A stretch of 64,000 nucleotides of DNA from assembly GCA_963971535.1 (NCBI GenBank), contig OZ020591.1, positions 13,175,577-13,239,576 on the forward strand. Reading direction: 5' to 3'. The position numbers were made by a program, and so were the translations under genes. Shown here in pieces: positions 1 to 64,000 of this stretch. The stretch is from Notolepis coatsorum. Its lineage: Eukaryota > Chordata > Actinopteri > Aulopiformes > Paralepididae. A model generated the notes under the pieces. That model did no database searches. It worked only from the letters and a program-made list of their open reading frames with translations, and had not been told where the DNA came from. Positions within the stretch are counted from its first letter, which is position 1, and the number at the start of each line of letters is the position of its first letter.

Positions 1-204
1 CTACTTTGTTGTGACACACAGTTAGATGTGTGTGTGTGGCACGCTGGCACTGGCGCACAAAGGAAGCATGTTTACGCGGTTTGAGACTAAACACTAAACA
101 GCACTCGGCGCGGGAGAGGATTAACATCACAATAAGCTGCTCTTGTGTTGTGCATTACTAATTGACACTTCTACAGAGCCTGGCAACCAGGAGAGACACA
201 CACA
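1..204. other. Left edge, unclassified
   Basis: No gene is visible here. The stretch holds a short GT run near 30-40 and a CpG-containing piece around 100-120. It runs directly into the CT-rich minisatellite. Confidence 0.5.
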
Positions 205-1220
205 GTTCCACCTCCGCCCTCCACCTCCACCTCCACCCTCCACCTCCACCCGCCCCCCTCCACCTCCCCCCTCCCCCCTCCACCTCCACCCTCCACCCTC
301 CACCCTCCACCCTCCCCCTCCACCCTCCACCTCCCACCCTCCACCTTCCCCCTCCCCCTCCCCCCTCCACCTCCACCTCCCCCTCCACCCTCCACCCTCC
401 ACCCTCCCCCTCCACCCTCCACCTCCCACCCTCCACCCTCCACCTCCACCCTCCCCCCTCCACCTCCCCCCTCCCCCCTCCACCTCCACCCTCCACCTTC
501 CCCCTCCACCTCCACCCTCCCCCTCCCCCCTCCACCTCCACCCTCCACCTCCACCTCCCCCCTCCACCTCCACCCTCCCCCCTCCACCCTCCCCCTCCAC
601 CCTCCACCTCCACCCTCCCCCCTCCACCTCCCCCCTCCCCCCTCCACCCTCCACCTTCCCCCTCCACCTCCACCCTCCACCTCCACCCTTCCCCCTCCAC
701 CTCCACCCTCCACCTCCACCCTCCCCCCTCCACCTCCACCCTCCACCTCCACCTTCCCCCTCCACCTCCACCCTCCACCTCCCACCCTCCACCCTTCCAC
801 CCTCCACCTCCACCTCCACCCTCCCCCTCCACCCTCCCCCCTCCACCTCCCCCCTCCACCTTCCCCCTCCACCTCCCCCCTCCACCTTCCCCCTCCACCC
901 TCCACCTCCACCCTCCACCTCCACCTTCCCCCTCCACCTCCACCCTCCACCTCCCACCCTCCACCTCCACCTTCCCCCTCCACCTCCACCCTCCACCTCC
1001 CACCCTCCACCCTTCCACCCTCCACCTCCACCTCCACCCTCCCCCTCCACCCTCCCCCCTCCACCTCCCCCCTCCACCTTCCCCCTCCACCTCCCCCCTC
1101 CACCTCCACCCTCCCCCCTCCACCTCCACCCTCCACCTCCACCTTCCCCCTCCACCTCCACCCTCCACCTCCCACCCTCCACCCTTCCACCCTCCACCTC
1201 CACCTCCCCCCTCCACCTCC
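205..1220. repeat. CT-rich minisatellite, about 1 kb
   Basis: The block consists only of variants of CCTCCACCT, CCTCCACCC and CCTTCCCCCTCCACC on the + strand. Higher-order copies of about 200 bp recur. All reading frames are open because the array lacks T/A-rich stop codons, so the Pro/Ser/Thr/His-rich and Gly/Arg/Trp/Glu-rich ORFs across it are artefacts. The array ends exactly where LINE reverse transcriptase sequence begins. Confidence 0.95.
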
Positions 1221-1221
1221 C

Positions 1222-2089
1222 CTGTTCCTGTTTGCGGACGACTCAGCCCTGCTGGTCTCTGACAAGAACAAGTTACAGGTTGAAAAAACCCTCAGCTCGG
1301 AACTAGGCAAAATCTGCATATGGCTCGCTGATAACAAACTATCATTACACATGGGCAAAACAGAGTCCATTCTCTTCGGTTCAAATAACAAACTCAGCAA
1401 GACCGACGGCTTCTCAGTTGCAGTGGGTGACAATATTGTCACAAGGAAAGACGAAATTACCTACCTGGGTTCCATCCTAGAGGCAAATATTTCCTGTGAC
1501 AAAATGGCATCCAATGTAATAAAAAAAGTCAACCAACGAACTAGATTCTTGTACCGGATCTCCTCTCTGGTAAACAAGAATACCCTGAAGACTCTAGCAG
1601 GAGCACTCATTCAAGGGTACTACGACTATGCTTGCACCTCATGGTACCAAAGCACCTCAAAGGCACTAAAAAACAAATTACAAACATCTCAAAACAAGCT
1701 AGTCAGACTACTGCTTGACCTGACTCGTAGAACCCACCTCACCCCTGCCCACTTTGACAACCTAGGATGGCTTAGAGTAGACGACAGAGTACAGCAACTT
1801 GCAATGGGCCTGGTCTACAAGATACACTATACGACTAAGGTACCCATGTACATGTCAAAATACTTCCCAAAGGTCAGTGAATACCACGATCACAACACCA
1901 GAGGGAGCTCCACAAATCATGTTAAACCCAGATTCGGCTCAAACAAGGGACTAAACACATTTGGCAATTATGCCACATCAATGTGGAACGCCTGTAAAGG
2001 AATGTGAATCACTACCCACTTTCAAAAACACTCTAAAAAAACACCTACGGGAGACTGCAATTCGAAACTGGCCCCTACAAATGTCCTAA
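1222..2089 (+). pseudogene. LINE-A reverse transcriptase, C-terminal fragment
   Basis: This is the 3' part of a non-LTR retrotransposon polymerase of the jockey/L2-like kind. The frame opens with the catalytic block L-F-A-D-D-S-A-L-L at 1228-1254, then runs through the thumb and C-terminal segment (W-L-A-D-N-K-L-S-L-H, Y-L-G-S-I-L, Y-Y-D-Y-A, N-L-G-W-L-R-V-D-D-R). Everything upstream of the FADD box is missing, because the CT minisatellite abuts it. Compared with the copy at 11.9-12.25 kb, an 11-bp deletion near 1987 (loss of CTACCCAAAGC) shifts the frame and causes an early stop at 2007; the original frame resumes to about 2089. It is a dead 5'-truncated copy. The clade is inferred from motif style only. 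Confidence 0.85.
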
Positions 2090-2545
2090 CCCAGTTGTAC
2101 AATAAATGACCAAGTATGGCTTTGTCAGTATTCCAATGTACAGTGTACAGTGTGTGTGTCCCCCCCCTACCCAACCCCCCCCCCACCTCCAATGTACAGC
2201 CCCCACCCAACCCACCCAACTCCACCCCACCCACCCAACCTCCTCCAATGTACAGTTTCTACGTCAAATGTATATACACTCTTTTTCTGGACACTTTTGT
2301 ATCACAAACAGTACTGTATTTGCAAATCTGATATGTCATACATGTATAGATGTAGCAGTACTGTCTATCTGTATGTCATGTATGTCATATATGTTATGAT
2401 GAATTGAAAATGGGGGACCCTGATGTAAACAAGACGAAAGTCTTTCTCTGGTCTGCATCCCCTTAACAATTGTATGTATTGAGCTGTACTGTACTGTACC
2501 CATTCTGCAATCTGTTAATAAACTTTTCAATCAATCAATCAATTG
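2090..2545 (+). mobile_element. LINE-A 3' UTR and terminal repeat
   Basis: This is the noncoding 3' end of the LINE-A copy that starts at 1222. It has a C-rich section (2157-2260), then the block GAATTGAAAATGGGGGACC at 2400, then CCCATTCTGCAATCTG, an AATAAA-like signal and a (TCAA)n tail ending at 2545. The same 3' end recurs more than ten times in the window in both orientations, so it serves as the family's signature. Confidence 0.85.
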
Positions 2546-2681
2546 TGTTCTCATGCTAAACCAGACTGTTATCATGTTGTGTTCTCATGCTAAACCAGAC
2601 TGTTATCATGTTGTGTTCTCATGCTAAACCAGACTGTTATCATGTTGTGTTCTCATGCTAAACCAGACTGTTGTCATGTTG
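2544..2681. repeat. 34-bp tandem repeat, four copies
   Basis: The unit begins TTGTGTTCTCATGCTAAACC and is repeated four times almost perfectly. It follows the LINE-A tail directly. Confidence 0.9.
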
Positions 2682-3172
2682 TGTGATCCTTTTCTGTATT
2701 TAAAAAAAAATACATGATTTTCTGTTTGAGAAATGGTCACACTATTGCTATATTTATTTATACATTTAGACCTGAAACGCCTGCTAATAATGCATTATAT
2801 AGCCTGCATATACACACAAATGTGTTTCCCGGTTTCAATGGGTTAAATAAACGTTATTTTGAAAGCAAGCACTTTTGTCATCATTGTAGCAAAAAAGACA
2901 GGACCGGAAAAGTCTTTATCGTATGTAGGGGTGCCCTGGAATATTTTATTGGACACAGGGGTGCCTTGGCGGCAGAAAGGTTGAGAACCCCTGCAGTAGG
3001 CGGCACCAGATAATAACTAACGCATGCAATAAACGCATACAATAAATGTTACTTATGATAATAATGAAGAATAATAATAATGAACATATTGGGAAAAACG
3101 TCGGATAATTCTCCAGGTACCTTCTATCTACCTTTATAAAAGTTATACAGGCAGTATGTGCTGCAGTACTGT
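2682..3172. mobile_element. AT-rich stretch with hAT terminus
   Basis: The segment ending at 2999 finishes in GGTTGAGAACCCCTG. This is the inverse of the CAGGGGTTCTCAACC terminus typical of hAT-Charlie elements. The preceding 70 bp (GGGGTGCC repeated twice) fit a subterminal region. No partner end was found, so this is a truncated or diverged non-autonomous element. The rest, to 3172, is AT-rich with nothing else recognised. Confidence 0.5.
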
Positions 3173-4212
3173 GGTTAACAAAGTCAGGGACAGTGAGGTG
3201 CTGTGGTTAACAAAGTCAGGGACAGTGAGGTCATGTGGTTAACAAAGTCAGGGACAGTGAGGTCATGTGGTTAACAAAGTCAGGGACAGTGAGGTCATGT
3301 GGTTAACAAAGTCAGGGACAGTGAGGTCATGTGGTTAACAAAGTCAGGGACAGTGAGGTACTGTGGTTAACAAAGTCAGGGACAGTGAGGTACTGTGGTT
3401 AACAAAGTCAGGGACAGTGAGGTCATGTGGTTAACAAAGTCAGGGACAGTGAGGTCATGTGGTTAACAAAGTCAGGGACAGTGAGGTCATGTGGTTAACA
3501 AAGTCAGGGACAGTGAGGTCATGTGGTTAACAAAGTCGGGGACAGTGAGGTACTGTGGTTAACAAAGTCAGGAACAGTGAGGTCATGTGGTTAACAAAGT
3601 CAGGGACAGTGAGGTCATGTGGTTAACAAAGTCAGGGACAGTGAGGTACTGTGGTTAACAAAGTCAGGGACAGTGAGGTCATGTGGTTAACAAAGTCAGG
3701 GACAGTGAGGTACTGTGGTTAACAAAGTCAGGGACAGTGAGGTCATGTGGTTAACAAAGTCAGGGACAGTGAGGTCACTGTGGTTAACAAAGTCAGGGAC
3801 AGTGAGGTACTGTGGTTAACGAAGTCAGGGACAGTGAGGTCACTGTGGTTAACAAAGTCAGGGACAGTGAGGTCATGTGGTTAACAAAGTCAGGAACAGT
3901 GAGGTCATGTGGTTAACAAAGTCAGGAACAGTGAGGTCATGTGGTTAACAAAGTCAGGAACAGTGAGGTCATGTGGTTAACAAAGTCAGGGACAGTGAGG
4001 TCATGTGGTTAACAAAGTCAGGAACAGTGAGGTCATGTGGTTAACAAAGTCAGGGACAGTGAGGTCACTGTGGTTAACAAAGTCAGGGACAGTGAGGTAC
4101 TGTGGTTAACAAAGTCAGGGACAGTGAGGTACTGTGGTTAACAAAGTCAGGGACAGTGAGGTCACTGTGGTTAACAAAGTCAGGGACAGTGAGGTCATGT
4201 GGTTAACAAAGT
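3173..4212. repeat. 32-bp minisatellite, about 32 copies
   Basis: The unit is TGTGGTTAACAAAGTCAGGG followed by ACAGTGAGGTCA. Variants differ at the junction (TCATG, TACTG or TCACTG) and by GGGACAG versus GGAACAG. The mixed variants show repeated local expansion. The array ends inside a LINE-A 3' fragment. Confidence 0.95.
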
Positions 4213-4276
4213 CAGACTGCAATCCGAAACTGGCCCCTGTACATGTCTTAACTCAACCACCTCCAATGTACAGTTT
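4213..4276 (+). mobile_element. LINE-A fragment (3' coding end)
   Basis: The sequence GACTGCAATCCGAAACTGGC matches the last LINE-A codons, followed by its C-rich 3' UTR. It is cut off at about 4276 by the hAT relic. LINE-A tail sequence resumes at 5281, so the hAT relic probably sits inside this copy. Confidence 0.7.
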
Positions 4277-5280
4277 CCCGTGCGTGTACTGTAGCTAATA
4301 ACCTCATTCCCAGTTTTACAGTATCTCTGTGAGATAAATGTAGCTAGTAGCCTAGTTTCGCCAGCAGGCAGTTAGTATAAAAATATGGCATGCTCATGCT
4401 GAATGGTTGAAAAATATGCGTTCATCCTCCCAGCACCAAACCAATGTGCCTAATATGCCAAGAAACTGTAGCTCTTGGGGCGCTCCAGTAGCACACCATG
4501 TACCGCGCTGCGTTGCGGATCGGCCGACCCGAGTTCGATTCCCGGACCCGCCGTTATTTGCCGAATGTCTTCCCCTGCTCTCTCTCCCGTTTCACCCTCA
4601 CTGTATCTGTCGGTCATGTCTGACCAGGAAAAGCGATAAACACAAAAAAATAGTCTTAAAAAAAAAAAAAAAAAAATGTAGCTCTTGTGAAGAGTGGCAA
4701 TTTGAAACGCCACTACGAAACAAAACCGTTATTTTGATGCAGCCTTTCCTCCAAATTCAGTGCTAAGAACCACAAAAATAAATGGAATGAAATCATCATA
4801 TCAAGCTGCAAGCAGAATTATTGTTAAAGCTATGTCACAACGAGAAAAAGCAAGTCCTCACTCAGTGGCATGGGTGTTGGCTAAACACAAGAAGCCATTC
4901 TCTGATGCATACATAATCAAATAATGTATGACTGAAGTGATGGAGACCATGTTTGAATGCAAACAAAAGCAAATCCTCAGATAGCACAGCAACCAGAATA
5001 ACTGAAATACTGGGTGATGATTTGATTAAACAGCTTTGTGATAGAATAAAAAAAATGCACAGTGCATTTCCATAGCTGTGGATGAGTCCACTGACACCAC
5101 TGAGAATGCTCAGTTGCTGGTGTTTGTGAGGTTTTAGTGAGTTTGTGAGAAGATTGGATCAGTTGTACTTTTTTTTGGAATACTTGGAACCCTTTTTTTG
5201 TGGAATATTTGATGCAGCCCAGCCTCACCCAGACTCTACCTCCAGCGGCCCCCAGGTAAATTGAGTTTGAGACCCCTGGT
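4277..5280 (+). pseudogene. hAT (Charlie/BED-type) transposase relic
   Basis: This is a decayed transposase. The BED zinc-finger segment reads C-L-I-C-Q-E-T-V-A-L up to 4477 and resumes after the SINE as V-K-S-G-N-L-K-R-H-Y-E-T-K at 4687-4725, which is in frame once the SINE and one target duplicate are removed. Downstream, S-Y-Q-A-A-S-R-I-I-V-K-A and a block reading A-V-D-E-S-T-D-T-T-E-N-A-Q-L-L (about 5075-5120) fit the Charlie-like transposase family (SCAND3, GTF2IRD2 and ZBED5 relatives). Stops and frameshifts are frequent. The 3' end GAGTTTGAGACCCCTG at 5265-5280 matches the inverse hAT-Charlie terminus CAGGGGTCTCAAACTC. The left terminus was not found. Confidence 0.8.
4478..4676 (+). 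mobile_element. tRNA-derived SINE with target duplication
   Basis: It starts GGGGCGCTCCAGTAGC, carries a B-box-like GAGTTCGATTCCCGG at 4531-4545, and ends in an A-rich tail. An 11-bp duplication, TGTAGCTCTTG, flanks it at 4467-4477 and 4677-4687. It sits inside the BED-finger codons of the hAT relic, so it is younger than that element. Confidence 0.9.
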
Positions 5281-5846
5281 CTAGATGTATAGCAGTACTG
5301 TCTATCTGTATGTCATGAATGTCATATATGTTACGATGAATTGAAAATGGGGGAGCCTGATGTAAACAATAATAATAATAATAATGGATTGGATTTATAT
5401 AGCGCTCTTCATGACACCCCAGTGACCCCAGAGCGCTTACAGAGTCCATTATTCGTTCATACACAGTCATACCGGTGGTGGTAAGCTACAATTGCAGCCA
5501 GAGCTGCCCTGAGGCAGACTCACGGAAGCGTGGCGAATAATCATCGCCTACGGCCCCTCCGACCCCCACCAACATTAATTCACATGCATACACACATTCA
5601 TACGAGGCAAGTAGGTTAAGTGTCTTGCCCAAGGACACAACGGCAGTGGGATGGACATGGGCTTGAGCGGGATTCGAACCACCAACCCTTCGATCATTGG
5701 ACGACCCGCTCTACCCCTGAGCCACGCCGCCCCACAAAGTCTTTCTCTGGTCTGCATCCCCTTAACAATTGTGTGTAACTGTGTATTGAGTCGTACTGTA
5801 TTGTACCCATTCTGCAATCTAAAATGTTCAATCAATCAATCAGGCT
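5281..5846 (+). mobile_element. LINE-A 3' tail, split by a SINE
   Basis: The LINE-A signature GAATTGAAAATGGGGGAGCC lies at about 5337. It is interrupted at 5369 and resumes at 5734 with ACAAAGTCTTTCTCTGG, ending in an (ATCA)n tail at about 5842. Confidence 0.85.
5369..5733 (-). mobile_element. tRNA-derived SINE (minus orientation)
   Basis: Read on the minus strand, it starts GGGGCGGCGTGGCTCAGGGG (A-box region) and has the B-box GGTTCGAATCCCGC. It ends in TATATAAATCCAATCC and a (TTA)n tail. It is inserted into the LINE-A tail between GATGTAAACA and ACAAAGTC, so the target duplication is a short ACA/AACA. Confidence 0.85.
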
Positions 5847-6152
5847 TCTCCGAGTCTGCAGCTGGACCCTACTCTCAACATGATCAATGAGCATCACGTG
5901 ATCACCGACTGGGGGGAGTTATTGTGGGAGGAGCTTGGCTTGTTACGTCATGTTGATTGACAGGCTGGATGTCTCGAGCAGGAAGCAGCGTCACTCCGCC
6001 AGAGTTCCCTTCGCATCAGTGACGTTAGTCCAGTTGAAGACGAGCTGCGAAATACAAGAAGTAAACAAGTGTGTTCTGTTGGACATTTCTGTGGGGATTA
6101 TTAAACGTTGTTTGCGGATTCAACCAAGGCATTCAAGGTGAGACTGTAGCAA
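5847..6152. other. Unclassified, promoter-like or exon-like stretch
   Basis: A CpG-bearing segment contains TGACGTTA and TTACGTCA motifs that resemble CRE half-sites. It ends in ATTCAAG followed by GTGAGA at 6132-6144, which could be a 5' splice site. The only frame (5935-6141) has no recognisable domain. It may be the first exon of something lost, but this is weak. Confidence 0.25.
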
Positions 6153-6212
6153 GGGGCCATGCTAATCTTCTCCGTATCGTTCCAATTTTAGTATATGTCT
6201 AGCCGAAGCTTC
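6153..6212 (-). pseudogene. U6 snRNA fragment
   Basis: On the minus strand it reads GCTTCGGC...ACATATACTAAAATTGG, then AACGATACGGAGAAGATTAG, then CATGGCCCC. This corresponds to the 5' half of U6 snRNA with small changes (CGGAGAAG for CAGAGAAG, TAGAC for AGCAC). The 3' half (the CGCAAGGATGACACGC region) is missing, so it is a truncated retro-pseudogene and not a working gene. Confidence 0.9.
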
Positions 6213-6258
6213 GACAAAGAGAACATTAGCCGGTGAGATATATATACCGTCAGCCCCC

Positions 6259-6502
6259 AAAACTACAGGACCAGTGGATTAGAAATGTAATCTTTAGGTA
6301 GAGTGAGTTGTTTCTGTTTAAAACTACAGGACCAGTGGATTAGAAATGTAATCTTTAGGTAGAGTGAGTTGTTTCTGTTTAAAACTACAGGACCAGTGGA
6401 TTAGAAATGTAATCTTTAGGTAGAGTGAGTTGTTTCTGTTTAAAACTACAGGACCAGTGGATTAGAAATGTAATCTTTAGGTAGAGTGAGTTGTGTTTAT
6501 GC
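6259..6502. repeat. 61-bp tandem array, four copies
   Basis: The unit starts AAAACTACAGGACCAGTGGA and recurs at 6259, 6320, 6381 and 6442. A further diverged unit resumes at 11823. The array is therefore split by the 5.3-kb element between them. Confidence 0.95.
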
Positions 6503-6591
6503 TTAACCCTTTCACTGCCACACTACAGAAGGTTAACCCTTTACTATCACACTACCGACGGTTACCTGTAGTGTGGCAGTGAAAGGGTTAA
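6503..6591. repeat. 89-bp TTAA-bounded palindrome
   Basis: It runs TTAACCCTTTCACTGCCACA to TGTGGCAGTGAAAGGGTTAA, with a short asymmetric centre. It looks like a solo foldback MITE made from the element's own end. A third partial copy of the end (TGTGGCAGTGAAAGGGTT) follows at 6601-6619. Confidence 0.8.
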
Positions 6592-6799
6592 CCTGCTGTT
6601 GTGTGGCAGTGAAAGGGTTCTGTATCGTTAGTGGCTTAGCTTGGCATCGCCTTCTGCACTATCTCGCGTACGTGCACGCGTACTGAATAAACCACAAATG
6701 TACCTCTAATACCAGTATTAGTCTGACCACACCCCTCATCAGCTTACCTTCATAAGCAGGTGTGTGGTCACCTGCTCTCCTCCTTCTCGCTTTCACCAC

Positions 6800-9700
6800 A
6801 AGGAAGAGGTGCCTCGGTAGATCCCCACACTTGACACCATGATGGAAGAAATTGGATTAGGAACAGCTTGGGAAACAAGGATACGTTGACATCATATCTT
6901 TATTTTCTCTCTCACTATTTTCGAGAAAATACGGCGATATTGTCTTCGTACTGGAGTGTCTAGAAGATGATGATCATTCTACAAACCCTCCACCGGTTTT
7001 CGTATTGGGAGCACGCCGCTGCATGCTTCTCAACTGCAGTTCCTTGCTGTGTTTGTTGGGGTGAAACCTGTCAGGCCGCAGCTGAACTGTCGGACATGCC
7101 GCTGTTGTGAGGAGCGGTGCGTTCCAGGTTGGGTGAGTAGTGTTTGCTGGCGGGCTCCACTTGTCTGTTAGTGCTATGGGGGCTACTAGACAAAGTTTAT
7201 GGAAACCGGCCCCAGGCTAGGGTCCTTTGTTTAGCCGTCTAGGCGACAGAAGGCCTTGGTCTGGCGACCATTATAGTTTTAACTAGTGGGCCGCGACCAT
7301 TGACACTGGTGATCCCTGTGTGTTCTGGACGAGTGGATTCTCTCTGTCACCGTGTTAAGACCCCATCTTTCATATCCAAATGAGAGTATTCCTTCACGAG
7401 GGGATATGTGCATGTAATGTGCGATAGCGGCAGATTCATGTTCAAAGTCAGCTATACAGGCCAGTTGGTACTGTGCTGATTCCGCCGGACGTGTTATTGT
7501 CACCGTTGTGAAGCGGTGTTGACGTCTTGTTTTCTCTTTTCTCTTAAAAAGTGAGGAGGGCTCAGAACGGCGGCCTGTCTGGGTGAGTGTTATGTCATTG
7601 TTTACATGTTCATAGCTTACGGTTAGCCGGTCGGTGGCCTGGCGCGGGGTAGCTTGGCTTCTCGCGCGCCGCCGGGAGCTCGCTCCTGATCGCGTGCGTC
7701 GTAGATCGGCGTCTCGCGAGCGGAAGCGATAGCACCCGAACGGTTGGAGCAGCCGTTAGCTTGATGCTATTCTGTTGAACGTGCTTTGATTTTTAACATG
7801 TTTTACACTCTTGACCACGACGTCATCCTTGACAGGGGATGTTCGTCAACCCTGCCTGAGCCTAGACGGGGATTGCGTCAACAAAGAGGGCTGTGTTCTA
7901 CGGTGGCTTGTGACTGCACTTCGCTGATCTGCGTTCCGGGCAGGTACGGGGTTGGCCAGACCCTCATAACACGTCTTCTGGTTTTACCTTGCTAAATGTA
8001 TTGTGAATGACGGTGTTTTTTCCCAAAACGTGTGTTGTTGCAATGCATTTGAGATACGTTGCGGGTTGTGTGTGAGCTGTTTTTGTCACTGGCAGTAGCT
8101 TCTCCGTGCAGGTCGTGATGTATTGATCTGGTTGTTGTGTGAGAAACATCATGGTGTTTATGTGTACCGTGTACTCACTACTAAGACAACTAACCTATGA
8201 AGCTATGCTTGGTGACGAGTGAGTAAAAGAATGTTCTTTCTCAGACTGTAATGACAATGGACAGTGAGTTCACACATTAACAGGTTTTCCTGTTTTAACT
8301 GGCCGTATTGAGGGTAAAATAGGAGGATTGTGTTTTTCCCCCCCCGGTTCCCTGGGGACTTTATCACCTCCTATCAGACATGTTGTGCATTAATTGTGTC
8401 TTTTGTGTGGTAGGGATACGATGTAACTCTCAGCTTGATTGCTGAGGTTGTGCTAAATCTGCTGGAGAAACTTGTTTCCTAAAGGGAAATTGGTTTGGTT
8501 GCTGTCATGTGTGCTTAGCAAGGCCTGTGGTCGATACTAATCAAGAATGATGTATTCTCTCATTGTGATGATGATGGGTTGTGTGTGTCATGTGACCTAC
8601 AACTGGGTTGTACTGGCCACAGAAGCACATGTGTATGTTGGACCGGGGTTCTTAGAGCCCTCTCTATTCTGTGTTTTTCCTTAGTAAAAATCAGATAGCA
8701 GGTTAGCTCGTGCGCTGTGTGGAGCTGTGAAACGCTTCATAGAGCTGACTATGACTGTGTCATATTCTCTTTTTGTCGTTACGTCGTATCATGGGTGTGG
8801 GGTCGTAAAGGGGTGAACTGGTAACCTTTCCTCTCCCCATTGTTCTGTCGGTCAGGGGTACACCCCCTGTCCTTCAAGGTTCCCGTCACGTGGCGGTTCG
8901 GCACGTTACGGGGGGGGGGGGGGGGGGGGGGGGAGGGAGTTCCTGGTCCCACGGCCTGGTATATTGGGCGTGTGCACCGCAGGAATTCCCCCGCCATAGA
9001 GTACGTCACCGTGCGCGTCTCTGTTGGTAGGACTTCCGTGTGCTGTTCAGGTCCATGTGATGGATCTGTTTTCAGGGGGGGTGGTCAGGGCTCCTCCTCA
9101 CCAAGCGCCTACTCAGGCCTTCTGTGAGTTCGGACTCCTTCTTCCATGTGATCCATGTGAGGAAGCCTCCATCAGAGTACAGAGCCTTCCTCCTCAGATT
9201 GTCAAAGTGAGTGGACCCTCTAGAAGGGTCCTTTTCTATTGTATGTATATTCGATTCAATTCGTTTATTGAGTGTGTATGGGTTCGGTGCCTCTTCCCCG
9301 GAGGCCCTAAAACCAGTTTTTTACATGGCTCAAGGTGCAATATATTCTTTTCAATCTGTACAGCTCGCGTGGGAAGTCTCTCTGGGGATCCCCGTCTCTT
9401 TCCTATGGGAGGGTGGTGGGATGTAAAAATGTGAACATTTTTTACCCCGGCTGTGTAGACTGGGATACATACTGTTGATGCTTCCTTCTTTCTATTCCAG
9501 AAGTGTTGGAGTTAGGGAGTGTCACACCCCTCTTGTCGTTCCCCTGGGCGCCTTGGGGATTCAATGACAGGTCTAAATAGCCTGTTCATTGATGGGGGTG
9601 TGTCCCGACGCACGTATAGTGCTAGCTCGCTGTAAACAGGCGATTGACTGGCACGCCTTAGTTGCTTGTGGTTGAAACAGCGTTTTTATAAAGCAACTGA

Positions 9701-10141
9701 GATGGGGGTTTTTCCTCTTCCGGCGACCACATCCCATGACCTGGGTGGGTTGTCGACGGATCCTCGTTCATGTCTGGGGGATGATGACGGGATGGATCTG
9801 AACATATGTAGTGGGGTCTCACGCCCTTGGGGTGGGCCACCAGGCGCGGTTCGTCCCGACGTCTGGGTGGCGCCTTCTTTTCATGTTAAGATCAACACGC
9901 ATATCTGCCCTTCTCCTGGAGTAGGCATGTCGGCGTGGTTAGGGCACGGGACTGGTTCTGGTCACGCTGGTCCAGATCAGTTGAACCCGTTGTCCGCCGG
10001 GGATGCAGATCTGCTGTTCTGGTACCCTGAGGGACTTGGGCTTTTTTCAGGGGGAAAAATGCCAGGTCGGTCTGGGTGTCACAGGGTTAAGCGCTATGGA
10101 GACCCTGGTTGGGTATGTTTTTACTCAGCACTGTCGTCATG
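6800..10141. other. Interior of the TTAA element, noncoding
   Basis: It is CpG-containing and has no ORF with recognisable domains. A 24-nt G run lies at 8910-8933. Several T-rich/AG acceptor-like and GT donor-like strings occur, but I could not build a coherent gene. Confidence 0.5.
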
Positions 10142-10260
10142 GCTTACAGCCATGCCATTCTGTACGCGCTCGATCTCGTCGGATCTCGGCCGCTACACAG
10201 GTTGGTCCTGGTTAGTACTTGGTTGGGAGGCCGCCGGGGAATACCAGGTACGGTGTGCTT
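10142..10260 (+). rRNA. 5S rRNA-like sequence, full length, probably a pseudogene
   Basis: It aligns from end to end with vertebrate 5S rRNA. It starts GCTTACAGCCATGCCA, has GATCTCGTCGGATCTCGG in the middle and the near-exact block CCTGGTTAGTACTTGG, and ends GGGAATACCAGGTACGG then TGTGCTT. The internal control region is altered (GGTTGGGAGGCCGCC for GGATGGGAGACCGCC), and a T5 run follows at about 10277. It lies in the TTAA element and is not in a normal 5S array. It may be a 5S-derived SINE head or a captured gene; it is probably not a working rRNA. Confidence 0.8.
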
Positions 10261-10841
10261 AGGGGCTGGTTCTCCATTGTTTTTCGCTCCTCTCTCACGC
10301 ATGGCGAAGAGGGGCCTGTGGGGGTGGTTTTTTGACCTCCTCTGGTGACCCTGTGCTTCCCGTACCGCCAGGCCCGGTCCGAAGTGATGTTTGCGACCCG
10401 TAGGCCTGGGTTAACCCTTTTTGGAAACTGAAACACTTGTACTGCGGTATAGCCGGTGTATACCCGCAGGTGTGTTTTGGAGTTTTTTCTTGAGGGGTTA
10501 TAGGGACAACCACCGCATTGGGTAACACCGAGGTGGTTGATTCCCTGGTGTGTTGGAGCAGTGTCAACTCCCGGGTTCACCGGTTGAGGGTGCCCCTGCA
10601 CGTTCATGACGTCTGCCAATCGTGTCAGCCTTCTCTGCCTCGACCCCTCTGGGTGGGGGTTGTTAAATGGAGGCTTGGTCATGCAACACCGCCAGCTTAC
10701 GCTCCTTCCGCCGGGGCGGCTGTGTTCAGCTGTCCCCTCTGGCGCCTGTCTCGTCCGCAGTCTCCAGGCTAGGGTTAACAGCCTGTTGCCTGGTTTTTCC
10801 CCGGTGCGCTGCCTGCTTCCGTTGGTTAACCTTTTTTGTGT

Positions 10842-10969
10842 GCTTACGGCCATGCTGACTGCCTATTCTGCAGGGTCAGTGTGCCAGGCGGTGTACTATT
10901 GGGGGGACGGGGCCCGCTCGGCTTACTGGCCTGGTTGGTTCCGCCTGGGAATACCAGGTGCAGTAACTG
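10842..10969 (+). pseudogene. Second, degenerate 5S rRNA-like sequence
   Basis: The start GCTTACGGCCATGCTG and the end CCGCCTGGGAATACCAGG then TGCAGTAA match the two ends of 5S rRNA at the correct spacing (about 120 nt). The middle is diverged. It lies 700 bp downstream of the first copy in the same orientation. Confidence 0.65.
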
Positions 10970-11494
10970 AGGGGCCTTTGTCCGAATACGCTGGCGATGT
11001 GGGGGGCGGGGCACTACGTGCCCACCTGGTGGGGTCTTGATGCTGGCATCATGGACTTCTCCGGGCCCCCATTCCAGGGAGTCCAGTCCTTTTGGTGGGT
11101 CTGGGTCTTCCTTCGTGCTCCGCTGCTACGGCCTTGCCACGGGGTTGGGTTTGCCCTTGACCCCGTGATTCTGGGGGCAGTAACGAGGTTGTTCCTCCGT
11201 TCGTTCCCGGGTGGCATGCGGGTTGTGCGTGTGTGTAGTCGTGGGTCAAGCCACGGTCTGCTCACCCTGTGCGTTGAGTTGCTTGAGTGCCTCTTCGCAC
11301 GGTCGGGTCCGTCGCCCTCCCGTGACGTCCCTAATAGGGGGGCTACCCTCCATTAGGGGGGGTCGGGGGGGCTCGGCCCTCCCTGTTCTGATGGTTTTGG
11401 GGGGCTGTCAGCGGGGTGTATTTGTCAGCCAAGTGGCTCCGCTTGGCCTCCCTTGTGCAGAAGGCGATGCCAAGCTAAGCCACTAACGATACAG

Positions 11495-11789
11495 AACGTT
11501 AGGTTATGACTATAACCAAGTTCTGTTAGTTAGGGGCGATGCTTGGCATCGGACGCCGCTGCAGCCCTTGTCCTCACCTTGTGGTGAAAGCTTGGGAAGG
11601 AGGAGAGCAGGTGACCACACACCTGCTTATGAAGGTAAGCTGATGAGGGGTGTGGTCAGACTAATACTGGTATTAGAGGTACATTTGTGGTTTATTCAGT
11701 ACGCGTGCACGTACGCGAGATAGTGCAGAAGGCGATGCCAAGCATCGCCCCTAACTAACAGAACTTGGTTATAGTCATAACCTAACGTT
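11495..11789. mobile_element. 295-bp MITE with 57-bp inverted repeats
   Basis: It begins AACGTTAGGTTATGACTATA and ends in the exact reverse complement, with arms of about 57 bp that reach GGGGCGATGCTTGGCATCG. It abuts the right arm of the inner element and shares its interior with the left end of that element (6660-6800). The superfamily is unknown. Confidence 0.8.
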
Positions 11790-11883
11790 AACCTTCTGTG
11801 TATTGTCACAGTGAAAGGGTTAAAACTATAGGACCAGTGGATTAGAAATGTAATCTTTAGGTAGACTGACTTGTGTTTCCATT

Positions 11884-12254
11884 AGAACCCCAGAACCCAC
11901 CTCACCCCTGCCCACTTTGCCAACCTAGGATGGCTTAGAGTAGACGACAGAGTACAGCAACTTGCAATGGGCCTGGTCTACAAGATACACTATACGACCG
12001 GGGTGCCCATGTACATGTCAAAATACTTCCCAAAGGTCAGTGAATACCACAACCACTACACCAGAGGAAGCTCAACAAATCATGTTAAACCCAGATTCGG
12101 CTCAAACAAGGGACTAAACACGTTTCGCAATTATGCCACAACAATGTGGAACGCCCTACCCAAAGCTGTAAAGGAATGTGAATCCCTGCCCACATTCAAA
12201 ACCGCCCTTAAAGAGCACCTACGGGAGGCTGCAATTCGAAACTGGCCACCGTAA
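11884..12254 (+). pseudogene. LINE-A C-terminal coding fragment
   Basis: It is open from R-T-H-L-T-P-A-H-F to the family's C-terminus (E-H-L-R-E-A-A-I-R-N-W-P-P, stop at 12252). It is 5'-truncated at the 61-bp array remnant. This copy keeps the 11 bp lost in the first LINE-A copy and shows the intact end of the protein. Confidence 0.85.
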
Positions 12255-12692
12255 ATGCCCAAAACCCCCACCACCTCCTAATAGACAGTCTCCTCCCCAC
12301 CGCATGTATATATTCCCTCCCCGCCGTATGTATATTTCCCTCCCACCCACCCACCCCCTCCTAATGTACAGTCCCCTCCCCATCATATGTATATACTCTG
12401 TCAGGATCTAGGGGTAACAGTACTGTATATTTGAATACCGCCTATGTCACAAATGTATCAGTACTAAATACCTATATGTCCCTATGCCATAAATGTCATG
12501 TATGTTGTGTATGTCATAAATGTCTATATGAATTGAAAATGGGGGACCCTGATGGAAACAAGACAAACGTCTTTCTCAGGTCTGCATCCCCTTAACAATT
12601 GTATGTATTGAGCCGTACTGTATTGTACCCATTCTGCAATCTGTTAAATAAAGTTTTCATTCATTCATTCATTCATTCATTCATTCATTCAC
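12255..12692 (+). mobile_element. LINE-A 3' UTR and (ATTC)n tail
   Basis: A C-rich and TATATA-containing UTR is followed by the GAATTGAAAATGGGGGACC signature at 12533, CCCATTCTGCAATCTG, AATAAAG, and an (ATTC)n tail of about nine repeats. Confidence 0.85.
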
Positions 12693-12942
12693 ACAAGAAT
12701 TGGGACAATCGGCACCCATTGGCACAGAGAAGATGGATTTAGAGGGTGGGATAGCCGCGCCCCCTAGTGGCGTGGACAGGATATTTCAATGCAATTTCTC
12801 CTTGTGATGCTGAATGACCGACGAGATTTCAGGTTGGAAATCGAGCTTAGACTTGACTTCAGCTGATATATAATATATACTATATACTTTTATATGAATT
12901 CCTCTAGTTTCTTTGTTTACATACATTGTTTACAGCTTGTTA
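12693..12942. other. Unclassified stretch
   Basis: No gene is seen. A piece reading CCGCGCCCCCTAGTGGCG lies at about 12753. Confidence 0.4.
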
Positions 12943-13480
<538 letters not shown>

Positions 13481-13677
13481 CCACAACTTGATCAGTGATT
13501 TGTTTCACGTCGGAGGTGGGATTCGAACAGGCGACTCTCTGTGTGAGGTGAGATCCCTGCCCCTCTCTGTTTGAGTGGAGGGGGATGGGGTGCAAGGAGG
13601 GGGGAGGAGGCGGGGATCTCACCTCGCCTGTTCGAATCCCACCTCCGACGTGAAACAAATCACTGATCAAGTTGTGG
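13481..13677. repeat. 54-bp inverted repeats with 89-bp spacer
   Basis: The left arm 13481-13534 (starts CCACAACTTGATCAGTG) is the exact reverse complement of 13624-13677. The inner flanks also pair (GAGGTGAGATCCC with GGGATCTCACCTC). Each arm contains TCGCCTGTTCGAATCCC, which resembles a tRNA B-box. It is a foldback MITE or an inverted SINE duplication. Confidence 0.85.
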
Positions 13678-14203
13678 AATATGTGGGTAGAGAGCATTTA
13701 GGTAAGAAACGTCAACACAAGGAGGCCAATAACTTATCCAAGTCCCAGGTGATGCTCTGTTTGAGCTTCCAACAGGACACTCTCACACTCGCAGTCGACT
13801 CTAGTTCAAAACGGCTAACGTTACCGTTAACACCTGTGAGAGGAGCAACACGACCGTAGCATTAAAATAAGTACCGTTCAGTCGTCGTAGTAATCAGGAT
13901 AAATAGGCAACTAAGGAATTAGGACCACCCAGACCAAATTTAAACATAAAGCAAGTATCTACAAGGTACAACGTATAACCGGGGATTTTCGACGCCCTGG
14001 TAGTGGCTAGCAGGATGCTACAATGCCATCCAGAACTTCACAAGCACTATGCAGGCCATAAAGTAAGATATAGAACCGTGTCATAACCAAATGTAATGTA
14101 ATGTAAGCCTATATAATGTAGTGAACACATTTTGTTTGTATCTTTGGAAATGATAATAACCTTTTTGTGTAACAACGTTAAGTCAGCAATTTGTCTTTTT
14201 CCA
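13678..14203. other. Unclassified stretch
   Basis: The piece GGTAAGAAACGTCAACA at 13700 recurs at 16073. Nothing else is recognised. Confidence 0.4.
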
Positions 14204-14575
14204 GGCCAGTCCCATGGTGTAGTGGTTAACACTGTCGCCTCACAGCAAGAAGGTCCAGGGTTCGATTCCCGCTTGGGGACCAGGTTTCCATGATGCCAGG
14301 TACCCAGGTGGGGTATCTCCCAGGCCTTTCTGTGTGGAGTTTGCATGTTCTCCCCGTGCTCGCAAGGGTTTCCCCCCTGATAAGATAAACCCAATGGAAA
14401 AACATGCACAACAACAGATCGCTAACGCTGTGGCGTCCTTGACGAAGACGGACAGGAGCACTTGGATTGGTCCCCTGGCGCGGCTCACGTTGACGCCTGT
14501 CTGCTCCCGGCTGCCCTTGGGGGGGAAGGACGACGGGATGGGTTAATCGCAGAGACAAATCGCATCTGCGATCCT
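14204..14575 (+). mobile_element. HE1/DANA-like tRNA-derived SINE
   Basis: The tRNA-like head is GTGTAGTGGTTAACACTG, then CGCCTCACAGCAAGAAGG, with the B-box GGTTCGATTCCCGC. The conserved core CTGTGTGGAGTTTGCATG then TTCTCCCCGTG is the well-known core of fish HE1/DANA-type SINEs. The downstream body is diverged. Confidence 0.85.
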
Positions 14576-15054
14576 AAAGAGACAATACATGCGTGTGTGT
14601 TCCGGTGTGTGCTAAACTAACCGCTGTGTGTACCACTAAAACATTGAGTGTCGTTGCATGCCGAATAAAGACCTCTGCTACAGGTCCTGCATTATATTAC
14701 ATTATATATTATATATTATATATAAAGTAATATTATCTATAAAACTGAATAAGACCGAGAGTTTGTATTTCTTCTGGTTTTTAAGACAGGAATTGTAGGT
14801 ATAATGGCATGTCTCACTCGTACACTAACACTATTGGCCTGTGTGCCTTCAGGGGCCGCATTTAATCTCCAGAGCAGCAGCGTTGAGCCACAGGGGAATG
14901 TAATTTAGGTCGTTAATTACATTCACTAAAAATCTAGCATTTTCATGATTCCATCTCAACAATTGCTCCATATCCTCTGATTAAAACACCTTAGTGAGGA
15001 TCTGCCTGCTCTAGTCCCTAAATCAAACACACCCACACTTTACTCTGTCAGTCC
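14576..15054. other. Unclassified, AT-rich in part
   Basis: It contains an AATAAAG at about 14663 and a TATA-rich palindromic patch at 14695-14725. No gene is seen. Confidence 0.4.
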
Positions 15055-15860
15055 AATTGTACCTCAGTGTGACAATAAAAGATTACAGAAAAGAGCAATA
15101 AGGACAATAAACAAGGTAGGATATAAGATAAGATATTCCTTTATTGATCCCCTTGGGGAAATGCAGGCATCATATCAGCATGGGGGAGGGGGAGGGGAGG
15201 TACAGGTAGTAAAAACAAGCAGTGTATATATATATATAGAACACACAAACCCACTGTTTCTTAAATCAAACACCTTGAGATGTATGGATCTGGTCAAATT
15301 GAAAACATCACAAATCACGTACAAAGCCAGAAATAACATGTTGCCAAAAAAAATATACAAAAGATTTTCAGGGAAAGAAAAGGTGGCTATAATCTGAGAG
15401 GAGAGCTAAACTTAAAAAATTAAAATAAAACTCAGAACCAAAATGAAAAGTATGTGCATGTCAATCTGTGGGGTGGACTTGTGGAACAGTCTGGCGTTAG
15501 AGATAAAAGAGTACAAACATAAATCAGTTTACAAAGATGTACAAAAATATTTCTTAATTAAATGGGTATCTGGAAGAGGAAGTGTGTTGATTGGGAGTAT
15601 GTGTAAAATGGAAATAAAAAATTGAAGAAATGATGTGTATGTCATATGGTATTTATTTAGTATATATAAATGTATTGGATTTATGTAATTTATGGATTTA
15701 ATTACAGCGTTTATACGTAATTAACAATAGAATAGAAATATATAATTTGAGTTAAAAAGGGGTAGGAATGGAAAAAAAGTATACTTCTTCCTACTCCTTT
15801 TCCGAACAGGGTGAACTGATTTGTTTATCAGTTTCTCTTTTTGTTGTCAAATGAACAGAC
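15055..15860 (+). pseudogene. LINE-C polymerase C-terminus and 3' UTR
   Basis: A decayed non-LTR polymerase end. N-P-L-F-L-K-S-N-T-L-R, then Y-K-A-R-N-N-M-L-P-K-K-I (15240-15360) is followed, after stops, by M-C-M-S-I-C-G-V-D-L-W-N-S-L at about 15455-15500. These blocks are characteristic of a fish jockey-type LINE. The UTR TACTTCTTCCTACTCCTTTT at 15781 fits the same family. At 15123-15165 a piece (TTTATTGATCCCCTTGGGG) looks like another element's terminus inserted here. Confidence 0.7.
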
Positions 15861-16084
15861 TCAGATATCCAACACTGAGGGGAGGCTCTGCAGTTACCAC
15901 AGCTCACCACTAGAGGGTAGTAAGTAGCATATGGCCAAATAACATGGAGAATAATATTTCACAGCCGTTTTATGATAATAATAATCATAATGATATTAAT
16001 AATAAGGAACGCTTCACGAATTTGTGTGACAGAGAAACACACACACACACTCGAAGATAGGTAGAGAGCTTTTAGGTAAGAAAC
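15861..16084. other. Unclassified stretch
   Basis: It holds ATAATAATAAT and CACACACAC runs. It shares GGTAAGAAACGTCAACA with 13700. Confidence 0.4.
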
Positions 16085-16405
16085 GTCAACATGTCAAAAT
16101 ACTTCCCAAAGATCAGTGAATACCACAACCACAACACCAGAGGGAGCTCCACAAATCATGTTAAACCCAGATTCGGCTCAAACAAGGGACTAAACACGTT
16201 TCACAATTATGCCACATCAATGTGGAACACCCTACCCAAAGCTGTAAAGGAATGTGAATCCCTACCCACATTCAAAACCGCTCTTAAAGAGCACCTACGG
16301 GAGGCTGCAATTCGAATCTGGCCACCGTAAATGTCCAAACCCCCTCCTAATAGACAGTCTCCTCCCCATTATGTATATACTCTCTGTCAGGATCTATGGG
16401 TAACA
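16085..16405 (+). pseudogene. LINE-A C-terminal fragment and UTR start
   Basis: It is open from M-S-K-Y-F-P-K-I to the family's C-terminus at 16330, then the start of the C-rich 3' UTR. Both 5' and 3' ends are truncated. Confidence 0.85.
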
Positions 16406-16870
16406 GTCAGTCCCGGCGCCATGGGCGGGCATTAGGGGGCCGGGCCCGCCCACTGAGTCAGCTGTGCCCACCCTGGTAAAAAAAATAAAAAATCTTTTTT
16501 TTTTCTTTTTTTTTTTCAATCAAAGTAAACTATCCAAATCCTTAGTCGGGGACAGCCCTAGTGGGCACTGGTGTCAACAACAACACTACTGAAGCTAGCA
16601 CGGCACTCTGTGAGAATTCGTTTTCTACCCTCAAGAACGTCTTTACAGAACATCGCCTTAGTATGCTTCATCGACGCAACTAAGGCCAATTTAATTCAGT
16701 TGGCATTTGAGAAGGACTTAACAAAAAAGTTCAGGAATGAGTGGAGGGGCAGTGTTTTAAGAAGATTTCACTCTGTCCCCAAACACCGCTTGCCTCTTAT
16801 GATGGTGAGTAGCCTGGAGGAATTTTGTTTGCTTTTTTATGCACCTTATTTTTGTCAGTTCAGTTCAGTT
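16406..16870 (+). pseudogene. hAT relic (dimerisation domain) with a hAT MITE end
   Basis: 16408 onwards (CAGTCCCGGCGCCATGGG) resembles a hAT terminus. At 16525-16557 the inverse of the TAGGGCTGTCCCCGACTA terminus (see 42235) appears. At 16600-16800 a frameshifted reading gives S-F-S-T-L-K-N-V-F and Q-L-A-F-E-K-D-L-T-K-K-F-R. These are hAT C-terminal dimerisation motifs of the ZMYM/TTF-type transposases. Confidence 0.6.
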
Positions 16871-18212
16871 TGTCAGTGAATTCAGAAGTGTTGAATAAAT
16901 GGAGACTTTTCAAAGATATAGAATAGAATAGAATAGAAATGTATTATCCTGAGGGAAACTTGACACTGCAAATCACTCAACATTAAACATTTAGACAGAA
17001 CAAGTCACAAATAAGAATAACAAAACAAATGGCCTAAGAATAGAATAAAATGAAATAGAATAAAAATAGAATAAAAGATACAGTAAATAAATACAGTAAA
17101 ATATACTGAAGTCTACAGTAGGTGTAGGAAGATGGTAATTGTCACTCTGTGCTCAGTGATGCAGTGAGGCACAGTGATGCATTGTATAGTCTGATGGCTG
17201 TCGGAATGAAGGACTTCCTGTGCCGTTCAGTGCTGCATTTAGGTAGTGTGAGCCTATAACATGCTCATCCTGTCAGCCAAGTATGTGTATAGTGGGTGGG
17301 AGGGGTTTTCCCTGATGGCCTGGAGCTTAGCAAGGTTCCTCCTCTCCGCCACCCTCGCTAGAGTCCAGCTCCACCCCAACCACGCTACTGGCCTTCTTGA
17401 CCATCTTATCCAGCCTGTTTGTGTCCCCTGCTCTCAGTCCGCTGCCCCAGCAGGTCTGTTATATATATCCGTTCAGTCTGTTTTTGTATAAGTGAATGTT
17501 CTTAAGATAGAGAGAAATTAGATTTTTCAATTGCCTCTCTGCTGTTTAGTTCAGCACCGTGGGCAGCGCCAAGCAAGCCACAGCGCCGCTGTCCCAGCTG
17601 AAACGTATAAAAGGGAACCTGTGTTGAAAAACCATTGTGCCCCCCCGAGAACATTTTATGCCCCCCCACTCATTTGTTTCTGCAGCCTGGTCTGGTAACA
17701 GTACTGTATATTTGCATATCATATATGTCACAAATGTAACAGTACTATATACCTGTATGTCATGTATGTCCCTATGCCATAAATGTCATGATGTCATGTA
17801 TGTCATAAATGTCACTATGAATTGAAAATGGGGGACCCTGATGTAAACAAGATGAAAGTCTTTCTCTGGTCTGCATCCCCTTAACAATTGTATGTATTGA
17901 GCCGTACTGTATTGTACCAATTCTGCAATCTGTTAAATAACGTTTTCATTCATTCAGTCTTATTTACATCAGGGTCCCCCATTTTCAATTCATAATGACA
18001 TTTATGACATACATGACATACAGATAATACAGTACTGTTACATCCAGACATTTATTTTTTAAGTGAAGTCACTTGTCTCCTATCATTTAATTGGTCAATT
18101 ATATTAGTACTTCGGGATCTAGGCGTAGTAGATATATCAAATTTAATAATAACTCAAATGCTGCTGTCAGAGTCGGTATTTTAAGCGGAAGTGGAGGAGG
18201 GGAAAGGGGACA
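16871..18212. repeat. Tandem segmental duplication, copy 1 (1342 bp)
   Basis: The unit starts TGTCAGTGAATTCAGAAG. It contains a minus-strand LINE fragment (16920-17460, see next entry), a piece with GTATAAAAGGGAACCTG, a plus-strand LINE-A tail (17695-17956) and an inverted LINE-A tail (17957-18045). It is nearly identical to copy 2. The junction repeat TGTCA suggests a microhomology or slippage event. Confidence 0.95.
16920..17460 (-). pseudogene. LINE-D C-terminus and tail (first copy)
   Basis: Read on the minus strand, T-E-R-H-R-K-S-F-I-P-T-A-I-R lies at about 17240-17205. This is the usual C-terminal motif of non-LTR polymerases, followed by a UTR that ends in a (TTCTA)n tail at 16920. 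The same fragment is present in copy 2 at 18262-18803. Confidence 0.7.
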
Positions 18213-19554
18213 TGTCAGTGAATTCAGAAGTGTTGAATAAATGGAGACTTTTCAAAGATATAGAATAGAATAGAATAGAAATGTATTATCCTGAGGGAAA
18301 CTTGACACTGCAAATCACTCAACATTAAACATTTAGACAGAACAAGTCACAAATAAGAATAACAAAACAAATGGCCTAAGAATAGAATAAAATGAAATAG
18401 AATAAAAATAGAATAAAAGATACAGTAAATAAATACAGTAAAATATACTGAAGTCTACAGTAGGTGTAGGAAGATGGTAATTGTCACTCTGTGCTCAGTG
18501 ATGCAGTGAGGCACAGTGATGCATTGTATAGTCTGATGGCTGTCGGAATGAAGGACTTCCTGTGCCGTTCAGTGCTGCATTTAGGTAGTGTGAGCCTATA
18601 ACATGCTCATCCTGTCAGCCAAGTATGTGTATAGTGGGTGGGAGGGGTTTTCCCTGATGGCCTGGAGCTTAGCAAGGTTCCTCCTCTCCGCCACCCTCGC
18701 TAGAGTCCAGCTCCACCCCAACCACGCTACTGGCCTTCTTGACCATCTTATCCAGCCTGTTTGTGTCCCCTGCTCTCAGTCCGCTGCCCCAGCAGGTCTG
18801 TTATATATATATCAGTTCAGTCTGTTTTTGTATAAGTGAAAGTTCTTAAGATAGAGAGAAATTAGATTTTTCAATTGCCTCTCTGCTGTTTAGTTCAGCA
18901 CCGTGGGCAGCGCCAAGCAAGCCACAGCGCCGCTGTCCCAGCTGAAACGTATAAAAGGGAACCTGTGTTGAAAAACCATTGTGCCCCCCCGAGAACATTT
19001 TATGCCCCCCCACTCATTTGTTTCTGCAGCCTGGTCTGGTAACAGTACTGTATATTTGCATATCATATATGTCACAAATGTAACAGTACTATATACCTGT
19101 ATGTCATGTATGTCCCTATGCCATAAATGTCATGATGTCATGTATGTCATAAATGTCACTATGAATTGAAAATGGGGGACCCTGATGTAAACAAGACGAA
19201 AGTCTTTCTCTGGTCTGCATCCCCTTAACAATTGTATGTATTGAGCCGTACTGTATTGTACCAATTCTGCAATCTGTTAAATAACGTTTTCATTCATTCA
19301 TTCATTCAGTCTTGTTTACATCAGGGTCCCCCATTTTCAATTCATAATGACATTTATGACATACATGACATACAGATAATCCAGACATTTATTTTTTAAG
19401 TGAAGTCACTTGTCTCCTATCATTTAATTGGTCAATTATATTAGTACTTCGGGATCTAGGCGTAGTAGATATATCAAATTTAATAATAACTCAAATGCTG
19501 CTGTCAGAGTCGGTATTTTAAGCGGAAGTGGAGGAGGGGAAAGGGGACATGTCA
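18213..19554. repeat. Tandem segmental duplication, copy 2
   Basis: It matches copy 1 with few differences: a 16-nt deletion after CATACAGATAAT (near 19380), one extra AT in the TATATA run, two extra ATTC units, and scattered single-base changes. It contains the same LINE-D (minus) and LINE-A (plus and minus) pieces. Confidence 0.95.
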
Positions 19555-20375
19555 CGCAGCCCATGTGTCGTTAGCGCTTCCTGATTGCTGATCTGGACCG
19601 TACAAGCAAAACTGTACATTGGAATATCGACTAAACCATACTTGGTTCCAAGAAGATGGTCTCGTTTATTATTGGGTTAGGACATTTACTGTACATTGGA
19701 GGGGGTTGGGTTAGGACATTTACAGGGGCCAGTTTCGAATTGCAGTCTCCCGTAGGTGCTCTTTGAGAGTGGTTTTGAAAGTGGGTAGTGATTCACATTC
19801 CTTTACAGCTTTGGGTAGGGCGTTCCACATTGATGTGGCATAATTGCTAAACGTGTTTAGTCCCTTGTTTGAGCCGAATCTGGGTTTAACATGATTTGTG
19901 GAGCTCCCTCTGGTGTTGTGATCTATACATCGACACCTCCCGTATAGGTGCTCTCAAAGAGCTCTCAAAGAGCACCTACGGGAGGCTGCCATTCTAAACT
20001 GGCCCCGGTAAAATGTCCAAACCCCCCCACTCACCCCCTCCTAATGTACAGTTTCCTCCCCCTCGTATGTATATATTTTCTGTTAGGATCTCTGTTTAAC
20101 AGTACTTAATATTTGCATATCTTGTATGTCACAAATGTAACAGTACTGTATATCTGTATGTCGTGTATGTCATAAATGTCATGATGTATATCTGTATACC
20201 TGTATGTTGTGTATGTCATAAATGTCATTATGAATTGAAAATGGAGGACCCTGATGTAAACAAGACGAAAGTATTTCTCTGGTCTGCATCCCCTTAACAA
20301 TTGTGTGTATTGAGCCGTACTGTATTGTACCCATTCTGCAATCTGTTTTGTTGCAAACAGTTTTCAATCAATCAA
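19555..20375. mobile_element. LINE-A fragments, head-to-head
   Basis: 19730-19925 is a minus-strand LINE-A C-terminal coding fragment (reverse of CAATTATGCCACATCAATG). 19965-20375 is a plus-strand 3' end starting AGAGCACCTACGGGAGGCTG and running to the (ATCA)n tail. The centre (19940-19985) is a short palindrome of GAGCACCTACGGGAGG. Confidence 0.8.
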
Positions 20376-20731
20376 TCCCACGCCGTATAGTATTTTCTGT
20401 ATGCAAACCTTGTTTCTCCCCCCTCTGATGGAACAGTCCACATTCATTTGTGCGCCATCTCGCGTCGTCCAGACTCCGTTGACAATCTGCGCATGTGTAT
20501 GGGGAGTAGGTGCTGGAAAAGGGACTTGATCTCGGCCGATTTAGTTCTGATCGATTAGGAATGGGTCGCGCCGTGTTCAGGAAACTCAGGCGCATAAAAG
20601 TCTATTGGATCGTGTCTCTAGCGCCCCCCACAGCCGTATCTGCAACCACTTACATCACGGCTCTCATCTAGTAGGGTATATCTGCAGAGCCACAGAGCCC
20701 AACGTCTGGGCGGGGCTTCGTGGCGTGGACT
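20376..20731. other. Unclassified stretch
   Basis: No gene. It contains GGGTATATCTGCAGAGCC at about 20674, a motif found again inside the hAT elements at 43.0 and 63.5 kb. Confidence 0.4.
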
Positions 20732-21128
20732 AGCCTTGTGGCGTCTCTACAATTCGTAGCCGCATTTCTGCAGACCCCTCTCTGATTGGTTGAGGCCATT
20801 TCTGCAGACCCCTCTCTGATTGGCCGAGCGCGCGCATGCGCATGAGCCGCGACAAGCTCCTCCAGCCAGGAGTCGAAACTCCGTTAAGCTCCAGAGAGAG
20901 GCTGAAAACCCACAGTTGTTGCCCGACGGATGGGAGCCGAATCCCGGATCCGAGTTTTCTGATGAATAGCCCCAAAACATGGAGGTCGCAAACGCAATTT
21001 ATACGCATGGAAGTATTGATTACGCCATAACGAATCATTAAACAAATATACCGTTAACTGGAATATGTTGTGTGTGCCTTTACACATATGTTGGATAGGA
21101 TTAATTGGTTTGTCATTAACCAATAATA

Positions 21129-21365
21129 AACTTTCTGAATATGATTTGGGAGGGTTATAATAGAAGAAAGACAGTGTAAACAATATAAAGTTATGTGAAT
21201 AAACCGCGAAATAATAACTAATTCCTTGGTCAATAGAAGTCTCTGATACTTTCTGAATATGATTTGGGAGGGTTATAATAGAAGAAAGACAGTGTAAACA
21301 ATATAACGTTATGTGAATAAACCGCGAAATAACTGCGAAATAACAACGTTATGTTATATAATGGA
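21129..21365. repeat. 119-bp tandem duplication
   Basis: The unit ACTTTCTGAATATGATTTGG occurs at about 21130 and 21248. Further partial copies of AATAACGTTATGTGAATAAA follow to 21400. Confidence 0.85.
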
Positions 21366-21423
21366 ATAAACCGCGAAGTCACGCGAAATAAATAACGTTA
21401 TACGCGAATCTGGTAGTACATTT

Positions 21424-21918
21424 TTTTTTTTTTTTTTATTTGTCTTTTTCCCCCTCCATTTTCCTCCGATTTTCTCCCATCCCAATGTTAGTCGTATGCC
21501 AATTCCCAGTCCCTTCCTGGTCGCTGCGCACTTACCCCCCACAGTCAGATCATCTGGGAGAGTGGAGGCTACCACGTGCTTCCTCCGACACACGTCCAGC
21601 CAATCACTGCTTCTTTTCACCTGGCAGCGCGGATTCTCATCGAGAGGGCGTAGCGTGTGGGAGGACCACACTATCCCCCTCGAGTCCTATCCGCGCTTAG
21701 CAGGCGCCCCGACCGAACTGTAGGAGTCGCTGTTTACAACGACCCGGACCCACCCCGCCAGCTTCTCCCACCCTCTAATACAGCCAATTGTATTAGTGCA
21801 GACGGCCAGCCAAGCTGGTGACAACCCCGGAGCTGTGAGCTGGATTCGAACAGGCGAATCCAGCTCACAGCTCCGGGGCTGGTGACGAACGCAATCTCCG
21901 CTCGGCCACCTAACCGCC
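21424..21918 (-). mobile_element. tRNA-derived SINE with 14-bp target duplication
   Basis: Read on the minus strand, the head is GGTTAGGTGGCCGAGCGG (A-box). A body follows and a poly-A tail ends at 21424. CTGGTAGTACATTT is duplicated at 21410-21423 and 21919-21932. A diverged plus-strand relative lies at 45689-46127. Confidence 0.9.
21825..21878. repeat. Perfect hairpin in the SINE B-box region
   Basis: A 24-bp left arm (CCCCGGAGCTGTGAGCTGG then ATTCG) and its exact reverse complement are separated by the 6-nt loop AACAGG. The B-box-like GTTCGAATCC is thus present on both strands. Confidence 0.95.
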
Positions 21919-22100
21919 CTGGTAGTACATTTCTGCTTATCTTCTTGATATGATAACATTACATCCGCCTTTTACGGCGTGACGAGCTAAACCAATCAGA
22001 GAGGGGCTTCGCTCAACCAATCAGAGAGGGGTCTGCAGAAATGGAGCTCAACCAATCAGAGAGGGGTCTGCAGAAATGCGGCTACGAATTGTAGAGACGC

Positions 22101-22194
22101 AGCCTTGTGGCATGGACCTGGCTTTGCACTACTGCGCATGCGGATGAGGGGGGGGGGGGGCTCTCTCGCTCTCTCTCGTTTACGACATACACAA
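22101..22194. other. NRF1-like motif next to G run and CT run
   Basis: GCACTACTGCGCATGCGGAT (22128-22147) contains TGCGCATGCG, close to the NRF1 consensus. It is followed by a G12 run and CTCTCTCGCTCTCTCTC. The same block in inverted orientation flanks the (GA)n tracts at 24.2 and 29.1-29.2 kb. Confidence 0.6.
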
Positions 22195-22612
22195 CTTTCG
22201 TCTTGTTTACATCAGGGTCCCCCATTTTCAATTCATCATAACATGACATACAGATAGACAGTACTGTTACATCTAGACATTTATGACATACCAGATCTAC
22301 AAATATACTAGACATTTATGACATACCAGATCTACAAATATACTAGACATTTATGACATACCAGATCTACAAATATACTAGACATTTATGACATACCAGA
22401 TCTACAAATATACAGCACTGTTTGTGATACAAAAATAGTCTAAAAAGAGAGTATATACATTTGAGGGGGAATAAACTGTACATTGGAAGAGGTTGGGTAG
22501 GTGGGGAAAACTGTACATTGGAGGGGGTTGGGTGGGGGGAAAACTGTACATTGGAGGGGGTTGGGTGCATTGGAGGATTGGAAGAGGTTGGGTAGGTGCC
22601 TTTCTTAGCCTT
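22195..22612 (-). mobile_element. LINE-A 3' UTR (minus)
   Basis: The inverse LINE-A signature GGTCCCCCATTTTCAATTC lies at 22216. It is followed by a 35-bp tandem repeat (TAGACATTTATGACATACC, four copies, 22272-22411) and the inverse C-rich UTR with three copies of ACTGTACATTGGA. Confidence 0.85.
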
Positions 22613-23094
22613 TCCTGAGCTAGACATTATCAAACAGATCTATACGCAGATGTATGGATGTCTGGCATCTTTGTCATGGCAGCTAAAGCTTCTTTGGGTT
22701 TAGTGTCTGTGGCTGTGCAGGGATTCATGGGGAAAGAAACAGGTTGGTACGTAATGGGCTGCTGGAGTTAAAATGACTTGTACCTGAGGCCTGCCTGGAC
22801 ACATGACATAAGTGGTGGTCCACCCGTCACTTTACCATGACTGCACATTAACCTGGCACACAACATACTTGTTCACATGTCATTTTTCTTTCACTCTAAA
22901 GGAAATATGTCTCACATACAGTAGACCCCCCCAGTACTTTGTGGAGACAAAGATGGGAGGCCCGTCTGTGGACCTGATGATGAGTACCAGTCTTCTCCTC
23001 AGACATATAAAATCAGTTTTTCAATACAAGTACGACTCATGACACAGAACATTAGTATGCAAAATAAAAAATGAACACAGATTTGAGTGTGAAT
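22613..23094 (+). other. Low-repeat stretch with a possible exon
   Basis: No known repeat is recognised. A frame at 22899-23042 follows a T/C-rich acceptor-like string (TTTTCTTTCACTCTAAAG at 22885-22902). It encodes Y-S-R-P-P-Q-Y-F-V-E-T-K and ends at a stop at 23040. I do not recognise the protein. It could be a host 3' exon or chance. Confidence 0.25.
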
Positions 23095-23590
23095 GAAAAC
23101 TTTATTTAACATATTGCAGAATGGGTACAATACAGTACCGCTCAATACACACAATTGTTAAGGGGATGCAGACCAGAGAAAGTCGTTTGTCTTGTTTACA
23201 TCAGGGTCCCCCATTTTCAATTCATATTGACATAGGGACATACAGGTATTTAGTACCGATACATTTGTGACATATACGGTATTCAAATATACAGCACTGT
23301 TACCCATAGATCCTGACAGAGTATATACACATATGATGGGGAGGGGACTGTACATTAGGAGGGGGTGGGTGGGAGAGAAATATACATACGGTGGTGAGTA
23401 GACTGTACATTTGGAGGGGGTGGGTGGGAGAGAAATATACATACGGTGGGGAGTAGACTGTACATTAGGAGGGGGTGGGTGGGAGAGAAATATACATACG
23501 GTGGGGAGTAGACTGTACATTAGGAGGGGGTGGGTGGGAGAGAAATATACATACGGTGGGGAGAGAATATATACATGCAGCGGGGAGAAG
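23095..23590 (-). mobile_element. LINE-A 3' UTR (minus) with 55-bp tandem repeat
   Basis: The tail is inverted: CAGAATGGGTACAATACAG at about 23116, then the signature at 23206. A 55-bp unit starting GACTGTACATTAGGAGG is repeated at 23346, 23401, 23456 and 23511. The array has grown inside the UTR. Confidence 0.85.
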
Positions 23591-23601
23591 ACTGTCTGAC
23601 G

Positions 23602-23723
23602 TGTGCCCCTCTCACCCAACGTGGATTCTGCTATTCTCCCAGGACGGCGGATGTGTGCTCCTCTCACCCAACGTGGATTCTGCTATTCTCCCAGGACGGC
23701 GGATGTGTGCCCCTCTCACCCAA
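23602..23723. repeat. 52-bp tandem repeat, about 2.3 copies
   Basis: The unit begins TGTGCCCCTCTCACCCAACG and contains GATTCTGCTATTCTCCCAGG. Confidence 0.85.
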
Positions 23724-24000
23724 ACGGCAGAATCAGCTCCGATAGAATGTTTAGTTAATAGCTATCAAAGCCTTTTAGTTTATAATTCCTTATACAGATT
23801 ACGTTTATAAGACATGCATTACTAATTTCACTTACACATAGCACAAAGTGGTTTTCGGTCCAGGCTGGAAAGACTATTGCATGTTTCATCTTCATGTCAG
23901 CCTAATATTTATGAAACATGAGTTTGCCATTAGAGTAGGGATGTGCAGTGCCATTATGCTTATTCAATTTACTAACTGAATGATTATATTTATGTCATCA
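23724..24000. other. Unclassified stretch
   Basis: AT-rich; no gene or known repeat seen. Confidence 0.4.
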
Positions 24001-24130
24001 ATTTCACCCAACCCCCTCCAATGTACAGTTTTCCCCACCTACCCAACCTCTTCCAATGTACAGTTTATTCCCCCTCAAATGTATATACTCTCTTTTTAGA
24101 CTATTTTTGTATCACAAACAGTGCTGTGTG
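24001..24130 (+). mobile_element. LINE-A 3' UTR fragment (plus)
   Basis: It holds CCAATGTACAGTTTTCCCC and TATCACAAACAGTGCTG, matching the 2.2-kb copy. It ends at the (GA)n tract. Confidence 0.7.
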
Positions 24131-24182
24131 TATACAGAGAGAGAGCGAGAGAGCGAGAGCCCCCCCCTCATCCGCATGCGCT

Positions 24183-24238
<56 letters not shown>

Positions 24239-24245
24239 CCCCCCC
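24131..24245. repeat. (GA)n tract with NRF1-like motif
   Basis: GA runs flank CTCATCCGCATGCGCTGTAG at 24167-24186. The run 24185-24233 is nearly pure (GA)n. The Gypsy element is inserted in the C run that follows. Confidence 0.9.
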
Positions 24246-24397
24246 TGTAGTGATATGCAGTAGGTACCATATAATGCCGGTGTGCAACCCGGACAATATA
24301 TAAGAGTGCACCAGTATGTATGAGCGTCGCTATGTCAACCAAGTAAACTTGAGTCCAGTCTGCAACTTGTTGTCTTCATTGTCTCGATAACACTTCA
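24246..24397 (+). repeat. 5' LTR
   Basis: It begins TGTAGTGATATGCAG and ends GATAACACTTCA. ATATATAAGAG at about 24294 may be the TATA box. Confidence 0.9.
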
Positions 24398-24412
24398 TGG
24401 TGACAGCGGTAA
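24398..24412 (+). promoter_or_regulatory. Primer-binding site region
   Basis: TGGTGACAGCGGTAA follows the LTR immediately. The opening TGG is usual for tRNA-complementary primer sites; the tRNA was not identified. Confidence 0.6.
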
Positions 24413-24589
24413 CAGTAGTGGATTGCTACAAGCAGGACGGGAGATTGTCTGAGGATAATTATGCATCGGCAGTAGTAGGAAACCCGTCACTCCGTCAGCG
24501 CTAACTCGGCGCTAATGAAGCAATCTGACAGCTGACACCTGACAGCAGCAGTCCACACGCTGGAAGCGCAACCCGAGTGAGAAGACGTC

Positions 24590-27500
24590 ATGGCATCACA
24601 TTTGCCAACAATGAATTGGGCCGACCCGGATCAGGGTGAGGCTATTTCATTGTTTAAACAAAAAATGTCTCTTTACCTGGAAGATGAGGAAATAGTCGGC
24701 GATGCTAAACAGGCACAGAAAATATGTCGTGGCATTGGAGATGAAGGACTGAAACGGCTGAATGCTAGTGGACTCAGTGAGGCTGACAAGAAAAAGCCAG
24801 CCAAACTATGGGAATTCTATGAAGGTCAGTTAAAATTGAATGTTAACTTTAGAATCCATAGGCTCCAATTAATGCAATATAGACAAAAAACAGACGAAAG
24901 CATTGATGATTTTGTGACCAGAGCCAGAACATTAGCTCAAAAATGCCAGTTTATTGATGAAGAGCTCAATGAACGTTTAATGGAGCTGATCATTGCCAGC
25001 ACACCCCACGATGCTCTGAGGAATGACCTGTACAGCAAACCCAAAGGCCATCCTCTACAAGAGGTGCTACAAGAGGGGCGGAAATATGAAGCCCTATCAG
25101 CAGGAAATGAACAGTTACACCAACTGGGTATGTCACATGGTGAGAAAATACATGCAGTGGACAGAGGGCGAATATGCCAAAACTGTGGCAGGAGCCATAA
25201 ACCCCGTCAATGTCCTGCATTCAACGATGAATGCTCTGCCTGTGGTACCAGAGGCCACTGGGCGAAGTGCTGCAGGAAAAGCAGGCGGCAGGGACAACAA
25301 CGCTTCGGTCAAAGCCAAAGAAGCAAGTCTCCACCACCACCACAAAGACAGGACAGACAACAGGCCTCCAGGAGTTACCACAGACAGCGGGGTGAGTCCC
25401 ATATCAATGCTATAGACAGCACAGAGGCTGATGAAGAAGGGGAGTACCAAACAAAATTCTACTCAATCACCATCAGTGAGAAGTGCATGCACAGCATTGA
25501 GAGCAAGCCACCCAGAGAAGAGGCATACACAACACTGAACGTGAGACCACCTGACCTACCAGGCCACAGACATACACTCCGTCTAAAAATAGACACAGGG
25601 GCATCAGGCAATACTCTTCCACTACGCACCTTCAGACAGATGTATGGCAAGGATGCGTGTGCGCAGGAAAAGCTGAGGAAAAATTACAGGAGGCTATCGG
25701 CATACAGTGGTCATCAGATTCCCTGTATGGGTACTATCGACATTCCATGCCAGTACAAAGACTCACAATGGATCAATGCCAGGTTCTATGTTGTGGATGT
25801 GCCAGGTCCAGCTGTAGTTGGACTGCCAACCAGTGAGCTGTTAAACCTGGTAACTGTCAATGTTGATACAGTAAACAAGAAGGTTAACAACAGCCAGAAA
25901 CCACTGAAGAGGATATCAAACATTGCGGAGCTAAAGAAAGCTTACCCAGACCAGTTTGATAAATTAGGCAATTTTAGTGGAACCGCTAAGCTCTTCTTGA
26001 AAAAGGATGCTGAACCTTTCATTGACCCACCACGGAAATGCAGTATCCACATCAAAGACAAGCTAAAATCAGAGCTGGATAAAATGGTGGAGCAAGGTGT
26101 AATAAGAAAGGTGGAAGAACACACAGACTGGTGCTCCAGTCTGACGTACGGCACGAAAAAAGACGGCTCCCTTAGGCTATGCCTAGATCCTCAAAAACTG
26201 AATGCCAGCCTTAGGAGATGCCCACACAAAATTCCAACTGTGGAGGAATTAAACCCAGAATTTGCTAATGCCAAAATATTTAGCAAGCTTGACGCAAAAG
26301 CAGGGTATTGGTCTATACACCTGGATAAAGACTCACAACTCCTAACAACATTCCGGACTCCATTTGGCCGGTACTGCTGGAAGCGCTTACCCTTCGGTCT
26401 GAGTGTGTCTCAAGACCTCTTCCAGGCCAAGATGGACCAGATCCTAGAGGGGCTCCAAGGTGTGGTCAGCATAGCTGATGACATAGCAGTATATGGAGCA
26501 AACGAGGAAGAGCATGACAAGAACCTGACCAACCTGATGCAACGAGCTGGCGAGGCAGGTGTTGTTTTCAACAGCGACAAGTGCACCATAAAACAAAGCA
26601 GCATTTCCTTCTTCGGCAACCTGTACACAGGCAAGGGCATCATGCCAGACCCAGATAAGATCAGGGACATACAACACATGCCAACACCCCAAAACAAAGA
26701 TGATCTGCACAGATTCATGGGAATGCTAACATACCTGTCCCCCTATATACCAAAGTTTGCAGATAAGGCTCACACCTTGAGGGGGCTGCTAAAAAACGAA
26801 GCTCCATGGATATGGGACACTGACCACCAGAAATGCTTCGAGGACCTGAAGTCTACGGTCACCGAGCATGCATGTCTGAAGTACTATGACCCAAACACAC
26901 CTTTAACCCTTGAAGTGGATGCATCACAGAAGGGATTGGGCATTGCTTTGGTGCAGAACAACAGGCCCATCGCCTTTGGCTCAAAGACACTGACTGACTG
27001 CCAGTCAAGATACAGCAATATAGAGCGAGAGATGCTAGCCATTGTATATGGGATGCAGCGATACCACACGTACCTATATGGGAAATCGTTTCTCGTGGTA
27101 ACAGACCACAAACCACTCGTGACCATATGTGCAAAACCACTGCATGCTGCACCACCACGACTCCAGCGCATGCTGATAAAGACACAAGGGTACAATTATG
27201 AAGTCATGTACCGACCCGGTACTCAAATGATCCTGGCAGACACCCTCAGCCGGTTGCCAAACCCAGAAAACCATGGGGACATAGAGCTAGATGAGCGCAT
27301 TGATGGAGTTGATATGGAGATCGAGGATCAGAAGCAATATGCCATTGCATTAATAAACTTCTCCCCTGAGAAACAGGACGCTCTCCGTACAGAAACAGTG
27401 AGGGATCTCAAACTTAATGCCCTCAAAGAAGTCATTCACCTAGGATGGCCAGAGCACATCAAAGACCTGCCGAAGGACCTGCGTGCTTACTGGTCCTTCA

Positions 27501-27742
27501 GGGATGAGCTCGCAATGGAAGCAGGAGTCATATTCAAAGGTAGACAGGTACTCATCCCAGACTCCATGACTGAGGACATCCTGAAACAGTTACATGTGGG
27601 CCACCAAGGGATTGAGAAAACGCGTCGCCTTGCCAGAGAAAGTGTCTATTGGATCAAAATGAATGATGACATCGAAAGGGTGTGCAGATCCTGCAGAGTG
27701 TGTGTGGAACATCAAGATGCAAACCCAAAAGAACCTCTCCAC
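24590..27742 (+). CDS. Gypsy gag-pol polyprotein, C-terminally broken
   Basis: A single uninterrupted frame of about 1050 residues runs to the hAT insertion. Order: a gag region (1-190); two zinc knuckles at about 195-230 (C-Q-N-C-G-R-S-H...C and C-S-A-C-G-T-R-G-H...C); an aspartic protease with D-T-G-A at about 333; a reverse transcriptase at about 500-700 with L-P-F-G-L-S and the catalytic block reading I-A-D-D where Y-x-D-D is usual; RNase H (E-V-D-A-S at about 776); and the integrase HHCC zinc finger (H-x-G-H...C-R-S-C) at about 1000-1040. The frame then enters the hAT terminus and stops at 27793 after foreign residues. Gag and pol share one frame, with no visible frameshift signal. The I-A-D-D form is seen in some Mag/K02A2.6-like Gypsy lineages; that placement is from memory. 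Confidence 0.92.
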
Positions 27743-28714
27743 CAGGGGAGGAAACAAACTTTTTGGCTTACCAGCCAACTGGCGAGTATCTGATTTTTTT
27801 TACCAGCCAAACAGATTTTTTACCAGACAAAAAAAATCGCTAATTGTGATAATTACTTCTTTGTATGTCAAGCCGTGTCAATGTTGTGTATGCATCTGGG
27901 TAGGCACACTGTGCCTTTAAGACAGCACGGTGGTCTTACGACAGTGCTGTGAAGTACCGTCAAGTGTTGTGGTAACGTCAGTTGGGTTGGTGTGCTGTTG
28001 TGCACAGTGCACTGGTTGAGCTAGCCCCTTTCGTGACTGCGATGTGCAAGCCAGGGGCTTTTGAGCATGAAATAAAATGTCTAACCTTACGTCGTAGTCC
28101 GGTGCTTTTTTGGAAACATTATAGTCATAACAGATACACCTAGCTGGCTGCTTTGAGCACACGGGGCTAACGTTAGCTAGCAAGCAGCTATAGCTAAAAC
28201 GCTAACTAGAAGCTAACCACTGTATACAGTTCCAGTAGACTAACATTACACCTCTGTGATTTAAATGTTTCCTTAGTAACTTATACTCGAGGGTTGTACT
28301 AGGGTTGGATGCAGTTCCCCGTTGGTCAGTCTGTCTGTTTTCCATCTTCTGCTGTGTTTAACGTTATCTGTTTGCGAGTGCTCCTGATGGCTAGCCTAGT
28401 ACCGCAGGACTTTTATTATTATATGTCCGCGGGTTGGCCAGTACTGAGCAAACGTTTATTAAACATTATATGTCCGCGGGTGGTCTTGTGCAGTGCTCTC
28501 GTGGCACTGTCAACTAATGCGAACACTCAGAAGACGCACACCGTTTGCCAGTGCAGTGATTGCAGAATGTTTTATTTTTTTGTATACTCGCCAGCAGGGG
28601 AGGAAACTAACTTTTTGGCTTACCAGCCAACTGGCGGGTATCTGATTTTTTTTACCAGCCAAACGTAAAAAATACTAGCATTTGGCCAGTAAAGTGGCCT
28701 AATTTCCTCCCCTG
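27743..28714. mobile_element. 972-bp non-autonomous hAT inside integrase
   Basis: The ends CAGGGGAGGAAAC and, inverted, CAGGGGAGGAAATTAG bound it. An 8-bp duplication CTCTCCAC lies at 27735-27742 and 28715-28722, the classic hAT length. A second copy of the left end (CAGGGGAGGAAACTAACTTT) lies inside at 28593, so the last 122 bp form a mini-element with both termini. There is no transposase. It is a relative of the 33953-34915 element; both have CTTTTTGGCTTACC-like subterminal blocks. Confidence 0.92.
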
Positions 28715-28946
28715 CTCTCCACCCACACCACATACCATCCAAACCATGGCAGTCTATCGCTTCTGACCTATTTGAGGTCAAAGGTCGCCAGTTCCTTCTG
28801 ACTGTGGACAGGTATTCCAAATATCCACTGGTGAATGTAAACCTAAATAAGGGGGGGGATTTGCACTTGGTGATGTGATTTCAGTGGACTATTGACATAA
28901 GAGTGTTCCGCTAATTATATGGGGCGATGCTGCTAAACAGGGGGGA
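28715..28946 (+). pseudogene. Gypsy integrase core remnant and 3' region
   Basis: The integrase reading resumes in frame after the hAT (S-K-P-W-Q-S-I-A-S-D-L, then T-V-D-R-Y-S-K-Y-P), keeping the first catalytic Asp. It is lost after about 45 residues; the second Asp and the Glu of the DDE triad are absent. The purine tract ACAGGGGGGA at 28937-28946 leads into the 3' LTR. An internal deletion removed the rest. Confidence 0.85.
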
Positions 28947-29098
28947 TGTAGTGATATGCAGTAGGTACCATATAATGCCGGTGTGCAACCCGGACAATAT
29001 ATAAGAGTGCACCAGTATGTATGAGCGTCGCTATGTCAACCAAGTAAACTTGAGTCCAGTCTGCAACTTGTTGTCTTCATTGTCTCGATAACACTTCA
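28947..29098 (+). repeat. 3' LTR
   Basis: It shows no difference from the 5' LTR over 152 bp and is followed by a C run. Confidence 0.9.
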
Positions 29099-29121
29099 CC
29101 CCCCCCCTCATCCGCATGCGC

Positions 29122-29213
<92 letters not shown>

Positions 29214-29250
29214 CCCCCTCATCCGCATGCGCAGTAGTGCAAAGCCAGGT
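29099..29250. repeat. (GA)n tract flanked by NRF1-like blocks
   Basis: CTCATCCGCATGCGCAGTAG occurs at about 29106-29125 and again at 29218-29237, with an 86-bp (GA)n tract between. It is the continuation of the Gypsy target site. Confidence 0.9.
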
Positions 29251-30005
29251 CTATGCAGATGTTATTGCTCTCATTCACATTCATTCATTTGCTCCCCCCG
29301 CTATCTCCTCCCCGATTTCAGATCGCGGAACCCGAACGCGGAACTGCAGCTCCGTTGGTAAAAGATACACGCAGCCGGACTAGGTCATTACACCCGTTGA
29401 AGAAGAAGACTACACGCGGTCCTGCTGCTGCTGCTGCTGCTGCTCGGTCCTGGTCGTGTCTCTAGTGGGACTGACGTCTGAGCCCCGTCCTCCTGCTGAT
29501 GGAGGCTCGTCAGGTAGTGACTGAAATGTGTTTTCTAGCTGCATGTCTTCAGTGTTTGAGGGGAGTTCTCCTCTTACTGTGTTGTTAGCAGCGTCCACAG
29601 CTGCTTCTTATCACTCGTGGTGGTTGATGTTGGCCTAGTTAGCATAGCCAGCCATTAGCTCTCTCTTGTTTAAACTGCTCCTGTTTCTCAGGGGATGCTG
29701 TTTGTTTTCGGTCTTGCTCCACGTTCATTCCAATAGTTACTATTATGTGGTATATCTCGGTAGTTTCCCCCTCTGTATCTGGGGCTAGTGTTCCCTTAGC
29801 TGCTGTTAGCTTAGCTTGTTGGAGTCGACTAGATAGCCTCTATTGTTGTCTCACCTTTGGTGTCCATGGTATTGTCGGCTCATTCTCTTCCAAATGAAAT
29901 GTCTTCGTCTCGAGTACGACTATTATCTGTAGATGTCCACAGCAGTCTTTACAGGGGGACATATCCGCTGGGGGATGCAACAGGGTAAATCTGCAGTGCC
30001 GCAGA
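29251..30005. other. CpG-containing unique-looking stretch
   Basis: It includes a (TGC)7 run at 29421-29441. A frame with K-K-K-T-T-R-G-P is low-complexity. It may be a 5' UTR or promoter of a transposon or of a lost gene. Nothing is recognised with certainty. Confidence 0.35.
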
Positions 30006-30310
30006 TTTTGTATTTGCAGGATGGGTACAATACAGTACAGCTCAATACATACAATTGTTAAGGGGATGCAGACCAGAGAAAGACTTTCGTCTTGTTTACA
30101 TCAGGGTCCCCCATTTTCAATTCATCATAACATATATGACACACATGACATACAGATAGACAGTACTGCTACATCTATACATTTATGACATACCAGATGT
30201 GCAAATACAGTACTGTTTGTGATACAAAAAGAGTCCAGAAAAGAGAGTATATACATTTGACGTAAAAACTGTACATTGGGGGAGGTTGGGTAGGTGGGGT
30301 GGGGTTGAGT
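30006..30310 (-). mobile_element. LINE-A 3' tail and UTR (minus)
   Basis: The inverse of CCCATTCTGCA is truncated at 30019. The signature GGTCCCCCATTTTCAATTC lies at 30104, followed by ACTGTACATTGGGGGAGG. Confidence 0.85.
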
Positions 30311-30454
30311 GGCTGGGGGGGGGACCCTGATTTTTTTTTTTTTATGAAACTACTGTATATTTGTATGTTTGTATTTGTAGGCCTCTTTACTTACTTAAAA
30401 AAAGGAAACATCAAGAAATATGTTTATGGTATCACTATCTCTCTCCCAGTATCG

Positions 30455-30590
30455 TCTTGCGGCCTGCAGAGGGATACTATTTTCTCAACCAGAGCTTTCA
30501 ACCAATGCAATGGAACCATTCTTGCGGCCTGCAGCGGGATACTATTCTCTCAACCAGAGCTTTCAACCAATGCAATGGAACCATTTTGAT
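30455..30590. repeat. 69-bp tandem duplication
   Basis: Two copies begin CTTGCGGCCTGCAG and contain CTCAACCAGAGCTTTCAACC. They differ mainly at GAGGG versus CGGGA and TTTTC versus TTCTC. Confidence 0.9.
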
Positions 30591-30597
30591 TGCGATT

Positions 30598-32090
30598 CGG
30601 CCAATTACGCCACACCGCTAGCACCCACCTCCTGCTGTCCTTACCACCAATCGGCAAGCGTTTATACATTTTTCTACTTCCGGGCATGCCGCCATTGTTC
30701 TGTTTGCGAGAGCAGAACACACTTAACGTAGCTACGTTAGCTGCCCGGCCCGCCGACCGGCGCTCCACGCATGACCAAATGAGACATAATGATTTTACTG
30801 CAACAAATGTTATAATAAAACAAAGCCTTTCTATACATTTGTCTGGTTGAAAACTTTATTAACAGATTTCAGAATGTGTAGTTGGGTACGGAATGAGCAA
30901 CGGAATGGAACCGAGCTATGAACGGACTAATGGAGTAATGCCTTGTTTACCGCTATCTTCGGGTAAATAATATGCTTGTTATTGAACGTGTAACACTTCA
31001 TTTTAACAGCAGATACTTTCTTAAATGCCATCTTCCCGAGAGAGGGTGTTGACAGGGAGTTGTGTTATTAATAGCATTGAACAGCTAACCGAAAGCTAGC
31101 GTTAACTATTGTTAAAGGTTTAGCCATAACGTTACCTTGGCTAAAGTTGGGGCTATTCATAATGCAGCAATAATGGCTGCAGACCTGCAAGCAAAGTACA
31201 GCAAGTTGACAAAGGAGTATTCCAACGCAAATCACATTTTCACCAGTAACGTTAGTCTTGCATCTCCCGGTAGCTAATGAACGGACTCGGAGTAATGCCT
31301 TGCTGCTATGGGTAATAATAATATGCTGATGTTATTGTCCGTGTAACACTAACTATATAACGCTAATGCCACAAAACGAATGCCTTGTTAATCATAAGTA
31401 GTTACTTTGATGCAGTAGCTTGTAGGGCTGGGCGATATGACGATATTATATAAATATCGGGTACAGTTCATTAACGATACACTTTTTTAACGTATCGTGG
31501 ATATCGTGATGTTTTGCCCAAGAGGATTGTGTCGCGTCAATCTGGTCCACCCCGTTCAAACTTTTGAACAACGCCGCTCCCACACACACACTACTGCATC
31601 AAAGTTAGTTAGTACTTATGATTAACAAAGGCATTCGTTTTGTGGCATCAACATTATATAGTTACACGTTATATAGTTACACATCAGCGTATTTACCCAA
31701 ACATAGCAACGTCCGATGACGACATAGATAGCAAGCGTTACTGTTCATATCTCAGTCCGTGCCGAGTTGTGCGTGCCCATTCTGCGGTCTGTTAATAAAG
31801 TTTTCAATCAGACAGATGTATGGAAAGGCTTTTATTATAACATTTGTTGCAGTAAAATCATTATGCCTCGTTGTCATGCTGCGGTGCGCTAGTAATCACT
31901 CGTCGGCTGCGGTGAGCTGTTGTTGTTGTCGTTGAGCTGAGCTCTCGTTAAAATCAAGGAGGGCATTCAGGAAGTAAAAAAAGAATAGCGCTGCTTGCCG
32001 ATTGGTGCTAAGAACAGCAGGGCGGGTACAATCGGTGTGACGTAATTGGCAGACTCGACTGTCAATCAAAATTATTCTGTTGCCGGCTGA
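30598..32090. repeat. Large imperfect inverted repeat
   Basis: The left arm (about 30598-31425) and right arm (about 31585-32090) are inverted copies. Examples are GAGACATAATGATTTTACTG at 30780 against its complement near 31860, and GCATCAAAG...TTAACAAAGGCATTCG near 31600 against 31390-31425. The right arm is shorter. The loop holds the left end of the hAT element starting at 31433. Confidence 0.7.
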
Positions 32091-32697
32091 ATGATTGAAT
32101 GAATGAACGTTATTAACGATTGCAGAATGGGTACAATACAGTACAGCTCAATACAACAACAGTGGACTGACTGGAGGATGAAGACCAGAAAAAGACTTTC
32201 GGCTTTTTTACATAAGGGTCCTCCATTTTCAATTCATCAAAACATTTAGAGACATACAAATATACAGTAGTTTCATAAAAATGCTAAAATCCTATTGATT
32301 GATTTAAAACTTTATTAACATATTGCAGAATGGGTACAGCTCAATACATACAATTGTTAAGGGGATGCAGACCAGCGAAAGACTTTCGTCTTGTTTACAT
32401 CAGGGTCCCCCATTTTCAATTCATCATATTTCATATCTAAATCATATAATATCTCATTGCTAAATATATGCAATATATAATCTAATAATCTAAATCTAAT
32501 ATATAATATAAAAATGCTAAATGCATGGGTATTTTATTTTGTCTTTAATGTTAGCTTGCAAACTCAAATACTGTCTTGGTCAGCCTCATAATGAATTGTT
32601 TGGGGAAAAAAAGAAAAACATCGTGATGCGTATCGTGTATCGCCGAAAGGTCAGAAAATATCGTGATATCATATTTAGGCCATATCGCCCAGCCCTA
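31433..32697. mobile_element. hAT MITE, TAGGGCTGGGCGATAT family, 1265 bp
   Basis: Its termini TAGGGCTGGGCGATATGACG and the inverse of TAGGGCTGGGCGATATGGCC are flanked by the 8-bp duplication GTAGCTTG (31425-31432, 32698-32705). It contains two inverted LINE-A tails and no transposase. Confidence 0.9.
32098..32440 (-). mobile_element. Two inverted LINE-A tails
   Basis: One tail has CAGAATGGGTACAATACAG at about 32121 and TCCTCCATTTTCAATTC at 32220. The second has CAGAATGGGTACAGCTC at about 32325 and GGTCCCCCATTTTCAATTC at 32404. Both lie inside the hAT element. Confidence 0.8.
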
Positions 32698-32705
32698 GTA
32701 GCTTG

Positions 32706-32908
32706 TGTGTGTGTGTGGGGGACGGCGGGCGTTGTGCAGGTAGGTCGCGAGTGAACTTTTTTTTTTTTTGCCTTTTGACGCTACACAAATTGATGGGTAT
32801 TTATCGGCGACTGCTATCGGCACATTTGAGCTTATCGGCCGATAGCAGTCAACAAGGCACTTATCGGCCGATACCGATACCCGACCGATATATCGGTGCA
32901 CCCCTAAT
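32706..32908. mobile_element. Right end of another hAT-type MITE
   Basis: Read inwards from 32908, the terminus is TAGGGGTGCACCGATATATC, then repeats of TATCGGCCGATA. It resembles a common fish hAT-like MITE. The left end was not found. Confidence 0.55.
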
Positions 32909-32913
32909 ATTTA

Positions 32914-33409
32914 CTCAACCTCTAATGTCTAACTATGAATGAACACAACACTCTAACTTAACATCTTTAGCTAATAAAGTACTCAACCTCTACTGTCTTT
33001 AACTATGAACAAACACAACACTCTAACTTACCATCTTTAGATAATAAAGTACTCAACCTCTACTGTCTTTAACTATGAACAAACACAACACTCTAACTTA
33101 CCATCTTTAGATAATAAAGTACTCAACCTCTACTGTCTTTAACTATGAACAAACACAACACTCTAACTCACCATCTTTAGATAATAAAGTCCTCAACCTC
33201 TACTGTCTTTAACTATGAACAAACACAACACTCTAACTTACCATCTTTAGATAATAAAGTACTCAACCTCTACTGTCTTTAACTATGAACAAACACAACA
33301 CTCTAACTTACCATCTTTAGATAATAAAGTACTCAACCTCTACTGTCTTTAACTATGAACAAACACAACACTCTAACTTACCATCTTTAGATAATAAAGT
33401 ACTCAACCG
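32914..33409. repeat. 70-bp minisatellite, about seven copies
   Basis: The unit begins ACTCAACCTCTACTGTC and contains AACAAACACAACACTC. The same repeat occurs in inverted orientation at 35104-35278. Confidence 0.95.
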
Positions 33410-33424
33410 AGTAGAGTGTAGACA

Positions 33425-33952
33425 AGTACACTCCGTCCTACTGTAAGAGCATGGGTCTGAGCCCCAAGTACACTCCGTCCTACTGTAAGAGCATGGGTCT
33501 GAGCCCCAAGTACACTCCGTCCTACTGTAAGAGCATGGGTCTGAGCCCCAAGTACACTCCGTCCTACTGTAAGAGCATGGGTCTGAGCCCCAAGTACACT
33601 CAGTCCTACTGTAAGAGCATGGGTCACTCTGAGCCCCAAGTACACTCCGTCCTACTGTAAGAGCATGGATCACTCTGAGCCCCAAGTACACTCAGTCCTA
33701 CTGTAAGAGCATGGGTTTGAGCCCCAAGTACACTCCGTCCTACTGTAAGAGCATGGGTTTGAGCCCCAAGTACACTCCGTCCTACTGTAAGAGCATGGGT
33801 CACTCTGAGCCCTAAGTACACTCAGTTCTACTGTAAGAGCATGGGTCACTCTGAGCCCTAAGTACACTCAGTTCTACTGTAAGAGCATGGGTCACTCTGA
33901 GCCCCAAGTACGCTCAGTCCTACTGTAAGAGCATGGGTCTGAGCCCTAAGCA
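33425..33952. repeat. 42/46-bp minisatellite, about 12 copies
   Basis: The unit GTACACTCCGTCCTACTGTA ends in CATGGGTCTGAGCCCCAA; longer units carry an extra CACT. The array continues for part of a unit after the hAT insertion (34916-34940). ORFs across it are artefacts. Confidence 0.95.
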
Positions 33953-34915
33953 CAGCCTAGGGCACGAAATAAACTTTTTGACTCACCGGCCAGTGGCGGG
34001 TAGATGGGAAGAATCTACCCGCCAAGCATATTTCTTACCTGCCAACTTTTTTTTGATTAAAAATTTGATTAATTTTTTTTAATGAAATATATATATTATA
34101 TAATCATACTTGAAGTTGTAGTTGTATTATCTGCGAGACATCGCCACCTCGCTGTCTGCAAACAGCTCCACTGTCTGTGTGTATACTCGCGTGGCCTCCA
34201 GCTCCAGCAAGGATTCTCCGGCGCTGCAGCTGGCCCTAAACTCTACATTCAGCATGAAAGGATTCTCCTGCGCTGCAGCTGGACCCTATTCAGCAGCCCT
34301 CATGCGATGTAAGCCAGGGGCTCGAATACGCATGTTGTAGGACATTGATGTCAGGAGCTATCTGTAGCTACTGCTGGATGGCGTTGGGACAACGCCTCTG
34401 AACTATTTAGTTTACTGGGACATTTCGTAGTGACTAGTGAGCTAACGTGGGCTAACATGAGCTACCTAGCCAACGGAGGTATTATGCACTGGACACTTGC
34501 TGGAGCAGTTGTTGATGTCGGGAGCTATCAGTAGCTAGCCGGCTGGATAACGTTACACAATGCCTCATGTATTAAACTAAAAGTGAATAGTTGACTGGGT
34601 CATTTTGTAACGGTAGCTAACATTAGCTCACGGAGGTCCCTCTGACTAGACTAATGTCACGGTGACTGTCCGAGGCAATAGCCTCTGTTTACATGCAGCA
34701 TACAGAAACCGGTGCGGGAGGAGTAGGAGCAGCAGTGCGCGGTGCGCTGCATGTCTGTGCTGAGACAGCGAGTGAGAACTGCGCTAAGAATTGGATCATG
34801 ATTTTCGGTTTTCACATGACTATTATTGCCCGCCACACGGCGGGCAGACCTCTCAGTGGGAGGCGCCAAACGTAAAAACTGCCCACCAATGTGGCGGGCT
34901 TTAATTTCGCCCCTG
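33953..34915. mobile_element. 963-bp non-autonomous hAT in minisatellite
   Basis: It starts CAGCCTAGGGCACGAAAT and ends ATTTCGCCCCTG. The 8-bp duplication CCTAAGCA is present at 33945-33952 and 34916-34923, and removing the element rejoins a minisatellite unit. Subterminal blocks contain GGCGGGTAGA and GGCGGGC. There is no ORF of note. Confidence 0.9.
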
Positions 34916-34923
34916 CCTAAGCA

Positions 34924-35278
34924 CACTCAGTTCTATATCAGGATCTCCCTGTGAAAGCACCACGAGAAGACTTTAACTTGAGACGATCTCAGATTGTCAC
35001 GTCTCCCCCTCTTAACGTGTGCTACGACCCTGCCATAGACCCGATACAAGCAGCCATAAGCTGCAGCAGAGGTTCAGTCCAGTGATTGCCTTGCTGGACA
35101 AACCATAAGCCCAGAACATAGAGTGTTGTGTTTGTTCATAGTTAAAGACAGTAGAGGTTGAGTACTTTATTATCTAAAGATGGTAAGTTAGAGTGTTGTG
35201 TTTGTTCATAGTTAAAGACAGTAGAGGTTGAGTACTTTATTATCTAAAGATGGTAAGTTAGAGTGTTGTGTTTGTTCA
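34924..35278. repeat. Minisatellite remnants, inverted 70-bp units
   Basis: A partial 42-bp unit is followed by about 165 bp of unique sequence. Then come two and a half inverted copies of the 70-bp unit (GAGTGTTGTGTTTGTTCA). Confidence 0.85.
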
Positions 35279-35559
35279 AAAATAAAACGGGCAAATAGAA
35301 TGAACAATTCTTCCCTTATCGATTCCTGCTAAATTGTGTTTGGTGGAAAAAAAGAGTACATACAGGTGTATTAGTGTTAATAACTTACTTTTATTTCTTA
35401 AATAATCTAAATAAATAATGAACAGAACATACAGCATATACAGTAAACCACACAACATTTTAAATAACCTAAGAACAAAAAAATAATAATAATAACATTT
35501 GAACATGTTAAATCACACAGTGCTCCTTTTTTAAAAAGGGTATAAGATGGAACCAAACA
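35279..35559 (-). other. 3' flank of the hAT transposase gene
   Basis: AT-rich sequence with AATAAAA-like strings. The left terminus of the hAT was not identified. Confidence 0.4.
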
Positions 35560-38500
35560 TTAACAATTCTTCTGCAAAAAAATAAGCATGTCCGCTTTCT
35601 CTGGGAGGATTCTTGATCTTTCTGGGCTAATGGTGTCTCCAGCCGTGGAGAACACCCTCTCAGACTGGGTGGAAGACGCCTGAACACAGATAGGTTTGGG
35701 CCAGATTTGACAGCAGGGGCAGAGTGTCTCTCTTTTGCCACCACCAGAGAGCAGCGTCACCTGATATGGGGATGGAAGGCAGGCATTTGTACAGCTGGAC
35801 TTCTTGATCCACTCTCTCTGTGATGGACAGGGTGTGCTGTTGTACTGTTGTCTGCAGCTCTCCTCTGCAAACAGTTCCGCCAAGGCTGTCTTGTATTGCT
35901 TTACGGGTGGAGTCTGAAATTAAATGGACCATAACCAAATGATTTAGTTTGAAGTTTAATATTTTAATCCATGCCATCTATGATCATCACAATGAGCTAA
36001 GCTTACATAGTCGTCTTCTTCTTCTTTCTCCTCCTCTTCTTCCTCATCACTGTGTGTCTGTGTCTCTTGCTCTGATAGCTTGATAAGAAATTCACCATTT
36101 TAAGTACCACAGAGCCAGAGCCCAGAGAGGAAAGGTACCACAATAGAAATGTGCTACAATCAAAGGGATTGTCAAATTAAAATACCTCTTCTCAGGGCTC
36201 TACGCTAACCTTTTTCACCAGGGGCACAGGTGCTCCTAAATGAAAAAAGTTAGGAGCACACAAAGAAATTTAGGAGCACAGTGAAAATATTTCAAGTAAA
36301 AGAGTTTTTTTTTTTCAAAAATATATTTGTACTGTGCGTGCATGTGTGTAAATTAGCTCTTGCTACAACCCTGCATGTTTACATTTTGTATTTTGTACTT
36401 GATGTTCATTAACATGTGCTGTCCCTATCAAATAAACTATCAAATCAAACTACTGCTACAAAAGTAACAGTCACTTAACTTTAGCTTTTGCCCCTTTTAT
36501 GCATACAATGCCTATGTTTTGGCTGTGTTGCTCTTCTAGAGAAATAATCCGTTCAGGGTTGCCTATTGAAATACTGTACACCTCCAGTACAGAAACATTG
36601 TTTATGAGTTTGCGTGTCAGGTAGACCATTGATTGACAGTCGAGTCTGCCAATTATGTCACACCGCTTGCACTCCGGCCGTCCGGCGCTGCAGCTGGACC
36701 CTATTGCCCACCTCTGCTGTTCATAACGCTAGCCAAGTTAGCTGTACACACAGATACACAGTGGGCCAGTGACTTTGGTGTAGGGGTGTAACAATGCATC
36801 GATCCTAAGGGGGAAATTCAACTGCATCGATTTGAAAATGTTAGAATCGATTATCGCAATTTGAATGTGTACACAGTGTTATGTTGTTATCATGTCCGTT
36901 ACAGTCAACACAACGGCATACGCTACTGCATCAACGTTATGATTAACAAAGCAAGGCATTTGTTTTGTTGCATTAACGTTATATTACTATTGTTATCGCT
37001 AAATCTAGGTGTTCTAAAATATATTGCTATTGGTAAGACTAGAAGTTACATGTCTCGAGAAACTCTTGCATATTCGCAATGGTGGCGTTTCAGGAAGTAA
37101 ACAAGCCCAATGAGAGCTTCCGATTGGTAATTTGCTTTCTTTCTCTTGAAACCAGTCACGTCACTCTACTGTGATTGGACCGTTGGCTTGAGTGCAATGT
37201 GGGACTTGTAGTTTTTTAACGTTTCTCGCGGCGGAGAAAAAAAAGGCGAGAGGCTGTAATCTGTACTCGCACACCGTGCGCGTAATTGAGTTTTACGGTT
37301 CGCACACACATTTTTAGGGGCATATGCGAGCAATTTGGTCGCACTGTAGAGCCCTGTGACTGCGGCTGCCTCTGTAGTATTTGCTGCCACTGCTGCTTCC
37401 CTCTCCCTGTCCCAGATGGCATCCCTATCCATTTTGGATTTAAACCTGGGGTCCATCACTGTGGACTCCTCCAGGAAGGTCTGGACATTGTCATCCTTAA
37501 GTTTAAAATGGAGGACATGTATAACACAAAATTAGGGGGGGAAATGTGACTGAATGTGAATATCCTTTAGTATCTGTGATTATTCGTCATATTCGTGATG
37601 AATGAATAAATGTCAGTCACTGTACCTTGTAGCTTTTGGAGAGAATAGAGATCGTTCCAAATCAACTCCTTGATGCTCCTCATGAATGTGGAGTCCTCCA
37701 CCTGGACTGTAAAATGTTCCTGCAACTTCTGGAGGATGGGAAGAATCTGGCCACAGGTTGGACTTTTGTCACTGCACAAACTCCTCTGCCTTCCTGAAGT
37801 CCTCATTGTCCATTTTGTTCAGTCTGCAATATAAATAATTATATTGCTTCGACAAACTAAAACAATCCTTCTGATGACTTTACTAATCCATCAAGTTTTA
37901 AATAAGCCACATTGAATTATTCACATAATCTCCCGCCCCCTTATCTGTCCTTCTCCATCGACTTTCTTAGCCGTGGGTCCATAGCTGCAGCTTGGATGTC
38001 GGGGAACTGCTTGAAGAATCTCTCGATCATTAAAAAGAGAGAATTCCACCGTGTCTTCACATCCAAGATGAGCATGTGCTGGGGCAGGTCTGAAAGGCCA
38101 ACACACATCTATATTAGCACATCATCAGTTATATAACAATAAACTATTATATTACCATTCATTTGTTATTTGTATTCATGTACCATCTGTTCATTTATCA
38201 TCATGTGTTAACGTATCAATGCATGTTGGCTATAATCTAAAGAAAGTACTGAAATGTATTCTTACTGAGGAGTTGCTGCTTCTCCTTGAGGACTATTCTG
38301 GCCATGTGGGATCTCTTCATCCATACGACCACGGCACGGATCCTTGCCGCCCATTTGGAAACTGCATTGCAATTATAGAGCTTCTGTGCTCCTATTGTGT
38401 GGGCGAAACATCCCAACTTGATGATGTGTAGCCATCTCACTGCTACATCCATGTTGGCTGCGTTATCGACGGTGGCTGCCACAACCTTCTCTCTAACTCC

Positions 38501-38752
38501 AAACTCCTCCAGGATCCCGTCAATCTCCTCAGCCACAAATGTCCCTGTTTGTGCTTGGTACACCGCTTTCGTTTTGAGGACCTTCTCTTTTATCTTGCCT
38601 TCCTTGATGTAATGCACTGTTACTGTGAGGTAGTGGTCCTGACTAAAACTTGTCCATCCATCAGCCGTGATGGCTGTCTTAGTTACATCTTTTAGCTCCG
38701 AAATCAAATTGCCCTTCTCAACATTATACCATGCAGGGATCCAGGCGGTTGG
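35560..38752 (-). pseudogene. hAT transposase (ZBED-like), multi-exon, interrupted
   Basis: Minus-strand exons, 5' to 3'. 38750-38266 reads W-I-P-A-W-Y-N-V-E-K, A-I-T-A-D-G-W-T-S and V-D-N-A-A-N-M, with donor GTAAG at 38265-38261. 38089-37950 reads I-L-D-V-K-T-R-W-N-S. About 37823-37628 contains D-K-S-P-T-C and L-Q-K-L-Q with a frameshift. About 37505-37357 contains M-D-P-R-F-K-S-K. 36100-36000 is acidic. 35920-35560 ends E-R-V-F-S-T-A-G-D-T, then L-I-F-L-Q-K-N-C, stop at 35560. These are standard hAT catalytic and C-terminal dimerisation motifs. The gene is broken by a 1.16-kb element in one exon and by the TTAA element at 38753, beyond which its 5' exons continue (46385-46834). It was an autonomous element and is now dead. 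Confidence 0.9.
36193..37356. mobile_element. Non-autonomous hAT, CAGGGCTSTACGCTAA family
   Basis: Its ends are CAGGGCTCTACGCTAACC and, inverted, CAGGGCTCTACAGTGCGACC. It lies within an exon of the hAT transposase. A clean target duplication is not visible. It shares termini with 55374-56619 and 60968-62559. Confidence 0.75.
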
Positions 38753-39090
38753 TTAACACTTTGAGTGCCACGGACGAGAATTCTCATTATTTCATGCCGA
38801 CCGCTGAGTGCCACGGAGCGAGAAATCTCGTTTTTAATCGTTTTTAATTTTTTTGCGATTTCTTCATATTTCATCAATCTAGCCTCCCGTTACCACTGAA
38901 ACTCTCTGAGCTCCATTGGGAAAATACTGCCTCCTATCGTCTCTCCCTGTGGTACTGCACCCCATTGGATTAGAATGAAAAGCATGAAGAAAAAAATATC
39001 CTGCTTTCTCATTTTACTTCTCAGACAAGTCACCCGAGACGATCGGATTCATTCTGGACCATCAGAACAGCGTGGAATCTGTGTTTCGAC

Positions 39091-40152
39091 TAGAGATGTT
39101 CCGATACCATTTTTTCCTTCCCGATCCGATTCCGATACCAAGCTTTTGTATCGGCCGATACCGATACTGATCCGATACCAGTGCATACATAAAAAAAAAA
39201 AAAATAATAATATTATATAACATTATATATATATATATATTTTTTTACAGCTACTGTTTTATATATACTGTTTTTTTTAGTAATAACTATAAAGTAATGG
39301 TATTTATTCAACAACAGGTGATTGTATAGATTAGTATCATTAATTGACTACTATCTCAATGAGTTCACCCACGGAATGGTTGTTGGGACATTGATTCCGC
39401 ACGGACGTTATATGTTGTTGCACACTTCCTATCCAGAAGGCTCCGGTAACTTCAGTTAGTAGTAGAGGCTCTGTTGTGATTTTTAATGCACAATAAATAT
39501 TCAACATTCTCTTTTGAGACTCCGCCTCAGACTCTTATCATTTGGCACTAAAAGCTAAACATTGTCACCGATATGGCTGTCCGCAACATGTCATTAATTG
39601 TGTGCGAGTGCGAGGGGTAACTGGGATCAGTGACGACGTTAGCGTGAGCTAGGTTAGCGTGAGCTAACGTTAGATGGAAACAAGGAAATCTAACGTTACT
39701 GGTGTAAAAGTGATTTACCTTGGAATACTCCTGTGCCAACTCGCTGTACTTTGCTTGCAGGTCTGCAGCCATTATTGCTGGATTATGAATAGCCCCAACT
39801 TTAGCCAAGGTAACGTTAAAGCTCAAACTAGCTTTTGGTTAGCTGCTCTTCAGCTAATGCTAATAACACCAGCAAGCGAACACATCAGAGCTCCCCGTCA
39901 ACACCCCTCTCTCGGGACGATGGCATTTAAGAAAGTATCTTCTGTTAAAATGACAAATGGCATTGACACTTTAATTCACGGTCGATTAAAAACACGTTTG
40001 TTTTATAATGCTCACTCAGCAGACCGCAGTGTTATTGATAAATTACGTCATATGGTATTGGAGCGCAGAATTAGAGGTTACTCGCCGATACCAGCATTTT
40101 AGGCAGTATCGGCGGCATTTCCGATACTGGTATCGGTATCGGAACAACTCTA
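39091..40152. mobile_element. hAT-type non-autonomous element
   Basis: Its ends are TAGAGATGTTCCGATACC and, inverted, TAGAGTTGTTCCGATACC. The interior has a minus-strand exon-like piece (M-A-A-D-L-Q-A-K-Y-S-E) that recurs at 31150-31250, suggesting a captured 5' exon of an autonomous relative. The left flank GTTTCGAC is not repeated at its right edge, but a 7/8 match occurs at 45353. Confidence 0.7.
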
Positions 40153-40164
40153 ATGGCAGCTATT

Positions 40165-40385
40165 ACTAGGGATGCCCTGATCGGTATCGGCCGATATTCA
40201 GTATAAATATGAGATCGGTGAATTCCGATAATGGTTTATTTTTGCCGATCGATGATACGCATGAAAAACATGATCCAATTATCAGCGCCGTTCTAGATCG
40301 CTGTCTTCTCTGAGGCACACACAGCTGCTGCTGCACGCCTTGCCCCTCCCCCTCACAGACCCATGTCAACAAATGCTCCGGCAAG
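40165..40385. mobile_element. Left part of a TAGGGATGCCCTGATC element
   Basis: It starts TAGGGATGCCCTGATCGG and continues with TATCGGCCGATATTCAG. It is a hAT-like MITE end; no right end was found. Confidence 0.55.
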
Positions 40386-40753
40386 AGTCGAGTGCAGCTC
40401 CTCTTTCAACATCTTTTTTTCTAGCTCTGGTTTAATGAACCTAATACAGTATTACTTAATTAACTTATATAGTATTACTTTAAAGTGGAAATGAAGCAGT
40501 GAGCAATGTGATCCTAGTTTGTTTGTTGTGTACCTTGTGTAAGACAGGGTTCTATAATCAAATGTGAAATCTATCTTATTTGTCTGAAAAATCAAATATA
40601 ATATCCCTGTTTTCAACATGGGCGCCGCCATTTTGTTGCTGACGTCATGGCTGACGTCATGCCGCTGGTTTGGTGTATACACTGCTGATTAGCTGCCTAT
40701 AGTGAATGGGTCAGTAAGTAAATAAAATGTTGCCTACAAAACAACGGGACCGC

Positions 40754-41084
40754 GGTGGTTCTGTTTGTATTGCTCCTGGCTGTTCAAACTAATTTTACCA
40801 TGTGAGAGAGAGGAAAGTTGGTTAATTTCCACAAACTACCAGTGAAAAATAAAGTACCAGTGTTGGCATGTTGGCTCAGGCTGGCTGCACTCAGGCGGCG
40901 CGAACAGCCTGTTGGACAGGGAATGAGGATCTGCAGAGAACACTTCATTGCCTCGGATTATGTTGTTGGGGGTGGAAGGTTTGTCCAGAAGACCACTAAT
41001 CAGCTGAAGCCTGATGCGGTTCCCTCGGTCTTCGACAGACAGACCGGCGTTAGCTCTCGGGACTCGGGAGCGATCGCTAGCTAG
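40754..41084 (+). pseudogene. THAP-domain relic, left arm
   Basis: An interrupted frame gives C-I-A-P-G-C-S-N, then (after a stop and a frameshift) V-N-F-H-K-L-P, W-L-R-L-A-A-L, R-I-C-R-E-H-F, and A-V-P-S-V-F. This follows the THAP zinc-finger pattern C2-CH with the closing AVPS(V)F. It is 3'-truncated within the palindrome. Confidence 0.8.
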
Positions 41085-41215
41085 TTAGCACCAGCCGGGG
41101 CCGGCGTTAGCAACCGGGAGCGTCGCGGAGCATTCAGCCTGCTGGCTACCTAGATCCACTTCAACCAGCCGAGCGTCGGGAGCTCCAGCAGCTTGTCGAT
41201 GTGCTAATAGCCTGG

Positions 41216-41470
41216 AGCCAGCTACCGTTAGCTTGCAGAGGCTCCAGCACACCGACAAGCTGTGTAGCCAGCTACCGTTAGCTTGCCGAGGCTCCAGCAC
41301 ACCGACAAGCTGTGTAGCCAGCTACCGTTAGCTTGCAGAGGCTCCAGCACACCGACAAGCTGTGTAGCCAGCTACCGTTAGCTTGCAGAGGCTCCAGCAC
41401 ACCGACAAGCTGTTTAGCCAGCTACCGTTAGCTTGCAGAGGCTATTAGCACACCGACAAGCTGTGTAGCC
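41216..41470. repeat. 50-bp tandem repeat at the palindrome centre
   Basis: The unit AGCCAGCTACCGTTAGCTTG is followed by CAGAGGCTCCAGCACACC. Five copies start at 41216, 41266, 41316, 41366 and 41416. Confidence 0.95.
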
Positions 41471-41577
41471 AGCAGGCTGAATGCTCCACGACGCTGGTTG
41501 AAGTGGATCTAGGTAGCCAGCAGGCTGAATGCTCCGCGACGCTCCCGGTTGCTAACGCCGGCCCCGGCTGGTGCTAA

Positions 41578-41915
41578 CTAGCTAGCGATCGCTCCCGAGT
41601 CCCGAGAGCTAACGCCGGTCTGTCTGTCGAAGACCGAGGGAACCGCATCAGGCTTCAGCTGATTAGTGGTCTTCTGGACAAACCTTCCACCCCCAACAAC
41701 ATAATCCGAGGCAATGAAGTGTTCTCTGCAGATCCTCATTCCCTGTCCAACAGGCTGGTCGCGCCGCCTGAGTGCAGCCAGCCTGAGCCAACATGCCAAC
41801 AACACTGTTTTTTTCACTGGTAGTTTGTGGAAATTAACCAACTTTCCTCTCTCTCACATGGTAAAATTAAACAGCCAGGAGCAATACAAACAGAACCACC
41901 GCGGTCCCGTTGTTT
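41578..41915 (-). pseudogene. THAP-domain relic, right arm
   Basis: Mirror image of the left-arm relic. It shows the same V-N-F-H-K-L-P...A-V-P-S-V-F motifs on the minus strand, with a 3-bp shorter segment after K-L-P-V-K. It is nearly identical, so the palindrome is young or gene-converted. Confidence 0.8.
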
Positions 41916-42234
41916 TGTAGGCAACATTTTATTTACTTACTGACCCATTCACTATAGGCAGCTAATCAGCAGTGTATACACCAAACCAGCGGCATGACGT
42001 CAGCAACAAAATGGCCGCGCCCATAATGCTAAATGCTTCAGAAATGCACACAACAAATAGTTTTTTCTTAGAAACTGCTTATTTTTATAACGTGATTTCT
42101 TCTGTGGCTTATCTAAATACTAATGTGATGCTATGAATATGTATTTATCGCACTGCTTCATTTCCACTTTAAGCATTCATTATTCTTCATTGAAAATGAA
42201 CCAAAGATGTCTTTCAGTGAAAATGTAAGTACCT

Positions 42235-42719
42235 TAGGGCTGTCCCCGACTAAGGATTTGGATGGTCGACTAGGATTGGCCAAAATTTGCCGTTAGTCGA
42301 CTATTGGTCGACTAAAAAAAATAAATAAAAAAAGTATAATATTTAAAATAATTTTTAATCATCCAATCATTCCATTTGGGCTGTGGGGGGTGCTTAATGT
42401 CTGAAGGAGTCGACTGAAGGCTTCTTGTCCTCTGCAAAAGCATGCAATTGGTCCACTGATGGATACATCTTGATATTTGTCTAGTCTAGTGTGTTCATTA
42501 GATGGGTGAAATCCTCTTTCAGTGCCTCTGTGCCTGTTTTCGTAGGCAGTTAGCCTCTGGTATGCGTGCCATTAGCGTTAGCCACGCTTCTAGGCCTCTT
42601 CTTTTGGAAAGAATGATACATTTTTTTATTTTTATTATATTCGACTAAGAGGTTGGCCAGTCGACTACGGCCCCTTTCGACCGATTAGTCGACTAATCGA
42701 TTAATAGGGGTCAGCCCTA
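42235..42719. mobile_element. 485-bp hAT MITE, TAGGGCTGTCCCCGAC family
   Basis: Ends TAGGGCTGTCCCCGACTAAG and, inverted, TAGGGCTGACCCC. The 8-bp duplication AAGTACCT lies at 42227-42234 and 42720-42727. The interior has repeated GTCGACTA. A truncated relative ends at 16557. Confidence 0.92.
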
Positions 42720-42899
42720 AAGTACCTATTTAGCTATTTTGGACATTAGGTCCTATTTTCAGTATGTTACTTTATGTTTCTAGTAGGGCTGGGCGATATG
42801 GCCAAAAACGTTATCGCGATATCCCATGACAATGTACTAAATATGACCCTAAAATACTCTGTTCCGCCCCAATACATTGCAACGACGTCCACCGTATAC

Positions 42900-43890
42900 T
42901 AGAGCTGCCGCGATTACCGCATTACCGCGGTATCGCGGTTACATCACGCCCACCGCAAGAGTAGGCTGAATACAGCATCACCGCTGTTTTTTTTATAATA
43001 ATAATAAAGTACCCTCCTCTCGTTGGGCTTGCGGCTCTGCAGATATACCCTACTCCTCTATCAAGGTTCCAAGCGACCCTATTGGGTACCAGAAAAGTCA
43101 CGTGAAACATTGCAGATCACTGATTGGTCAGAAGAGAGACGCGTCACACGTTGGGGCGTCCTGCAGTGTGTTACCACCAATCGGCAAGCGCGTATTAGTT
43201 TTTTACGTCCTGAATGTCACCAATTGATCAGAGCTCATCACAACACGGCTAATAACGTTAGCTTTAGCTCCCCGCTGGAGTGGACTACCATCGCTCCTCA
43301 GGAGTACTAAACGAGACATAATGATTTTACTGTCTGCAACGAATGTTATAATAAAAGCCCTTCGTTCTATACACTTGTCTGATTGAAAACTTTATTAACA
43401 GACCGCAGAATGGGACAACTCAGCACGCTCTGAGCAAAGAAAAGAACTGAGATATGAATTGAGTAATGCTTGCCTTGCTATGGTCCGGTAAATACGCTGA
43501 TGTTATTGAACGTGTAACTATATAACGTTAATGCCACAAAATGAATGCCTTTATTATAAAGTAGTAACTTTATAATAATAATAATAAGAAAGGGTCGGGG
43601 GGTAACCACCCCTGCCCGCGACACCGAGTGAACGGCGCACGACCAGAGGGGAAACTTCGAATCCGTGTTTCACTTTCAATAATGAATGCGTGCTTGCCGA
43701 ATCCCAAACAATATTCATGCTGCAAAGTCATCCTCTAAAGATAGACATTTAGACTAGAGTCAGGCTATATGCTATAAAGAGTAGACTACTAAAAAAAAAA
43801 AAATTGTGTGCGTGCGGTAATAACCGCGGCGGTAGGAAATATTTCGCAAATTTGTGCGGTAAGGAAAACATCAATACCGCGGCAGCTCTA
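42900..43890. mobile_element. 991-bp hAT MITE, TAGAGCTGCCGCG family
   Basis: Ends TAGAGCTGCCGCGATTACCG and, inverted, TAGAGCTGCCGCGGTATTGA. The 8-bp duplication CCGTATAC lies at 42892-42899 and 43891-43898. It carries an inverted LINE-A tail-like piece at 43376-43412. It is the same family as 60220-63635. Confidence 0.93.
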
Positions 43891-44276
43891 CCGTATACCC
43901 CACACTACTATAACCGTGGCATCAGAATTCACGCCAGACACCCACTCGGCACGTGAACTATAAAATAGCGCTGTGCAAGCTAATTAGCCTAGCCAGCCTT
44001 GTTTACAAAGTACTAAATATGACCCTAAAATACTCTGTTTCGCCCCAATACATTGCAACGACGTCCACCGTATACCCCACACTACTATAACCGTGGCATC
44101 AGAATTCACGCCAGACACCCACTCTGCACGTGAACTATAAAATAGCGCCGTGCAAGCTAATTAGCCTAGCCAGCCTTGTTGACTACTAGAGTCCTACCTC
44201 TCTACCCAGAGGTGCAGAGCGGGTCTCCTTCCGCTGTCCGCCATCTCCTTCACTGATTGGTTGTTAGTGCGTGTGC

Positions 44277-44986
44277 TAGGGCTGGGCGATATGGAAAAAA
44301 ATCATATCGCGATAACGATATGATAATTTTATTTTATTTCTCGATATCGATAATTATCGAATTGTTATAAGTATAAAAAAAAATTAAAAACAAAAAAAAA
44401 ACATTTTATTATTATTTTTTTTTTTAGCAACAGATGTATGTTTATTTTGCAGCAATTCTTTGTCATTGCTGCCATCTTTAGTGTTACATCCCCTCACACT
44501 CCAGTTCTCAGGCTGCAGCTGGTTTAAAAGCTAAAGTAAACCGGCTTCTCTGCTGGCTGTGGCTCCAGAGGAGTTGAACAGTTCTGGCTCTGCTAGTTTA
44601 TTTTCTATCTTTTGGCGCTTTTTTGGTGGACAAACATGTGCACTGTGACTCGTGACTGGAGTCTAGTTCTGCTAGCACACATAGCCTACTGTGTACAGAC
44701 GGTTTCAAAATGTATTTTAAATTAGAAAGCAAACAAAATAAATGGACAAGAGAAAAAGAAATCTGAATTTGGTCAGTATTGTCATTTGGACAAGCAAAGC
44801 CATTACTTTAAGTTGCAGGCAAGAAAGACAAGTCTGTCCACTGTCTCTGGTTTTAAAACTGCCCTGTTGCAGGTAAAAAAAACAAAAAAAAAACGATTTT
44901 TTTATTTTTTTTTTATTTCGATATTCGATATCGATTATTAAAATATATCGCGATATTTATCATTATCGTTATATCGCCCAGCCCTA
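44277..44986. mobile_element. 710-bp hAT MITE nested in its own family
   Basis: Ends TAGGGCTGGGCGATATGG and its inverse. The 8-bp duplication GCGTGTGC lies at 44269-44276 and 44987-44994. Its interior (GTCAGTATTGTCATTTGG and ACAAGCAAAGCCATTACTTT) is shared with 48212-48880. Confidence 0.93.
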
Positions 44987-45109
44987 GCGTGTGCTCATAT
45001 CCAAGCTTGGAAAATCGATATATCGAAACTTTGCGACCACATTTCATGTTTATTTCGAGGAAATAATTTATCGCGATAGTTATCGTTATCGTTTTATCGC
45101 CCAGCCCTA

Positions 45110-45352
45110 GTTTTTAGTGTCCTATATTATGTTACTTTGTTTCTCGCATGCGCAGTAGTGCACCGCACAGTACAGGCCCCGACGCACAGTACAGGCCCCG
45201 GGCTGCGGCACTGCAGATTTATCCTACTCGGGTAATGTCCAATTATGGGGCTAGGCGGCTAAGCTAGTGATGGCTACGCCAAGTTAAACTAGGCTGATTG
45301 ATTGATTGAAAACTTTAATTAACAGATTGCAGAATGGGTGCAGTACAGCTCT
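45110..45352 (-). mobile_element. Inverted LINE-A tail and flank
   Basis: 45300-45352 is the inverse of TACTGCACCCATTCTGCAAT and an (ATCA)n tail. Just before it, TGCGCAGTAGTGCACCGC repeats the NRF1-like block, and GCACAGTACAGGCCCCG is duplicated. Confidence 0.7.
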
Positions 45353-45688
45353 AGCTTCGACCACCCAGCGTTGGATCAATAAACGCGATCGATATTTGGA
45401 ATGGTGATCAGGAATTGGAATAATCTTTTTGGAGAACATCTGATCTGAGGTAAGGAATCTATTTTACCAGTCTTAGGATAATCAGAGCTTTTTTTCCACA
45501 GAGATATCAACGTGTGTGCGATCAGGAAATAAGAGATTCGATTTTTCAGCCCGCTTCTCTAGCGTGCATAAGTACACATATACTATCGATAATCTAGCGT
45601 TTATTTGAAAACGATTCATAAATAGGCTGAAAAATGACCGTGTTTTGTGTATTACAGTAAAGCGCGTTTATCACAGAATCTTCTGAAA
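45353..45688. mobile_element. Right half of the 38753 piggyBac-type element
   Basis: GTTGGATCAATAAACGCGAT onwards matches 52724-53040 of the intact relative, so this is the continuation of the left half that ended at 39090. Confidence 0.85.
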
Positions 45689-46127
45689 TCACGAATACTG
45701 GAGACGCTGGGTTCGCCTGTTCGAGCCCAGCGCTCCACATTGCTTTCAGTTTAGCTGGTCGTCCGTACTAATACACATTGGCAGTATTAGGGGGTGGAAA
45801 ACTGATGGGTGGGGATCGGGCGTTGTGGACAGCGACTCCTACAGGTCGGTTGGTGCGCCTGCGCAGTAGAATCAGGAAGCGATGGGGGCGGCACCCCTCC
45901 AAAGCGCAGACCCCTGACGCTGAATTATCGCGCCGCGCAGGTGAAAAGATGCGACTGCTGTTACCTCGAGTATCGTTGGGGACTCGTGCTATGTATGACT
46001 TAGTCCACATTGCAGCCGGCTTGTGGGAGGCAAGAAACAGCGTTCGAGACAGGGGAGGGTTGAATTGGATGATACGAAATTGGGATGGGAGAAAAAATAG
46101 AAAATGGGAGAAAAAGTGGATAAAAAA
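45689..46127 (+). mobile_element. Diverged tRNA-derived SINE
   Basis: The body shares GCGACTCCTACAGGTCGG and GGGATGGGAGAAAA with the SINE at 21424-21918. The B-box region is again a hairpin (GCTGGGTTCG-CCTGTT-CGAGCCCAGC at 45710-45735). It has an A-rich tail, and the duplication AATCTTCTG(G)AA flanks it. Confidence 0.75.
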
Positions 46128-46384
46128 AAATCTTCTGGAAGTTTCAAAGCTTTTTTCAAAATGGTATAAAACGGAAATGAACCGATTTTAAAAAAGAAAA
46201 AAAATATCCGTTTCGACAATGTTGACTGCAAACAAGTCATTGATAAGCGACGGCCAGATTAGACACATAGCCATAATTTAAGATATAGTAAATGCGTTCA
46301 CAAATGCGAGTGCTCTATCATTGAAGTGGGTGGTGGCATACGCTTGCTTTTAAACCACGGCACCCGTGGCATCCAAAGTGTTAA

Positions 46385-46834
46385 ACTCTCTCTGGATTGG
46401 GGGTTATATTTGGGGTTGAGAGCCTTTGTCATCTCCCTACAGAACATTGTGGGAATGCAACAGAACTAAGCTGGTAGAATAACAACATGCAACTTGACAT
46501 TTCTGATTGTCATTTTATTGTTGAGCCCCATGTCAGAAAAATACAAAAACTGTACTTTTCTTTTTAACTACACACTTAAATAAAATAATTTATTTGAGAT
46601 TCTCTTAAACGAATTGAATCTATTGAACTGTAGTTGCATTCAACAGGTCGTTGTTGCAAAAGAGAATTCGTTATCAATAACCTACCTGTATAAATAAACG
46701 TTAAAAGTAAAAACATAACTGACACATGAGTTGACATGACATAAGTAACATCTAAGAAAGCAATTCACCTACCGAAATTCCGAGGCTTCTACCGTGGAGT
46801 AAGGGTGCAAACCTTTCACCACAAATGTTGTGAC
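46385..46834 (-). pseudogene. 5' exons of the split hAT transposase
   Basis: The minus-strand exon 46834-46768 reads V-V-K-G-L-H-P-Y-S-T-V-E-A-S-E-F-R and ends at donor GTAGGTG. The next exon, 46434-46385 (after CTGTAG), reads E-M-T-K-A-L-N-P-K-Y-N-P-Q-S-R-E-S-L and runs into the TTAA. Together they continue into the 38750 exon. At 46834 the upstream exon is itself cut by a TAGGGATATCCCGATCC terminus. Confidence 0.85.
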
Positions 46835-46910
46835 TAGGGATATCCCGATCCGATCACGTGATCGGTATCGGGGCCGATCACGTGATTTTCCGAAGACCGG
46901 GAACGGCATT
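46835..46910. mobile_element. Partial TAGGGATATCCCGATCC MITE end
   Basis: The terminus and a palindromic CCGATCACGTGATCGG-like stretch are seen. The right end is missing. Confidence 0.5.
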
Positions 46911-46943
46911 TTTTTAAATTTTTTTTTTACTTTTTTTTTTACT

Positions 46944-47134
46944 TTTTCGTTCTTCAGTTCTGTCTTAAGGTCGCGTATCTCTCTGCTAATGTTGGCAAGT
47001 CCCACTTGAATTGTTTCAGTCGTGTTTTCACCGCCGCCATCTTCACCCATGTTAGTTGATCTTACTTTGTCCATCTCGCCGTTTTCGTCGTCTTTCTCCT
47101 GTTTTTTACAATTCCTTCGACTCCTTCGACTCAT
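46944..47134 (-). pseudogene. L1-like ORF1 N-terminal fragment
   Basis: A minus-strand start codon at 47134 opens M-S-R-R-S-R-R-N-C-K-K. A coiled-coil-like G-L-A-N-I-S-R-E-I-R-D-L-K follows. This resembles fish L1 ORF1 N-termini. Beyond about 46944 the frame is low-complexity Lys-rich and then foreign sequence. Confidence 0.55.
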
Positions 47135-48038
47135 AGTTTATGTCCTCTCACTTATTTCCGAGTATTTCATTATTGTTTGAGCTTTTCTTTTGAATTTGGA
47201 GAGGTTATCTCAATGGACCGTCGGGAGCTACAACTTCAAGCAGCCATCTCGTGTGCCTCTCCCTACGGAAGCCTCATATATATATATTTTTAATGTCAAT
47301 CATTCCACAAGGACGTAGAATAAACATTTATTTTTATTTTTTAATGGGCTATTTGCATGTTCTTGGTATCTGAATCTAGGGACATATACTGTATGGATCA
47401 GTGTCAGAAATAGTGTGTCTGTTACTAGGCTTGAGTAAATTGTAATGAACCAAAGGAGAATATCAATTCTATTTAAAAAATATATATATATCTTTGACTG
47501 TGAATAACACCATGCTAAAATTGACCAGACCTGAAAAATCTAAGCAAATGAATAAAGGGAAGATGATTAAACAGAAGGTTTTGTAGATACAGTACTGAAT
47601 TCTGCCATCTTTTTTATAATGTAAATTTCTCCACCATTTTTCATCGTATTGCAACACCGTTTTTTTTGCAAAGCGTTCACAGAAAGGTAGAGAAACTAAC
47701 TGCGTTCTGTTTTATGGCAATAACGTTCAGGTTTGTGGGAGATAATCCCAAAAAATAAGAGAAATAAAAAAGTAAATCCAGAAGTCAGATGATTGACAGG
47801 GGCTGGTGTGAGCTGGGTAGGGTAGTTTTTCGAAATTCGAAAGCCCTGAGTCTCTTCCTTCAAAAGACTACACTCACTTTTGGCTGTGCCACTTCCTCCT
47901 GTCAATATGCGCCTGTTTCCGACTCAATGCCCTGAGATTTCTATAATCTTATATTTCACTAATAACAGTTAAAATAATTGGTAAACAAATGTAATGCTGA
48001 AAATATACACTTTTACTGTATATCTCGGGCTTAAGAGG
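47135..48038. other. Unclassified stretch
   Basis: It contains a probable L1 5' UTR piece (47135-47270) and AT-rich DNA. No gene is seen. Confidence 0.4.
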
Positions 48039-48266
48039 TTAACCCTGTGAGGCCCAAATTAAAAAGACATTAGCAACTTCAGAGGCCAGAGGGTGGGACA
48101 TATAAACATTTTACTATCAAATAGCATTGTGAGGCTGAACAACAGGACCAATTGACTATACATGTGCTTAACATTTTTTAAATAAACATTATTTTTTTAA
48201 ATGGCTAAAAGTAAATATTGCGATATATTTTAATAATAGTTATCGGATTTTTTTTTGTTTTTTTTG

Positions 48267-48316
<50 letters not shown>

Positions 48317-48933
48317 TGTGACCTGCAACAGGGCAGTTTTAAAACCAGAGACAGTGGACAGACTTGTCTTTCTTGCCTGCAACTTAAAGTAATGGCTTTG
48401 CTTGTCCAAATGACAATACTGACCAAATTGAGATTTATTTTTCTCTTGTCCATTTATTTTGTTTGCTTTCTAATTTAAAATACAGTTTGAAACCGTCTGT
48501 ACACAGTAGGCTATGTGTGCTAGCAGAACTAGACTCCAGTCACGAGTCACGGTGCACGCGGTGGTTTGTCCACCAAAAAAGCGCCAAAAGATCGAAAATA
48601 AACGAGCAGAGCCAGAACTGTTCAACTCCCCTGGAGCCACAGCCAGCAGAGAAGCCGGTTTACTTTAGCTTTTAAACCAGCTGCAGCCTGAGAACTGGAG
48701 TGTGAGGGGATGTAACACTAAAGATGGCGGCAATGACAAAGAATTGCTGCAAAATAAACATACATCTGTTGTTTAATTTTTTTTTCTTTTTTTTTTTTAA
48801 TACTTATCGATATCGAGAAATATGATAACATTATCATATCGTTATCGCGATATGATTTTTTTCCATATCGCCCAGCCCTAGCTAAAAGTGATTTTGTAAT
48901 TTTGCAACCATGGGTCTCACAGGGTACTTTTAA
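48039..48933. mobile_element. TTAA-bounded MITE with hAT inside
   Basis: The left end is TTAACCCTGTGAGGCCC. The right end holds the inverse CCCTGTGAGACCC five bases inside its TTAA (48930-48933). A second left end (TTAACCATGTGAGGCCC) starts immediately at 48930 and its body repeats GACATTAGCAACTTCAGAGG, so two family members are adjacent. Confidence 0.65.
48212..48880. mobile_element. hAT MITE, TAGGGCTGGGCGATAT family (inverted)
   Basis: The right terminus is intact. The left terminus has decayed to TAAATATTGCGATATATTTT. The 8-bp duplication GCTAAAAG lies at 48204-48211 and 48881-48888. A (TA)n run lies at about 48273-48307. Confidence 0.9.
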
Positions 48934-50370
48934 CCATGTGAGGCCCAAATGAAAAAGACATTAGCAACTTCAGAGGCCAGAGGGTGAGACCTACAGTATA
49001 AACACATGAAGGGTGCCGTGACTGAAACGCTGGTATATCGTGTGGCTCTTTGTGGTACCACAGTAATTTTTGTGGCTCTTAGGGGCCTTTCTCACTCACC
49101 AATCGGGGTCGAATCAGCGCCCCCGGGGGACGGGGGGGGGGGTGTTCTCACTCAGACGGACACACCCCTTTCGGGTGCGAAGCGACGCTGATTCGGAATA
49201 CCCCCCGCTGAACCTGGGACGGTTGAAATAGGTGGTTTCGGGTGCGGGCCAGTGGGAGCGGGGGGCGTGACACACACAACGTTATTACTGTAGTATGCTT
49301 TCATGCTTGCTTGAATTTTGGGCAGATAAAACCACACAGCAACAACTGGACAATACCCACAAAAACGATATTTATGGGCAATTTGAGAGTTCAGACCTCA
49401 ACCAAAAACAAGCATTGTGGAGCCTCACAGCTCAGTGGATGAAAACATGAAGCCACATTACAAACGCACAGCACTTCCCTGGCTCGCATTAGGCCTGGCA
49501 ATTTTGTTTGCCATGCTATGTCTATACATTGGTTTCTTGTTCGAATGCATTTATTTCTATTAGACCAGTGGTGCCCAACCAGTCGGCCGTGGTCGACCAG
49601 TATCAATGACCAGATCAATGACATGCAATGTAATTGCCACGAGCGATGGAATGTTAGCTGCTGAACAGGCTAAGCTAACTAGCGTTAGCCGTTAGCTTAG
49701 CGTTTAGCTGCTAGCCACAATGCTATACTGTTATACTGGCATATTCCATTCACGTTAGCATGTAAGCTAACAAAACGGCGCAGATTAGACTAAACACCGC
49801 TTTTGGTGTTCAATTGTGTTGATGTTAGTTTTGTTTCATCAACAAATGAGAGGCAGAACACACAGTGAATGTATCCGTTTTGTTTATTGCGCGTTCTTTG
49901 CTGAAAAATAAGTGCTACAGTGCCAGTGGCTATACTAGACTAGTACTAGGCTAAGCTAACTAGCGTTAGCCCTGGGAAACGATCAAAAGCTAACTACAAC
50001 ACCATCCATTCGTGATAAAATGGGGTGGGTTATATTGACAAGGCTTGACAACAAAGGTTCAAATATAACTTCATATTTATTGGTTATTTGTTCATTTTAT
50101 ATCAGAATCCAGTCTCCACCGTGTCTCTCAGTCTCTTCCGGTTTACATTTTCGAGCGTGACATCATCGCCTACGGCAAGCTTGCAAGCTCAAAACGCAAA
50201 CCGTAAACAAAACCCAGAGCGCACCAAGACTGAGTGTGTACACAAACTAGAGGGGGGAGAGGGGGGGGGGAGTTGGCATCAGATCTCGGAACGGACTAGA
50301 ACGGAATGGAATGGAACCGAATGGGTGAGTGAGAAAGGCCCCTAAAGTCTCTGACTGGTTGGCCACCCCT
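48934..50370. mobile_element. Two overlapping inverted-terminus elements
   Basis: Pair 1: AGGGGCCTTTCTCACTCACC at 49080 and its inverse ending at 50345. Pair 2: CAGTGGTGCCCAACCAGTCG at 49567 and the inverse CAGGGGTGGCCAACCAGTC ending at 50370, a hAT-Charlie-like terminus. The pairs interleave and are not nested. No transposase or clear target duplication was found. The interior has GTTAGC-rich sequence. Confidence 0.5.
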
Positions 50371-51146
50371 GCTTGACTAGTGGATGCAGGACTTCAGGGT
50401 TTCTGGAGACACCTACCATTGGAGTCAAGCAGAGTGATAGAAGTGGGCACATATTGGCCATTTTGGCTACAGAGCTACATCCGAGTTCACTTGTTTGGTC
50501 CACACCAGAGTTCGAATGAGCTTTCACACCACCCAAAACCAACCGGACTATCCGAGGAAAACGAACCAGGGTTCGATTAAGGCAGACCAAAGAGCTCAGG
50601 TGTGAAAGCGACCATAGACTGTAGGAGTTCAGCAATCTACTCTTTTTGGGTAGACTCTTTGCTAGTTTTGACATTATTATGGTATTGAGTTTTCCAATAC
50701 CAGTTACAATGTGATATGACATCTATTTGATATCAGTATCAAAATTATTTCCAAATGAACCGTTATGAATATCTGGTTGATTTCAAATAAGTGGTTAGCT
50801 GGCAAACCAGTTATCTGTCCACCCCCCCCCCTTATTACAATCCAAACAAAGAGTATACTCTTCAATACATTGGTTGAGCATAAGTGAATATGTTATGAAC
50901 AAATTAAAAGTTTGACCTAGTGAACGATTGTCTTCCAGGGATGTATTGATACGGGTATCGGGCCATGCCAGGCTAAAACAGAGTAGCGGTATTGGGGGGG
51001 GGGGGGGGATTTCCCCAATGCTAAAATCTGACACCAAGAGTGTGATTTGATTAAACTCCAAGCAGCATAATACCCTGTTTGGCCCATCTTGTATCCCAGC
51101 ATGTGGGGAAACTTGGCATGGCCAAACACTGAGTCTGACTTGTGAG
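50371..51146. other. Unclassified, MITE-like piece
   Basis: 50494-50605 (GAGCTTTCACACC to GGTGTGAAAGC) is a diverged inverted-repeat MITE. A G13 run lies at about 50996. TATTGATACGGGTATCGGGC at 50945 resembles another MITE end. Confidence 0.4.
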
Positions 51147-51681
51147 TTAAAGGGATAGTTTGGATTTTTGGACTCTTAAGTGGTATGAAATACTTGCTAG
51201 TAGTATAGTTGATGCGATGCCATTAGCTTAACTCACAGAATACCGTGGTCTGAGTTCTGGCCTCGTTCTGAGTGAACCGGGAAGCTTCAGACAGGCAGCA
51301 AACGACGTCATGAGACAAAACGTCATGTTATTCCACCACACAATAACCTGCAGGCAAAAGTTGTAATCATCCACAGCAGAAAACATTTCCTTTGCTTCAG
51401 AGTGACATAATGTGTTGGAACTAGTCTCAGTGTGAGGTAGTCACTAAATGCTTCAGAGTGACATGATGTGTTGAACTAGTCTCAGTGTGAGGTAGTCACT
51501 AAATGCTGGGTCTTGAAGCATAGAAAATGAGGCATGCTGTTTTCTGCTGTGGGTGATTAAAACTTGTCAGGTCAGAACTCCGACTACGAGACTCGGTGTG
51601 TAAACTGAGGGCACTGCATCAACTATACTACTATAGTATTTCATACCACTTGATGTCCACAACTCTGAACTATCCCTTTAA
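51147..51681. mobile_element. Kolobok-like MITE
   Basis: TTAAAGGGATAGTTTGGATT at the left and the inverse TTAAAGGGATAGTTC at the right, with TTAA at both edges. A tandem duplication (TTCAGAGTGACAT...GTAGTCACTAAATG) lies at 51398-51505. Confidence 0.8.
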
Positions 51682-51830
51682 GGTGACTCATCATCAAGTA
51701 CCAGTGACAAGACATGTCGAACATAAAAAAAAAAAAAGCCAAACCTGTCCATCTACAATTACTCTGCGGACGGTGAACGTTGTACTTTGCAAGACTCTTA
51801 TTGTTACTGTTTTTAATCTGGTATTTTTAG

Positions 51831-51975
51831 GCCACAGCCCCACTGATATCCAGTACAGTGGAGGAGACAGTGTCTTGCAGTCACCGCTCTCTGTTGGAAC
51901 TAAAGGAACTATCTGTCTACTTGGTGGACTGCATTAAAACACCAGGACTTAAAGGAACTGTGAATGAAGGAGGAG
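51831..51975 (+). other. Exon-like open segment of unknown gene
   Basis: A polypyrimidine tract and acceptor TTTTTAG at 51824-51830, a 145-bp open stretch and a donor GTAAGG at 51976. The reading includes S-L-L-E-L-K-E-L-S-V-Y-L-V-D-C. I do not recognise the family. It may be the only host exon in the window, or a transposon exon. Confidence 0.4.
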
Positions 51976-51981
51976 GTAAGG

Positions 51982-52295
51982 CTATAAATTCTCTCTTATT
52001 TAAAAAATTATTCACATTGAGATCTTTTTGACATTTTTTTTTTAAAAGTGCATCCTAGCCAAGACAGGCAACAGCACAATTAACAGGGTTGCAGATATTT
52101 CATTTCAACCTTTATTTAAAAATCTTAAGCTTCTGAAGTTTCCCTCATTTACAGAAACGACGATTGTGCAAATGTAAACGGTACATAATAAAAGCAATAT
52201 TTACAGAAAATTAAACACAAAAGAGAAATAATAATATAAAAAAAAAAAATGTTCTAAAATAATTTAAAAAATCTAAATAAATAAATACCAGTGTT
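51982..52295. other. AT-rich flank of LINE-B
   Basis: ATTTCATTTCAACCTTTATT at about 52097 looks like a LINE/SINE 3' terminus. The rest is A-rich. Confidence 0.4.
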
Positions 52296-52372
52296 TTTTG
52301 CGCCTTTCTGCAAGAGAAGGCCAACCCACCCTATCATACAGGACACAATGGTGAGTATCGTATCTGTCACCA
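52266..52372 (-). pseudogene. LINE-B segment 4 (C-terminal part)
   Basis: On the minus strand it reads G-D-R-Y-D-T-H-H-C-V-L-Y, then G-W-P-S-L-A-E-R-R, and stops after H-W-Y-L-F-I. It joins in frame to the 53325 segment when the TTAA element is removed (S-A-L-N-G-D-R-Y). Confidence 0.9.
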
Positions 52373-53324
52373 TTAACACTTTGAGTGCCAACGACAGGAT
52401 TAGTCGTCCTAACTCGCCATGCGTTGGGTGCCAATGACGAGTTTTCTCGTTATTTGATTATTTCTTTTATTAGCGATATCCATTAATTTTTCATCCATCC
52501 AGCCTGACGTTATCATTGTGAATGGGTCTGAGCTCGAAAATGGCAAATACCGCCTCCTATCGTCTCCCGGATGGTAATGCACATCATTGGATTGGATTGG
52601 GTGGCCATGTGCATCAGAAAAAAAGTCCGGTCCAGGGTTTTCCTATCTCTGGCATGCAGTATCGTGTTACCAGATTGACTGAGGACCCTCAGAGCAGCGT
52701 CGGTTATGTGTTTCGGACTATAACGTTGGATCAATAAACGCGATCAATATTTGGAATGGCGATCAGTAATTGGATTAATCTTTTTGCAGAACATCTGATG
52801 TGAGGTAAGGACTCTATTTGACCAGTATTGGGTTAATCGGATGTTTATTTCATAGCGATCACAACGTGTCTGTGTGTGTGTGTGCGTGTATGACGTTAGC
52901 GCTGACCAGGTCATGGATAATATATTTTTCAGCCCGCTTCTCTAGCGTCCATAAGTACACATATACTATCGATAATCGAGCGTTTATTTCAAAACGATTC
53001 ATAAATCAGCCGAAAAATGACGACGTGTTTTGTGTATTCCACTAAAGGGCTATTATCGCGGAATTTCTCTGAAATTACTAGAACTCTCCGAAACTATACT
53101 CGTATTCAAAACGGTATAAAACGGAAATGTACCAATGAAAAAACAATCCGTAACGTACATGTTGACTGCAAGCAAGTCATTGATAAGCGAGGGGTGTTTT
53201 AGACCCATAGCCATAATTTAAGATATAGTTTAAGCGTTCGCAAATATCCCCGACCTCCCATTGACTAAAGCGCTGGCACTCAAGGGGTTATCTGGGCAAA
53301 GGGGCGTGGCACCCAATGTGCTAA
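52373..53324. mobile_element. 0.95-kb piggyBac-type MITE inside LINE-B
   Basis: TTAACACTTTGAGTGCCAAC at the left; inverted CACATTGGGTGCCACGCC at the right, where the duplicated TTAA has mutated to CTAA (53321-53324). It matches both halves of the split 38753-46384 element and is the uninterrupted reference copy. No ORF of note. Confidence 0.88.
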
Positions 53325-53650
53325 GAGCTGACTGATATGCAGAATCCAGAGGTTTAAGAGCTGATGCTGCAGCATGCCTATAAATTACATCACCATATTC
53401 CAAAACTGATAAGAACAACAATTATTTTCCTACTAATTAGAGGACAATTTGATCTGTTTCTGTACAGGAAACCAAATTTCTTGTACAGGAAACCAATTTT
53501 CTGTCTGTTTAGAGGCAAGATTATCCACATGGAACTTAAATGTAAATTTCCCGTAGAGCCACAGGCCAAGATATTTATACTCAGTGACTCTGACCGTAGA
53601 TACCTGCACATTAAAAGTCAATATTTCTGGCTCTTGAAAACAACATAAAT
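53325..53650 (-). pseudogene. LINE-B segment 3 (thumb/C-terminal domain)
   Basis: Frameshifted minus-strand readings include F-N-V-Q-V-S-T-V, Y-K-Y-L-G-L-W-L, S-V-L-E-Y-G-D-V-I-Y and A-A-A-S-A-L-K-P-L-D. At 53666 the TTAA of the next element interrupts it; removal gives L-V-L-N-A-S-N-T-I-F across the junction, in frame. Confidence 0.9.
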
Positions 53651-54440
53651 ATTGTGTTACTAGCATTAACTCATTGACTGCTGTTTTCGGGCCCGTCTAA
53701 GCACTGCCACGCTTTAAAAGATAGGAGTCCATCACCTTGTTTGTAGAGCTATAACTATATTCTATATTATAGCTATGGATACAATACTATGGTCATTTGA
53801 CAGTGACTTTCTTCCGGTCAATAATTTGTCCATGCATACATTCGCGCATTATACCGTGGTGCATATAAGTATGTTTTTAGATTGGCCTGGGGTAATGCTG
53901 AGGAATAGCCTTATGCGTGTATTATACTATAACTGTTGCTGTTTCTTGCCTGGACCAGCTATTATTCTCAAATCAAATCTATATCATAGGTATTATGTTT
54001 CATCATGAATACATGAAGGGGGGGGGGGGTCGTTTTTTGATGCTTTGATCGTCACCAACGGCATATGTTGTGGAGTAACATTACACACACGTTCAGTTCG
54101 AGGTGAAGGCATGGTTGGATCAACGCAAGATTGATATCATATAGCCCTTACCTTGACTAGGATGTACCTCAAAAAGAATATTCTAATTATCTGATCGTGA
54201 TTCCAAGTATTGATGTCTATCGTGTCGCCAACATAATCCACCACACATCATGCATCGGGAGCATTTGATTCTTCTCAATCCGACTGTTATAACCGCTAAA
54301 AAAAGCTAACCCGGAGACATTTCATCGACGCACAGGCCAAGATACAAGGTTTCATAGGGTGCTTGATACCGCCGTCTAGCTGGATGCTGCTGCCGGTATT
54401 GCACTTTGGCGATCTCAGACTCATTCCCTATGGTAACGCC

Positions 54441-54787
54441 AAGGTTAGTCTATTTGCCAACACAATGAACCCGGAAAGTTTGCAACCACCAAACTTTTAT
54501 GATCGATATGGATAGTATGGGTCATCAGTACTTAGAAACTGCCGGATGCTAAGTTGTACATGTTGGTCAATTTTTTAATTTTTATAATTAGCACACATTT
54601 GCATTATCACCTAAAATGGACAAATCTCGGAAACTACTTGATCAATTTCAACAATGTTGGAGGGGTTTTGGTGGTTATTCGGGATGCTGAATCCATTTAT
54701 GATACTCAAGAGTTTCGATATTGCAATATTTACTGGAATTTACCAAATTTCAACTCATTTTTGTGCAATTTTGGTGCATTTTCAGTC
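54441..54787. repeat. Left subterminal inverted repeat
   Basis: It contains AAGGTTAGTCTATTTGCC and GACAAATCTCGGAAACTACT. The partner is at 59415-59795, at roughly 80 percent identity by eye. Confidence 0.8.
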
Positions 54788-55229
54788 AATTAGAAAGTTT
54801 TAGAGGATACTTAAATGATTACATTTGGACAGCACAGACATTATGTATTCACAATATCTCTACTGACTCCAAATAGTTCCTATGGTAATGTCATATTGTC
54901 ATAGTACAGTAGATACTAGATAGGCAGGTGTATAAAGATCTGCGTTGTCAAGACAAATACTCAGATGTGAAGGGCATCCGCTATTTTATTTACTACCTGT
55001 AACGTCACAGCAAATTGGAAAAACACTAAACCTGGTCAAACTGTGTTCCTTAATACAATAACATAGCTTAATAAAACAGAAATAACAAAAGAAAGGTATT
55101 TACATTACTCAAGCATATAGGCCACAAAATAACAATATGCGCTTCCTCCTACTGCCTAATAATAGATAATTACTTGTTTTGGATTGTAAGTCTTCCTGAA
55201 ACTTCTCACTCAGAAAGTGGCTACTGTGT

Positions 55230-58006
55230 TCAGAACTCTGAATCCACATCATCAAACTCCTCATCATCAAACTCCTCCCCACTGTCTTCATCTTCCTCTG
55301 AATTTACTTTAATGTCATCTTCTTTTTGCTGCGAGTGTGTCAGTGAGTTGCAACATGTGCTGTCATTGCCTTTCAGGGCTGTACGTTAACTTTTTTTGCA
55401 CATAGCACTGGTGCTACAGAGGTTGATAGTTTTGTAGCACAGGCCAAAATCTTGTAGCACAAGTATAAAACGTGTTATATTTGTAACAGTCACAAATGTG
55501 CCTATTGTATTTGTGTTATTTAGTTGCAGTGCCATGTTTGGCTGTCATTTAGTATATCGCCATGTGTTATTATTACTATAATAGTAATACTCTCATATGC
55601 TATTTTCAATTAATATCATAAACAACATAAGGAATATTAGCATAATTTTGAGTGGACTGAAGGAATGAGTCAGCGTTAATAGTTTTAAATGCAAATAATT
55701 TATTGAAACATAGAAGTGGGGTCGGTTGGGACACACACACACACACACACAATGGGGGACCCTGATGTAAACAAGACGAAAGTCTTTCTCTGGTCTGCAT
55801 CCCCTTAACAATTGTGTGTATTGAGCCGTACTGTACTGTACCCATTCTGCAATCTGTTAAATAAAGTTTACATTCATTCATTCACACACACTGTTTCAAC
55901 TCACCACCCCCGCATCATATTGTAGTCTAGTCTTCAAACTTCCACTCCTCTCGAAATTTTTTATATTTGAATATCAACATTATCTGTCCATCCTCAGTTT
56001 ACTATAATATACTCCTGTCCTGAGTCCTGACTAGTGACTTCATCGTCTTTCCAAACGCACGCACACACACACAGGGAAGGGGAGAGAGTGCCCCCCATTT
56101 CCCTTTCCACACTGTGTCTGCTGGCTCTGCCTGATCAGGATTAGCTTGTTAGCTTGCTAACGTTGTAGTGATTGTAATGGTACATAAACGTTAATTTCGG
56201 GCGATGTGCGCATAAAGGAATGGCGACGGTGCAAAGCATGTAGATGCATTTGACCCGTTGCGAGAAAAAAAAAACACACCGGACTTATTTCGGGACGTGT
56301 AGGCGCACTGCTGTGTGCGCACCAACACGCTGCTCTGCTTGCAAGCACGGATAGGGCGGATATGACTCGTCGAGTTGTCACGGAGTTTTTTCAAAATAAG
56401 AGTATCATATGCACCTGAATGTTGCTAGCTGTCGATCCTAGTTATTATAGCTGGAGCTGCGCGTGGGCAGAAATGAGACCCGCTACAGGATTTTCAAAAT
56501 AAGAGTATCTATATGAACCGAATCCCTATCGCACCAGTGCTAGTGAAGTAAATCCATCCATCGCACAGACAGCTGTTGCTGTAGCACGTGCGAGATATAT
56601 GTCGCACTGTACACCCCTGCCTTTGCAGAAGCAGTAGTTGGCGTCAAGCTTTGTCAGACGAGGTAGTTTTAGTGACATGACCCCACCACCAGGAGTGGCT
56701 CCTCCAGGGAAGAGAATACCTGCAGGATTCTGCACAAACTGATGAGTGGCCATGGCATGAGTCGTGCGGCACCGTTCGGTGTGAAGACCACAAGATCAAA
56801 ATTGTCACCCCAACTGTGGATGGGGCCAATCTGCCTCTCCAACTGTGCGCAGATAATTATCTGGGTCCTCTGAAGCATATTTGGCAGCTGACTTCCGGAA
56901 CCGTATGACTTCATCGTAGGTGGTGACAATGCCATGCTCGTTAAGATTCTTGACCAGCTCTGTGCTACCATATTTATGGTGGAGTCTTACGGCAAGCCCC
57001 AGGGTTGTCTGATTCCAGCTCCCACTGATGTGCTGCTGGATGCACTGAGCGAGCGTAAGTGATGGTTTGGTCACTTTTCCTTCCTTTGATACCAGACAGG
57101 AGACAAACTTCAAAAGGGATGGACTTGTGGCTTGTATGATCTTGTCATGCTGGAAGCTGCCAAGGTCATATTCACGGTGCAAGGGAATATTCTGCACCTC
57201 AGCTTGCACTCTCTTCACAAGCTTGGTGATAAAATCATCAGCTGCAGTGGTTTTATCTCGTTTTACCAGTTTGAGTGACTTGAGTGTGTGAGTTACTCAT
57301 GGAATGTCTGGCACCCTTCCACCCTCATGACAGCTACAGCATCACCATAAAAGTCACACAAGTTAACTGCAGAGGTGCCCGGAGTTGGCTACATATATAT
57401 CATGTAACTCTGACACTGTCCAGGTTGATGACTTGTCTGCATTCATGTGGTCAATGACAGCAGCTAAACAGCTATCAAACGGTCTGCACTGGGAACTTCC
57501 ACTTGAGGAAACTCTCTTGAAGTCATCGTAGCACTTGGTGTGATACTGGGCATCAGCTGCATGCAGGTCCAGGGAGGCATTTACCCGTAGAGCCACTTCC
57601 TCAGCCCATTGATCCTGGCGCTCATCACATTTAGACAAGATGATGTTTTTGAAGGATGGCTTCCTGGTCTCTCAACAGTCTGGCATTGTTTCACTGGCTT
57701 CCATCTATCAGGGTGTTTAGTGTCTTTGGGTTCGCAAATGATACCACAAAACAGACATTGTTTAGAAAACTCAAAGGCACCATCAGATGAGCTGAGTTTG
57801 CGTTTGGTTGCATTTCTAGACTTAGAAGTATATGAGCTATAACATGATTTGTGACAAACTACAGATGCTGACACACCATGTGTTGTAGCTGAATCGTCAA
57901 GCTCTTCACTCCTCTGAAGCAAAGCTGTAATGCCTTTTGGTCCAGATGTCTTGAAGTCATTGTCCTTGCCATCACAGGGCTCGAATAAGAATTTCTTCCT
58001 TGACAT
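55230..58006 (-). pseudogene. Uncharacterised multi-block protein, degraded
   Basis: The start is taken as the ATG at 58006, just after an acceptor-like TTCATTTCAG. Blocks in order: an N-terminal Cys-rich part (V-V-C-H-K-S-C-Y...C-L-F-C-G-I-I-C); then K-C-D-E-R-Q-D-Q-W-A and A-D-A-Q-Y-H-T-K-C-Y; then S-L-T-L-A-Q-C-I-Q-Q-H and L-G-L-A-V-R-L-H-H-K-Y-G-S; then G-D-N-F-D-L-V-V-F-T-P-N-G; then an acidic C-terminus ending at 55230. I recall proteins with these motifs as widespread, unnamed and multicopy in fish and cnidarian gene sets, without known function. Four frame breaks (about 57660, 57295, 56820, 56770) and a 1.25-kb hAT insertion make it non-functional. A role as a transposition protein is inference from its position only. 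Confidence 0.7.
55374..56619. mobile_element. 1.25-kb hAT with 5-bp duplication
   Basis: Ends CAGGGCTGTACGTTAAC and, inverted, CAGGGGTGTACAGTGCGAC. CCTTT is duplicated at 55369-55373 and 56620-56624. Removal restores the reading C-F-C-K-G-N-D-S of the surrounding gene. Five-base duplications fit the hAT5-like group. Confidence 0.85.
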
Positions 58007-58371
58007 GTCAATCTGAAATGAACAAAAGAAGAATGCACTATTTGTATCCTCCGTCTCTGCACTACCACACACTCTACATTACAGAGCAATATGGATACAT
58101 TGCCAGGATGTACATTTCAGACGGGCTGTTCACTATTCCAATGAAAACATGTATTTCCCATGTTATTGGTATCCTACATGAACAAACTGGTATTTGCATT
58201 ACCTTTTGGGTCTCTTTCTCTGCCTCAGTGCCTCAGATCTTCTATCACACAATTCTACATTAAGGAGAGCAAAAGTACCATATGAATACTCTATACAATA
58301 TTTAGAATCAAACTAGATGCTTCTCTGTGTGACGAGGGATAAAGCCTGGTGACGCGAGGCTAGGTAATAAC
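58007..58371. other. 5' flank of the uncharacterised gene
   Basis: No further exon was recognised. It runs into the hAT MITE at 58372. Confidence 0.4.
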
Positions 58372-58756
58372 TAGGGATGTCCGATATTATCGGCCTACCG
58401 ATATTATCGGCCTACCGATATTATCGGCCGATATTGGCATTCAAATGTGATATCGGAAAATATCGGTATCTGTTTAAATATATATATATTTTTTTTATTA
58501 CATTTCTATAACCTTTATTTACCCAGGCAAGCAAGTAAGAACAAATTCAGATTTTATCTATTGTCAAAAGTATGCATAATGTTGTGTTAATTCCACAACA
58601 AGAGATATGTAATGTTAATTACCTGAAATTATTCCGTTTTTGGGGAGGGGGGGGGGGAACCCTGCATATATCGGTTGATATCGGTATCGGAAATTAAGAG
58701 TTGGACAATATCGGTATATCGGTATCGGTAAAAAAAGCCAATATCGAGCATCCCTA
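58372..58756. mobile_element. 385-bp hAT MITE, TAGGGATGTCCGATAT
   Basis: Termini TAGGGATGTCCGATATTATC and, inverted, TAGGGATGCTCGATATTGGC. The 8-bp duplication GTAATAAC lies at 58364-58371 and 58757-58764. The interior repeats CCGATATTATCGGCC. Confidence 0.95.
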
Positions 58757-58764
58757 GTAATAAC

Positions 58765-59414
58765 GGGTAATAATCACACATTCATGTCATGACATACATT
58801 GCTAACATAGCTAAGCTATGCTTGCATTAACATTAGTTACCGTCAGATGGCTAACGTTAACCCTAAGAGCTATCTTACTACAGCTTGTGATCATATTATA
58901 TTCAGTGTTTGTTATTGGATAGTAATAAAACCACAGTTTGTGTATCCGTTTCTATTTTCTCAACTTACTTGCATTGAAACAACAATCCTTGAAAATCAGG
59001 GGTCTGTATTTGCTGCAGCTGCTCGTTGCCACAGTAGGAATGAGATCATGGTGCAAATTAGCCACTACAAGTTTTGCGTTAACGATTAGCGCACTGAAGT
59101 CTAGGTCAAGGCTAGGAACTGGGGTTCTGAGGAAATTTTATAAGGTAACAGTCACAGTCATTCTGCAATCTGTTAAATAAAGTTTTCATTCATTCACATA
59201 CAAAAATCCAATAGAATAGTTTCTAGTTGTGGCAGCAAACTGCTCCGCTGCCACGTGGACTCATGGCAGAGCTGCATCAGTTACCCCAGTAACCAAGCAT
59301 AAGCACCTAGAGTACCCCATTAGGCGCTATACAAATTAAAGTTATTATTATTATTATCATTCTGTTTACAATTGAACATTCCATGAAAATTATCTCTAAA
59401 TTCAGCATCTTCTG
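58765..59414. other. Interior of the TTAA element
   Basis: It holds a short LINE-A tail (CATTCTGCAATCTGTTAAAT at about 59160) and another LINE or SINE end at 59305-59358 (GGCGCTATACAAATTAAAG followed by (ATT)n). No gene. Confidence 0.5.
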
Positions 59415-59795
59415 AAACATTTATAAACTGAAAATTCATAAAAAAATTGCACCAAAATTAGTAGAAATTTGGTAAATTCCAGTAAATATTGCAATTTTGA
59501 AACTGGTTTCTTTTAAGTATCATAAATGGATTCAGCATGCTGAATAACCCCCCAAAACAACTCCAACATTGTTAAAATTGATCAAGTAGTTTCTGAGATT
59601 TGTCCATTTAGGTGATTATGCAAATGTATGCTAATTATGCAAATAAAATAAGTTGCCCAACATTTACAACTTAGCATCCGGCAGTTTCTGACTGCTGGGG
59701 ACCCGTACTATCCATATCCATCAAAACTTTGGTGGTTCCGAAATTTCCGGGTTCACAATGGGGCTCTATGGGATGGCAAATAGACTAAGGTCCCC
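59415..59795. repeat. Right subterminal inverted repeat
   Basis: Inverse partner of 54441-54787, with GGCAAATAGACTAAGG and AGTAGTTTCTGAGATTTGTC. Confidence 0.8.
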
Positions 59796-59923
59796 AGATG
59801 AATAATGAATACAAATATTTGAAAAAAAGGAAAAACGATCAAATAACTTATATATACGTGGTTGGCGTTTAACGGTTGTCCGCCAAACACGTATATAAAC
59901 GTGGTTTGCGTCCATTGAGTTAA

Positions 59924-60219
59924 GAACTAATTCAAGATTAACAAGGGCCTCCAAGAGCATCAAAAGAAAGCTGCAATTTCTCAATGGCCAACTGAACAGA
60001 ATCAACAGTACGCAATTGTATCATCAAAATACAAATGGAAATTACATCCGTACAAAGAAGAAACAATATGATTGATGTAGATCGTAAAAAGGACACCCAA
60101 AACGGAACCTTGCGGCATACCTTTAGTTATGGACAGAAATTCAGATTGGGCTTGACCCAACTTCACACACTGACGCCTAGAAGATAGATAATCCCGAAAC
60201 CAGACACAGGCATTACCAT
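59924..60219 (-). pseudogene. LINE-B segment 2 (reverse transcriptase core)
   Basis: On the minus strand it reads A-C-V-W-F-R-D-Y-L-S-S-R-R, then K-G-M-P-Q-G-S-V-L-G and the catalytic box Y-F-D-D (Y-A-D-D in intact elements), with later stops. It joins the 63636 segment when the hAT is removed (G-L-D-G-N-A-C-V-W-F), and the 53650 segment when the TTAA element is removed. Confidence 0.92.
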
Positions 60220-60734
60220 TAGAGCTGCCGCGGTATTGATGTTTTCCTTACCGCACAAATTTGCGAAATATTTCCTACCGCTGCGGTTATTACCGCACAC
60301 ACACACACACACACAAAAAAAAAGGTTTGAATGCATTTTTTTTGTAGTCTACTCTTTATAGCAGGGCTATTCAACTAAATTGTTCAGGGGGCCACATTGT
60401 CAGAAACCCAAGGAGCCAGGGGCCGGACTGCCACGGCGCCTCCCTGTGCTATGAATATATGTACACTTGACACAACACGCAACAACATTTTCACAACTTT
60501 TATTTAACTACATTGCAAAAGTAGTATACTTTTCAAAAAAAGTGCTTCATTTATGTGCCACATCTGCAACATCTCCTGCAGAAAGTGCGGCAACAACAGC
60601 AAATCACAGCATCTTATTAGCACTTATTGTCCACTCTTAACTCTCAAACATCAGGGGGGTGGGGGGCAGACAGGCCTAGCCTACATACACACATCTAATG
60701 AGAGCGATTGCACTTATTTGACTGGGCAATGGCA

Positions 60735-60967
60735 GAGCAAGAGGGTTCATAGGAAGTGAGGGCTACCCGCAAACAGTGATGCAAATGCTCATTTGTCAAG
60801 GAGGCACGTTGCTTGTTTTAATGGCATTCATGTGAGAGAAACTGGATTCACAGGTGTATGTTGAGCCAAACATTGTTAGCACAGATATTGCCAGCGTTTT
60901 TATTTTGGGGAATGTCTTGACATGAATACACTTTATCCAAAATGTTGTGGTGGATTCATTCTCAAGT
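60735..60967 (-). pseudogene. Charlie transposase C-terminus, distal part
   Basis: It reads E-N-E-S-T-T-T-F-W-I-K-C, then M-F-G-S-T-Y-T-C-E-S-S-F-S-H-M-N-A-I-K and a stop shortly after. This is the typical hAT dimerisation segment of the Charlie/EPM2AIP1-like group. Confidence 0.85.
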
Positions 60968-62559
60968 CAGGCCTGTACACTGCGATGATCTCGTCGCAAA
61001 TTGCCCCTTAATTTGGCCGTTGCGAGTTGGAAATATTATTTGGGAGCAACGTTGCGAGTTGTGATTTCAACCCTTCATTCGCATTTCACTCCTAAATTAA
61101 TCCATACAAATTGGATACATTTAAAAAAAAACATTAGCCTACAACCAAGGCTGTACAGTGCACAGTGTATGTCGTGGTGCTATGAAAGAATCTGTCGGCA
61201 ATGAATGAACTTACTGCGATCACCGATAGCCTGAGTGAAAAAAAAAGATTTGCGTGTGGAGTGAATCTGGGTCACGCTATATACTTGGTACTTGTAGTCT
61301 ATCGTGCGATTAAAGACCATGTCCCTATCTGCGTAGTCTATACATCCAACACCAAATCCCATAATTCCTAGCAAAACGAAACTGAATGTGGCCTCTCTTC
61401 CTTTCAATATGGACTATTGCATCGCCAAAGAAGCACCTCATTTCAATACATTTAAGACGCAAATTTTGCTCTGCAAGAACAACTGAGTGGATATCAGTCC
61501 ATCTTATGACAACCACGTCCGATGTGGAGAGATGATAAGATGATGATGATTGACGTGATGATGTTATGATTGATTGACGGGGAGTCGGACACGGACACTT
61601 CTAACGTTCAGGTTCAGCCATCGATTTGGTGAGTAGTAGTAGCCCACTATTAGGACGTGAAATACTGTCTACTTAAATTTATAAAATATCAACCTATCTA
61701 TCTATCTAATAATGAGACAATATGCAAATAAGATAATACTAATAATTGTCACGGTGTCCCCGTATATGAAATGAAAGTGGCTTGCAACTTTACTGCTGGT
61801 AAAATCACTGTTTATTTCTCGTTTAGCATAGTATTACATTCCACTTCTATAAACAATCAAAGTCCTACCGTAAGAGCCTCATACGGGTCAATTAAACCTT
61901 TTTGATTAGTCTTTCCTTCAAGCTAAGTTGGACTGAACATTTCACTGTCAAAAGCGCAAATGTAAATAAGGTTGCGTCGCAACACGGTTTTCAAAATAAA
62001 GGTCACATAAAAAAAAGTCCCGGATATACATAAACATTAATTGGCATAGATCTCTATAAACGGCCCAACACATTGATCACTTTAGGCACACACTGAAACC
62101 AGTAACATCACAAATATGAAGCAGGTAATTACCCATACAAATAATAAACCTTTCATGGGGTTATTTACAATAATAATTAATTTGATTTCTAAAGCACTTT
62201 TCATTGTGAAACAAATGTATGCAGAGTTTCTTGTCCTCCTGATTAATGCAATGGTGTGTGTGTTGTGGTGATCTCATTCAAGGAGCACTACACAAGCGCA
62301 CACACACACACACACACAGTTTGTTGTTTTTGTTCTATTAGTGATTTACACACTTTCTCGGTTGGTTCATTATAAAAGATACAAACCTGAAAACAAACAC
62401 ACTTAAATGTTAAATAAAAGGACCACAGTAATGAGGCAGGAACATATTTTTTTTAATAATGGTAAAATTGTTATTAAAAAATGTGCCCCTAAAAAATATT
62501 TTTTGCCCCTAAATGAGAAATTGTGTGCCCCTAGTGAAAAAGCTTAGCGTACAGCCCTG
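60968..62559. mobile_element. 1.59-kb hAT with 5-bp duplication
   Basis: Ends CAGGCCTGTACACTGCGATG and, inverted, CAGGGCTGTACGCTAAGC. CAAGT is duplicated at 60963-60967 and 62560-62564. Removal restores A-L-K-Q-A-L-E-N-E-S-T of the Charlie transposase. The interior is AT-rich with no intact ORF. Confidence 0.9.
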
Positions 62560-62797
62560 CAAGTGCCTGCTTCAGAGCAGATGATGCTTGCATGTCAATT
62601 ATTTCAAGTTGCAGGAGACCTTCATCAATGTGAAGTGATGCAAGGAACTCTTGTCCTTTTGTGGAAATAGCAGCTACAAATGGGTTGCTCACAAAATGCA
62701 TCAATTCTCTGGACATGTCAAATTCATCAAATCGACTTGCAAAGTTTTCCCTCAATTTATCAATGAAATCTGTCATTAATTGAGTGACTTGGCTCAA
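62560..62797 (-). pseudogene. Charlie transposase C-terminus, proximal part
   Basis: Open from 62797 and reading D-F-I-D-K-L-R-E-N-F, F-V-S-N-P-F and L-Q-L-E-I-I-D-M-Q until cut at 62559. The remaining N-terminal two-thirds of the transposase is absent. Confidence 0.85.
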
Positions 62798-63635
62798 TTG
62801 TGCGTGGTAACGTTGACATGAAAAGAAAAAAGTAAAAAAAATATATTTTTTTTTTTTTTTAATTTTTTTTTAATTATCATGTAATCTTTGGTGGGCCGGT
62901 CAGAATCATCCCGCGGGCCGCCAGTTGAATAGCCCTGCTTTATAGCATATAGCCTGCCTCTAGTCTAAATGTCTATCTTTAGAGGATGACTTTGCAGCAT
63001 GAATATTGTTTGGGATTCGGCACGCACGCATTCGTTAAAAGTGAAACACGGATTCGAAGTATCCCCTCTGTGTCGCGGGCAGGGGTGGTAGCGGCGCGCC
63101 CGCCGGTTACCCCCCGTTCCTTTCTTTGCTCAGAGCGTGCAGAGTTGTACCCATTCTGCGGTCTGTTAATAAAGTTTTCAATCAGACAAGTGTATAGAAC
63201 GAAGGGCTTTTATTATAACAATTCGTTGCAGTAAAATCATTATGCCTCGTTCCCTGAGGAGCGACGGTACGTCGGTAATCCACTCTGGTCTCCGGTGGGA
63301 GCTAACGTATATTAGCCGTGTTGTGACTGTGAGCTCTGATCAATGGCTGAGATTCAGGAAGTAAAAGCACTGCAAGATGATCCAACGTGTGACGCGTCTC
63401 TCTTCTGACCAATCAGTGGTCTGCAATGTTTCACATGACTTTTCTGGTACCCAATAGGGTCGCTTGGAACCTCGATAGAGGAGTAGGGTATATCTGCAGA
63501 GCCGTAAGCCCAACGAGAGAAGGGTACTTTATTATTATAAAAGAAAAACAGCGGTGACACGGTATTCAGCCTACTCTTGCGGTGGGCGTGATGTAACAGC
63601 GATACCGCGGTAATGCGGTAATCGCGGCAGCTCTA

Positions 63636-63835
63636 ATTACCATCTAAGCCAATGTTAGATTTTAGAAGCAGGTAGTGAGGTAGGCTTTTGACAAATCTAC
63701 AAAGAGGGCAGCACAGTGTTTCTTCTTATCTAATGCTGAGATAATATAATTTGTAACCAGGCTGATGTAGTACTGTGTTTGGCTCTAAAACCAGATATAA
63801 AAACATATAACAATTAACAATAAAATAAAGAACAA
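63636..63835 (-). pseudogene. LINE-B segment 1 (reverse transcriptase fingers)
   Basis: Frameshifted minus-strand readings G-F-R-A-K-H-S-T-T-S-A and H-C-A-A-L-F-V-D-L-S-K-A, then L-L-L-K-S-N-I-G-L-D-G-N, correspond to the start of the RT domain. It lacks the D-T-V-D-H stretch, so it carries a small deletion. Confidence 0.85.
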
Positions 63836-64000
63836 ATTACAGAATCAAAAAATATTCATCACAAGTCATCGACATCAGGGTTCATACAGGGGCAATATAA
63901 ATCAGTCAAAACATCTGCAGCCAGATGTCTCTGCCTCAAAGTCATTAAGAATAACTTTAAATGCATCCAATGAGACCACCTACCAAAGATTCTGATCATT
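63836..64000. other. Right edge, probable retroelement sequence
   Basis: AT-rich, then a minus-strand reading L-D-A-F-K-V-I-L-N-D-F-E-A-E. It resembles a LINE C-terminal or SINE-linked piece. It does not continue the LINE-B RT frame. Confidence 0.4.

Follow-up and report, generated by a model that had tools for sequence, protein, structure and literature searches.

Academ transposons encode nucleases of the XPG type. The DNVDHN proteins found in cnidarians and molluscs belong to Academ. Kolobok and piggyBac are TTAA transposons. Our literature search found no paper on Academ with XPG, nor on Kolobok with TTAA. Within the accessible part of the source, AcademX elements are described with target-site duplications of 3 or 4 bp and AcademH elements with duplications of 9 or 10 bp, and the difference is linked to an encoded nuclease versus a helicase (PMC10045372). 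Academ elements average 5,565 bp in bivalves according to the accessible text of PMC10294476, and those of zebrafish, medaka and stickleback are recorded in the accessible text of PMC4746887.

The window analyzed here is the whole stretch of 64,000 nucleotides from Notolepis coatsorum (C23, positions 13175577-13239576). The initial annotation proposed that TTAA ends, long inverted repeats and a gene relic in this window form one TTAA-targeting transposon. The feature is two elements, in which a younger inner transposon is nested in an older, unrelated outer TTAA element. The TTAA termini are a property of the outer element, and the repeats of about 350 bp and the gene are a property of the inner element. 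The inner element is a DNA transposon copy with inverted ends of about 350 bp that has suffered an internal deletion and is dead; it most likely belongs to the Academ superfamily (AcademX type). It seems to be mobile DNA of a familiar kind, not a novel one. The features that define the nesting are as follows.

53670..59919, no strand assigned: outer short TTAA element with TTAA on both flanks
54442..54445, plus strand: left copy of the target-site duplication AGGT
54446..59787, minus strand: inner transposon, Academ-like, 5,342 bp in the window copy, with its gene on the minus strand
59788..59791, plus strand: right copy of the target-site duplication AGGT

The outer element was read directly from the sequence. 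TTAA is present at 53666-53669 and 59920-59923, and the inverted CTCA-type termini of the initial annotation are there as well, with CTCATTGACTGC on the left and CTCAATGGACGC on the right after reverse complementation. Without its insert, the outer element is about 0.9 kb long (53670-54445 plus 59792-59919). The DNA of its left end is multicopy, with at least 40 copies scored among 3848 candidates in a DNA search of the fish's own 3.42-Gb genome. Four diverged copies (C6, C4, C1 and C44), examined for their TTAA ends, all carry TTAA 14-19 bases ahead of the point where the alignment starts, and a similar end follows it.

Four paralogous loci contain the outer element without the inner one: L013 and L016 on C23, L014 on C21 and L015 on C32. 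Each matches the window until 54445, and the match restarts at 59787 (L013-L015) or 59829 (L016). The joint reads CGCCAAGGTCCCCAG in all four. The window reads CGCCAAGGT-TAGTCTATTTGCC ... GGCAAATAGACTA-AGGTCCCC around the same point, with AGGT on both sides of the TAGTCTATTTGCC inverted ends. Because the empty sites read CGCCAAGGTCCCCAG and the window has AGGT twice, the segment 54446-59787 was inserted at this point and duplicated 4 bp of target, AGGT. Duplications of 2, 3 or 5 bp in the window were also considered and dropped; the symmetric TAGTC ends give 4 bp. A further locus, L049, joins window position 54445 to 59799 and lacks the inner element, with a joint less clean than in L013-L016. 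The termini TAGTCTATTTGCC and GGCAAATAGACTA are common to other copies of the inner element.

These empty sites decide the fate of the single-transposon reading. TTAA does stand on both sides with the gene between, as a TTAA-targeting transposon owning the subterminal repeats and the gene would have it. However, four loci hold the outer element but neither gene nor repeats, L049 lacks both in its less clean way, and four gene copies elsewhere have duplicated GGA, GAT, TAT and TGT, not TTAA. The reading is refuted by the empty sites, and we regard it as having next to no chance of being correct. The gene-bearing transposon has its own TAGTCTATTTGCC ends and varied duplications of 3-4 bp.

Four loci on C23 (L009-L012) are segmental duplicates of the window block and include the inner insertion. 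The match of L013-L016 to the window extends past the TTAA sites into a flanking repeat, and a Pfam scan found a reverse-transcriptase match at 60002-60247 (E 1.5e-07). Since the match continues past TTAA and reverse-transcriptase sequence lies beside it, the outer element probably sits inside a retroelement.

The inner element is bounded by the long inverted repeats, which are real, as had been noticed.

54446..54815, plus strand: long terminal inverted repeat on the 3' side of the gene
59400..59787, minus strand: long terminal inverted repeat on the 5' side of the gene

The two repeats (inner limits approximately 54815 and 59400) share 84% identity over 361 columns by BLAST (E 4e-102) and 318 of 365 positions by MAFFT. 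This similarity is far beyond chance. The gene adjoins the same terminal repeats in all six gene-bearing copies examined for their ends; L035-L037 were taken for proteins only and stand outside this comparison. Four of these six retain both ends in full, and their target-site duplications are 3 bp long (GGA, GAT, TAT and TGT); none is TTAA. L031 and L033 are truncated at the 3' end. The 5' repeat was seen at the expected place in four of eight further copies, one of them without the first 10 bases; it was not found in the other four within the expected 800-bp piece.

The link between repeat and gene was also measured across the genome. The window's own 3' repeat served as query and 40 of 717 candidates were scored, so the sample leans toward window-like copies. 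In 36 of these 40 matches the gene lies no more than 8 kb away and on the expected strand; at least five of the 36 are segmental duplicates of the insertion seen in the window. The spacing is 702-977 bp in 29 of the 36 and 911-925 bp in 16. The near-constant spacing that the initial annotation had asked about is present. The largest spacing is 7,558 bp (one match), where the gene may be a chance neighbor. Four of the 40 matches have no gene match within 8 kb in a comparison with 111 gene matches, so that an absent gene may mean absence from those 111.

The gene itself is multicopy. A protein search of the same genome gave at least 153 matches, with 150 of 410 candidates scored, and many copies are broken. 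Better-preserved copies, which the initial annotation had called for, do exist elsewhere. L029 and L030 are of full length and share 98.8% identity across 6.9 kb. L029 is 6,909 bp long and has an open frame of 1440 codons, which starts right after a stop and is without approximately the first 22 codons seen in L030; the frame of L030 is broken further downstream. The longer copies (~6.9 kb) encode a single protein of ~1,460 residues. A second family accounts for about 95 of at least 136 matches, at 28-30% identity (134 of 1767 candidates scored). Within it, the copies L042 and L047 share 99.4% identity over 4.7 kb. The L042 protein aligns with that of L029 over the full length (25% identity, E 2e-96) and has the same protein plan, with L042 reading ADNVDHN where L029 reads GDNFDLV.

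These counts bear on whether the gene is a captured host gene, a passenger in a non-autonomous element. Many broken copies, and a protein named by no family model in Pfam or NCBIfam, would be in keeping with a passenger. However, the family has at least 153 matches from those scored candidates, the gene occupies most of each 6.9-kb copy, and a second family 25% identical repeats the same protein plan at about 95 scored places. A passenger origin is accordingly very improbable. The earlier suggestion that the gene travels in a transposon holds insofar as it is carried by one, and it is best read as that transposon's mobility gene; the transposon is not TTAA-targeting.

In the L029 protein, Cys/His motifs lie in the N-terminal half, the GDNFDLVVFTPNG motif stands at 405, residues ~1008-1300 make up an XPG-like block, and the tail is Cys-rich from 1364 onward. 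Three acids conserved between the two families, which are 25% identical, are candidates for a DDE triad: the D of GDN, the D of TFD-x-x-LY and the E before the AAGH motif. All six sequences compared keep the AD, DTD, HA-x-x-GCDT and G-x-GK positions of the nuclease-like block unchanged, and its D and FD motifs are likewise invariant in the five sequences that extend far enough.

Profile searches of this block against PDB placed Exonuclease 1 in the top four places, at non-significant E values of 0.1-0.29 and 0.056-0.12, the four matches being variants of one protein. Two motifs are collinear with Exonuclease 1, FD..S.K..ER.RR and SGCD..S..G.G. An hhalign comparison with host XPG-type exons set ILSDDTDVFVL against TITDDSDVWLF at a non-significant probability of 0.9%. 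The relative L043 gave a sub-threshold Pfam match to 5_3_exonuc_N (E 0.11). The motifs are suggestive of an XPG/FEN-like block. No profile match to the XPG/FEN family was significant (best E 0.056, PDB), and no Pfam XPG match was obtained. Compared with Exonuclease 1 (XPG/FEN), which shares the collinear motifs below significance, the block is here joined behind a transposase-like core.

General libraries were searched as well. The L029 protein matched no Pfam or NCBIfam model, including any helicase model. Neither the relic pieces nor the proteins of L029 and L042 had a Pfam match above the cut-off, and the neighboring reverse-transcriptase piece alone passed among the window pieces. PHROGs gave nothing useful for the transposon protein, phmmer with single sequences against PDB gave no meaningful match, and tblastn against phages gave none. 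Two stretches of viral contigs fit a pattern, and neither encodes a relative.

The comparison with known superfamilies favors Academ. AcademX shares target-site duplications of 3 or 4 bp (AGGT for the window copy; GGA, GAT, TAT and TGT elsewhere), one large protein with a nuclease-like block, and a similar size. AcademH belongs to the same superfamily and, in the available part of its description, has duplications of 9-10 bp and a helicase, whereas 3-4 bp and no matching helicase model were found here. The outer element is flanked by TTAA as Kolobok and piggyBac are, whereas the inner gene-bearing element has no TTAA duplication and other termini. We infer the Academ name from duplication length, nuclease-like block, size and background on the group. 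The same anatomy could mark an undescribed superfamily, as the XPG similarity lies below significance; the 3- and 4-bp duplications and the nuclease-like block nevertheless fit AcademX as described in the accessible part of PMC10045372, and an undescribed superfamily is unlikely.

The copy in the window is dead and derives from this Academ-like transposon by internal deletion. Its gene has decayed, and it carries insertions.

56640..57937, minus strand: relic of the N-terminal half (aa 2-460 of the L029 frame) in several frames, stopping after the first conserved core D (GDNFDLVV)
55299..55373, minus strand: relic of the Cys-rich C-terminus (aa 1394-1418)
55374..56619, no strand assigned: later insertion in the inner element with termini CAGGGCTGTAC / CAGGGGTGTAC and a 5-bp duplication CCTTT, hAT-like by its ends
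58372..58756, no strand assigned: 385-bp insertion with an 8-bp duplication GTAATAAC and TAGGGATG termini, hAT-like by its ends

Both relics were placed by alignment to the L029 protein. The minus-strand dead gene reported earlier is indeed present with its three quoted motifs, spread over several frames. L009, L010 and L012 lack the 1.25-kb insert at 55374-56619 and read through the joint; a member of the same insert family begins in L051. The 385-bp insertion is common to the 4-kb subfamily, being present in L033 and L034 and absent in L029-L032.

Amino acids 461 to about 1388 are absent from the window copy, and this internal deletion is common to other copies. In L032 (5.3 kb) the region from the first D to the nuclease block is gone. 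A larger deletion, which joins aa 460 to about 1389, is common to L033, L034 and the window. L033 and L034 each have their own flanks, so this defective subfamily has moved at least three times, presumably mobilized by proteins made elsewhere. The recurring deletions retain the N-terminal half and the Cys-rich tail and lose the putative catalytic middle. KP derivatives of the P element offer a parallel for self-repression. On a bolder reading, the L029 and L042 types would form a superfamily distinct from published Academ, with a DDE core and a FEN-type nuclease acting jointly at very long ends, and the internal deletions would possibly be favored as self-repressors. The frames of the window subfamily are broken in the copies read, which speaks against self-repression, and we consider this reading a long shot.

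For the Academ-like element the following course is proposed. The Cys/His-rich N-terminal half probably binds the element ends. Once bound to the long ends, the transposase would cut the element out and insert it into the target with a stagger of 3 or 4 bp, and the XPG/FEN-like nuclease block may help to process the ends. Catalysis and this division of labor among the blocks are putative. Copies without the gene middle would have moved in trans. One deleted copy landed in a TTAA element, itself in a repeat beside reverse-transcriptase sequence, and the nested block was later duplicated along chromosome C23.

A multicopy gene family that none of the general protein libraries tried could name now has a probable name and home. 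The results also show that nesting can make the ends of one element pass for those of another. The near-identical 6.9-kb copies suggest recent movement, so that the role of the nuclease block is open to testing. In animal annotation, such relics may be counted as host genes.

The left-end DNA of the outer TTAA element is present in several copies at about 12.6-16.6 Mb of the same contig (G000:C23), all in one orientation and with 95-98% identity (among the 40 scored of 3848 candidates). Because the flanking sequences of the seven fetched copies (L002-L008) match as well, these copies point to a local segmental duplication along C23.

Within the inner Academ-like transposon, the following features were identified in the window:
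55374-56619, an insertion of 1.25 kb that has CAGGG termini and a duplication of 5 bp, CCTTT
58372-58756, a 385-bp element with an 8-bp duplication, GTAATAAC, and internal repeats, CCGATATTATCGG

The 1.25-kb insertion is absent from three segmental duplicates (L009, L010, and L012). A 134-bp repeat (55751-55884) lies within it, and nine more copies of at least 100 bp are spread over the window. The start of another member of the insertion family is seen in the interior of locus L051. The 385-bp element is common to the window copy and the subfamily members L033 and L034, and a related copy occurs in L016, one of the four empty-site loci.

A member of the gene family, 41% identical, was found at L035:4474-6006 with another internal deletion. 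This deletion brings the Cys-rich tail directly behind the N-terminal half, as does the deletion of the window subfamily.

The second Academ-like family (L042 and L047) is abundant, at about 95 places in the genome (134 of 1767 candidates scored). The longest frames reach 1467 codons, and inverted arms of about 390 bp are carried by L047. This family is apparently young.
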